NCBI GenBank assembly: GCA_003218305.1 | Contig: QHMY01000097.1 | Span: forward strand, 1-39,183 | DNA length: 39,183 nt | Source of the DNA: Verrucomicrobiota bacterium | GTDB taxonomy: Bacteria > Verrucomicrobiota > Verrucomicrobiia > Chthoniobacterales > UBA10450 | Direction: 5' to 3' | In this document: one piece after another, positions 1 through 39,183 of the stretch | Position numbering within the stretch: the stretch's first letter is position 1 | Layout of the letters: the number at the start of each line of letters is the position of its first letter | Made by a program: the position numbers and the translations under genes | The notes under the pieces: model-generated | The model's input: the letters and a program-made list of their open reading frames with translations, nothing else | The model's database searches: none | What the model was told of the DNA's origin: nothing

Positions 1-1
1 G

Positions 2-2032
2 AAGCCGGTGCTCGGCCGGATGCTGTTGCCGGAGGAGGATGCGCAGGGCAAGAACCATGTCGTCGTGCTGAGCTATTCGTTTTGGCAGCGCGTCTTGGGC
101 GGGGCGCGCGATATCGTCGGCCGCTCCATCCAGTTGAACGGCGAACCGTATAACGTGGTCGGGGTCGCACCTCAGGGATTTGGCCTGGCCAGCAAAGTCG
201 AGCTCTGGACGCCCATGGCGTTCAAACCGGACGAAACCGCGAACGACGCGCGGGGTGGGCACTACCTTAATGTCGCGGGCCGGCTCAAGCCCGGTGTCAC
301 CGTAGCGCAGGCGAAGGCCGAACTCGTTCTGATCGCGACCCAGCTCGCGCAGCAATACCCGGATTCCAACAAGGGCTGGGGGATTTTTATGATGACGATG
401 CAGGATTACCTGGTGCGCGACGTGAAGCCGGTGCTCTACACCCTCCTCGGCGCGGTCGGCTGCGTCCTGCTCATCGCCTGCGCGAACCTGGCCAACCTGC
501 TCCTGGCCCGGGCCACCGCGCGCCACCGCGAGATTTCGATTCGCGCCGCCCTCGGCGCCGGACGCGGACGGCTCGTTCGCCAGCTTCTTACGGAAAGCGT
601 GGTCCTGGCGATTTTCGGGGGAGCAGCCGGCGTGCTTCTCGCGCGCTGGGGGCTCGATGCGTTGCTGGCGCTGGCGCCCGCGAGCCTGCCCCGCATCACG
701 GAGATCCATCTCGATTCCAGCGTGCTTCTTTTTTCCCTCGCGCTCAGCATCGCAACGGGACTGATTTTCGGGATTGCGCCCGCCTGGCTCGCCGCCCGCG
801 CCGACGTGAACGAAGCGTTGAAGCAGGGAACGCGCGGCTCGACGGAAGGTGGCGCGCGAGGGCGGCTGCGGAGCGCCCTGGTGGTCATCGAAGTCACGTT
901 TGCGCTCGTCCTTCTGGGCGGCGCGGGTCTGCTGGCGCGCAGCTTCATGCAGCTCGCCAAAGTTGATCCCGGTTTCATTCCCGACAATGCGACCCTGATC
1001 CGGCTTTCCTTGCCGCAAAAGAAGTACGGCCTGCCCGAGCAGCAGACGGCATTCGCCAACGCGCTCCTGGAACGGATGAAGAATCTGCCGGGCGTTCAAG
1101 CCGTGGGCGTCACCCATTCGATGCCGCTGGTGAGCGATTACGTGCTTGGTTTTAATATCGAGGGCCGCCCGGCTATCGACCCGAGCGATCTGCCCAGCAC
1201 CAATTATTATGCGGTCACGCCCGACTATTTCCACGCCATGGGCATTCGCCTGATTCGCGGCCGCGTCTTCACGCCCCAGGATGACGCGAAGGCGCCGCGC
1301 GTCGCTCTCATCAACGAAACCATGGCCCACCAGTTTTTCCCTAACGAAGATCCCATCGGGAAACGGATCAATATCACCAACGGTCCCGATACCTGGCGCG
1401 AGATTGTCGGCATCGTTGCGGATATCAAGCAATACGGCGTGGACAAGGCCACCAGCGCCCAGTCCTACGAGCCATTCGCCCAGGTGCCGTTCACGTCCAT
1501 CAACTTAGTCGTCCGGACCAAGGGCTCGCCGGCCGCGCTGCTGGGCGCCATTCGGCCGGCCGTTTATGCCGTGGACAAGGACCAGCCTGTCGGCACGATT
1601 CGTCCGCTCGAGGAAATCGTGGCCGACACCATCGCGCGCCAGCGCTTCGCCCTGCTGTTACTGACGGTGTTTTCGTCCGTCGCGCTGGTTATCGCGGCGG
1701 TCGGAATTTACGGAGTCATGGCTTACAACGTCGTGCAGCGGACCGGCGAATTCGGAATCCGGATGGCTCTCGGCGCTCAGCAGCGTGATGTGCTGAAGCT
1801 CGTGCTCACGCAAGGCGGGAAGCTGATCGGTCTCGGGTTGGTGATCGGATTGCTCGCGACGCTTGGTGCGTCACGCGCCATGGGCTCGATGCTCTTCAAC
1901 ACGAGCGCCTACGATCCGCTTACGCTGGCGAGCATCACATTGCTGCTGGGTGCGGTCGCGTTGGTCGCCTGCTTCTTTCCAGCGAATCGTGCCACAAAAG
2001 TGAATCCGATCGAAGCGTTGCGAACGGAATGA
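2..2032 (+). CDS. ADOP-family duplicated ABC permease, 5' end outside window
   Basis: The reading frame is open to the left edge, so about 130 N-terminal residues are missing; the visible 676 codons begin inside the first periplasmic domain (phrase PVLGR, which the downstream paralogs also have near residue 130). What remains is the rest of a MacB-type periplasmic domain, an FtsX core with membrane segments near visible residues 140-265, a second periplasmic domain after a new membrane segment near 290-310, and a final FtsX core from about 555 to the end, closing with the family tail NPIEALRTE. Two FtsX units in one chain of about 800 residues and no ATP-binding domain define the acidobacterial duplicated orphan permease family. 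No ATPase gene adjoins it. Substrate unknown; MacB relatives export peptides, macrolides or lipoproteins. It is the first of four tandem paralogs. Confidence 0.9.
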   Translation, partial: KPVLGRMLLPEEDAQGKNHVVVLSYSFWQRVLGGARDIVGRSIQLNGEPYNVVGVAPQGFGLASKVELWTPMAFKPDETANDARGGHYLNVAGRLKPGVTVAQAKAELVLIATQLAQQYPDSNKGWGIFMMTMQDYLVRDVKPVLYTLLGAVGCVLLIACANLANLLLARATARHREISIRAALGAGRGRLVRQLLTESVVLAIFGGAAGVLLARWGLDALLALAPASLPRITEIHLDSSVLLFSLALSIATGLIFGIAPAWLAARADVNEALKQGTRGSTEGGARGRLRSALVVIEVTFALVLLGGAGLLARSFMQLAKVDPGFIPDNATLIRLSLPQKKYGLPEQQTAFANALLERMKNLPGVQAVGVTHSMPLVSDYVLGFNIEGRPAIDPSDLPSTNYYAVTPDYFHAMGIRLIRGRVFTPQDDAKAPRVALINETMAHQFFPNEDPIGKRINITNGPDTWREIVGIVADIKQYGVDKATSAQSYEPFAQVPFTSINLVVRTKGSPAALLGAIRPAVYAVDKDQPVGTIRPLEEIVADTIARQRFALLLLTVFSSVALVIAAVGIYGVMAYNVVQRTGEFGIRMALGAQQRDVLKLVLTQGGKLIGLGLVIGLLATLGASRAMGSMLFNTSAYDPLTLASITLLLGAVALVACFFPANRATKVNPIEALRTE

Positions 2033-2037
2033 AGAAA

Positions 2038-2065
2038 GTGACGTGTGACATGTGACGTGTGACGA
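2038..2065 (+). repeat. Four-unit GTGACNN heptad tract
   Basis: Starting five bases after the stop of the first ADOP gene, four heptads run without a gap: GTGACGT, GTGACAT, GTGACGT, GTGACGA. Tracts of the same size and spacing follow two other ADOP genes (4518 and 9514). The last heptad contains a GTG in the frame of the next gene, but it is an unlikely start. Confidence 0.85.
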
Positions 2066-2082
2066 GATGGAGAAATGAAAGC

Positions 2083-4512
2083 ATGACGGATCTTCGTTAC
2101 GCCTTCCGGCAGCTGTTCAAGTCGCCGAGCTTTAGCGGCACGGCAATTTTCGCGCTCGCGCTCGGCATCGGCGCCACCACCGCGATGTTCGCGGTCATCT
2201 ACGCGTTTCTGCTCCGACCGCTCCCTTTTTCCGATCCGGAGAAACTGGTCATGCTCCAGTCGCGGAGCACGCGATCCGGCAGCGATCTCGGGGTGAACTA
2301 CCTCGATTTCCTCGATTGGCAGAAGCAAAGCAGAAGTTTCTCCGATCTGGCATTTTTAAATCTGCGCTGGAATGGAAATCTCGAGCCCGGCGTCGGCGCG
2401 ACCGAGACGCTCAAGACAACCTTTACGACGGCGAATCTTTTCGATCTCCTCGGGGTGCAGCCCGTGTTGGGTCGCAACCTCACCGCCGTTGATGACGAGA
2501 AAGGCGCGCCGAAAGTCATGCTCATCAGTGAGCGGCTCTGGAAGAGATCATTCGGCGGCAACCCCTCCATCATTGGCCGTGACGTTCGGCTCGACGGCAC
2601 TCCCCGCACGATCGTCGGCGTGATGCCGGCCGGTTTCCGTTTCCCTTCCCAGACCGATCTCTGGGTCCCGATGGCTTCCGTTTTCGCAATGAACGACAAT
2701 CGTTCCTGGCGCGCGGATCAGGCGATCGGCCGATTGAAACCGGGCGCCACGGCGCAACAGGCGCAGGCCGAGATGGCGCTCATCGCCGAGCGCCTCGCCT
2801 CGCAATATCCCGAGACCAACAAGGAGATCGGCGCTGCCGTGATTCCATTGCGCGATCACTGGACCGGAGGGGTCCGTTTTTCGTTGCTCCTGCTTCTGGC
2901 TGGTTGCGGGGGCGTCCTGCTCATTGCCTGCGCCAACGTGAGTCAGCTTCTCCTCGCTCGCGCGGCTACCCGGGAACGCGAACTCGCGGTCCGCGCCGCG
3001 CTCGGCGCCAGCCGGTGGCGCCTCGCGCGCCAGGCTTTGGCCGAGTGCGCCTTGCTCGCGCTCATCGGCAGCGTAGTCGGTGTGCTCATGGCGTTTTGGC
3101 TGGTTGAGCTGGTCGCGGCCTCGATTCCGATCGAGCTGCCCTTCTGGATCAAGATCGACGTCAGTCCGCGCGTCCTTGGTTTCACGGTGATTGTTTCGTG
3201 CTTCACCGCCTTGCTCGCCGGATTCCTGCCCGCGTGGCAATCGACACGGGTGGGTATTTCCGGATCGCTCAAAGCCGCGGGTGCCGGCAACTCCGGCGGC
3301 ACCGGCATCGGGGCGCGCTCTCGCGAACTCCTGACCGTCGCGCAGGTGGCTGTCTCGATTGTCCTTCTCGTGGGCGCCAGTCTGGTTCTGCGGAGCGTGC
3401 TTAAGTTGAAGGAGGTCAATCCGGGCTTCGATGCGCGCAACGTCCTGATGATGGAAGTGAACCCGACCTACAACAGCGCAGAGCCGGCCCAGACTCGCGT
3501 GGATCGGTTCACGCGGGTGCTGGAGCGCATCAGTGAAATGCCCGGAGTCGAATCGGTCGCGGCCAATAACAGTCCGCCGTTCGTGCCGCAACGGCCGTGG
3601 AATTGCGCGGAGTTTTCCGCCGAACATCAGTCGGTTGACGAACAAAGCCGCAACCCGCGCGCGAATTTTCAAACCGTCAGCGCCAAATATTTTCAGACGC
3701 TCCGGATTCCATTGCTGAGTGGTCGCGTGTTTGATGAGCGCGACAAACTGGAGGCCCTGCGCGTTTGCCTGATTAGCGAGGGATTGGCGAAGCGGCTCTG
3801 GGCGGGAGAGGACGCGGTCGGCAAGCGCGTGAAAATGGGCAAGCCCGAGGGTGGCCCAAACCCGGAGTGGATGACCGTTGTCGGCGTAGTTGCTGACGTG
3901 CGTCACCAATCGCTCGGCGGCGAGGCCGGGCCGGATCTTTACCTGCCGAGCCTGCAACTAGCCTGGAAGCAAATGCATTTCCTGATCAGGGTGCGCGAAA
4001 ACCTGAAGCCGCTCAGCCTCGTTCCGGCACTCCGGAAAGAGATCGCGGTCATCGCGCCGGAAGTGGGCGTCTTCAATTTTGTTTCGCTCGACGACGAGGT
4101 GGCCAATTCGCTCTGGCAGCAGCGGCTCCAGGGATGGTTGCTCGGATTCTTCTCGATGGTTGCGCTCTCGTTGTCGGCGGCCGGATTATACGGCGCAGTG
4201 GCCTACGGGGTGGCGCAACGGACGCGCGAGATCGGAATTCGCATGGCCCTGGGCGCGACGCGCGCCGCAGTTCTTCGGCTTGTGCTGGGACAGGGGATGC
4301 GGGCGGTGGCCATCGGTCTCGCCTTCGGTGTGGGCGGCGCGCTCATCGTGTCGCGCGTCCTGAACGCTTCGCTTTTTGGGGTGAGCGGCCACGATCTCGC
4401 GAGCTATGGAGCTGCTTGTCTGGTCCTCGCGGTGACTGCGACGATCGCCAGCGTTATTCCCGCGCGTCGCGCGAGTCTCGTTAGTCCAATGGAGGCGTTG
4501 CGGACGGAGTGA
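2083..4512 (+). CDS. ADOP-family duplicated ABC permease
   Basis: An 809-residue inner-membrane permease with the complete ADOP layout. A first membrane segment lies near residues 18-42, followed by a MacB-like periplasmic domain to about 265. Three membrane segments of the first FtsX core follow (about 270-390), with the signature ANVSQLLLARAATRERELAV. A mid-protein membrane segment near 415-435 leads to a second periplasmic domain, and the C-terminal FtsX core starts near 690 and ends in ALRTE. The chosen ATG at 2083 gives the family-typical start MTDLRYAFRQL and has GGAG ten bases upstream; a GTG at 2059 lies in the heptad tract and would add eight atypical residues. It is 50 bp from the preceding paralog and probably co-transcribed. 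It differs most from its neighbours, the two following copies being closer to each other. Substrate and partner ATPase cannot be read from the sequence. Confidence 0.92.
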   Translation: MTDLRYAFRQLFKSPSFSGTAIFALALGIGATTAMFAVIYAFLLRPLPFSDPEKLVMLQSRSTRSGSDLGVNYLDFLDWQKQSRSFSDLAFLNLRWNGNLEPGVGATETLKTTFTTANLFDLLGVQPVLGRNLTAVDDEKGAPKVMLISERLWKRSFGGNPSIIGRDVRLDGTPRTIVGVMPAGFRFPSQTDLWVPMASVFAMNDNRSWRADQAIGRLKPGATAQQAQAEMALIAERLASQYPETNKEIGAAVIPLRDHWTGGVRFSLLLLLAGCGGVLLIACANVSQLLLARAATRERELAVRAALGASRWRLARQALAECALLALIGSVVGVLMAFWLVELVAASIPIELPFWIKIDVSPRVLGFTVIVSCFTALLAGFLPAWQSTRVGISGSLKAAGAGNSGGTGIGARSRELLTVAQVAVSIVLLVGASLVLRSVLKLKEVNPGFDARNVLMMEVNPTYNSAEPAQTRVDRFTRVLERISEMPGVESVAANNSPPFVPQRPWNCAEFSAEHQSVDEQSRNPRANFQTVSAKYFQTLRIPLLSGRVFDERDKLEALRVCLISEGLAKRLWAGEDAVGKRVKMGKPEGGPNPEWMTVVGVVADVRHQSLGGEAGPDLYLPSLQLAWKQMHFLIRVRENLKPLSLVPALRKEIAVIAPEVGVFNFVSLDDEVANSLWQQRLQGWLLGFFSMVALSLSAAGLYGAVAYGVAQRTREIGIRMALGATRAAVLRLVLGQGMRAVAIGLAFGVGGALIVSRVLNASLFGVSGHDLASYGAACLVLAVTATIASVIPARRASLVSPMEALRTE

Positions 4513-4517
4513 AGAAA

Positions 4518-4545
4518 GTGACGAGTGACAGGTGACGAGTGACGT
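4518..4545 (+). repeat. Four-unit GTGACNN heptad tract
   Basis: Again five bases after an ADOP stop codon, with units GTGACGA, GTGACAG, GTGACGA, GTGACGT. It is followed by a short TTCGAAATTC-type AT-rich stretch leading to the next start codon. Confidence 0.85.
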
Positions 4546-4572
4546 GAAGGTCAGAATTCGAAATTCAAGAAT

Positions 4573-7035
4573 ATGCTAAACGATATCCGTTACGGAATAC
4601 GCCAGCTGCTCAAGCATCCGGCTTTCACCATCATCGCCGTGCTGACGCTTGCGCTCGGGATTGGCGCGAACACCGCCATCTTCAGCGTGGTCAACGCGGT
4701 CCTGCTCAAGCCGCTGCCATTTCCCGCGCCCGACGAGCTCATCGCCGTCGGCATGACCGATGCACGGGCCAAGGGAACGCAAACCGAGCTGGGCTCGATG
4801 TCGTATCCGGATTTCTTCGATTTTCGCGATCAAAACCGGACGCTCGCTGACATCACTGCTTATCGCGATCGCTCCTTTGCGCTTACGAGCGAGGAAGGCG
4901 CGACCAGCTTGCGCGGGGTAAAAGTGAGCGCCGAGTTCTTCGACGTGCTCGGAATCAAGCCCCAGATCGGGCGCACGTTTGCGCGCGCGGATGAAGAGGG
5001 CGGCGGCGGACCGGGCGGTTTCAAGGTCATCATCAGCCACGAATTCTGGCTGAAACATTTCGCTGGAGATCCAAACGTGCTGAGCAGGACCGTGACGCTC
5101 GACCGGCGTCCCTACACCGTGACCGGCGTCATGCCAGCAGGATTCCAATTTCCGATCTCGCCCGATCCAATCGATTTCTACGTGACGATCGCGGAAGACG
5201 CGGCGAATCCAGACGGCTCGCAGCCCCAGACCCAGCAGCGCGGGAGCCACAGCCTCGAAGGAATGGCGCGCCTCAAACGCGGCATGACGATCGCGCAAGC
5301 CCAGGCTGACCTGGCGGCGATTGCCGCGCGACTCACGAAACAATATCCGGAGTCGAACACGTTTTTTGGCGTGGCTTCCCGGCCATTGCGCGAAGACATG
5401 ATCGGCGATGTCCGCACGGCCTTGTATATTCTGTTCGGGGCCGTCGTCTGCGTGTTGCTGATCGCCAACGCCAATGTCGCGAACCTGCTGCTCGCACGGG
5501 CGTCGGCTCGCGGAAAAGAGATGGCGTTGCGGGCGGCGATGGGCGCTAGCCGCATGCGTATTATTCGGCAACTCCTGACCGAAAGCGTGCTCCTCTCGGG
5601 ACTCGGCGGCGGGTTGGGCTTGCTTCTCGCGCAATGGGGAACCGAGGCTCTGATTAAGACGGTTCCACAAAATATTCCGCGCATCGGCACGATTCAGCTG
5701 GACGCTGTGGTCCTCGGTTTCACCCTTCTCATTTCGCTCGCTACTGGTGTCATCTTCGGTCTCGTCCCGGCTTGGCAGGCGTCGCACGTCGATCTCAACA
5801 GTTCGCTTAAATCCGGGACGCGCACTGGAAGCGGCGCAGAAAGCAAGGGCCGCGTCCGCAACACTCTCATCATGGCGGAAGTGGCGCTGGCGCTGATGCT
5901 GCTCATCGCCGCCGGCTTATTGATTCAGAGTTTTGCCCGGCTCGGAAAGGTGCAAATGGGCGTGCAAACGGAACGCCTTCTCACCGCCCGCGTGGCGTTG
6001 CCCGACGTGGCCTATCCGAAGAATGAAAACATCACTGCGTTCTTCGACCAGTTTCTGCAGCGCATTCGCGCGTTACCCGGCGTGGAAGCCGCGAGCACGA
6101 TCGTGCCGTTGCCCTTAAGCGGAAGCAACATGGTTACTTCGTTCGATATTCAGGAGCGTCCCCTGCCGGACGGACAACGCGCCGCAGCCCCCGTGCGCAT
6201 TATCGCCAACGATTATTTTAAGGCGATGGGCATTCCGCTGCGACAGGGACGCGTCTTCAATGAGAACGATCGCTTCGAGTCGGCGCCCGTGGTGATCGTA
6301 AACGAGCGTTTCGCGCAGAAATATTTTCCGGGTGAGAACGTCATCGGCAAGCGGATCATGCCTGGTTTTGCGGCGGACGATGCCGGCGAAAAAATGCGCG
6401 ACATCGTGGGCGTAGTCGGAAACGTGAAGCATCTCTCGCTCAGGAACGAGGATTCGCCCGAGATGTACTTGCCGCAGACGCAGATTCCGTTCGGCAACAT
6501 GTCGCTGGTGATCCGGACGAGCGTTTCCAATCCAAACGCCCTTGCCAATTCGGTGCGGAAAGAACTGGCGGCGCTCGATTCGACGATCCCTCTCACCAAC
6601 GTTCGTGTTTTCGACGATTACGTTTCGCGTTCGTTGGCCCGGGCCCGTTTTAACACGCTGCTCCTTTCGATCTTCGCGGGAACCGCGTTGCTGCTGACCG
6701 CGATCGGTATTTACGGCGTGATGGCTTACTCGGTCTCTCAGCGCACGAGCGAGATCGGAATCCGCATCGCCCTGGGCGCAGGAAAGAGCTCCATCTTCCG
6801 CCTCATCGTTGGGCAGGCCATGATGCTCGTTGGCATTAGTCTGGCGGTCGGCCTCGCTGGCGCGTTTGCGGCGACCCGCCTGTTGAACAGCCTGCTTTTC
6901 GGAGTGGGCGCCTCCGACCCCGTGACGTTCGTTGCCATCGCGCTGCTCGTCTCCGCGGTCGCGTTTGTTGCCGCATGGTTGCCGGCGAGACGAGCGACAC
7001 GGGTGGATCCGATCGTCGCGCTGCGCGCGGAATAA
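4573..7035 (+). CDS. ADOP-family duplicated ABC permease
   Basis: An 820-residue ADOP permease, full length. It begins MLNDIRYGIRQLLKHPAF, with the first membrane segment near residues 18-42 (GIGANTAIFSVVNAVLLKPL, the family hallmark), periplasmic domain 1 to about 280, first FtsX core about 285-410, linker and second membrane anchor about 435-455, periplasmic domain 2 to about 690, and final FtsX core about 695-820 with GIYGVMAYSVSQRTSEIGIR. The start ATG has no strong Shine-Dalgarno sequence close by (GAAGG lies about 22 bases upstream). Its sequence is very close to the following gene throughout, so the pair is probably a recent tandem duplication. No ATPase is encoded nearby; a MacB-like ATPase supplied from elsewhere, or an ATP-independent role, are both possible. 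Confidence 0.92.
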   Translation: MLNDIRYGIRQLLKHPAFTIIAVLTLALGIGANTAIFSVVNAVLLKPLPFPAPDELIAVGMTDARAKGTQTELGSMSYPDFFDFRDQNRTLADITAYRDRSFALTSEEGATSLRGVKVSAEFFDVLGIKPQIGRTFARADEEGGGGPGGFKVIISHEFWLKHFAGDPNVLSRTVTLDRRPYTVTGVMPAGFQFPISPDPIDFYVTIAEDAANPDGSQPQTQQRGSHSLEGMARLKRGMTIAQAQADLAAIAARLTKQYPESNTFFGVASRPLREDMIGDVRTALYILFGAVVCVLLIANANVANLLLARASARGKEMALRAAMGASRMRIIRQLLTESVLLSGLGGGLGLLLAQWGTEALIKTVPQNIPRIGTIQLDAVVLGFTLLISLATGVIFGLVPAWQASHVDLNSSLKSGTRTGSGAESKGRVRNTLIMAEVALALMLLIAAGLLIQSFARLGKVQMGVQTERLLTARVALPDVAYPKNENITAFFDQFLQRIRALPGVEAASTIVPLPLSGSNMVTSFDIQERPLPDGQRAAAPVRIIANDYFKAMGIPLRQGRVFNENDRFESAPVVIVNERFAQKYFPGENVIGKRIMPGFAADDAGEKMRDIVGVVGNVKHLSLRNEDSPEMYLPQTQIPFGNMSLVIRTSVSNPNALANSVRKELAALDSTIPLTNVRVFDDYVSRSLARARFNTLLLSIFAGTALLLTAIGIYGVMAYSVSQRTSEIGIRIALGAGKSSIFRLIVGQAMMLVGISLAVGLAGAFAATRLLNSLLFGVGASDPVTFVAIALLVSAVAFVAAWLPARRATRVDPIVALRAE

Positions 7036-7042
7036 GACCTAT

Positions 7043-9508
7043 ATGATGACTGACATTCGCTACGGAATACGCCAGCTGATCAAGCATCCTGGCTTCACTC
7101 TCGTCGCCGTCCTGACGCTCGCGCTCGGGATCGGCGCCAACACCGCCATTTTCAGCGTGGTCAATGCGGTCCTCCTCAAGCCGCTGCCGTTTCCCGCGTC
7201 GGAGGAGCTTGTTGCCATTGGCGGAATTGATCTTACCGAAACGGCTTCGCCTCCAAAGCTCGGTTCGATGTGCTATCCAGATTTCTTCGATTTCCGCGAC
7301 CAGAGCCGCAGCTTCACTAGCATGGCGGCGTATCGCTATCTCAATCTCGCTTTGGTTGATGAACAGGAAGCGCAAAGTTTTCGTGGAATCAAAGTGAGCG
7401 GCGAATTCTTCGACGTGCTGGGCATAAAGCCGATCATGGGTCGCGGATTCGAGCGCGCGGATGAGCAGCCGGGCGGTGGCCCGGGCGGGTTCAAAGTCGT
7501 CTTGAGTTATGGATTCTGGCAGGCCCATTTTGATCGCGCGCCCGAAATAATCGGCCGCGTTCTCATGCTCAATGGGCGCCCCCACACGGTCGTCGGAGTA
7601 ATGCCGGAAGGTTTCCAGTATCCCATCCAAACGGATTCGATCGAGATGTACATCACGCACGCCGAGGACGCGTCGACTCCCGATGGGAGCACGCCCTACA
7701 CGCAACAGCGCGGAAGCCATAGTCTCCTCGGCATCGGACGGCTCAAGCCGGGCGTTTCCCTGGCGCAGGCCAATGCCGAGCTGCGGGCGATCGCCGGCGC
7801 TCTGGAAAAAAAGTATCCTGAGACCAATACGAAGTGGAGCGCCGGACTGCAGCCATTGCGTGATGAACTGGTGGGCGATGTCCGTACCGCACTCTACGTT
7901 TTGTTTGGCGCGGTCATTTGTCTGTTGCTGATCGCAAACGCGAACGTCGCCAATCTTATGCTGGCGCGCGCCTCGGTTCGCGGTAAAGAAATCGCGCTGC
8001 GAAGCGCCCTTGGCGCCAGCCGGATTCGGATTATTCGCCAATTGCTTACGGAAAGTGTGCTTCTCGCCGGACTTGGTGGAGCGCTGGGATTGCTGATCGC
8101 GAAATGGGGAACCGACGCTCTCATCGCAGCGGTGCCGCAAAATATTCCGCGCGTGAGCACAATCCAAATGGATGGAGTCGTGCTCGGGTTCACCCTGCTT
8201 CTTTCTCTCGTCACCGGCATTGTCTTTGGTCTCGTACCGGCGTGGCAGGCGTCGCATGTCGATCTCAATACCGCGCTAAAATCCGGCGTGCGCGGCGCCG
8301 GCGGGACCGAGGGGAAACATCGCGTCCGCAACGCGCTCGTCATGACCGAAGTGGCGCTCGCCTTGATTCTTCTGATTTGCGCGAGCCTGCTCATCCAGAG
8401 TTTCGCCCGGCTCGGGCGCGTCGATACCGGGATGCGCACGGATCACCTTTTTACGGCATCGATCGGCCTCCCGAACGCGGCTTATCCGAAGCCGGAAAAC
8501 ATCATCACGTTTTTCGATCAACTTGTGCCGAGGCTGCGCGCGATTCCCGGAGTTGAATCGGTCACAACGACCTGGCCGCTTCCGCTGAGCGGGAGCAATA
8601 ACATCAGCTCCTTCGACATCGAGGAAAATCCGGCACCGGAAGGACAGCAGCCCGACAGCCCCCATCGAATCGTCGGGCCGGATTACTTCAAGACCATGGG
8701 CATTCCCGTTCGAGAGGGACGCGGCTTCGAGCCGACCGATCAATTCAAATCGTTGCCGGTGGTGATCGTAAACGAACAATTCGCGCGGAAATTTTTCCCG
8801 GGCCAGAAGAACATCGTGGGCAAGCACATTAAACCGAGTTGGGGCGTCGGCGACGAGAAAGCGCTGATGCGGACAATCGTCGGCGTCGTCGGTAACGTGA
8901 AACACCGCACGTTAAACATGGAGGACACCCCGGAGGTTTACCTTTCGTCGTCCCAAATCCCGATGGATTCGATGACGATCGTGGCGCGGACAAGTATCTC
9001 GAATCCGACCGCGATCACGTCCGCTGTTCGCAAGGAACTCGCCGCGGTGGATCGCAACATTCCGCTGGTTCGGGTGCGGATTTTTGACGAGTACCTGGCC
9101 CGCGCTCTGGCCCGGCCACGCTTCAACGCGATGCTGCTCTCGATCTTTGCCGGCACGGCGCTGCTTCTGACCGCGATCGGCATCTATGGCGTGATGGCGT
9201 ATTCGGTTTCGCAACGGACGAGTGAGATCGGGATTCGCATCGCTCTCGGCGCTGGAAAAACCTCGATCTTTCGCCTCGTGGTCGGCCAGGCCATGGCTAT
9301 CGTCGCGATCAGTCTCGTGATTGGAGTGTCCGGCGCCTTCGCGGCGACGCGTTTATTGAACAGCCTCCTTTTCGGAGTCGGCGCGTCGGATCCGTTCACA
9401 TTCGCCGCCATCGTGCTGCTTGTTTCCGTCGTCGCGTTTTTGGCGGCATGGTTGCCGGCTCGCCGCGCGACGCGGGTGGATCCCATCGTGGCTTTGCGCG
9501 CCGAATGA
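7043..9508 (+). CDS. ADOP-family duplicated ABC permease
   Basis: An 821-residue ADOP permease starting MMTDIRYGIRQL; either of two adjacent ATGs (7043, 7046) could be used, seven or ten bases after the stop of the preceding paralog, so the two are almost certainly co-translated. The frame is open further upstream to 6932, but that extension overlaps the previous gene and lacks family similarity. Domain order is as in the other copies: membrane segment, periplasmic domain, FtsX core, second membrane segment, periplasmic domain, and a final FtsX core ending RVDPIVALRAE. The first 45 residues and the last 130 are nearly identical to the preceding gene, while the periplasmic domains have diverged. 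That pattern fits a duplicate with altered ligand or partner specificity. This is the only ADOP-to-ADOP junction in the array lacking the heptad tract. Confidence 0.92.
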   Translation: MMTDIRYGIRQLIKHPGFTLVAVLTLALGIGANTAIFSVVNAVLLKPLPFPASEELVAIGGIDLTETASPPKLGSMCYPDFFDFRDQSRSFTSMAAYRYLNLALVDEQEAQSFRGIKVSGEFFDVLGIKPIMGRGFERADEQPGGGPGGFKVVLSYGFWQAHFDRAPEIIGRVLMLNGRPHTVVGVMPEGFQYPIQTDSIEMYITHAEDASTPDGSTPYTQQRGSHSLLGIGRLKPGVSLAQANAELRAIAGALEKKYPETNTKWSAGLQPLRDELVGDVRTALYVLFGAVICLLLIANANVANLMLARASVRGKEIALRSALGASRIRIIRQLLTESVLLAGLGGALGLLIAKWGTDALIAAVPQNIPRVSTIQMDGVVLGFTLLLSLVTGIVFGLVPAWQASHVDLNTALKSGVRGAGGTEGKHRVRNALVMTEVALALILLICASLLIQSFARLGRVDTGMRTDHLFTASIGLPNAAYPKPENIITFFDQLVPRLRAIPGVESVTTTWPLPLSGSNNISSFDIEENPAPEGQQPDSPHRIVGPDYFKTMGIPVREGRGFEPTDQFKSLPVVIVNEQFARKFFPGQKNIVGKHIKPSWGVGDEKALMRTIVGVVGNVKHRTLNMEDTPEVYLSSSQIPMDSMTIVARTSISNPTAITSAVRKELAAVDRNIPLVRVRIFDEYLARALARPRFNAMLLSIFAGTALLLTAIGIYGVMAYSVSQRTSEIGIRIALGAGKTSIFRLVVGQAMAIVAISLVIGVSGAFAATRLLNSLLFGVGASDPFTFAAIVLLVSVVAFLAAWLPARRATRVDPIVALRAE

Positions 9509-9513
9509 AAGAA

Positions 9514-9541
9514 GTGACGAGTGACCTGTGACATGTGATGA
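9514..9541 (+). repeat. Four-unit GTGACNN heptad tract
   Basis: Third copy of the tract, five bases after the last ADOP stop codon: GTGACGA, GTGACCT, GTGACAT, GTGATGA. The fourth unit has one change from the consensus. Confidence 0.8.
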
Positions 9542-9604
9542 GCAAGACCGACTTCTGACGCCGCTTAATGAACGCTTTCCGCTCGCTCCAATCACCACCT
9601 CGCT

Positions 9605-9690
9605 TGTAGCCGCCGCCCTGTGGGCGGCGTCCCGAATGTGGCCACGGGCCTTGTGAGCACGTGCGCGCGTCCCACAGGGACGCGGCTACA
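9605..9690. repeat. REPIN-like pair of inverted hairpins (TGTAGCCGC family)
   Basis: Outer arms TGTAGCCGC (9605-9613) and GCGGCTACA (9682-9690) are perfect reverse complements. Each side carries its own hairpin: GCCGCCC-TGT-GGGCGGC at 9612-9628 and GCGTCCC-ACA-GGGACGC at 9667-9683, both with seven-base stems and three-base loops. The right arm overlaps the 3' end of the VOC gene and supplies its TAG stop. It lies between convergent genes and could also act as a bidirectional terminator, though there is no T-run. Confidence 0.8.
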
Positions 9691-10051
9691 GCGGTTCCTG
9701 GTAAAGGCCGAGAATGTTTCCGGCGGGATCGCGGAACCGCGCGGTGATTTCCGGTGCATCCGCGCCAATGGGCTGCACGATCTCACCGCCATGAGCGATG
9801 AGCGTGTCGATCGTAGCGGCCACGCTGTCGACCATGATGTAGATCAACAAACCGGGCGTCGTAGCCGGTGGCCGGCCGGTGACCCAGGTCCCGCTCACTT
9901 CGCCCACCCCATCGTCAAACGCAGTCGCGCCGTCACCGCGCTTCCTGATCTTCCAGCCGAAAACCTTTTGGTAGAATTCCGCCGAACGCTGCACGTCGTT
10001 CGCCGGCATTTCGACGTAGCAGATTTTGCCGTTTCCCAGGGTAGGAGTCAT
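9686..10051 (-). CDS. VOC-family (glyoxalase/bleomycin-resistance fold) protein
   Basis: A 121-residue protein starting MTPTLGNGKICYVEMPANDV. The beta-alpha-beta-beta-beta halves of the vicinal oxygen chelate fold are recognisable: YVEMPANDVQRSAEFYQKVFGWKI near residues 12-35 and FRDPAGNILGLYQ near 106-118, where the conserved Glu/Gln ligand position sits. Family members are dioxygenases, glyoxalases, or antibiotic-binding proteins; this short single-domain type is usually uncharacterised and its reaction cannot be assigned. The frame is open further upstream, but the extension overlaps the preceding gene and has no VOC character. It follows the small membrane-protein gene by 14 bp, so the two are probably one transcript. 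The TAG stop lies inside the TGTAG end of a hairpin repeat. Confidence 0.85.
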   Translation of the reverse strand: MTPTLGNGKICYVEMPANDVQRSAEFYQKVFGWKIRKRGDGATAFDDGVGEVSGTWVTGRPPATTPGLLIYIMVDSVAATIDTLIAHGGEIVQPIGADAPEITARFRDPAGNILGLYQEPL

Positions 10052-10065
10052 AGGCGGATTCTCGG

Positions 10066-10359
10066 TTACCAGTGGAGCAGATAAACTGGCGCAAGGGCCG
10101 CGAGCGCCGCGATCCCTTGGAGCGCCAGCACGGGCACCGCCGATCGGGGGCTCTGCGGGAGCCAGCGAATCGCGAAAAACGCGATGATCGGAACCTGTGC
10201 CGCCATTAGGAGCTGCCAAAGATGCGCTGCTGTTCCCTCGTCAGCCTGACGGGCCGTGCCGGACATGATGATGTGAATCACCACCACCGCGAGCGCGGCC
10301 AACGACATCGCGACCGGAACAAACGCGCTCGGGCGCTTAATGTTCGCTGGAAAACTCAT
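10066..10359 (-). CDS. Small three-helix membrane protein, function unknown
   Basis: A 97-residue protein with three likely membrane helices (about residues 13-33, 47-64 and 74-95), separated by a short polar segment after helix 1 and by RWLPQSPRSA. I do not recognise a family. The ATG at 10359 is the first in frame, with no clear Shine-Dalgarno sequence. It lies immediately upstream of the VOC gene (14 bp gap) in the same direction, so they are probably co-expressed; the DNA before it is a hairpin array rather than a gene. Confidence 0.65.
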   Translation of the reverse strand: MSFPANIKRPSAFVPVAMSLAALAVVVIHIIMSGTARQADEGTAAHLWQLLMAAQVPIIAFFAIRWLPQSPRSAVPVLALQGIAALAALAPVYLLHW

Positions 10360-10457
10360 CTATCAGTCCGGAACCCGTTAGAAATCTAACCAGAATGGAA
10401 CGGGCTGGCAAACCATCGCCGATCTTCGTGCTCCTAATCGATCTGGTTCCCCACGTC

Positions 10458-10613
10458 CTCCTCGTTGACCTCCTCGTCTCCTCGTTCCCAAGTTGCACTT
10501 GGGAACGCCACCTCCCCACGAAGTTACACTTCGTCTCGGGGCTGCCCCGCGGGAATGAAGCTCAGCTTCAAAGCCAGAGTGCGCGCCCAAGTCCAACTTG
10601 GGCACGAGGAGGA
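10458..10613. repeat. Hairpin array: five three-base-loop hairpins within inverted outer arms
   Basis: Five hairpins follow each other. They are 10483-10507 (11-bp stem, loop TGC), 10518-10534 (7-bp stem, loop TAC), 10537-10549 (CGGGG-CTG-CCCCG), 10556-10570 (TGAAGC-TCA-GCTTCA) and 10585-10603 (GCCCAAGT-CCA-ACTTGGGC). The outer flanks TCCTCGTTCCCAAGTT (10479-10494) and AACTTGGGCACGAGGA (10595-10610) are reverse complements at 15 of 16 positions. The array fills the gap between two minus-strand genes and contains no credible gene. Confidence 0.8.
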
Positions 10614-10667
10614 TTGCCCTTGGGATGGCACTCGATTCTCGCCGTCACTTTCCAAGCCATTTGGTCA

Positions 10668-10712
10668 TTCGAAAATTTGAATTTGTTTCGGATTTCGATA
10701 TTCGAGTTTTCC
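10668..10712. repeat. AT-rich TTCGAA/TTTCG microrepeat tract
   Basis: An AT-rich island in GC-rich DNA, made of overlapping ATTCGAAA, TTTGAATTT, TTTCGGATTTCG and ATATTCGAG units, immediately downstream of the 3' end of the exported SH3-like gene. A shorter relative (GAATTCGAAATTCAAGAAT) lies at 4553-4571 before the third ADOP gene. Confidence 0.5.
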
Positions 10713-10716
10713 CTCA

Positions 10717-11949
10717 TCAGTCTTTGCGGAGCTTCCAAACCACCGCTGCCTTTCCATCCGGCTTGATCGTGGCGGTGATCTGATAAAGACGGCCGAGATC
10801 GATGATCGACTGGAACGTTTCTCCGCCCGACGTAATCGGCTTGAATTTCTGATAGTAGTCGTGCCGTTGCAGAATGAGCACGTCGGGCTTGGCCCAGCGA
10901 ACCGGCTCCGTGTATTCATGGCCGACCACCGCTCCGACCAACTCAGCGTCTTTCTCTCGGTCGGGAACTTCGCTTAACGGCATTTCGACTTTCGCAAAAG
11001 ATTCGCCAGCGATCTGATACACCGTGGTCTGCTTTTTCTGCGGCTCGGGCGGCGGAATGTCCGAGAATTTCCCGGCCCGTTGTTTCATCCAGGCCGACAT
11101 ATAGGCAAAGCGTTTCGAATCGGGCGACCAGAGCACGCTTCCTTCACGGTCGCGCCCCAAGCCGATGTCGTCGGCCGTCATGTCGCACAGGACCTTTCCG
11201 CTCTCCTTTTCGATCAACTCCGCCCGCGTCACTTTCGAGTCGCCCAGGGCGAATTCATCGGAGAAAACTTTGTGAATCGCATACCGGCCATTCGGCGACA
11301 GCCATTCGGTCATCTCGCGGTAAAAGAGAATCGCAACCGTTTGAGGGAAGTGACGCTGCAAATATGGGATCACCGAGTCGCCCGCGATGGTCTCCCGCAC
11401 CAGCAGTCGGAATTTCAACGGCTGCGCTTTGAGAAAGGCGGCAAATTTCGCGTCCCCGACAAGATGAAAGACCGTCCACGGAGTTCCGGCGTAACTTTCC
11501 GCCGCGGCGCCATCCACGTCCTCGGCCAGGGCGAAGAATTGCTTGAGCGCCTTCACGTCTCCACGGGCGGCCGCGCGAACGACCTTGTCGTAATTGAAAC
11601 CGTGACTCCGTGCCAACGAACCTATTTCAGAGAGATTCTTCGGATCGTCCGTCTCCGGCAGATCCTTCTCCGTATAATGGTATCGGATCGCAACCTTCTC
11701 CAACCAACCCGACTCTCGCGAGCGGAGCGTGACCTTGCACCAGTCGGCTTTCGGTTCGCATTCGAAGGTAAACGGTTCGTCTTTCTTCACGGTGGCGGCC
11801 ACAGGCGCATTTGCGTTTTGTTCCGCCCGCAACGTCGCTTCAGCCTCATCGATTACCCCGGCGTCTTGAGCGTGCGCCCGCGGGGCGAGGACAAAAAAAA
11901 GCGCCAGAAAAACGCGAAGGATGATCTTCGTGAATCGCATTCTCCCCAT
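10717..11949 (-). CDS. Exported protein with SH3-like and WD40-like parts, function unknown
   Basis: A 410-residue protein with a clear signal peptide (basic MGRMRFTK, then a hydrophobic run, cleavage expected after APRAHAQ near residue 28). The next 65 residues read like a bacterial SH3 domain (VAATVKKDEPF...WCKVTLRSRESGWLEKVAIRYHY). Residues about 115-190 resemble a short helical, possibly ankyrin-like segment (AAARGDVKALKQFFALAEDVDG). The C-terminal half has beta-propeller-like phrases (GSVLWSPDSKRFAYMSAWM, NGRYAIHKVF). It is probably periplasmic. The start could be Met1 or Met4; Met4 leaves a more compact signal peptide. No known family assignment beyond these parts is claimed, and the gene stands alone on its strand. 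Confidence 0.75.
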   Translation of the reverse strand: MGRMRFTKIILRVFLALFFVLAPRAHAQDAGVIDEAEATLRAEQNANAPVAATVKKDEPFTFECEPKADWCKVTLRSRESGWLEKVAIRYHYTEKDLPETDDPKNLSEIGSLARSHGFNYDKVVRAAARGDVKALKQFFALAEDVDGAAAESYAGTPWTVFHLVGDAKFAAFLKAQPLKFRLLVRETIAGDSVIPYLQRHFPQTVAILFYREMTEWLSPNGRYAIHKVFSDEFALGDSKVTRAELIEKESGKVLCDMTADDIGLGRDREGSVLWSPDSKRFAYMSAWMKQRAGKFSDIPPPEPQKKQTTVYQIAGESFAKVEMPLSEVPDREKDAELVGAVVGHEYTEPVRWAKPDVLILQRHDYYQKFKPITSGGETFQSIIDLGRLYQITATIKPDGKAAVVWKLRKD

Positions 11950-12153
11950 GCTAGAGAGCGAAAGTCAGGTCGTCGAGGACGTCAGCTACCAAATCCGTAA
12001 TAACGGAAAGAAATACGTTTACACCAGTCCCCGATCCTGATTGAATCGCGAGTGCGCTAAGTCCGTCAGGCGTCTCCAGCCCAGCCACCTCACCCTCTTC
12101 CCGCAGGGTTAGCCCGAACGAACGGTTCGTTTGGACAATGAAAGGTGCTTGTT
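11950..12153. other. Divergent intergenic region with small inverted repeat
   Basis: These 204 bp separate the divergent SH3-like and delta-60 genes and must hold both promoters. The only structure seen is AACGAAC-G-GTTCGTT at 12117-12131, just upstream of the delta-60 gene's ribosome binding site, where it could be an operator or a leader hairpin. No convincing sigma-70 promoter was identified. Confidence 0.4.
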
Positions 12154-15100
12154 ATGACAAAGTCACGCTGTCGGTCCGGGATTTCCTTTACCGGTCTTAA
12201 AACTGCGCTTTTCCTGTTTGCCGTGACGGTGCTGCTGGCCGGCGGGGCGGTGACAGGACACGGTCAATCCGCCCTCGATGGTTTCGACCCGAACGTGAAT
12301 GGGACGGTTTACGCCGTTGTCGTCCAATCGGACGGGAAGATTGTTATTGGCGGTGATTTTACATCACTCTCGCCCAACGGCGGCGGGTTAGTTACTCGCA
12401 AATACATTGCGCGGCTGAACCCGGACGGCACGGTCGACGACGCCTTCGATCCGAACGCGACCTCTATCGTCCGTTCACTTGCGTTGCAGGCGGACGGCAA
12501 GATCCTGGTGGGCGGCATTTTTGGCACCATCGGCGGACAATCGCGCAACCACATCGCCCGGCTCGATGCCACCACCGGCTTGGCTGATTCGTTCGACCCG
12601 AACGCGAACAATACTGTCTCTTCCATCGTGGTACAGACGGACGGCAAGATTTTGGCGGGCGGCTTTTTCACCAACATCGGCGGACAGACGCGAAACCGCA
12701 TTGCCCGGCTCGATGCCACCACCGGTCTCGCAGATTCGTTCAATCCGAACGCGGACGGTCTCGTTCTCTCAATCGTGCAGGCGGACGGCAAGATTTTGGC
12801 GGGCGGACAGTTTTCGAGCATCGGTGGGCAGCCGCGCAATAACATCGCCCGGCTCGATGCCACCACCGGCTTGGCAGATTCATTAAACCCCAACGCGAAC
12901 AGTTTTGTCACTTCAATCGCAGTGCAAGCGGACGGCAAACTTTTGGTTGGCGGCGATTTCAACGGAGCGAACAGCATCGGCGGACAGACGCGGAATCGCC
13001 TTGCCCGGCTCGAGGCGACGACGGGCCTGGCCGATTCGTTCGACCCGAACGCGAACAATAGTGTCGCTTCAATCGCGGTGCAGGCGAACGGCAGGATCTT
13101 GGTCGGCGGCTTGTTCGGCAGTATTGGCGGACAGCCACGCAATTTCATCGCCCGGCTCGATGCCACCACCGGAGCAGCTGATTCGTTCGACCCGAACGCG
13201 AACAGTACGGTCAATGCAATCACGGTGCAGACGGACGGCAAGGTCGTGGCGGGCGGTTTTTTTACCAGCACCGGCGGACAGGCGCGTAACCGTATCGTCC
13301 GACTGGAAATCGATGGCCGGCTCGACCGGACGCTCAACAATCCGAGTGTGGTGGGCACCTTTGTTTTCGCCACCGCCTTGCAGGAGGACGGCAAGATTCT
13401 CCTCGGCGGCGACTTTACCACCGTTTTGGGCGTGGCCAGAAACTACATTGCGCGGTTGAATACGGACGGCACGCTCGACACCGGCTTCGACCCGAACGCG
13501 AGTGATATAGTCACTGCCATCGCGGTTCAGGCCAACGGCAAGATTCTAGTGGGCGGCGCTCTCAATAGTATTGGGGGACAACCGCGAAATCACCTCGCCC
13601 GGCTCGATCCTGCGACCGGCCTGGCGGATTCATTCAACCCAAACATAAACGATTTTGTCACCGCAATCTTGGTCCAGACCGACGGCAAGATCTTAGTGGG
13701 CGGTGCTTTTCTGGGCATCGGTGGACAGCCGCACAGCTTCATGGCGCGGCTCGATGCCACGACCGGCTTGCCTGATTCATTCAACCCGAACCCGAGCAAC
13801 CTGGTTAATTCAATTGCGGTGCAGGCGGACGGCAAGATTTTGGCCGGCGGCGCTTTTGTTAGTATCGGTGGACAGCCGCGCAATCACCTCGCCCGGCTGG
13901 ACGCTACGACCGGACTTGCGGATTCGCTTGATCCGGCCGCAGATATTGCAGTTGATGCAATCGCGGTGCAGACCGACGGAAAGATTCTGGCGGGTGGTCG
14001 TTTCACCACCATTGGCGGACAAACGCGCAACCGTATCGCGCGGCTCGATCCCGCCACCGGGTTGGCTGATTCGTTCGACCCGAACGCGAGCGGGTTTGTC
14101 GCTTCAATTGCCGTCCAATCGGATGGAAAGATCCTGGTGGGCGGCAATTTCGGTACCATCGGTGGCCAGCCGCGCCTTGGCCTCGCGCGGCTCGATCCCA
14201 CGACCGGATTGGCAGATTCGTTCAACGTGAATTCAGACGGTACTGTCTCTGCCATCGCAGTGCAGACAGATGGCAAGATTCTGGTGGGGGGTTATTTCAC
14301 AAACATCGGCGGACAGTCCCGCGGTCTTTTCGCTCGTTTGACCAATGACACCGCCGCGCTGCGAAATCTGGCCGTGACCCAACCCACCATTTTCTGGACC
14401 CGTGGCGGCGCCAGCCCGCGACTCGCGCGCGTCACATTTGAGTCTTCAACCGACAACGTGAACTACACTCCCCTCGGTAACGGCACGGCCGCGGGCAGCA
14501 ACTGGACGCTGACCGGTTTGAGCTTGCCGACCGAACAGAATATCTACATCCGCGCCCGGGGTCACTATCGCGGCGGCGACGGCAACGGTTCCGAGAGCAT
14601 CACGGAATCCGTGCGGAATGCTTTTGTGTTCCCGCAGGCGGCGCAGCCCCTCAACCTCTCGACTCGTTTGCGAGTGCTGACGGGTGCTAATGTCGGCATC
14701 GGCGGGTTTATCATTACCGGAACCGAACCAAAACATGTGCTCCTCCGGGCGATTGGACCTTCGTTGACACCACTTGGCGTCCCCAATGCGCTCGTCGACC
14801 CGGTGTTGGAGCTGCACGGTCCAGGCGCATTTGTCACGATCACAAACAATAACTGGAGAGACACCCAGGAGGCGCAGATTCAGGCCTCGGGCATCCCGCC
14901 GACCGATAATCTTGAGTCAGCCATTGATGCCACCCTGCCTCCCGGAGCGTACACCGCGATCCTGAGTGGCAATGGTGGCACCTCAGGTGCCGCGTTGATC
15001 GAAGCCTACGACCTTAATCGGGCCGCGGCCTCGAAACTCGGCAACATTAGCACGCGCGCTTTTATCAGCACCGGTGCCGACATCGTCATCGCCGGCCTGA

Positions 15101-15420
15101 TCCTGGGCAACGGCGGTGCCCCGGACAGAATCATAGTTCGCGGTATCGGTCCGAGCCTGACAGCGCTGGGAGTGCCCGGTGCGCTGGCCAACCCAACGCT
15201 GGAACTGCGCAACAGCGCTGGAACGATCGTTTCGTCGAATAACGACTGGCAGGATAACCCGGCGCAAGCGGCGGAAATCACCGCGGCGGGTCTGGCGCCG
15301 TCCAATAGTCTTGAGTCCGCCCTGGTGGCGACGTTGCCGCCGGGTGCTTACACCGCCCTGCTCGCGGGTCTGACCAACGGCACAGGCGTTGGGCTGGTCG
15401 AAGTCTACGACGTCAATTAA
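12154..15420 (+). CDS. Secreted delta-60 repeat protein with C-terminal tandem RAIGPSL domains
   Basis: A 1088-residue exported protein. A signal peptide covers about residues 1-40 (ends GHGQS). Fourteen copies of a 49-residue delta-60 repeat follow, each with the core (S)FDPNA..V..IAVQ.DGKILVGG.F..IGGQ.RN.IARLD.TTGLAD; repeat 4 lacks one residue in the SIVQ segment, repeat 5 has an insertion, and repeats 7-8 are the most divergent. These are expected to form a beta-propeller-like surface structure. A linker domain of about 95 residues (IFWTRGGASPRLARVTFESS) leads into two copies of a 120-residue domain with LR-AIGPSLT-LGVP, LELR/LELHG, NNNWRD and LPPGAYTA. The ATG at 12154 is preferred over a GTG at 12145 because AAGG lies eight bases before it. 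Probably cell-surface or extracellular; no enzymatic motif is visible. Confidence 0.9.
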   Translation: MTKSRCRSGISFTGLKTALFLFAVTVLLAGGAVTGHGQSALDGFDPNVNGTVYAVVVQSDGKIVIGGDFTSLSPNGGGLVTRKYIARLNPDGTVDDAFDPNATSIVRSLALQADGKILVGGIFGTIGGQSRNHIARLDATTGLADSFDPNANNTVSSIVVQTDGKILAGGFFTNIGGQTRNRIARLDATTGLADSFNPNADGLVLSIVQADGKILAGGQFSSIGGQPRNNIARLDATTGLADSLNPNANSFVTSIAVQADGKLLVGGDFNGANSIGGQTRNRLARLEATTGLADSFDPNANNSVASIAVQANGRILVGGLFGSIGGQPRNFIARLDATTGAADSFDPNANSTVNAITVQTDGKVVAGGFFTSTGGQARNRIVRLEIDGRLDRTLNNPSVVGTFVFATALQEDGKILLGGDFTTVLGVARNYIARLNTDGTLDTGFDPNASDIVTAIAVQANGKILVGGALNSIGGQPRNHLARLDPATGLADSFNPNINDFVTAILVQTDGKILVGGAFLGIGGQPHSFMARLDATTGLPDSFNPNPSNLVNSIAVQADGKILAGGAFVSIGGQPRNHLARLDATTGLADSLDPAADIAVDAIAVQTDGKILAGGRFTTIGGQTRNRIARLDPATGLADSFDPNASGFVASIAVQSDGKILVGGNFGTIGGQPRLGLARLDPTTGLADSFNVNSDGTVSAIAVQTDGKILVGGYFTNIGGQSRGLFARLTNDTAALRNLAVTQPTIFWTRGGASPRLARVTFESSTDNVNYTPLGNGTAAGSNWTLTGLSLPTEQNIYIRARGHYRGGDGNGSESITESVRNAFVFPQAAQPLNLSTRLRVLTGANVGIGGFIITGTEPKHVLLRAIGPSLTPLGVPNALVDPVLELHGPGAFVTITNNNWRDTQEAQIQASGIPPTDNLESAIDATLPPGAYTAILSGNGGTSGAALIEAYDLNRAAASKLGNISTRAFISTGADIVIAGLILGNGGAPDRIIVRGIGPSLTALGVPGALANPTLELRNSAGTIVSSNNDWQDNPAQAAEITAAGLAPSNSLESALVATLPPGAYTALLAGLTNGTGVGLVEVYDVN

Positions 15421-15460
15421 GGGCCGACTCGAGGAACAACCATGTGTTCCTCACCATTTC

Positions 15461-15494
15461 ATCGTAATCGTGCTCATGCTCATGCTCATGCTCG
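15461..15494. repeat. Degenerate hexamer tract (GAKCAN family)
   Basis: Read on the minus strand it is GAGCAT repeated three times, then GAGCAC, GATTAC and GAT. Comparable tracts with the same six-base period occur at 15627, 28131, 28863, 31455, 31517, 36092 and 36418, always outside genes. Confidence 0.75.
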
Positions 15495-15545
15495 ACGTTC
15501 CCCTCCCGTGATCTAACAAGAGGCAACAGAGAAAACGCAGCGGTA

Positions 15546-15559
15546 GCGGCGTTCGCCGC
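15546..15559. repeat. GCGGCGTTCGCCGC hairpin
   Basis: A GCGGC-GTTC-GCCGC stem-loop between convergent genes, 25 bp from a TGTAG-type hairpin. Possible terminator or REP half-unit; there is no T-run. Confidence 0.45.
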
Positions 15560-15583
15560 AGCGGACGCCGAATCAAAATCAAC

Positions 15584-15609
15584 AGGCGCTTGGCACAAGC
15601 GCCTCTACA
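15584..15609. repeat. REP-like hairpin, GGCGCTTG family
   Basis: AGGCGCTTG-GCA-CAAGCGCCT forms a nine-base stem with a three-base loop and is followed by CTACA, the mirror of the TGTAG cap. Same family as 33537, 33575 and 36353. Confidence 0.75.
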
Positions 15610-15626
15610 CGGGCAATCACAAGGTC

Positions 15627-15650
15627 GATCACGGACAGGAACAGGAGTAT
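15627..15650. repeat. Degenerate hexamer tract (GAKCAN family)
   Basis: Four six-base units, GATCAC, GGACAG, GAACAG and GAGTAT, directly beside the end of the nucleotide-carrier gene. More degenerate than the other tracts. Confidence 0.5.
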
Positions 15651-15655
15651 TTAAG

Positions 15656-17074
15656 CTACGGTGTTTCGGTTTCCGTTGGCTCGAGAGCGACTTCGATTTT
15701 GCTCGAACTCGCTCCATCCGTGAGCTCGCGCTGCTTGCGGCCGAGCGAGCGGCCCACGAAAACCCACACGCCCGCAATTGGAATGGTCAGGAACGCGATC
15801 GCGGCGAGGCTCGCGCCCACGGCCTGGATGCCCATGAACGCCCAAGCCCCGAGGCAATCGCCGAGGCGATAGATGAACGTGTCGATAAAGCTTTTCGACT
15901 TGTACTTTACCTCGCGTTCGACAACGGTGTAGAGCGCTTCGCGCGCCGGTTGGGCGGTGGCAAAGTTGCTAATGCGGAGCAGGATTTGCACGCCGGCGAG
16001 GACGGCCAATTGCGGCGCAAGCTGGCCCACGGTGAAACCATTTGCCCCAAGCCACGGCCCGTAAACCATCGCCAGCGACAACACGATCCATCCGAGCACC
16101 GCGATCGCCGGCTGTGAGATCAGCGCGAAGGTGATGCCAAACCAACGGATCAGGCGGGCGGTGAGCAGAAATTGGATGAGCACCGTGCCGAGCTGCACCC
16201 AGAACTCGATATTGGCGAAATATTGGGTGCGCACGTCGCGATCGTGAATGGTGAGGTCGACGAGCTTGCCCTGCTGGTAATAAAGGAATGTTCCGATCAA
16301 CCCGTACATGAACGTGTAGCTCGCGATCCAGCGCAGATAACTCTGGCTGATGATGAGCTTCAGGCCGCGCCACATGTCCGCCGTCGAGATGGCCGCTGGC
16401 GCCGGAACGTTTTCTCCAGGTGGCGCCGCATCGATGCGATGGATGACGACGAGACGATGGACACTGAAAACTGCGACCTCGAGCAGGATGATTGAGAGGA
16501 AGAGCAGATTTACGCTGCCGATCGATTTCGCGAGCAAGCTTGCGATCTGCGAGCCAGCCAGCGCACCGAGCGTTCCGCCGACGCCGATGAAACCGAAGAG
16601 CCGCTTGGCTTGGTCGAGCCGCCAGATGTCGGCCATGAATCCGCGAAACACGGAGACGACAAACAGGTTGAACACGCTGAACCAGATGAAGAACGTGTAG
16701 GCCGCCGCGAGGTTGAGGCTCTCGGGCAGGACCTTCAGCGCCAGCCAGAACGCCAATAGGCATGCCATCGAAACTCGATAGACGATCGGAATGAACCGCT
16801 TGCGCGGAAGTTTTGTTACCAGTAACGCAAAAGGCGGACTGACGACTACCATCGCGACAAGCGTCCCTGTAAAGAGCCATGGGTATTTATCGGCGCCGCC
16901 GTTCAAACCCATCGAGTCGCGCAATGGCCGCAGGACGAACGTGCTCGCGAGCAGGCTGAAGAAATAAAGCCACGACCAGACGATCGAACGCATCTCGCGC
17001 GGCTCGATGGCCACGACCCGCTGCAGGGCACGGATAAACGCACCGGTCTGCACTTCGTCCGCGTCCTCCTTCAT
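15656..17074 (-). CDS. Npt1/Npt2 (TLC)-family nucleotide carrier or MFS-like transporter
   Basis: A 472-residue integral membrane protein with about twelve predicted helices. The N-terminal pattern EMRSIVWSWLYFFSLLASTFVLRPLRDSMG resembles the ATP/ADP-translocase-like (TLC, Npt) carriers of chlamydiae, rickettsiae and many free-living Verrucomicrobiota and Bacteroidetes, whose substrates are mostly unproven. Other family-like parts are ADIWRLDQAKRLFGFIGVGGTLGALAGS near residues 165-195 and REALYTVVEREVKYKSKSFIDTFIYRLGD near 385-415. The C-terminal tail is charged and cytoplasmic. It is the last gene of the minus-strand block, 18 bp after the MDR fusion gene. GAGGA sits almost against the start ATG, which is unusually close for a ribosome binding site. 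Whether it moves nucleotides in this organism cannot be decided from sequence. Confidence 0.75.
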   Translation of the reverse strand: MKEDADEVQTGAFIRALQRVVAIEPREMRSIVWSWLYFFSLLASTFVLRPLRDSMGLNGGADKYPWLFTGTLVAMVVVSPPFALLVTKLPRKRFIPIVYRVSMACLLAFWLALKVLPESLNLAAAYTFFIWFSVFNLFVVSVFRGFMADIWRLDQAKRLFGFIGVGGTLGALAGSQIASLLAKSIGSVNLLFLSIILLEVAVFSVHRLVVIHRIDAAPPGENVPAPAAISTADMWRGLKLIISQSYLRWIASYTFMYGLIGTFLYYQQGKLVDLTIHDRDVRTQYFANIEFWVQLGTVLIQFLLTARLIRWFGITFALISQPAIAVLGWIVLSLAMVYGPWLGANGFTVGQLAPQLAVLAGVQILLRISNFATAQPAREALYTVVEREVKYKSKSFIDTFIYRLGDCLGAWAFMGIQAVGASLAAIAFLTIPIAGVWVFVGRSLGRKQRELTDGASSSKIEVALEPTETETP

Positions 17075-17092
17075 TCCTCAGCCGTCCTTGCC

Positions 17093-18598
17093 TTAGGCCG
17101 GCTCCTCCGCCCAGCGCTTCCGGAGGTAGATGGCGTTAATGATCCAGGCGATGGGATTGAAGCTGAGAATGGTGAGCGCGATCCAGGCCCAGTGTTTACG
17201 TTGAGTGAAAGCCCAGGCGAGGAGGCCGTAAAGAACAACAGAGATCACCACGCTCGTGAGGCCAAAATCCAGCAGAAGGGCGATACCAACGGCGGAGACG
17301 AACGTCATCACGCTAAAGTAATAGCCCCACCTGAATGGCCGCTTGTCCGGATTCTCCCGTCGAAAGCGACGATTGAGAACGAGTGCGATGAGGATCGGCC
17401 CGACCAGGACGAAAAGAGGAACGGCGATCAACGTGAGGGCGACAGGAACAGGCCCGATCGTGGAGCCCTCAACTTTTTGGGCCACGCCGTCCTCCAAGGC
17501 GATCGCGCCTCCTTCGCTCAGAGTGACGGCGACTTTGCCTCGAGCGCGCCCGGTTTCCACATACCTGATCGCGTCACGGATTTCGCTAAGTGGGTAAGTC
17601 TTGTCGACCACGGGTGTGACTTTTCCGGACTGCATGAGATCGGCCAGGAAGGTCAGGTCGTCCTTATTTACGTCCGCCACCATCATCTTCATCTCCTGGC
17701 TGATGAATGGTCTCCACAGGAGCGTTTTGATGACCACCCCGATGGGGCCGGTCCACCGGTTGTCGTTTACTCCTCCGCCTCCAATCAAAACGTATTTTCC
17801 ATTGGGAGTTAAAACGCTCCTGCACTCCGAGAGCGAACGGTTCCCCACGTTATCGATGATCACGTCGTAACGCTGCCCGGTTTTGGTGAAGTCTTCCTTG
17901 GTGTAATCAACAACCTGATCGGCCCCGAGCGATCGGACCAACTCCGCATTCCTCCCGCTGCAGACACCGGTCACGTGCGCCCCGAGGTGCTTGCCGATTT
18001 GCACGGCAAACGTGCCCACGCCTCCGGACGCGCCGTTGATCAGGACCTTTTGGCCCGGCTGAACCTTCCCTTTGTCTCGAAGGCCCTGCAGTGCGGTCAA
18101 CCCGGCGATCTGGACAACCCCGGCCTGCTCGAAGGAGATGTTAGCCGGCTTCATCACCAGGAATTTCTCAGAAATAACCAGATACTCGGCCCAGGCTCCT
18201 CCTTTCCCGCCAAACACTTCGTCGCCCGGCTTGAACTGCGTCACGCTCTTGCCCACCGCTTCCACCGTTCCCGCGAAATCAACCCCAAGGCGCGGCGACG
18301 TTGGTTTGAGCGGTCCGAAAGCCAGAAGGCGAGCGATATAAGGAATGCCTTCCATGAAATGCCAGTCATAGGGATTAATGGAAACCGCGCGCACTTTGAC
18401 CAGGACCTGGTTGTCGCTGGGAACCGGCTTTTCGATTTCTTCAAGCTGAAGGACCTCGGGCGAACCGTAGTTGTGATAAACAATGGCCTTCATCTTTGGT
18501 GCAGCGGGAGGACTCGGCGTTTGACCTGGTGCCGCGCTCGTGAGCAAGAGCGCAGTCGCAGTGAAGGTAGCAATCCGACGTTGCAGATATGTTTTCAT
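17093..18598 (-). CDS. Exported MDR oxidoreductase fused to a C-terminal membrane domain
   Basis: A 501-residue protein of three parts. Residues 1-26 form a signal peptide (MKTYLQRR, hydrophobic run, ending APGQ). Residues about 36-365 are a zinc-independent MDR (quinone oxidoreductase/alcohol dehydrogenase-like) domain, with MKAIVYHNYGSPEVLQLEEI at its start, LGVDFAGTVEAVGKSVTQFKPGDEVFG and the Rossmann loop GASGGVGTFAVQIGKHLGA near 188-206. Residues about 385-500 hold four hydrophobic helices with basic loops (NRRFRRENPDKRPFRWGYY, RKHWAW). The family normally is soluble, cytosolic and NADPH-dependent, so a signal peptide and membrane tail are odd. It lies 29 bp after a paralog that carries an N-terminal membrane anchor. 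Substrate unknown. Either the signal is really an anchor that leaves the enzyme inside, or the enzyme is exported folded. Confidence 0.85.
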   Translation of the reverse strand: MKTYLQRRIATFTATALLLTSAAPGQTPSPPAAPKMKAIVYHNYGSPEVLQLEEIEKPVPSDNQVLVKVRAVSINPYDWHFMEGIPYIARLLAFGPLKPTSPRLGVDFAGTVEAVGKSVTQFKPGDEVFGGKGGAWAEYLVISEKFLVMKPANISFEQAGVVQIAGLTALQGLRDKGKVQPGQKVLINGASGGVGTFAVQIGKHLGAHVTGVCSGRNAELVRSLGADQVVDYTKEDFTKTGQRYDVIIDNVGNRSLSECRSVLTPNGKYVLIGGGGVNDNRWTGPIGVVIKTLLWRPFISQEMKMMVADVNKDDLTFLADLMQSGKVTPVVDKTYPLSEIRDAIRYVETGRARGKVAVTLSEGGAIALEDGVAQKVEGSTIGPVPVALTLIAVPLFVLVGPILIALVLNRRFRRENPDKRPFRWGYYFSVMTFVSAVGIALLLDFGLTSVVISVVLYGLLAWAFTQRKHWAWIALTILSFNPIAWIINAIYLRKRWAEEPA

Positions 18599-18627
18599 AA
18601 AGAATCAGGGACAGGTTCGACGTGCGC

Positions 18628-19734
18628 TCATTCGATTGTGACTACGGTTTTACCGCGAGCATGGCCTTGATTGAGGATGCGCAACGTTTCGGGGGTATCA
18701 TCGAATTTACAGGTCCGCTCGATGACCGGTGTGACCTTGCCCGACCCGATGAGGTCGCCCAGGAGGGCGAGGTCGTCTCTGTTCACTGTGGTGATGTAGT
18801 TGACGAACTTTTGATCGCCGAACGACGAAAACGCCGACGCCGTTAAATTACGAGCGATACGCCACACGGCCTGACTCGAACTTAGCCCGATCCCGCCAAG
18901 TCCGACCAAAACACAGGTACCTTTGGGATTCAGGACATGGCGCCGTTCGGCGACGGAATGGTTGCAAACGTTATCGAAGATCATGTCGTAACGCTGCTCG
19001 CCCCTGGTGAAATCTTCTTTCGTGTAATCAATGACGCGATCGGCGCCGATGGATCGGACAAGCTCGACATTCCGGGTGCTGCAAACCGCGGTTACATCCG
19101 CGCCGAAAGACTTCGCGATTTGCACGGCAAATGTCCCAACACCCCCGGTTGCGCCGTTGATCAAGACCTTCTGGCCGGATTGAATGTTTCCTTTACGCAG
19201 ACCTTGCAGAGCAGTCAGGCCGGCTAGCGGGATTGAAGCTGCCTGCTCAAAGGTGACATTGGCTGGGAGGATGACCAACGCTCGCTCTGAAGCACAGGCG
19301 TATCCCGCCAGCGAGCCCCGGGCTAGGCCAAAGACTTTATCGCCCGGTTTGAATTGCGTAACATCTTTGCCGACGGCTTCCACCTCGCCGGCGATGTCAC
19401 GACCGACTTGCGGGTCTCTCGGTTTGCGCAATCCGAAAAACAAACGACCGATCCACGGCCCCTGGATGAGAGAAACATCAATGAAGTTAAGCGACGCCGT
19501 TCGAACTTTAATGAGGACCTGGTTGTCCTTTGGCGCCGGTTTCTCAACGTCCGCAATCGTTACGACACCGTATTCGCAGAAACGAACCGCTCTCATAGGA
19601 TTAGCTGGGGCGGTCGTGTTCTGATCGCACTCGTTCGTTGAACCCCAGTATCCGATAAATCCTGCGATCAGAAGCGCGACGAAGATCCCAGCGAAGATTT
19701 TGGTCGTCCATTTCAGCAGCCGCCTGAGCTTCAT
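18628..19734 (-). CDS. Membrane-anchored MDR (quinone oxidoreductase-like) protein
   Basis: A 368-residue protein with one hydrophobic segment at about residues 10-30 (KIFAGIFVALLIAGFIGYWGS) followed by an MDR domain from about 47 to the end. Visible hallmarks are GRDIAGEVEAVGKDVTQFKPGDKVFGLARG, PLAGLTALQGLRKG, the nucleotide-binding loop NGATGGVGTFAVQIAKSFGA near 170-190, DYTKEDF and the terminal GHARGKTVVTIE. No structural-zinc Cys cluster is seen, fitting the quinone-oxidoreductase branch. It is clearly a paralog of the downstream gene but without that gene's C-terminal membrane domain. Its ATG is two bases after the stop of the split ADOP gene, implying translational coupling. With lysines and arginines before the helix (MKLRRLLKWTTK), an N-in topology would place the enzyme outside the inner membrane. 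Confidence 0.88.
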   Translation of the reverse strand: MKLRRLLKWTTKIFAGIFVALLIAGFIGYWGSTNECDQNTTAPANPMRAVRFCEYGVVTIADVEKPAPKDNQVLIKVRTASLNFIDVSLIQGPWIGRLFFGLRKPRDPQVGRDIAGEVEAVGKDVTQFKPGDKVFGLARGSLAGYACASERALVILPANVTFEQAASIPLAGLTALQGLRKGNIQSGQKVLINGATGGVGTFAVQIAKSFGADVTAVCSTRNVELVRSIGADRVIDYTKEDFTRGEQRYDMIFDNVCNHSVAERRHVLNPKGTCVLVGLGGIGLSSSQAVWRIARNLTASAFSSFGDQKFVNYITTVNRDDLALLGDLIGSGKVTPVIERTCKFDDTPETLRILNQGHARGKTVVTIE

Positions 19735-19736
19735 GG

Positions 19737-20942
19737 TTACTCGGCGCGGAGCGCTTCAATCGGATTGATCCGGCCAGCCCGGCGAGCGGGCAGCCAGGAG
19801 GCAACCAAGGCGACAGCAATGAGCAGGAGCGTAGCGCCGATCCAGATCAACGGATCGTTGAGATGCATGCCGGGGTAAGCGGTGGAAAGGAATCGCGAAA
19901 GGCCAACACCGCCGAGAAGACCAAAACCAGAGCCGATCAGCGCCAGCTTGACGCCGGAAGTCAGGACGATGCGGGTGATATCCCCGGCGCTGGCGCCGAG
20001 GGCAAAGCGAATCGCAAACTCGCCGGTGCGTTGAGCCATGGTCCGCGCGATCACGCCGTAGATGCCTAACGAAGCAAGACCGAGCCCGAGGAGCGCGAAG
20101 GCGGTAAGCATATCGCGCAGGATCGCGCTTTGGGATTTGGACCGTTCTATCGTTTGGTCCGCAGGCTCGAGCTCGCGCACCGGCAAATCAGCATCCAGGC
20201 CCGTCATGACATTGCGGATGGGTTGCAGAAGAGTGGAAGGGGCGACGCCGGTAGTGCGCACGACAATCTGGTTGTACGGCCGCGGATCCTGGCTCATGGG
20301 CTGGTAAAGCTGAAGAGTGACCGGGCCCGGGTCGGGAGAAATCGATCGTATGTCCGTGGCCACGCCCACGATTTCGCCCCATTGGGCGCTTCCGATGTTG
20401 GTTTGAGCGAGACGGTGACCAATTGGGTTTTCGTTGCCAAAAAGAGCCAGGGCCATGGTCTGGCTGATGATGTAAACTTTCGGTGAAGTCCGCGTGTCAG
20501 CTTCGTTGAAGGCGCGTCCCGAGAGCAGGCGGGTGCCGAAGGTGTCGAAATAATGCGGGGAAATACTATTAACGACCGCGGCTGGTTCGCGGCCGGGCTG
20601 CGGAAGCTCGCGGCCTTCGATCAGGTACTTGCGGACATCTCCCCAGTTAAAGAAAGGTGTGAAAGAACAAATGCTGGCCGAGGCCACGCCAGGGATTGCC
20701 TGCAATCGTTCGAGCGTGACCCGATGAAAGGCGTTGATCCTATCCGCATCAGGGTAGCTGCCGGTTGGGAGTACGACCGCTCCGGTGACGACGTTTTCGG
20801 ACTGCCAGCCAGCTCGAGAATTATTCAGCTCATCCAAGCCGCGCGCAAAAAGCGCAGCCCCTGTCAGCAGGACCATCGCCAGCGTAAACTGACCAACAAT
20901 GAGCGTGTGACGAAAGCGTTGATGGCCGCGCCCCCCCGTCAT
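19737..20942 (-). CDS. ADOP-family permease, C-terminal half after a frameshift
   Basis: This frame continues the ADOP protein interrupted at 20960. It supplies the second half: linker LKSGARG, membrane segment HTLIVGQFTLAMVLLTGAALFARG, periplasmic domain 2, and the final FtsX core (GIYGVIARTMAQRTGEFAIR...) ending INPIEALRAE. The frame is open up to 21050, but the residues before LKSGARG are out-of-frame reading of the upstream half. If translated separately, the first ATG after the homology resumes is at 20942. One base missing near 20961-20966 (CACCTGAAG where CACCCTGAAG would keep frame) accounts for the break. Whether it is a real mutation, an assembly error or a recoded gene is open. The downstream MDR gene starts two bases after its stop. 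Confidence 0.7.
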   Translation of the reverse strand: MTGGRGHQRFRHTLIVGQFTLAMVLLTGAALFARGLDELNNSRAGWQSENVVTGAVVLPTGSYPDADRINAFHRVTLERLQAIPGVASASICSFTPFFNWGDVRKYLIEGRELPQPGREPAAVVNSISPHYFDTFGTRLLSGRAFNEADTRTSPKVYIISQTMALALFGNENPIGHRLAQTNIGSAQWGEIVGVATDIRSISPDPGPVTLQLYQPMSQDPRPYNQIVVRTTGVAPSTLLQPIRNVMTGLDADLPVRELEPADQTIERSKSQSAILRDMLTAFALLGLGLASLGIYGVIARTMAQRTGEFAIRFALGASAGDITRIVLTSGVKLALIGSGFGLLGGVGLSRFLSTAYPGMHLNDPLIWIGATLLLIAVALVASWLPARRAGRINPIEALRAE

Positions 20943-20959
20943 GCCTCGCGCGCCGCTCT

Positions 20960-22156
20960 TCAGGTGTCGTTTACATTTAGACGCAGGGCAAAAAGCGCCG
21001 GCACGAGACCGAAGGCGACGGCGGTGACGAGCGAGGCGAGAAACGCCCATCCGAACACATGCCAGTCAAAGCCGAAAAAGACACGCTCACCGTTGTCGCC
21101 GGCGGTTCGAGTGGAGAGCCAATCGGCGGCCCACTGTGCGACCAGGACGGCGCAGGCGCCTCCGGCCACAGCCAGCAGCAAGGACTCCGCGATCAACGGC
21201 CGCAGTAGTTGCACGCGCGATGCGCCCATCGCGGCTCGGACGGCAAATTCCCGGGCGCGCGCCATCGTCCGGGCCAGCAAGAGGTTCGCCAGATTGGAGC
21301 AAGCGATCAACAGCACGAAACCCGACAGGCCGACGAGCATCGCCAGGGTCATGAGAACTCTTTTGGGAAGGGCCGTGCCGTTGAGGGAGATCGCTTGCCA
21401 GGTGCTCCCGGCGTTTACTTCGGGAAAGTCAGCAGCGAGGCGCGCGCCGAAGTTGGTGACAAAGGCAGCCCCTTCCGCCTGCGAGAGTCTGTCGGCGCGG
21501 CGCCCGATCGGACGCACGGTGACGCTGCGGCGGTCGGCGGACATTTCCTGGTCAAACGCGAGAGGACGAAAGAAATCGTAAGGACCGAGGTGACGCCAGT
21601 CATTGAACCACGGGGGCAAAACGCCGACGATCTCGTGCGGTTCGCCATCGACGCGGACAATGCGACCGATGACATCGTGTTTGCCGCCGAAGCGTTGTTG
21701 CCAGCAGCGTTGGCTGATAATAACCACGCGATCGTTTCCGGGAACATCTTCTCCCGGAAGGAAAGCGCGGCCGAGCTGCGGCTGAACGCGGAGCACCGAC
21801 AGAAGATTTGAGGTGATGCGCAGGGCCCGCACCATCTCGGCTGGCTGGCCAGGTTCGGAAAGGCTGGTGTCGCCGAGGGTATAGGCGCCGATCTCGCCAT
21901 AAGGTTGCATCTCGCGTTTAAGATCGAGGAAGTCAGCCGGCGAAATCCGGCCCTGGGGGTTTTGCGCCGTGACGCGGTCAATCCGCTGCAAGTGCTCGCT
22001 CTGCGGATACGGGAGCGGTTTCAGCAAGATTGAATTTAGGACGCTGAACATCGCGGTGTTGGCTCCGATGCCGAGCCCGAGTGTGACGATCGCAAGGAGG
22101 GTGAATCCCGGGCTGCGGATCAGCGACCGGGCGGCGAAGCGAAGGCTGGTGAACAT
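20960..22156 (-). CDS. ADOP-family permease, N-terminal half before a frameshift
   Basis: A 398-residue reading frame holding the first half of an ADOP permease. It contains membrane segment 1 (GLGIGANTAMFSVLNSILLKPL near residues 25-46), periplasmic domain 1 with PQLGRAFLPGEDVPGNDRVVIIS, and the first FtsX core (ACSNLANLLLARTMARAREFAVRAAMG). It ends LRLNVNDT and then a TGA, exactly where other members continue with LKSG. The continuation lies in the next frame from about 20960 downwards. Half and half together would give about 800 residues, the normal family length. The gene belongs to the YtrA-type block: it follows the exported protein gene by 27 bp. Confidence 0.75.
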   Translation of the reverse strand: MFTSLRFAARSLIRSPGFTLLAIVTLGLGIGANTAMFSVLNSILLKPLPYPQSEHLQRIDRVTAQNPQGRISPADFLDLKREMQPYGEIGAYTLGDTSLSEPGQPAEMVRALRITSNLLSVLRVQPQLGRAFLPGEDVPGNDRVVIISQRCWQQRFGGKHDVIGRIVRVDGEPHEIVGVLPPWFNDWRHLGPYDFFRPLAFDQEMSADRRSVTVRPIGRRADRLSQAEGAAFVTNFGARLAADFPEVNAGSTWQAISLNGTALPKRVLMTLAMLVGLSGFVLLIACSNLANLLLARTMARAREFAVRAAMGASRVQLLRPLIAESLLLAVAGGACAVLVAQWAADWLSTRTAGDNGERVFFGFDWHVFGWAFLASLVTAVAFGLVPALFALRLNVNDT

Positions 22157-22183
22157 AGGAGGACAGGGTTTCGTTAGGGTCGA

Positions 22184-22948
22184 TTACTTAACCGCGCGAT
22201 AGTCGCTGTAGGTGATCACCTGATGCAGGCTTCCTTCCTGGCCGAGGCCGGACCCCGTTACGTCCGCCACCTGTTCGACGAGAACCGGTTTGCCATCCGG
22301 TCCCATTCGGAACCGCGACGTCGATTCGTAGCGGTCTAGTTTCATGACCAATTTGATCCGCATCGGTTTGATCGAAAGCCGCACCTGCTCGACAAAGGGA
22401 ACGCCGTTGGACTCACCCACCGATGCTTCCGCGCTCGTGTTTTCGGAGACGTCGCTGTCGAAAACCAACACGCTCTCTTTCGGCAGGGAGGCAAAACGGA
22501 ATACGGTCCGGGCCCGCGAGTCGGTCGCGGTCGTCACCGGTCCCGTGAAGTAGTTCGCCAGGCGGTAGTATCCCGGAACGCGGCGCTTCGGGCTTTCCTT
22601 GTGGTATTTGCTCAACGCGTCGGCCGGAGGAGGTCCGCCGTCCACGGAAACGAGCGTCCAGCGCGCATCACCGCTCTTCGTCGGGTCGTACTTCTCGATG
22701 GTGATCGTTGTTTCGGTTTTGCCGTTGGCAGTCGGCACGGAGCGAATGGTGCGGGTGAACGCGTAATCATCCGCGTGGATGCTTTGAGCCTGGGCGAGAA
22801 TGCGTTGCTTAAGGTCGTCCGGCTTATTCTGGCCGTGAGCCATGAAAACGGACGCGAGCCAGACGGACAGGCCCGCGATGGCGGCCCGGGTCAGGGGATT
22901 GGTGATGAGGTTCTTCATCGGTTGGATCGGTAAGATCATGCTGTTCAT
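22184..22948 (-). CDS. Exported protein of unknown function in the YtrA-type locus
   Basis: A 254-residue protein with an N-terminal signal peptide (hydrophobic run about residues 23-36, cleavage likely after MAHGQ near 40). The mature part is mainly beta-like and begins KPDDLKQRILAQAQSIHADDYAFTRTIRS; an alternative start at the ATG for MKNLITN (22918) would give a tidier signal peptide. I do not recognise a family, but the phrases WTLVSVDGGPPPADALSKYHKE and RFRMGPDGKPVLVEQVADVTGSG suggest a periplasmic lipoprotein- or lipid-binding-type beta fold; this is only impression. It sits 18 bp after the ABC permease gene and 27 bp before the split ADOP gene, so it may be the periplasmic partner of one of them. 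Confidence 0.7.
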   Translation of the reverse strand: MNSMILPIQPMKNLITNPLTRAAIAGLSVWLASVFMAHGQNKPDDLKQRILAQAQSIHADDYAFTRTIRSVPTANGKTETTITIEKYDPTKSGDARWTLVSVDGGPPPADALSKYHKESPKRRVPGYYRLANYFTGPVTTATDSRARTVFRFASLPKESVLVFDSDVSENTSAEASVGESNGVPFVEQVRLSIKPMRIKLVMKLDRYESTSRFRMGPDGKPVLVEQVADVTGSGLGQEGSLHQVITYSDYRAVK

Positions 22949-22966
22949 GTGTTCGAGTGGGTTGAA

Positions 22967-23890
22967 CTAGAGCGGTCCGCGAGAGCGGCGGAAATAGACG
23001 GCGCCGGCGAGGAACGCCGCGGCAATGAGCAGGCCAATCCAAAGACCGGGGCTGCTGAGGAATTTCAGCGGATCGAGCTCGGTGAACCGATCGACCACAG
23101 GGACGTGCGCGTCTCTCGGATATCTTACGACGACGAACCCCTGCTCGAAACCGCCCGTTAGGCGACTGGAGACCATGCGAATGAAATAGGTGGTATCGAA
23201 CACGAGTTTCTCGATCGCACTGATTGCGAGCCACGGCAGCACCGCCCAGAGGAACGTCGCGCGCCTGGCCCAGCTGGAGACCAGGAGCAGCCAGGCATAG
23301 ACGGGCGCCTCCCAAAGAACAGCGGTTACGAGACCGTAGAGGAGGATCGACAAGAGCCGGGGCCATGGCAGCAGTTGCCAGGTCGTGCCCGCCATGCCGC
23401 TGGGAAGCAGAACAGCAGTGCTAACCAGCAACATGATAAGGTGCGTCGCGAAGACGATGACGAAGGTGAGCAGGGGCAGGATCGCCAGGGGAACGATTGC
23501 CTTCGCGAGCACGCTGGTGAGATCGGAAACGGGTAGCGATTTCCAAAACAGGATGCTGCGATCGCGGCGTTCGCCATGGAGCGCATCGAGGCAGTAGAAG
23601 ATACCGACGATGAACGCGGTAAACATGATCATCATCGCCGCGATGTCGTAGGGCGTCTCGATCGCGGCCTGCTGGCGCACGGATTCGAGCGCCAACGCAT
23701 TGGCCCTGAGGCGAGGCAAGCGGTACGCCGTGATCCCAAAGCCAAAAAGCACGACTCCAGCGGCGATGAGCGGCCCCATGTAGAGGGAACGGTTCTCCCA
23801 GAGTTCGCGCCGCACGGACCAGAAGAAGGGCCGGGTCGGCAGGATTAGAGCGGGTGTGGTGGGCGGCGAATCGGTTAGCTCGGTATTCAT
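22967..23890 (-). CDS. ABC transporter permease (ABC-2-like), YtrC/D-type
   Basis: A 307-residue membrane protein starting MNTELTDSPP at an ATG with AAGGAG seven bases upstream. The start overlaps the ATPase stop by four bases (ATGA), showing translational coupling to that gene. Six or more helices are visible: about 37-57, 88-108, 135-165, 175-195, 205-225 and near the C-terminus (LWIGLLIAAAFLAGAVYF). The segment YCLDALHGERRDRSILFWKSLPVSDLTSVLAKAI is typical of ABC-2 type export permeases. The frame is open upstream to 24175, but that stretch is the ATPase gene read out of frame. With the neighbouring ATPase it should form an exporter. Substrate unknown. Confidence 0.85.
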   Translation of the reverse strand: MNTELTDSPPTTPALILPTRPFFWSVRRELWENRSLYMGPLIAAGVVLFGFGITAYRLPRLRANALALESVRQQAAIETPYDIAAMMIMFTAFIVGIFYCLDALHGERRDRSILFWKSLPVSDLTSVLAKAIVPLAILPLLTFVIVFATHLIMLLVSTAVLLPSGMAGTTWQLLPWPRLLSILLYGLVTAVLWEAPVYAWLLLVSSWARRATFLWAVLPWLAISAIEKLVFDTTYFIRMVSSRLTGGFEQGFVVVRYPRDAHVPVVDRFTELDPLKFLSSPGLWIGLLIAAAFLAGAVYFRRSRGPL

Positions 23891-24804
23891 TTGGAAACTC
23901 CTTCTTGGCTCGCCGTAGTCCGGCTGCTGCCGGACGAAGCCGGCGGTGGCTCGCTCGCCTTGTCGCCCATGATCGCGACGAACAAGTCGGCGATGCCGGG
24001 CGTGCGCACGTCGCCCAATGCGGCGAGTTGCGGCCGATCGACATTCTCGAAGAGCAGAATGCTGCGCCCGAACAACTGGCGGGTGTGAAGCGGCTTGAGC
24101 GCCTGGGCCGCGGCGAGGTGATCGGGATGCACCATCAATTCCGCGTACCGCCTTTCGAATTGTTCCATGCTGCACTCCAGCACGATGCGGCCGTGGTTGA
24201 TGAACATGAGATCGGTAATGACGTTCTGGATCTCCTCCACCTGGTGCGTCGTCACGACGATGGTGCGGGTCCGATCGAAGTAGTCGTTCAGGAGAGAATC
24301 GTAGAACTGTTTGCGAAACAGGAGGTCGAGCCCCAGCGTGGGCTCATCCAGCACCAGCAGCCTCGCGTCGATGGCCATGACCACAGCGAGATGGAGCTGG
24401 GCCACCATTCCTTTCGACAATTGCCTGATCTTGCTGGTTCGTTTGATCTCTGTTCTCGCCAGGAAACCCTCGGCCTTCGCGCGGTCGAAGCGTGGGTGCA
24501 CGCCCGCGACGTAGTCGAGCAGCTGCGAAACCCGCATCCAGCGCGGCAGCACGGCGACGTCGGCAATGAAGCAGACATCGCGCATGAGTTGATCGCGCTC
24601 GGTCCAGGGATTGCGCCCGAGCACTCGCAGTTCGCCTTCGAACGGAGTGAGGCCGAGAATTGAATTGAGCGCGGTACTCTTGCCCGCGCCGTTGGGACCG
24701 ATCAGTCCAAGGATTCGACCCTCCTCGACGCGCAGATTAACGCCGTCCAGTGCGATCGTTGGGCCGAAGGCCTTGCGAAGTCCGCGTGCTTCAATACAGG
24801 CCAT
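23887..24804 (-). CDS. ABC transporter ATP-binding protein, CcmA/YtrB-type
   Basis: A 305-residue ATPase. Walker A GPNGAGKS at residues 36-43, signature LSKGM at 129-133 (a non-canonical form of LSGGQ found in this subfamily), Walker B LLVLDEP around 149-155 with the catalytic Glu at 154, and the switch His in TTHQ at 187. The C-terminal hundred residues after VLECSMEQFERRYAEL form the extension common to exporters of this branch. It starts two bases after the stop of the GntR regulator gene (24807) and overlaps the permease start by ATGA, so regulator, ATPase and permease are one operon. It is the only ATPase near the split ADOP permease, and could in principle serve both. Confidence 0.9.
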   Translation of the reverse strand: MACIEARGLRKAFGPTIALDGVNLRVEEGRILGLIGPNGAGKSTALNSILGLTPFEGELRVLGRNPWTERDQLMRDVCFIADVAVLPRWMRVSQLLDYVAGVHPRFDRAKAEGFLARTEIKRTSKIRQLSKGMVAQLHLAVVMAIDARLLVLDEPTLGLDLLFRKQFYDSLLNDYFDRTRTIVVTTHQVEEIQNVITDLMFINHGRIVLECSMEQFERRYAELMVHPDHLAAAQALKPLHTRQLFGRSILLFENVDRPQLAALGDVRTPGIADLFVAIMGDKASEPPPASSGSSRTTASQEGVSK

Positions 24805-24806
24805 GG

Positions 24807-25196
24807 TTACTTTTCCTCCTGGGCTGCTTTCGAAGACACGTCGGTAGCGACGGCGTCGAGCAGTTCTTGTGGTTTGAGGCCGAGGCGCTCAATGGTGGCG
24901 TGGACGCGAGGCCATTCTTCCGAGAGAAACTTTTCGCGCTCGCCTGAGAGCAAAAGATCACGCGCGCCGGTTTTGACGAACATGCCGAGACCGCGCTTCT
25001 TCTCGACCAGATTCTCGTCGGCCAGTTGCTGGTAGGCTTTGAGGACCGTGAGCGGATTGACCCGAAATTCGGCTGCGACCGTCCGTACGGAGGGCAGCGG
25101 ATCGCCTTCTTTGAGCACGCCGTCGAGAATCATGTGCGTGCTCCGGTCGCGAAGCTGCCGGTAGATTGGCTGACTATTGTTCCATTCATGGTCCAT
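24807..25196 (-). CDS. GntR-family transcriptional regulator, YtrA subfamily
   Basis: A 129-residue regulator with an N-terminal winged helix-turn-helix of GntR type (PIYRQLRDRSTHMILDGVLKEGDPLPSVRTVAAEFRVNPLTVLKAYQQLADENLVEKKRGLGMFV, residues about 10-75). It has only a short helical C-terminal tail of about 50 residues, the length that marks the YtrA subfamily. Such proteins repress adjacent ABC-transporter operons, often in response to cell-envelope-active compounds. It is first in an operon with the ATPase and permease. A perfect 15-bp-arm palindrome 70 bp upstream of its ATG (25266-25297) is the likely operator, implying autoregulation. Confidence 0.92.
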   Translation of the reverse strand: MDHEWNNSQPIYRQLRDRSTHMILDGVLKEGDPLPSVRTVAAEFRVNPLTVLKAYQQLADENLVEKKRGLGMFVKTGARDLLLSGEREKFLSEEWPRVHATIERLGLKPQELLDAVATDVSSKAAQEEK

Positions 25197-25265
25197 CCTG
25201 TTTTGCGATCGCCCTTACGAGGGAAGTGCCAGCGAAAATCGCTCCGGTTGACTGCGGTTCTGTTT

Positions 25266-25297
25266 CATTAGTGTTATAGTTGACTATAACACTAATG
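25266..25297. promoter_or_regulatory. 32-bp perfect palindrome, probable YtrA operator
   Basis: CATTAGTGTTATAGT, a TG spacer, then ACTATAACACTAATG: arms of 15 bp without mismatch. It is AT-rich in GC-rich surroundings and lies between the divergent regulator gene (70 bp away) and glycerate kinase gene (107 bp away). A TTGACT and a TATAAC lie within it, so it may overlap a promoter. Binding by the adjacent GntR protein is inferred. Confidence 0.8.
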
Positions 25298-25403
25298 CAG
25301 GCGCAAGCGGTTTTTAAATCTTTTTTTTGCCCCGCCCGGATTGCTCGAGATCGGGGTGTCGCTCCTCCGGCTAGCTGTGTTATCGAAAAGGGAAGGTTCC
25401 CGG

Positions 25404-26678
25404 ATGATTTCTTCAGCCTCAGCTACACTCTTGCGTTCCGCGTTTGAGGCAGCGATTGCCGCCGTGGATCCTTGGCGATGTCTGCCGCCGTTTCTTCCTG
25501 CTCCCCCTTCCGGAAGAACGCTCGTCATCGGTGCCGGGAAGGCCGCGGCGTCGATGGCCCGCGCTGTGGAAGAACATTGGCCTGGGGATCTTTCCGGCCT
25601 GGTCGTGACTCGCTACGGACATGGCGCGCCGACTTCGAGAATCAAAGTCATAGAGGCGGGTCACCCCGTGCCGGACGCCGCGGGACTGGCCGCCGCCAAA
25701 CAGATCAAGGATTCGGTTTCCGATCTCGGGCCGGACGATTTGGTGCTTTGCCTGATTTCTGGCGGAGGCTCGGCGCTCCTCGCGTTGCCCGCTCCCGGCA
25801 TTCTTCTGGAAGACAAGCAGGCCATTGGGAACGTCCTTTTGAAATCCGGCGCCTCCATTCACGAGATCAATTGCGTTCGCAAACATCTCTCCGCGATCAA
25901 GGGCGGCCGATTGGCCCTGGCCACCGCGCCTGCCAGGGTGGTGACCCTTATTATTTCCGACGTGCCTGGCAACGATCCGTCCGTTATCGCGTCGGGTCCG
26001 AGTGTTCCAGATCCGACCACGACGGCCGACGCGCTGGCGGTTTTAAAAAAAAACCGGATCGCCGTGTCGTCCGCCGTGAATGAATTTCTCCACGGGCCGG
26101 AAGCAGAAACGCCCAAGCCGGGCGCCGCGTGCTTTGAGAAGAATGAGGTTCACGTGATCGCCACTTCGCAGGATGCTCTGGCGGCGGCGGCCGACGTCGC
26201 CCGGAAACATGGAGTAAATCCCGTTATCCTCGGCTACGCTGTTGAAGGCGAGGCCCGCGATGTCGCTCTGGTGCAGGCAGAAATCGCCCGGCAAATTGCG
26301 GATCGCGGTGAGCCGGCGCGATCTCCGTGCTTGTTGCTCTCGGGGGGAGAAACAACCGTCACCGTGCGCGGCGCTGGCCGGGGCGGACGAAACACGGAGT
26401 TCCTTCTTGCCCTGGCCATCGCACTGGAGGGAAACCCCGATGTCCACGCCATCGCCTGCGATACCGATGGCATCGATGGAACGGAAAACAACGCGGGCGC
26501 CCTTATCGCGCCCGACACCCTGGCCCGCGCACGCGCTCTCGGACTGGACGCCGCGACTGAACTTGCAGCCAACAACGCTTTCTCATTCTTCGAAGCGCTC
26601 GATGACCTCGTGATGACCGGGCCAACGCTGACGAACGTGAGCGACTTCCGCGCGGTGCTCCATCACCGCGTTCGCTGA
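25404..26678 (+). CDS. Glycerate 2-kinase (MOFRL family, GckA/TtuD-like)
   Basis: A 424-residue enzyme that would phosphorylate D-glycerate to 2-phosphoglycerate in the cytosol, linking glyoxylate, serine or sugar-acid breakdown to lower glycolysis. Family marks in order are VIGAGKAAASMARAVEE near residue 45, CLISGGGSALLALP near 118-131, HEINCVRKHLSAIKGGRLA near 156-174, SDVPGNDPSVIASGP near 189-203, and the MOFRL part LLLSGGETTVTVRGAGRGGRNTEFLLA near 310-335. The final phrase TGPTLTNVSDFRAVL is also conserved. The ATG at 25404 has GGAAGG seven bases upstream; the frame extends 21 codons further without family similarity. A run of nine A bases (26045-26053) lies inside the coding sequence. 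It converges on the CPBP protease gene with only six bases between stops. Confidence 0.93.
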   Translation: MISSASATLLRSAFEAAIAAVDPWRCLPPFLPAPPSGRTLVIGAGKAAASMARAVEEHWPGDLSGLVVTRYGHGAPTSRIKVIEAGHPVPDAAGLAAAKQIKDSVSDLGPDDLVLCLISGGGSALLALPAPGILLEDKQAIGNVLLKSGASIHEINCVRKHLSAIKGGRLALATAPARVVTLIISDVPGNDPSVIASGPSVPDPTTTADALAVLKKNRIAVSSAVNEFLHGPEAETPKPGAACFEKNEVHVIATSQDALAAAADVARKHGVNPVILGYAVEGEARDVALVQAEIARQIADRGEPARSPCLLLSGGETTVTVRGAGRGGRNTEFLLALAIALEGNPDVHAIACDTDGIDGTENNAGALIAPDTLARARALGLDAATELAANNAFSFFEALDDLVMTGPTLTNVSDFRAVLHHRVR

Positions 26679-26684
26679 ACCCCG

Positions 26685-27578
26685 CTAGGCCGCAATTATT
26701 GGAACCGGCTGGCGCCGCAGATGCAGCCAGAGCGCCCCATTCGCCAGGAGAATGGTAACCAGTCCAGGCACACCGGTGATGCCTGAAGTAAACATGGTTC
26801 CGCCATGGAGGAAGATGCTTAATGTCGCAGCGGCGTTGAACGTGCCGTGGAAGACGGCTGCGGCCAACACAGATTGCGCGCGCAAACGCACATAACCAAT
26901 CAGAGGCGAGAGAAGCATGGTGAAAGCGATCATCACGATCGGGCCCGCGACGGGGTGGCCGGGATAATTGAGGCCGGCTACGATTAAGGGCAGATGCCAG
27001 AGGCCCCAGAAAAACCCGATCACGAGTGACGACCGCCAAAAGCCGAGCGGCTCGAGTTCGCGCTGCAACAGTCCTCGCCAACCAAGTTCTTCGCCGAACC
27101 CTGCGACAGCATTAATAGTCGGGCCTGCGCCCAAGACTTGGAATAACGAGAGGAACAGAAGGACGCCAGGTTTCGCCAGGAGCGTGTGTTCAAGCTCTCT
27201 TTGCATGTCGGCTAGTTGCTGAGGTGGCACCTTGCCGGCTAAGGCGACTGCCAGCGCGTCCAGTCCGGTCATTAATGAAACCCCCGGGAGGAAAAGGCTA
27301 ACGGCGAGCGCCACCCCCACGAGCAACAACGGCAACAGCCACGCTATCGCCAGCCACGACAGCCTTGGATTCCGCACACCCAGATCGCGCATGGGCTCTT
27401 TCCAAATCAACCTCTGGGTAATGAAAGCCGCGGTGGCTGGCGTGAACATGCCGACAAATGCGAACGCGACAAAGGCACCCGAATCGATCCGGCCACCCAA
27501 CGCGAAGAAACCAAGCTCGAGCGTCCACGCCAGGGCATAAGCCAGAACGAGAAAAAGAAGAGCCTTCTTCGAAAGCAT
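26685..27578 (-). CDS. CPBP-family intramembrane metalloprotease (CAAX protease-like)
   Basis: A 297-residue membrane protein with about eight helices. The three motifs of the Abi/CPBP family are present: EE-x3-R in FGEELGWRG (Glu163, Glu164, Arg168), the His motif in FFWGLWHLP (His195), and the third motif HGTFN near residue 248. Those residues coordinate the catalytic metal, so the protein should be an active intramembrane peptidase; relatives act in prenyl-protein processing, bacteriocin immunity or signalling. The start is the ATG at 27578; a TTG one codon upstream is less likely. It is monocistronic, convergent with glycerate kinase and divergent from the small lipoprotein gene. Its substrate cannot be inferred. 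Confidence 0.92.
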   Translation of the reverse strand: MLSKKALLFLVLAYALAWTLELGFFALGGRIDSGAFVAFAFVGMFTPATAAFITQRLIWKEPMRDLGVRNPRLSWLAIAWLLPLLLVGVALAVSLFLPGVSLMTGLDALAVALAGKVPPQQLADMQRELEHTLLAKPGVLLFLSLFQVLGAGPTINAVAGFGEELGWRGLLQRELEPLGFWRSSLVIGFFWGLWHLPLIVAGLNYPGHPVAGPIVMIAFTMLLSPLIGYVRLRAQSVLAAAVFHGTFNAAATLSIFLHGGTMFTSGITGVPGLVTILLANGALWLHLRRQPVPIIAA

Positions 27579-27683
27579 CAACTCTAGAGATTATTTGGAA
27601 ACGATCGCCGCGCCAAGAGCTCGTCGCCCGGGACGATCGATTTCTGCTGGAAATCATGGCTCACGCCCGTCATGATCCCGCCC

Positions 27684-28073
27684 ATGAAAACACAACTTCT
27701 CGCGCGAATTGTTCTCGCCGCCGTGGCGGTGCTGTTGCTGCAAGCTTGCGCCACCACGACGCCGACTTCCGGACCCGCCGCGCTCACCGGAACGTGGTCG
27801 AATTCACTCGGCACGGTTTGGACCATGGCCGCCGATGGCACTTTCGAGGTCGACCTCAATCACGATGGGAAACGCGATGCCTGGGGCAAGTGCACGATCG
27901 AAGGCGACACGATGACGATCGTAGGCACCGGCGGCGTTGTTCCGAAAGGCTGCGCCAAGACGACTGGTGTTTACCACTTCACGCGGGGCACCAACACGCT
28001 TCACTTCGCCCTGGTGAAGGACCCCTGCCCGGAGCGCCGGAAAAATCTGATCCAAGACTGGACGAAGAAGTAA
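27684..28073 (+). CDS. Small lipoprotein, function unknown
   Basis: A 129-residue protein with a lipoprotein signal: MKTQLLARIVLAAVAVLLLQAC, lipobox LQAC with the acylated Cys at residue 22. The mature part has a short Thr/Pro-rich linker then a compact beta-rich domain (LTGTWSNSLGTVWTMAADGTFEVDLNHDGKRDAWG...), which resembles small lipocalin-like or copper-resistance-like beta-barrel proteins in rhythm only. NHDGKRD has the spacing of an EF-type or dockerin-like Ca-binding loop, untested. The ATG at 27684 is chosen over 27672 because it starts the signal peptide cleanly. A GTCAGATCC hairpin lies just after the stop codon. Confidence 0.75.
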   Translation: MKTQLLARIVLAAVAVLLLQACATTTPTSGPAALTGTWSNSLGTVWTMAADGTFEVDLNHDGKRDAWGKCTIEGDTMTIVGTGGVVPKGCAKTTGVYHFTRGTNTLHFALVKDPCPERRKNLIQDWTKK

Positions 28074-28081
28074 GCGCGCTT

Positions 28082-28101
28082 GTCAGATCCGGGGATCTGA
28101 C
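28082..28101. repeat. GTCAGATCC hairpin
   Basis: GTCAGATCC-GG-GGATCTGAC, nine-base perfect arms, 8 bp after the lipoprotein gene stop. It may act as an RNA-level transcript end or be another interspersed repeat; there is no T-run. Confidence 0.6.
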
Positions 28102-28104
28102 CAT

Positions 28105-28149
28105 TGGAGGGCTGAGTTCTGCGAAGCCGCCGATTTCCTGCTCCTGATC
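28105..28149. repeat. 45-bp interspersed direct repeat, copy 1
   Basis: Matches 28779-28823 at 42 of 45 positions by eye; starts TGGAGGGCTGAG and ends in GATTTCCTGCTC plus the first hexamers of a GAKCAN tract. A 13-bp fragment of the same unit (GGGCTGAGCTCTG) recurs at 28171. Confidence 0.7.
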
Positions 28150-28166
28150 ATGATCACGAGCATTAC
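28131..28166. repeat. Degenerate hexamer tract (GAKCAN family)
   Basis: Six-base period through CTGCTC, CTGATC, ATGATC, ACGAGC, ATTACC; contained in the gap between the lipoprotein gene and the STAS-like gene. Confidence 0.65.
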
Positions 28167-28220
28167 CGTCGGGCTGAGCTCTGCCACGCCTGGGTATGGG
28201 GCCAAACAAAGGCTCGCGGG

Positions 28221-28592
28221 TTAGTTCTCCGCGGCCAACGCCTCGTCCGCTTCGGCCGCGCTCGCGCACGTCAGGATGCGAATATCGCGGCTGTAATGGA
28301 AGAACGACATGATTTGCAACCCGATGTCGCGCGTTGGATCGGGAATGATTCGCACGACTTCCGCCACGCCGGCGGCATTGCACATTTCCATGATCTCGGC
28401 GATGACCGGCGAACAAGCCGTGTCCATCCCTCGCAGCTCGGTCAGGTCCACTATTAACCGGAAGCCGGGCTGCAGGATTGTGAACGCGAGGCGGACTTCG
28501 TCAGCGCAGCTCCGGGTCTCGTCCGGCGTTACAAACCCGCCATAGGAAATCCTCAGCGTATCGCTCTCTTGATCGAGCAGGACGTTAAACAT
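28221..28592 (-). CDS. STAS-like small cytosolic protein
   Basis: A 123-residue soluble protein with the alternating strand and helix rhythm of STAS domains: strand MFNVLLDQESDTLRISYGG, a helix ETRSCADEVRLAF, then FRLIVDLTELRGMDTACSPVIAEIMEMC, where DLTELRGMDTAC aligns with the anti-sigma antagonist motif around the phosphorylatable Ser/Thr (here Thr in MDTAC). STAS proteins include SpoIIAA-type anti-anti-sigma factors and MlaB, the cytosolic regulator of Mla lipid transporters. This gene follows the MlaE-MlaF-MlaD operon on the same strand, separated by a 28-residue peptide gene and repeats, which makes an MlaB-like role worth testing. Equally it may belong to the group of unassigned STAS-fold proteins common in soil bacteria. 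Confidence 0.65.
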   Translation of the reverse strand: MFNVLLDQESDTLRISYGGFVTPDETRSCADEVRLAFTILQPGFRLIVDLTELRGMDTACSPVIAEIMEMCNAAGVAEVVRIIPDPTRDIGLQIMSFFHYSRDIRILTCASAAEADEALAAEN

Positions 28593-28605
28593 CTTTCGTC
28601 TGGCC

Positions 28606-28692
28606 TTACTCAGTGCGGCTGAGTGTCCGGCCGATCATGCAGGCGCAACTGGCGATCATCAGGATGGTGGTCAACACAACTACGTATTCCAT
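28606..28692 (-). CDS. 28-residue single-helix membrane peptide
   Basis: A small gene found by reading the gap upstream of the STAS-like gene. The start ATG (28692) has a perfect AAAAGGAGG five bases upstream (28698-28706). The peptide begins MEYVVVLTTILMIASCACMI, which is one hydrophobic helix with two cysteines, and ends GRTLSRTE before a TAA; the basic C-terminal tail would face the cytosol. It ends 13 bases before the STAS-like start, so the two are probably co-transcribed. I recognise no family. The strong ribosome binding site is the main evidence that it is translated; few other genes in the window have one as good. Confidence 0.65.
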   Translation of the reverse strand: MEYVVVLTTILMIASCACMIGRTLSRTE

Positions 28693-28778
28693 AAGAGCCT
28701 CCTTTTCGCTCTTCATTTTGCGTGTCTCCCGAGCGGGCTGCTCATCACGCTTTGGCTTTTGCTGTGCAAAAATTGCCG

Positions 28779-28823
28779 TGGAGGGCTGAGCTCTGCGAAG
28801 CCTCCGATTTCCTGCTTCTGATC
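28779..28823. repeat. 45-bp interspersed direct repeat, copy 2
   Basis: Same 45-bp unit as 28105-28149 with three substitutions. Both copies lead directly into GAKCAN-type hexamers, so the unit and the hexamer tract probably move or grow together. Confidence 0.7.
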
Positions 28824-28862
28824 TTAATCCTGATCCGGGGCTCCAGTGTCGCCGTCCGCAAA

Positions 28863-28892
28863 GATCATGAGCAGGATCATGATCACGAGCAG
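28863..28892. repeat. Degenerate hexamer tract (GAKCAN family)
   Basis: Five units: GATCAT, GAGCAG, GATCAT, GATCAC, GAGCAG, ending 20 bp from the MCE gene's stop codon. Confidence 0.75.
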
Positions 28893-28912
28893 GACCGATT
28901 GACCGAAACCAA

Positions 28913-29815
28913 CTACGGCTGCTTCGCCGGCAACGGTTTCTGGCTTTTGAGGATCTCCGCCTCGGGCGTCAGCTTGTTGGTTTTTCCGCTGAAGATTAAC
29001 CGGTTAGGCTTTTCGCCCAACGCCTCGGTCAGCGCCTTGGCGTGGGTGCTGACTACTTTCAAGTTCAGCAAAATCACCCGCAACTCTCTCATCTGATCCT
29101 GAAGCTGCTTGTCGGTTGTGCCGATGAACTTGCCCGCGGTATCAAAAACCGAGTTCGCGTTTTTTTCCACGGTATCGAGGCCGAGGATGATTTTCTTGAG
29201 CTCGTCCACGTCTGTTTTCACGGTATCGAGCAGCGGTGAAAACTTTGGCAGGAATTCTCCCAGTTCGCTCTTCACACTGGTGATGGCTCCATCCAGGTTC
29301 GCGACCGTGCCATTGAGGTTATCGATCAGCTTGTTCGCGTTCTCGAAGAGCGGCCCGGCGGCGGCGGTGATCTGCTCGATCCCGTAGGATGGGTGGCCTT
29401 CGATTGTGGCGTTGTTTGCCAGCGTTTCTGTCCCGGGTGTTCCGGCCGAGAGCGCGACAAACCTCGGCGCGAGCAAAGTGTCCGAGCTCAGTGTCGCCGT
29501 CACGTCCGCCGGCAACGGTGGAACGTTTTCATCGAGGCTCACCGTCACCCGCACGGCATTTCTCTTGTTCGGCGCGGACTCGCGTTGCTCGGCGCTCAAA
29601 TGGTGGATCGCGATCACGCGACCCGCCGGCGCACCGGCGTAGCGGACCTCCGAATGGAGCTTGATTCCGGTGACGTCTTCGTAGTCGATTTGCAACGTTC
29701 GCGTCGATTTTTTTAAGCGGTAGCCGGAAAGAGCGAAGGTCAGGGCCGCGAGCAGGACAACGCTGCACGCGATCACGGCAAGGGCGACGAGGTAATCGGA
29801 GAGATTTCGTTTCAT
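28913..29815 (-). CDS. mlaD: MlaD/MCE-domain lipid-transport protein
   Basis: A 300-residue periplasmic protein anchored by one N-terminal helix (about residues 9-30). The MCE domain occupies roughly 38-145 (LQIDYEDVTGIKLHSEVRYAGAPAGRVIAI is the typical strand-turn pattern). A long helical region then runs to about 265 (NANKLIDNLNGTVANLDGAITSVKSELGE), as in YrbD/PqiB-type subunits, and would form a periplasmic channel or tether. The tail is Lys/Pro-rich. MlaD hexamers sit on the MlaFE transporter and pass phospholipids between membranes. Its ATG overlaps the stop of the ATPase gene (ATGA at 29812-29815). No mlaC gene was seen in the window. It is longer than E. coli MlaD (about 183 residues), so it may belong to the extended MCE subgroup with a built-in helical needle. 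Confidence 0.9.
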   Translation of the reverse strand: MKRNLSDYLVALAVIACSVVLLAALTFALSGYRLKKSTRTLQIDYEDVTGIKLHSEVRYAGAPAGRVIAIHHLSAEQRESAPNKRNAVRVTVSLDENVPPLPADVTATLSSDTLLAPRFVALSAGTPGTETLANNATIEGHPSYGIEQITAAAGPLFENANKLIDNLNGTVANLDGAITSVKSELGEFLPKFSPLLDTVKTDVDELKKIILGLDTVEKNANSVFDTAGKFIGTTDKQLQDQMRELRVILLNLKVVSTHAKALTEALGEKPNRLIFSGKTNKLTPEAEILKSQKPLPAKQP

Positions 29816-30666
29816 GGGAGCTTGTGGCGGAAGCGGTGCCGGGCCGAAACGAGGGGGCGTGCCTTCACGTGGGGATGATGCTCGTGATCATCCTGGGAAA
29901 GGTTGAGTGGCATGGGACCGTCGGGTTCACCGTTGATGAATTGCTGCACTTCGGGATCCGGGCTGGTGCGAATTTCGTCCGGAGAACCTTGCGCGATAAC
30001 GATGCCGCGTCCGAGCATAATCATGCGCGTGGCAATGCGAAAGGCGCTCGTCATATCGTGAGTCACGACGACCGCCGTCATGCCCGCTCCGTGAGTGAGC
30101 TTCAGCGTGAGCTTATCCACCACCGCCGTCATGATGGGATCCAGCCCCGAGGTGGGTTCGTCGCTGAAGAGGAGCTCGGGATCGAGGGCCAAAGCCCGGG
30201 CGAGCCCGACGCGCTTTCGCATCCCGCCGCTGATCTCCGCCGGCTTGAGATTCTCGAAGCCGTTCAGTCCAACCGCCTGAAGCTTTTGGGCAACCGTTTC
30301 CTGGATTTCCTCGGCCGACATGTCGGTGTGTTGCCAGAGCGGCAGCGCCACATTTTCACCCACGGTGAGCGAAGCGAGAAGGGCGCCCGATTGAAATAAC
30401 ATCCCAAAACGCCGCCGGACATCATCGAGTCGCCGGTCGTTCATGGTGGTAATTTCGTCGTCGAAAATCTTGATCGAACCGGCCGTCGGCTTCATCACCC
30501 CGATGATGTGGCGCAGCAACGTGCTCTTGCCGCAACCGCTCCCGCCCATGATCACCAGGGTCTCGCCCCGGAGGACCTTCAACGAGATGCCGTTGATCAC
30601 GGTGCGACTCCCGAATTTTCGGACGAGATCGGTGACTTCTACGACTGGCTCGGTTTCGGGATTCAT
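29812..30666 (-). CDS. mlaF: MlaF-like ABC ATPase of a lipid transporter
   Basis: A 284-residue ATPase beginning MNPETEPVVEVTDLVRKFG. Walker A is GGSGCGKST at residues 41-49, Q-loop in FQSGALL near 91-97, signature ISGGM at 145-149, Walker B LLFSDEP at 165-171 and switch His203. The pairing of FQSGALL with SGGMRKRVGLARALA is characteristic of MlaF/Ttg2A. It energises MlaE for phospholipid movement. The start at 30666 overlaps the MlaE stop (30663) by ATGA, and its own stop overlaps the MlaD start the same way. The frame extends upstream to 30924, but that part is MlaE read out of frame. The C-terminus carries about 25 extra residues rich in His and Arg (DDHEHHPHVKARPLVSARHRF). Confidence 0.92.
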   Translation of the reverse strand: MNPETEPVVEVTDLVRKFGSRTVINGISLKVLRGETLVIMGGSGCGKSTLLRHIIGVMKPTAGSIKIFDDEITTMNDRRLDDVRRRFGMLFQSGALLASLTVGENVALPLWQHTDMSAEEIQETVAQKLQAVGLNGFENLKPAEISGGMRKRVGLARALALDPELLFSDEPTSGLDPIMTAVVDKLTLKLTHGAGMTAVVVTHDMTSAFRIATRMIMLGRGIVIAQGSPDEIRTSPDPEVQQFINGEPDGPMPLNLSQDDHEHHPHVKARPLVSARHRFRHKLP

Positions 30667-31400
30667 GCGAAAAAAAAGACCGCGGTGAGAATGGCGTTCG
30701 TGACCAGCATGGCGAGGAGTCCTTGCACGACCGAGGAAGTCGTCGCCTGGCCCACACCCTCCGCGCCCCCTTCCACATGGAGACCAGCGTTGCAGGCGAT
30801 CGTGATAATGATCCAGGCGAAGACCGCGCTCTTGATCATGCCCGAATACAAATCCCAGGTATCCGCGCTCTCGAGCGCGCGAAGCACGTAACCGGCCGTA
30901 TTGAAATCGAGGGCAAAACGGCACACGGCCCAGCCGCCCAGCACGCCAATGTAATTTCCCAGGATCGTCAGGGCCGGCAGCATGACGAGCATCGCGAGGA
31001 AGCGGGGGACAATTAGATAGCTGATGGGATTAATCGCCATCACTTCCAGCGCCTCGATTTCTTCGGACACTTTCATTGTGCCCAACTCCGCGGCCACGGC
31101 CGACCCGCTCCGCCCGATCACGATCACGGCGATCAAGACTGGACCCATTTCCCGCAAGAGCGTGATCATGACCAGGTCGGGAACGTAAATCTCCGCGCCG
31201 AGTTGTTTCAGCGAATGCGCAGCCTGCATCGCCAGCGTAACGCCCACGCTGAACGCCGTGAGCGCAACCATGGGAGCCGCGCGCACGCCGATGAAGACCA
31301 TTTGCCGGAAGATGGGGGAGAGCTGGAAGAATTGCCCCCGGAAGGGCGCGACCAGAACCCAGTAAAGCAGGCTAGCGTTAAGCCGGAGAAAATTTCTCAA
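30663..31400 (-). CDS. mlaE: MlaE-like ABC permease of a lipid transporter
   Basis: A 245-residue inner-membrane permease with five to six helices. The conserved MlaE core GPVLIAVIVIGRSGSAVAAELGTMKVSEEIEALEVMAINPISYLIVPR (about residues 86-133) contains the Glu and cytosolic coupling helix that contact MlaF. It is the first gene of an E-F-D operon that uses ATGA overlaps throughout, an order found in many Gram-negative bacteria. Together with the ATPase and MCE protein it should form the inner-membrane Mla complex. No promoter was recognised; the 190 bp upstream are filled by repeats. Confidence 0.93.
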   Translation of the reverse strand: MRNFLRLNASLLYWVLVAPFRGQFFQLSPIFRQMVFIGVRAAPMVALTAFSVGVTLAMQAAHSLKQLGAEIYVPDLVMITLLREMGPVLIAVIVIGRSGSAVAAELGTMKVSEEIEALEVMAINPISYLIVPRFLAMLVMLPALTILGNYIGVLGGWAVCRFALDFNTAGYVLRALESADTWDLYSGMIKSAVFAWIIITIACNAGLHVEGGAEGVGQATTSSVVQGLLAMLVTNAILTAVFFFA

Positions 31401-31454
31401 AATGCGGGGGCAAGGATAACACCGCGGTCTCCAGCATTTCCAGACTAGAAGCGC

Positions 31455-31490
31455 ATCATCCTGCTCCTGATCATGATCTTGCTCCTGATC
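31455..31490. repeat. Degenerate hexamer tract (GAKCAN family)
   Basis: Six units ATCATC, CTGCTC, CTGATC, ATGATC, TTGCTC, CTGATC; reverse-strand reading GATCAG/GAGCAA/GATCAT. It lies upstream of the mlaE start. Confidence 0.75.
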
Positions 31491-31516
31491 TTTCGGGATG
31501 GTGGCGCGTCAACCTC

Positions 31517-31567
31517 GATCACGAGCACGAGCACGAGCACGAGGGACGAGGGACGAGAGACGAGGAC
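31517..31567. repeat. Mixed hexamer-heptamer tract
   Basis: GATCAC then GAGCAC three times (hexamers, 31517-31540), switching without a gap to heptamers GAGGGAC, GAGGGAC, GAGAGAC and a last GAGGAC. In the alternative phase, GACGAGG, the heptamers resemble the GACGAGT phase of the tracts behind the ADOP genes. It lies downstream of the membrane-anchored Spy-like gene. Confidence 0.7.
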
Positions 31568-31587
31568 GATTGCTCTCTTGCGAGAAG

Positions 31588-32010
31588 TTAAGGGGAAGGA
31601 GAGGGGCTATCGGGCGGAGGGGGAGTGAAGCCGTGATGCATCAGGATTTTGTGATGATGGAGTTTCATCTCGTGGAGTTTCTTTTGCTGTTCCGGCGTCA
31701 GTTCCGGCGCGATTTGCCGCTCGGACTCCTCCATCGCATTCCGGACCCGCTGCGCCGTCTCCATCCGGATCGTTTCGAGTTTGGCCGAGCTCGCGTCGAC
31801 GATCGGCGCGATCTTGGCGGCTTGTTCGGGGGTCAGATCGAGGGCGCGCCGTAAATGCTCCCGCATTCGTTCACCCACTTCGCCGGAGTGGGGCGGTCCC
31901 AGGAAGAGACGCCGAACGTGGAGCGAGTGGAGTAATCCGCCGGTCGTCAACCCCGCGACGAAGACGAGCAGGAAGGCGAAGGCCAGCTTCCATTTCAAAG
32001 CGCCGTTCAT
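31588..32010 (-). CDS. Membrane-anchored Spy/CpxP-like (LTxxQ) periplasmic protein
   Basis: A 140-residue protein with a single N-terminal helix (about 7-27, LAFAFLLVFVAGLTTGGLL) and a helical periplasmic part. The family motif occurs twice, LTPEQAAKIAPIV near 59-71 and LTPEQQKKLHEMKLHHHKILMHH near 104-126. LTxxQ proteins act as periplasmic chaperones or metal/stress sensors. A His-rich stretch before the Pro/Ser-rich tail (PPPPDSPSPSP) could bind metal. The start overlaps the stop of the anti-sigma gene by ATGA, so it is the third gene of the sigma operon. It pairs with the secreted LTxxQ protein encoded divergently. Confidence 0.85.
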   Translation of the reverse strand: MNGALKWKLAFAFLLVFVAGLTTGGLLHSLHVRRLFLGPPHSGEVGERMREHLRRALDLTPEQAAKIAPIVDASSAKLETIRMETAQRVRNAMEESERQIAPELTPEQQKKLHEMKLHHHKILMHHGFTPPPPDSPSPSP

Positions 32011-32318
32011 TGCGAAAACTCCGTCTGGATGGCGGAATCGGCGATCGCGTATTCGTTCGTCTGCGGGGCGCTGCGCTGCTCATTCTCGCTGAACTGGCTG
32101 TAAGCGCCGGCACTTGCTAACGCCACCACCGCCAGAGCGACCGCGCCGATTCTCCGGACGAATCGTGTCAGCTCCGCGACGTCACTGGTTTGCCCTGCGC
32201 CCGCTCGCCACATCGCGACGACCCGCGTCGCGAAACCGTAAGGCGCTTCCGGCGCCGCCGGCTCCTCGGCTTTCGCGGCCGAGCGCAGGAGTCGATCGAG
32301 ATTGGAGTCAGCTTTCAT
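32007..32318 (-). CDS. Membrane anti-sigma-like protein
   Basis: A 103-residue protein with a cytosolic N-terminus (MKADSNLDRLLRSAAKAEEP), one membrane helix at about residues 57-75 (AVALAVVALASAGAYSQF) and a short periplasmic tail. It has no zinc-binding HxxxCxxC motif. Its start lies 11 bases inside the sigma-factor gene and its stop overlaps the Spy-like gene start (ATGA). The order sigma, single-helix protein, LTxxQ protein is the usual order of ECF sigma, anti-sigma and periplasmic effector genes; the anti-sigma role is inferred from that context. Confidence 0.75.
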   Translation of the reverse strand: MKADSNLDRLLRSAAKAEEPAAPEAPYGFATRVVAMWRAGAGQTSDVAELTRFVRRIGAVALAVVALASAGAYSQFSENEQRSAPQTNEYAIADSAIQTEFSQ

Positions 32319-32898
32319 TAGTTTCCCTCGCGGTCATGATCGCCATTCGCTTTTTCATCTTTTGCCGCGCCCGGAACGCGCGCACTTTCACGAGCGCCCG
32401 GCTCCAGCCAGTGATTTCCTGGATCTCCGCCACGGAACGTTGCTGCAAGTAAAGTAGGTCCATCACGAGTCGCTCGGCTGGTTTGAGGGCCAGCATAAGG
32501 TGATCGACCAGTTCCCGCGAGGCAAAGCGCTGGTCCGGGGCGAGTTCGTCGGTCGTGGCCGCCAGGTTCTGAACGACGGCCGCCTGTTCTTCGCTCAGAT
32601 CGGCTTCGCGCAACTCCGGCCGCGCTTTCTCCGCCTGGATCTGGTTGATGCAGGTATTGATGGCGACCCGCGAAACCCAATGTTCCAGCGGCACTTTGCC
32701 CGAGAACTGGGAGAGCTTCTGCATGACCTTGATAAAAATCATCTGGCAAAGGTCCTCCTCGGCGCTTCGAGCCGGTCGATGGGCGCGGACCAGTTTTGCC
32801 ACCAGCGGGTAAAGCGCGGCGACCAATTCGCGAGCAGCGTCGTCATCCTGCCGCAAAGCCGCAGACACCAGCTCCCGTAAGACGCGATCATCAGCCAT
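32308..32898 (-). CDS. ECF-family RNA polymerase sigma factor
   Basis: A 196-residue sigma factor starting MADDRVLREL. Region 2 is seen as ARELVAALYPLVAKLVRAHRPARSAEEDLCQMIFIKVMQKL near residues 22-65, where DLCQMIFIKV is the polymerase-binding and -10 recognition segment. Region 4 spans LKPAERLVMDLLYLQQRSVAEIQEITGWSRALVKVRAFRARQKMKK near 140-188, a helix-turn-helix for the -35 element. An upstream TTG would add three residues and is less likely. It overlaps the anti-sigma-like gene by 11 bases. Its own promoter carries the same motif as the divergent Spy-like gene, so it should control itself and its neighbours. Confidence 0.92.
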   Translation of the reverse strand: MADDRVLRELVSAALRQDDDAARELVAALYPLVAKLVRAHRPARSAEEDLCQMIFIKVMQKLSQFSGKVPLEHWVSRVAINTCINQIQAEKARPELREADLSEEQAAVVQNLAATTDELAPDQRFASRELVDHLMLALKPAERLVMDLLYLQQRSVAEIQEITGWSRALVKVRAFRARQKMKKRMAIMTARETNES

Positions 32899-32926
32899 GT
32901 AAAGCAAAGCAAGTCCACACTGCTGA

Positions 32927-32957
32927 AGTAGACAGCGGAGTGCGGGTCAAGGTTACA
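32927..32957 (-). promoter_or_regulatory. Putative ECF-type promoter of the sigma operon
   Basis: On the minus strand: TGTAACC (32957-32951), 17 bases, then GTCTACT (32933-32927). Transcription would begin about 20-25 bases before the sigma-factor ATG at 32898. The same two boxes with the same 17-base spacing face the opposite way at 33005-33035. Confidence 0.7.
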
Positions 32958-33004
32958 GAATAAATACGGCGTCTTGAGGCCCCGCGAAAATTCCCAACAA
33001 AACT

Positions 33005-33035
33005 TGTAACCGTCCGGCACGGGAGCCTGTCATCC
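33005..33035 (+). promoter_or_regulatory. Putative ECF-type promoter of the secreted Spy-like gene
   Basis: TGTAACC (33005-33011), 17 bases, GTCATCC (33029-33035). The -35 with AAC and the -10 with GTC are the usual shape of ECF promoters. The expected start of transcription leaves a leader of about 45 bases before ATG 33089. Confidence 0.7.
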
Positions 33036-33088
33036 ATTCATGAAAGAGGCGCTCTGATTGCGCTGAAAAACAAGAAACAAACAAAACA

Positions 33089-33475
33089 ATGACACAAAGA
33101 CTTATTACTCTCATGGCTGCCTGCGGATTGGCGCTGGGCGGTCTCACTTATCTTCAGGCTGGCGAACACGAGCACGGCGCCGGCCCGAATCATCACCAGA
33201 TGATGGGGAATCCGCTCGAGCATTTGAGCGAGAAGCTTGACCTCACTCCTGAGCAAAAGACGAAGGTGCAGCCCATCATCGATCAGGCAAAGCCGCAGAT
33301 CGCCGCCATCCACCAGGAAGCGATGGAGAAGATGCGGGTGATCATGGAAAACGCCGGGACCCAGATCCGCCCGCTCCTCACACCGCAGCAACAGGAAAAA
33401 TTCGACGCGATGAAAAAGGCGCACGAAGACATGCACAAGGCGATGCAGGAAATGCACGACGCCGAGAAAAAGTAA
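33089..33475 (+). CDS. Secreted Spy/CpxP-like (LTxxQ) protein
   Basis: A 128-residue exported protein: signal peptide about residues 1-24 (ends YLQAG), then a Met/His-rich stretch (GEHEHGAGPNHHQMMGN) suited to metal binding. A helical body follows with two LTxxQ motifs: LDLTPEQKTKVQPIIDQAKPQI near 50-71 and LLTPQQQEKFDAMKKAHEDM near 98-117. Spy-type proteins are small periplasmic chaperones or metal-stress proteins that form helical cradles. It is divergent from the ECF sigma operon, whose last gene encodes a membrane-anchored relative. The two share a TGTAACC-N17-GTC promoter pair. A strong terminator follows. Confidence 0.88.
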   Translation: MTQRLITLMAACGLALGGLTYLQAGEHEHGAGPNHHQMMGNPLEHLSEKLDLTPEQKTKVQPIIDQAKPQIAAIHQEAMEKMRVIMENAGTQIRPLLTPQQQEKFDAMKKAHEDMHKAMQEMHDAEKK

Positions 33476-33502
33476 CGGCAGTTTACTCCAGGAGAAACAA
33501 CG

Positions 33503-33537
33503 CGGCGGCGATCGGAAGGTCGCCGCCGTTTCTTTTT
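33503..33537 (+). terminator. Rho-independent terminator
   Basis: Nine-base stem CGGCGGCGA (33503-33511) and TCGCCGCCG (33520-33528) with an eight-base loop, then TTTCTTTTT. It ends the Spy-like transcript 27 bases after its stop, and abuts a REPIN-like element. Confidence 0.88.
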
Positions 33538-33600
33538 GTAGGGGCGCTTGTGCCAAGCGCCCAAACCGTGGCTCAGGCGCTTGGCACAAGCGCCTCTACA
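33537..33600. repeat. REPIN-like pair of inverted hairpins (GGCGCTTG family)
   Basis: Left unit TGTAG plus GGGGCGCTTG-TGC-CAAGCGCCC (33537-33562) and right unit AGGCGCTTG-GCA-CAAGCGCCT plus CTACA (33575-33600) are reverse complements over 25 bases with one mismatch, separated by a short spacer. Each forms a stem with a three-base loop. The right unit overlaps the 3' end of the APC permease gene and provides its TAG stop. Confidence 0.85.
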
Positions 33601-34987
33601 CTTTCACGCGCGGCGCCGCCCAGAAGCGATAGACTAGGACGCCGAGTCCCAGAATCGCGACGCCGATTCCGGCGTTTTGCGGAAATCGCAGCAGGGTTGT
33701 GACCGCCACGCTCCAGCAGGCCAGCACGAACAAACCGGTCGTAATCGGATGCCACGGCACTCGAACCACATCATCTTGCCCTTGTTCCGTTCCGTCGCGT
33801 CGGGCTCGGGCGCGGAAGACCAGGAGCGATGCACCGGTCAGACCAAAGAAGAGGACGTCAATGGTCACGACGTAGTTGAGGATCTGTTCGTAGCGTCCGC
33901 TCATGGCCACGGCGATGGCCCAGACGCCTTGCAGGATAATCGCGACCACCGGCACTCGCGATCGAGGATTGAGCTGGCCAACCGCTTTGAAGAAGACGCC
34001 ATCCTGCGCCATCGCGTAATAGACTCGCGGAGCGGTGAGGATGCTTTGGCTGAGAAACCCGACCGTCGAGATCGCGATCCCCCAGGCGATGATCTTTGCA
34101 CCGGGCGGGCCGAAGGCTTGCCGCATTACTTCGGACGCCGGAGTTGTGGTTTCGGCGAGCCCGCTAATGCCCAGCACACGCAAGCAGACATAGGTCACCA
34201 GCGAGTAAAGAAGGATAACGCCGGCGACGCCGATGAAGAGACCGCGTGGAAGATCCCGTTTGGGATTTCGCATCTCGCCGCTCACGAACGTGGCGGTCTG
34301 CCATCCGCCATAGGCGAAAAGGACCGGCACCATGGCCGCCGCGAGTCCCGCCAGGGCGCCACCTTCTCCACTTGCGGGCGGTGCGACGGCCAACATTGAG
34401 CCCGGGCCCGCCGCCTTGGCCACGAACCAACCGGCTCCGATCAGAAGCGCGATCGCGGCCAGCTTCATCAGCATCAAAGTGCTCTGGACGTTGCTGCCGG
34501 ACCGGATCCCAAAGCAATTGACCAGCGTGAGGATGCCGAGCGTCCCCGCCGCGATGGCCTGCTCCGGGATGCCCAGGCCCGAGAGCTCGCGAAAGTAACG
34601 ACCGAAGATGATGGCCGCGCCGGCCATGCCGCCCGTCTGGACGACCAGGAGCAAGGTCCACCCATACAGGAAGGCAACGATGGGGTGATAGGCGTCACGC
34701 AGGTAAGCATATTGTCCGCCCACTTTCGGTTTAAGCGCAGCCAGCTCGGCGTAAACAAAAGCGCCGATTAATGCAATCACGCCGCCGATCAGCCACGCCC
34801 CCAGGACCAGCGTGGGGGTGTGCACCGACCGCGCGACCACCGACGGATTGACGAAAATTCCCGCGCCGATGATCCCGCCCATGACAATCATGGTCGCGTC
34901 GAACGGGCCAAGCCGTCGCGCGAGCGACGGCTCTTTGGTAGTTGAGTTCAATTTCCCGAGTCCACCCAATCGACGCGAGATTTGCAA
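33596..34987 (-). CDS. APC-family amino acid permease
   Basis: A 463-residue integral membrane protein with about twelve helices. Helix 1 carries the unwound substrate-binding motif MGGIIGAGIFVNPS (about residues 36-49). Later family marks are VYAELAALKPKVGGQYAYLRDAYHP near 80-103, FAYGGWQTATFVSGEMRNPKRDLPRG near 228-253 and SQSILTAPRVYYAMAQDGVFF near 320-340. The conserved GEMRNPKRDLPR loop points to the amino-acid/polyamine/organocation superfamily, probably the LAT-like branch; substrate unknown. The gene stands alone on the minus strand, convergent with the secreted Spy-like gene. Its last codons read GTG-TAG, inside the TGTAG end of the REPIN-like element. Confidence 0.92.
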   Translation of the reverse strand: MQISRRLGGLGKLNSTTKEPSLARRLGPFDATMIVMGGIIGAGIFVNPSVVARSVHTPTLVLGAWLIGGVIALIGAFVYAELAALKPKVGGQYAYLRDAYHPIVAFLYGWTLLLVVQTGGMAGAAIIFGRYFRELSGLGIPEQAIAAGTLGILTLVNCFGIRSGSNVQSTLMLMKLAAIALLIGAGWFVAKAAGPGSMLAVAPPASGEGGALAGLAAAMVPVLFAYGGWQTATFVSGEMRNPKRDLPRGLFIGVAGVILLYSLVTYVCLRVLGISGLAETTTPASEVMRQAFGPPGAKIIAWGIAISTVGFLSQSILTAPRVYYAMAQDGVFFKAVGQLNPRSRVPVVAIILQGVWAIAVAMSGRYEQILNYVVTIDVLFFGLTGASLLVFRARARRDGTEQGQDDVVRVPWHPITTGLFVLACWSVAVTTLLRFPQNAGIGVAILGLGVLVYRFWAAPRVKV

Positions 34988-35054
34988 GCCAAGCCCCCAG
35001 GGAGCGGCGGTTTACTCGCGAACCCTTTCGGAGTTTGTAACCGCTGTTTCATCG

Positions 35055-35278
35055 TTTAGCGCCAACGGCGCTCCATTAGTGCAAGCCTGGGGCAACGCCC
35101 CAAGGTGTTGGGTTCCATAATTGTCGAGCGCTGAAAGCGCGGTTCAACCCGCCGGTAACTGTGTAATTCCGCGCGCATCGTTCGTACGAACCGCGCTTTC
35201 AGCGCCAGGTATTTGAGGTGGACGAGTTCCCCGGGGCGTTGCCCAGGCTGCCGATGACGCAGCGCCGTTGGCGCTAAA
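35055..35278. repeat. 224-bp mirror-symmetric hairpin element, copy 1
   Basis: Perfect 18-bp terminal inverted repeats, TTTAGCGCCAACGGCGCT (35055-35072) and its complement (35261-35278). Three hairpins lie on the left: 35058-35072 (loop AAC), 35088-35102 (TGGGGC-AAC-GCCCCA) and 35128-35140 (GCGCT-GAA-AGCGC). They are mirrored on the right at 35193-35205, 35234-35244 and 35261-35275. All loops are three bases. About 80% identical by eye to copy 2 at 36112-36332. No coding sequence is inside. Confidence 0.85.
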
Positions 35279-35303
35279 CTTCGCACGCCCAGCGGCGCAC
35301 CAA

Positions 35304-35339
35304 CTAGGGAATATTACTGATTTCGACGAGCCCTATTCG
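35304..35339 (-). pseudogene. Relic of a RAIGPSL-domain gene 3' end
   Basis: The minus-strand frame ends IGLVEISNIP and a TAG, nearly identical to the last residues of the sugar-dehydrogenase fusion (IGLVEIYNIP, stop at 36476) in residues and bases. Nothing upstream in this frame resembles the domain. Only the tail of a former gene seems to remain, 26 bp from the mirror element. Confidence 0.6.
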
Positions 35340-35552
35340 CGGACGAATTTTTTGCAAAAAATTTTCGATATTCATAAAACCTTCCGGTACTGAACTCTCC
35401 GGCCAATGGCAAACGCCGCGCGTTTTTCCCAGGGGTCCAATCTCACTTTGCGTTTCGAATAGCTTTTCACAGAGGGAGACGCGCGCCCGTCTCGAGTGAG
35501 GGGGAAAAATGTGACCGTCTGGCCTGCTGTAACCAAACGGAAGGAAAGCATT

Positions 35553-35879
35553 ATGAAGAAAACAATACTCAGCATCGCGCTGGCTGTTGTCGCTCCGTTT
35601 GCTTGGGGGCAAACCTCGAGCACCACGACAACGACCACGACAACGAGCGATGGCACCATTACGGAATACACGCCAGGTAGCGTGATTACTCTGAAAGAAA
35701 CGAGTGGCCCGCGCCGCTATCGTTTCGGCAAGACTGTCACCTATGTGACCAAGAGCGGTAAGACCCTCGACGAAGAGACGGTCAAGACCCGGATCAAAGT
35801 TGGCATACCGGTACACGTCCATTACACGGGTGAAGGGGACAACATGATGGTCGATCGTGTGATCCTCGACGAGGATTGA
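35553..35879 (+). CDS. Small exported protein, Thr-rich N-terminus, function unknown
   Basis: A 108-residue protein with a signal peptide (MKKTILSIALAVVAPFAWGQ, cleavage after about residue 19). A run of threonines and serines follows (SSTTTTTTTTSDG), then a compact beta-rich domain of about 75 residues (TITEYTPGSVITLKETSGPRRYRFGKTVTYVTKSGKTLD). No family is assigned. The ATG at 35553 has AAGGAAAG about six bases upstream and starts the signal peptide exactly; the frame extends 19 codons further without sense. Probably periplasmic or surface-exposed. It is a single gene between two copies of the mirror element. Confidence 0.75.
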   Translation: MKKTILSIALAVVAPFAWGQTSSTTTTTTTTSDGTITEYTPGSVITLKETSGPRRYRFGKTVTYVTKSGKTLDEETVKTRIKVGIPVHVHYTGEGDNMMVDRVILDED

Positions 35880-35959
35880 TCGGCGGCTGTTTGTCCTTGC
35901 TCAGCAACGCGTCGCCCTTCCGGGTGCCTGGAGGCAAGCGAAGGGCGGCGCTTATGAGT

Positions 35960-35980
35960 GGACGCCGCAGCGCGGCGTCC
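35960..35980. repeat. GGACGCCGC hairpin, three-base loop
   Basis: GGACGCCGC-AGC-GCGGCGTCC, nine-base perfect stem, followed by CTAC, which mirrors the GTAG cap of the other REP-like units. Confidence 0.65.
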
Positions 35981-35986
35981 CTACCT

Positions 35987-36070
35987 CTCGTTCCCCGTTC
36001 CCAAACTCTGGTTTGCGGGTCAACAGGGTTGCTGGAACAAGGACATTCCCAAACAGAGTTCGGGAACGAG
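35987..36070. repeat. Paired inverted repeat with CTCGTTCCC arms
   Basis: Outer arms CTCGTTCCC (35987-35995) and GGGAACGAG (36062-36070) are perfect complements. Inside, CCCAAACTCTGGTTTG and CCCAAACAGAGTTCGGG give weaker hairpins. The arms match the outer arms of the hairpin array at 10479-10610 in sequence type (CCTCGTTCCCAA). Confidence 0.6.
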
Positions 36071-36111
36071 GAGAATCTCGGCGATAGGCTCGAGCACAAG
36101 AACGAGCGTTG

Positions 36112-36332
36112 TTTAGCGCCAACGGCGCTCCATCAGTACTAGCCTGGGGCAGCGCCCCAGGTTATGGGATAAATAATAGTCGAGCGCTGAAAGCGCGGTT
36201 CAACACGCCGGTAAAAGTGTAATCCGCGCATATCCGTTCGGATGAATCGCGCTTTCAGCGCTAAGTATGTGAGGTGGACGAGTTCATGGGGCATTGCCCC
36301 AGGCTGTCAATGATGTAGCGCCGTTGGCGCTA
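36112..36332. repeat. 221-bp mirror-symmetric hairpin element, copy 2
   Basis: Terminal repeats TTTAGCGCCAACGGCGCT (36112-36129) and AGCGCCGTTGGCGCTA (36317-36332), with the same three hairpins per arm as copy 1. In this copy the right inner hairpin is intact (TGGGGC-ATT-GCCCCA near 36287-36301), which explains the eroded one in copy 1. The centre is the least conserved part. Confidence 0.85.
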
Positions 36333-36352
36333 GTCACACCTGAGTCCGGGGT

Positions 36353-36378
36353 TGTAGAGGCGCTTGTGCCAAGCGCCT
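36353..36378. repeat. REP-like hairpin, GGCGCTTG family
   Basis: TGTAG followed by AGGCGCTTG-TGC-CAAGCGCCT: same family as the REPIN pair at 33537-33600 and the single unit at 15584. Confidence 0.75.
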
Positions 36379-36417
36379 ATTTTGGGAACGAGGAAAGCGA
36401 ACGAGGCAGTTTTGCTC

Positions 36418-36447
36418 GATCACGATCACGAGAAGGAGCAGTTAGAG
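36418..36447. repeat. Degenerate hexamer tract (GAKCAN family)
   Basis: GATCAC, GATCAC, GAGAAG, GAGCAG, TTAGAG, 30 bp from the stop of the sugar-dehydrogenase fusion gene. A three-unit relative (GAGCAC, AAGAAC, GAGCGT) lies at 36092-36109. Confidence 0.65.
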
Positions 36448-36475
36448 TCGGTCGTAGAATCTTGGCAGCTTGGAA

Positions 36476-38368
36476 CTAGGGAATATTATAGATTTCGACT
36501 AGGCCGATTCCGGTCCCGCCATTTGTTCCGCCCACGATGGCTGTGTAGGCGCCGGGGAAGAGGCTAACGGAGAGGGCTGATTCCAGAGGATTGGTTGGCG
36601 CGAGTCCGCTGGCGAAAATCTGGCCGGCTTGGGCGGGGTCATCCTGCCAGTTGTTGTTCGCGCCAATGAGCGCGGCGTTGCTGTCCCGCACCTCAAGCGT
36701 CGGATCAGCGAGGGCATTGCCGATGCCGGACTGAGCGAGCGAAGGCCCGATCGCGCGCACGATTACTTTGGCGGCGCCGTTATTGCCGCCGAGAATGAAA
36801 CCTCCGATCAACCTGTTGTTATCAGTCTGGACGAAGCTGCGCGTGCTGATATTGGCCAGCTTCGAACCGGCCCCCGAATCGAGATCGTAAATTTCCACCA
36901 AACCAATGCCGGTCGCCGCGTTGTTTCCCCGGACCACGGAGGTGTAAGCGCCGGGAGGCAGGGTCGCGACGATGGCGGACTCGAGATTGTTTTGCGGCGC
37001 GAGCCCGGTGCTCATGATTTCGGTTTCCTGCGTATCCCGCCAGTTGTCGTTTGAGGTGATGATCGATCCGGTGGAGCCGTGGAGCTCGAGCACGGGATCG
37101 GCGAGCGGATTCGGGACGTTGAATTGTTGGAGCGAAGGACCGAGCGCCCGGATGATGATTCGCTTTTGGGCGCTTCCACCAATGATGAAGCCGCCAATCA
37201 TGGCGCTCTCGCCGCCAGCCACTTGCGAGCGCGAAGAAATGTTCAGCGCCTGCGATGCCGTTGCGGTGACCTTCAACACCTGGCCGCCATTTCCTCTGAT
37301 GAGGTAGTAGAGGCTGCCATCCGGTCCGATTTGCAGGTCGACCGGGGTGGAAAGGCCGGTGGCGAAAGCACTCGCCGTGTTATTCGAAGGGTCCATCACC
37401 CGGATCCAGCCGCTGCACAGGTCGGCGAAGAAATATTTGCCCGTATAACTGGCCGGGAATTGGTTGACCGCAGGACTGTAAAACGCGCCGCCGACGATGG
37501 CGCATCCGGTGGTGTTGCCTGTGCCGTGGCCGTATTGAAACAACGGATCGCGCAGGTTTGCGTTGGGAGGCGAACAGGCGCCCTCGCAAATGCTCCATCC
37601 GTAGTTTGACCCCGCGATGCCGTCGTTGATTTCCTCGAAGGTACTCTCTCCGACGTCATTGATAAACATGCGTCCGGTGCCGGGTTGGAAGGCGAACGTG
37701 TAGGGATTCCTCAATCCGAGCGCCCAGATCGCCCGGTTCGCGCCGGTGGCTGTGCCGAAGAAAGGGTTATCCGCGGGGATGGAACCATCGGCATTGATCC
37801 GAAGCAGCTTTCCGAGCCGGTTACTCAATGTTTGGGCATTGGCAGCGTTCGCGTTTTCGCCCACGCCAACATAGAGCCTGCCGTCCGGGCCAAAGTGGAT
37901 CGCGCCACCGTTGTGATTGGTGGCGCCGCTCAGGTTATCGAGATCGAGAATGACGGTTGGGCCGCCAGCGGCCACGTCGCCATTGGCGGTAAAGCGGCTG
38001 ATGCGATTGTGGGCAGGGCCTCCGGGGACCGTGTGATAGACGTAAACAAACTGGTTGCTGGCAAAGTTCGGATCGAAGGTCACTCCCAGAAGGCCCCGTT
38101 CGCCGGACGAATCGACTGTGAGCGAAACGAACGGATCCGGCAGGAGGCTGCCGTTCTTAATGATGCGGAGCTGTCCTCCCTGGAGGCAAATGAAGAGGCG
38201 GCCGTCCGGGGCAAAGGCCATCGCGGTGGGCGCGCCGGACAATGTGCCCCCAAACTGCGTTTCGGTGAAACCGGCGGGAAGAACTGCCGCCGAGACCGAA
38301 AATCCGCTGAGGAAAAGAGCAAGGGCCGTGGAGCCGATGAGTCGCTGAAAGTGTCGCGAAAATTTCAT
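36476..38368 (-). CDS. PQQ-type glucose/sorbosone dehydrogenase fused to tandem RAIGPSL domains
   Basis: A 630-residue exported protein. A signal peptide spans residues 1-27 (ends VSA). Residues about 30-390 form a six-bladed propeller of the soluble aldose dehydrogenase family: RGLLGVTFDPNF near 91-102, NHNGGAIHFGPDGRLYVGVGEN with the expected catalytic His152, ALGLRNPYTFAFQPGTGRMFINDVGE, and EEINDGIAGSNYGWSICEG. Such enzymes oxidise aldose sugars in the periplasm with pyrroloquinoline quinone and calcium. From about 395 two copies of the 120-residue surface domain follow (ALGPSL, AIGPSL, LPPGAYTSVV, SLFPGAYTAI), the same as in the delta-60 protein at 12154. The ATG at 38368 begins the signal peptide; the frame extends 34 codons further. 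No PQQ synthesis genes are in the window. The fusion suggests a surface-displayed enzyme. Confidence 0.88.
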   Translation of the reverse strand: MKFSRHFQRLIGSTALALFLSGFSVSAAVLPAGFTETQFGGTLSGAPTAMAFAPDGRLFICLQGGQLRIIKNGSLLPDPFVSLTVDSSGERGLLGVTFDPNFASNQFVYVYHTVPGGPAHNRISRFTANGDVAAGGPTVILDLDNLSGATNHNGGAIHFGPDGRLYVGVGENANAANAQTLSNRLGKLLRINADGSIPADNPFFGTATGANRAIWALGLRNPYTFAFQPGTGRMFINDVGESTFEEINDGIAGSNYGWSICEGACSPPNANLRDPLFQYGHGTGNTTGCAIVGGAFYSPAVNQFPASYTGKYFFADLCSGWIRVMDPSNNTASAFATGLSTPVDLQIGPDGSLYYLIRGNGGQVLKVTATASQALNISSRSQVAGGESAMIGGFIIGGSAQKRIIIRALGPSLQQFNVPNPLADPVLELHGSTGSIITSNDNWRDTQETEIMSTGLAPQNNLESAIVATLPPGAYTSVVRGNNAATGIGLVEIYDLDSGAGSKLANISTRSFVQTDNNRLIGGFILGGNNGAAKVIVRAIGPSLAQSGIGNALADPTLEVRDSNAALIGANNNWQDDPAQAGQIFASGLAPTNPLESALSVSLFPGAYTAIVGGTNGGTGIGLVEIYNIP

Positions 38369-38515
38369 CGATTGTTTGTGAGGAGATCTTCCCACATCGT
38401 CCAAGTCCCTTTTTGCCCTGAACAGAAGCGCATTGTCTGCGCCGATATTAATCGCTTTTGGATGGTGCAACGGCCGTTTTCATCGGGTCTCTGCCAATGC
38501 GGCATCACGGGAAAG

Positions 38516-38631
38516 CTGTAGGGCGGGGTCGGTGACCCGCCGAAGCGTTGCATCAGTTAACCGCAGATCCCAGCGGAGTCAGCCAGCCTTCGCCAAAGGC
38601 TACGGCGAGCCAGGGCGACCCCGCCCTACAG
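38516..38631. repeat. REPIN-like element with 16-bp perfect arms (GTAGGGCGGGGTC family)
   Basis: CTGTAGGGCGGGGTCG (38516-38531) and its exact complement (38616-38631) bound a central part with more inverted pieces; the left side also folds as GGCGGGGTC-GGT-GACCCGCC, three-base loop with one bulge. It lies upstream of the sugar-dehydrogenase gene and downstream of the last gene. Confidence 0.8.
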
Positions 38632-38657
38632 AAGAGGAAGAGATTCGAGCTTCGCCT

Positions 38658-39183
38658 CTACGGCGCGCCTTGATCGTAGACTTCCACCAGGCCGACGCCG
38701 GTGCCGTTGTTCAGTCCCGCGAGCAACGCCGTGTAGAGACCCGGTGAGAGCGAAACGGCCAGGCCAGACTCCAGCGCGTCGGTTGGCGCCAGACCCGCGG
38801 CGGTCAATTCCGCCGCCTGGGCGGCATTGTCCTGCCAGTTGTTATTGCCGAGCACGACCGCACCATTGCTATCGCGCACTTCCAGGGTTGGATCAGCCAG
38901 GGCCTGAGGTACGCCGAGTGGCGTCAGGCTGGGACCAATGCCGCGCACGATGATCCTGTCACCGCCGCTGTTGCCACCGAGGATGAAGCCCGCGATCACA
39001 ATGTCGCTGCCGGTTCCGACAAACGCTCGTGTGCTGATATTGGCCAGCTTCGCCGGAACGCCCTGGCTCAGGTCGTAGACTTCGATCAACCCGACGCCGG
39101 TAGTGTTGTTCTTGCCGTTGACGATGGCGGTGTAGGCGCCGGGAAGCAAGGTGACGTCGATCGCTGACTCGAGATTATTGGTG
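38658..39183 (-). CDS. RAIGPSL-domain surface protein, N-terminal part outside window
   Basis: The frame is open to the right edge, so only the last 174 codons are seen. They contain the end of one 120-residue domain (TNNLESAIDVTLLPGAYTAIVNGKN...VGLIEVYDL) and all of a second (ANISTRAFVGTGSDIVIAGFILGG, VRGIGPSLTPLGVP, LEVRDSNGAVV, NNNWQD, SLSPGLYTALLAG, VGLVEVYD), ending QGAP. This matches the C-terminal halves of the proteins at 12154 and 36476; the missing N-terminus is probably a different, perhaps enzymatic or repeat, module. A start codon does not lie in the window. Confidence 0.85.
   Translation of the reverse strand, partial: TNNLESAIDVTLLPGAYTAIVNGKNNTTGVGLIEVYDLSQGVPAKLANISTRAFVGTGSDIVIAGFILGGNSGGDRIIVRGIGPSLTPLGVPQALADPTLEVRDSNGAVVLGNNNWQDNAAQAAELTAAGLAPTDALESGLAVSLSPGLYTALLAGLNNGTGVGLVEVYDQGAP

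Follow-up and report, generated by a model that had tools for sequence, protein, structure and literature searches.

A six-hairpin mirror element in a verrucomicrobial genome and its probable mobilization by a Y1 transposase

The paired elements and their surroundings

The window analysed here, a stretch of 39,183 nt taken as a whole, lies on one contig (C46) of a draft verrucomicrobial genome of 3.6 Mb that is 88.7% complete (the source genome, G000). Between a permease gene and a GSDH gene it holds two copies of a palindromic element, each composed of two 92-nt arms that bear three hairpins apiece, with the order of the hairpins reversed on the second arm (Table 1). The copies are 1056-1057 nt apart, start to start, and are 82-86% identical over ungapped blocks. 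A preliminary description of this DNA, made from its letters, had placed two copies about 1 kb apart, and both are present. It had also given each arm three hairpins in mirrored order, an arrangement borne out by the hairpin listing and by folding as single-stranded DNA, in which copy 2 has a z score of -13.0 and copy 1 of -9.25 against shuffled sequences, 0 of 200 shuffles being as good for either copy. The consensus hairpins of an arm are GCGCC-AAC-GGCGC (H1), CCTGGGGC-AAC-GCCCCAGG (H2) and GCGCT-GAA-AGCGC (H3).

Two details of the earlier description need adjustment. The terminal inverted repeats exist and are perfect, but instead of the 16-18 bp first given they read as 19 bp in copy 1 (35054-35072 / 35261-35279) and 16 bp in copy 2 (36114-36129 / 36317-36332). 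In copy 1 the eroded hairpin had been taken to be the inner one on the right; it is the middle hairpin of that arm (H2', about 35230-35248), and both copies retain an intact innermost pair, H3/H3'. As proposed, the element has no gene: no ORF of at least 80 aa lies wholly within either copy, and two such ORFs cross an edge. A scan of the window against Rfam at the gathering threshold returned 0 matches.

Table 1. Positions of the elements, their parts and neighbouring features in the window (R1, covariance model of one arm)
Feature	Position	Strand	Basis or remark
Copy 1, six-hairpin mirror element	35054..35279		226 bp with GTTTA ends; sequence, folding, hairpin listing
Copy 2, six-hairpin mirror element	36111..36333		223 bp; sequence, folding, hairpin listing
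Copy 1 left arm (H1-H2-H3)	35056..35148	+	R1, 82.0 bits
Copy 1 right arm, H2' eroded	35185..35277	-	R1, 67.6 bits; hairpin listing
Copy 2 left arm (H1-H2-H3)	36113..36204	+	R1, 89.0 bits
Copy 2 right arm (H3'-H2'-H1')	36241..36333	-	R1, 82.0 bits
Copy 1 hairpins	H1 35058-35072, H2 35088-35102, H3 35128-35140, H3' 35193-35205, H1' 35261-35275
Copy 2 left hairpins	H1 36115-36129, H2 36143-36161, H3 36184-36196
Copy 2 right hairpins	H3' 36249-36261, H2' 36287-36301, H1' 36316-36332
37-bp duplicate, 86% identical, of the GSDH gene's 3' end (36474-36510)	35302..35338		just right of copy 1
108-aa ORF between copies 1 and 2	35553..35879	+	no Pfam match at E 0.001

The duplicated GSDH gene end beside copy 1 suggests, as far as sequence can tell, that a local segmental duplication or rearrangement made the pair. 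At the corresponding locus of the congener G002, the permease and GSDH alignments are 75 nt apart where the window holds both copies. By eye, other palindromic inserts lie between the permease and GSDH genes of two further congeners (L175 of G007, ~1560-1730; L176 of G006, ~1815-1915), and this spot seems to collect palindromic elements. DNA resembling the 108-aa ORF occurs at other loci in the congeners G004, G006 and G005 (among the matches listed); since R1 matches no arm in these loci (L180-L182), the idea that the ORF is composite cargo of the two elements is unsupported.

Several other repeats were observed in the window. GTAG-type REP hairpins, consisting of GTAG plus AGGCGCTT...AAGCGCCT and including one inverted pair, occur at 36353-36378, 33537-33600 and 15581-15609; in the loci of 15 six-hairpin copies, such REPs lie within 150 nt of 4 copies, compared with 3 sites in the remaining 34.5 kb of these loci. 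Stretches of palindromic sequence around CTCGTTCCCAA..TTGGGAACGAG, akin to ones that flank other copies, are found at 10477-10505 and 36046-36074, and 147-bp tandem repeats (12276-14328) lie inside an ORF (12145-15420) that matches DUF5122 beta-propeller repeats.

A dispersed family and the transposase genes between its arms

The genome-wide covariance-model search that had been proposed as a check was run with a model of one arm (R1; 92 positions, 18 base pairs), and it reveals a family beyond the two copies. A DNA search with the element gives 59 matches in the source genome, where R1, with 150 of 2292 candidates scored, finds at least 49 arms at no fewer than 28 places. These comprise at least 21 inward-facing pairs, one with its arms 189 nt apart and the others closer, and at least 7 solo arms, some near contig ends; among the same scored candidates no outward-facing or same-direction pair of arms occurs within 120 nt. 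A motif-based extraction from the loci L001-L083 likewise yielded 115 arms with 39 inward pairs, 2 outward pairs and 0 same-direction pairs within 120 nt. Across 58 genomes, the source genome included, arms are present in at least 24 when 74 candidates are scored per genome under filters stricter than those of the source-genome search. Among the matches listed, the congeners G006, G005, G004 and G007 have 55, 42, 6 and 1 arms, and G001-G003 have none. A DNA search of the plasmid collection with the element gave no match.

Arms of this kind also surround a gene. In a genome of the same family as the source (G029, locus L043), H1-H2-H3 is followed by a Y1_Tnp ORF (1394-1846) and then by H3'-H2'-H1'. 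The encoded IS200-like protein of 150 aa matches PF01797 (E 1.8e-27) and NF033573 (72.3 bits against a cut-off of 55). In all, four loci of relatives (L043, L064, L067 and L074) have arms that enclose a Y1 transposase gene or its remnant; the gene of L064 is frameshifted, and in L077 an arm-gene unit is cut by the contig end. When three such proteins were searched against the genome_contigs collection, at least 386 relatives were confirmed and 80 were kept, which by record title come mainly from Verrucomicrobia, Planctomycetes and Acidobacteria, with a few others. In one of these loci (L107, from a record titled Candidatus Nitrotoga sp. M5), an arm-transposase-arm unit encodes a protein 59% identical to that of L043, and its presence amid mostly verrucomicrobial relatives may reflect horizontal transfer or contamination.

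In the 80 transposase loci R1 has 249 matches, a few of them one arm read on both strands, and these are spread over 76 of the loci, the remaining 4 being without any match. A correctly facing arm stands upstream of the gene in 52 of the 80 loci, downstream in 49 and on both sides in 38, with median gaps of 11 nt upstream and 3 nt downstream; the opposite orientation is that of the sole neighbouring arm in 13 loci upstream and 7 downstream. Up to 180 nt from the gene there are 5.0 matches per kb, as against 0.43 in the rest of the loci. The inverted-repeat score around the gene is above the 99% point of the control in 21 of 78 loci (2 of the 80 were left out, having less than 100 nt on one side), a cross-locus control that, in our reading, is itself raised by the arms common to the loci. 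At the level of genomes, among the matches listed, arms occur in 9 of the 9 genomes that have a homolog of at least 60% identity and in 15 of the 49 others, the source genome being one of the latter (one-sided Fisher p = 1.2e-4, with the 60% limit chosen after the results were known and G028, which has a 48-residue piece at 63%, placed among the others).

The proteins are consistent in their signatures. The motif Y[IVL]..Q..HH is found in 74 of the 80 relatives and [DN]H[VIL]H in 77, two frameshifted proteins and one masked protein being among the misses, and the two H of the HUH motif, the catalytic Y and the Q are invariant in transposase alignments of 20 and 30 sequences. Sequence relatives in the PDB include the TnpA of ISHp608 (2a6m, E 3.6e-5). 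In viral contigs 104 stretches fit the pattern for transposase relatives and none was confirmed, and the phage collection contributed 9 records that resemble the transposase, all below 60% identity.

The source genome itself presents a different picture, as no transposase with matching arms was found in its 88.7%-complete assembly. The two Y1 genes that come closest share 43-47% identity and are accompanied by different hairpins. Four Y1 genes (L031-L034) were considered as the driver of the element and rejected, a motif scan having given single hairpin-like matches and no arm; R1 matches the flanks of L031 weakly (E 1e-4, 0.005 and 0.06) and has no match to those of L032-L034 at E 1 or below. 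These genes have features of their own. L031 (C249, 1144-2137) has larger palindromic structures on either side with a different hairpin set, and L032 (C278, 1414-2002) has two mirrored hairpins per side (CCCAGCG...CGCTGGG and GTCCC..GGGAC), to which several relatives are similar. L033 (C202) and L034 (C98) are Y1 transposases of TnpA-REP type that carry Y...NP motifs and, from their sequences, are possible partners of the GTAG REPs in the window. Because no cognate gene was found in the assembly, the six-hairpin copies of the source genome may be relics; either they are stranded or they are served by a gene missing from the assembly.

Mirrored hairpins around Y1 genes also occur more widely. 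In 21 loci (two Bacteroidota plasmids, 17 more distant homologs and two closer ones) the inverted-repeat score has a median of 62 against 19 in the cross-locus control, and 12 of the 21 exceed the 95% point of that control, which is 57; several have other hairpin sets mirrored round the gene. By eye, a Persicobacter plasmid (L215) has three mirrored hairpins, with a score of 46, below the 95% point, and no R1 match, while a Bernardetia plasmid (L216) has no mirrored three-hairpin layout and a score of 22. Among the matches listed by further plasmid searches there was no additional close Bacteroidota record.

Mobility of the element and maintenance of its hairpins

The joined flanks of four copies from the source genome were searched across the genus, and those of two copies, on C280 and C66, were aligned. 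Both stretches that flank the C280 copy are present without the element in 7 of 7 congeners, and the C66 copy is absent from both of the congeners aligned. A GC-rich flank repeat was considered as a possible unoccupied target, but its 2 pattern matches both adjoin elements and so provide no empty site. The search for target-site duplications that the preliminary description had recommended gave no duplication of 3-9 bp above shuffles in 38 inward pairs (of 39, one near a locus end having been dropped), with 1 of 38 at 3 bp and 0 of 38 at 4-9 bp at the best offset; this result agrees better with a Y1 transposase than with a DDE one. There is a weak excess of 2-bp matches at the insertion ends (13 of 38, where shuffles give 9.3; p = 0.036 for the best of 10 offsets, uncorrected for the lengths tried). 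The conserved end of the element is approximately TGTTTA before H1; since the insertion sites lie in diverged intergenic DNA, these comparisons place the ends and the cut site only approximately.

That the structure is in part maintained, as the preliminary description had suggested from paired differences between the copies, is upheld by compensatory changes in the arms. In an alignment of the 150 best of the 249 R1 arms from the transposase loci, 99.2% of the stem cells are paired and 15 of the 18 base pairs have changed on both sides, in a total of 242 cells. Covariation is scored at 0.311 as compared with 0.108 for shuffled and at most 0.076 for slid controls, a value that leans towards the structure of the model, as the alignment was fitted to it. 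This alignment replaces the covariation of an earlier one (40 of 115 arms), as the latter had been chosen for low mismatch. In the 26 loci with both an upstream and a downstream arm inside the 150-arm alignment, the two arms of one locus have a mean stem mismatch of 0.081, against 0.158 across loci, a difference equalled in 0 of 2000 permutations, whereas the spacers between H2 and H3 are hardly alike (mismatch 0.637 within a locus and 0.671 across loci).

Some unpaired positions are conserved as well: CA(T) follows both H1 and H3 (the A at 98% in both), and AG precedes H2 in 100% of the arms. At a guess, these might act as guide or cleavage motifs. In the chosen sense of the arms, G.T is commoner than C.A in the stems (53 as against 12 cells, or 26 as against 11 when the H3 closing pair is left out), a hint that one particular strand is the folded one, with the reservation that this excess is biased because the covariance model itself favours G-U.

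Interpretation and comparison with known systems

The preliminary description had offered three identities for the element, and among these a non-autonomous mobile element is strongly favoured by the transposase-bearing relatives, the dispersal and the empty sites; a structured RNA or a nucleoid-associated site is not supported as the primary identity. The element is very probably the gene-less, MITE-like form of a small transposon, and by analogy with known single-strand transposition systems a Y1 transposase that works on single-stranded hairpins would move it in trans. The full form would encode the 150-aa Y1 (HUH) transposase between its two 92-nt three-hairpin arms. IS200/IS605 enzymes act on single-stranded DNA through hairpins, according to the available part of the survey by Quentin et al. 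(2018, PMC6006769). If IS608/ISDra2 and TnpA-REP are a guide, the hairpins of the arms would extrude in stretches of single-stranded DNA, such as those of the lagging strand, and be bound by TnpA, which would cut beside them through its tyrosine and re-join the segment elsewhere in a single-strand reaction; copies without a gene would be served by the same protein in trans. Like a MITE, the element is short (223-226 bp), gene-less and bounded by perfect terminal inverted repeats of 16-19 bp, and it has transposase-bearing relatives with such ends; the target-site duplication typical of DDE-type MITEs was not seen. A point against mobilization by the Y1 transposase is that, among the matches listed, 15 of the 49 genomes without a close homolog have arms, the source genome alone having at least 49.

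A structured RNA, regulatory or terminator-like, in which the hairpins are kept for the folding of a transcript, would account for the strong folding of both copies and the covariation of the stems, and the preponderance of G.T over C.A fits one folded strand. It is nevertheless very unlikely, given that Rfam has no match at gathering score, that the arms are the ends of transposase units, that the spacers drift and copies are not kept in place between species, and that the G.T excess, besides its bias, is also expected of a single DNA strand. Alternatively, the palindrome may have been domesticated as a nucleoid, gyrase or mRNA-stability site, its spread being a by-product and REP-like host roles dominating today. 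REPs are reported to have such roles in the portion of the survey available (PMC6006769), and the source genome keeps its many arms without a detected cognate transposase. This seems very unlikely when 7 of 7 congeners have no C280 copy and 4 of 7 have one arm or none among the matches listed, as occupancy that differs between close species is not expected of a needed host site. Even less can be said for a classical MITE moved by a DDE transposase that recognises double-stranded inverted repeats and duplicates its target: the size, the inverted repeats at the termini and the absence of a gene agree with it, but the gene between such arms is a Y1 transposase, the 38 pairs lack a duplication of 3-9 bp, and all three hairpins of each arm are maintained, beyond the termini. 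Local duplication without any wider family has practically no probability and is refuted as an account of the element by its at least 28 places in the source genome and its arms in at least 24 of 58 genomes, dispersal and compensatory changes together excluding the case, raised in the preliminary description, of two copies that arose by one local duplication without compensatory change; for this particular pair, the duplicated GSDH end, 86% identical much as the copies themselves are, indicates that segmental duplication may be the explanation.

The probable transposon with its gene-less form can be set beside several known systems. It resembles IS200/IS605 elements such as IS608 and ISDra2 in having hairpin ends and a Y1_Tnp domain with HUH and a catalytic tyrosine. 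Elements of that group excise and insert as single strands beside a fixed tetranucleotide. IS608 is not known to make a target duplication, a further likeness, and its ends are asymmetric single hairpins on one strand, in contrast to the two inverted three-hairpin arms found here. The mechanism of IS608 would thus not be copied unchanged, as inverted arms are unlike asymmetric ends on the same strand. The PATEs of Haloquadratum walsbyi are, in the accessible part of their description, gene-less relatives of IS605-type elements with palindromes near their ends, no target duplication and no terminal inverted repeats (PMC3119063, 2011); the first three of these properties are shared by the element, which differs from them in being a full inverted repeat with terminal repeats of 16-19 bp.

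The likeness to REP, BIME and REPIN sequences and their RAYT (TnpA-REP) proteins lies in dispersed hairpins, inverted pairs and the link to a Y1 transposase. Unlike REPs and BIMEs, the arms have no GT[AG]G at the foot of a hairpin, their consensus being TGTTTA before H1 and AG before H2, and the repeated unit, about 92 nt long, carries three hairpins where a REP has a single short one. Like the TIRtrons, of which Di Nocera is said to be an author, the elements have a Y1 gene flanked by long inverted repeats and form a dispersed repeat family. In the part of the 2013 paper at hand, TIRtrons (TIRYT) are Y1 genes between long inverted repeats, which are also found as dispersed, often dimeric families (PMC3733652); 26 examples are assigned in the consulted text of the later survey to subclasses 2.1, 2.2 and 2.5, most of their inverted repeats containing GGGGWSAS (PMC6006769). 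As far as these sources describe them, TIRYT of the 2.1 type have proteins of about 238 aa with a C-terminal HTH and the GGGGWSAS motif, unlike the 150-aa protein with a 1.2 signature seen here, and TIRYT differ also from the three-hairpin arms, whose H2 consensus is GGGGCAAC (by eye). Since the arms fail the tests of GT[AG]G, GGGGWSAS and protein length, they are classed neither as REPs nor as 2.1-type TIRYTs, although by analogy they may work like both.

The nearest published group besides the TIRtrons is TnpA_Y1 subclass 1.2, for which the available text of the survey gives a length of about 148 aa, the motifs DH[IV]H, WQ and Y---Q--HH, and an origin mostly in Cyanobacteria and Bacteroidetes; Table 1 of the survey lists no REP for the subclass, whose members are said as a rule to lack the terminal structures typical of IS200 (Quentin et al. 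2018, PMC6006769). In the open-access literature on subclass 1.2 IS200 transposases this survey alone was found, and titles and abstract starts pointed to no further work on elements of this kind in these phyla, an earlier description elsewhere being possible. Judged by signature motifs and set against that partial account, the present proteins fit the subclass in length (about 148-150 aa) and in the tyrosine motif found in 74 of 80. They depart from it in that their genes are flanked by mirrored three-hairpin arms (with arm matches in 76 of 80 loci and correctly facing arms on both sides in 38) and that their records are, by title, mainly of Verrucomicrobia, Planctomycetes and Acidobacteria. 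These arms call for either a correction to the description of the subclass or a split within it.

There is an even chance that mirrored three-hairpin arms are the distinct transposon end of this whole Y1 branch (subclass 1.2) in Verrucomicrobia, Planctomycetes and Acidobacteria, perhaps also in Bacteroidota, and that its TnpA reads three hairpins at each end and spreads gene-less six-hairpin copies. If so, the "orphan" subclass 1.2 would have repeats after all and would drive a REP-like repeat system that has gone unrecognised. The arms tie a dispersed verrucomicrobial hairpin repeat to a transposase lineage described as lacking cognate repeats. The 92-nt three-hairpin arm is a clear and testable substrate, and the system may account for other unannotated palindromes in genomes of these phyla. 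It provides a second case, beside REP/RAYT, in which to study the spread of gene-less palindromes by single-strand transposases and the persistence of three hairpins at each end.
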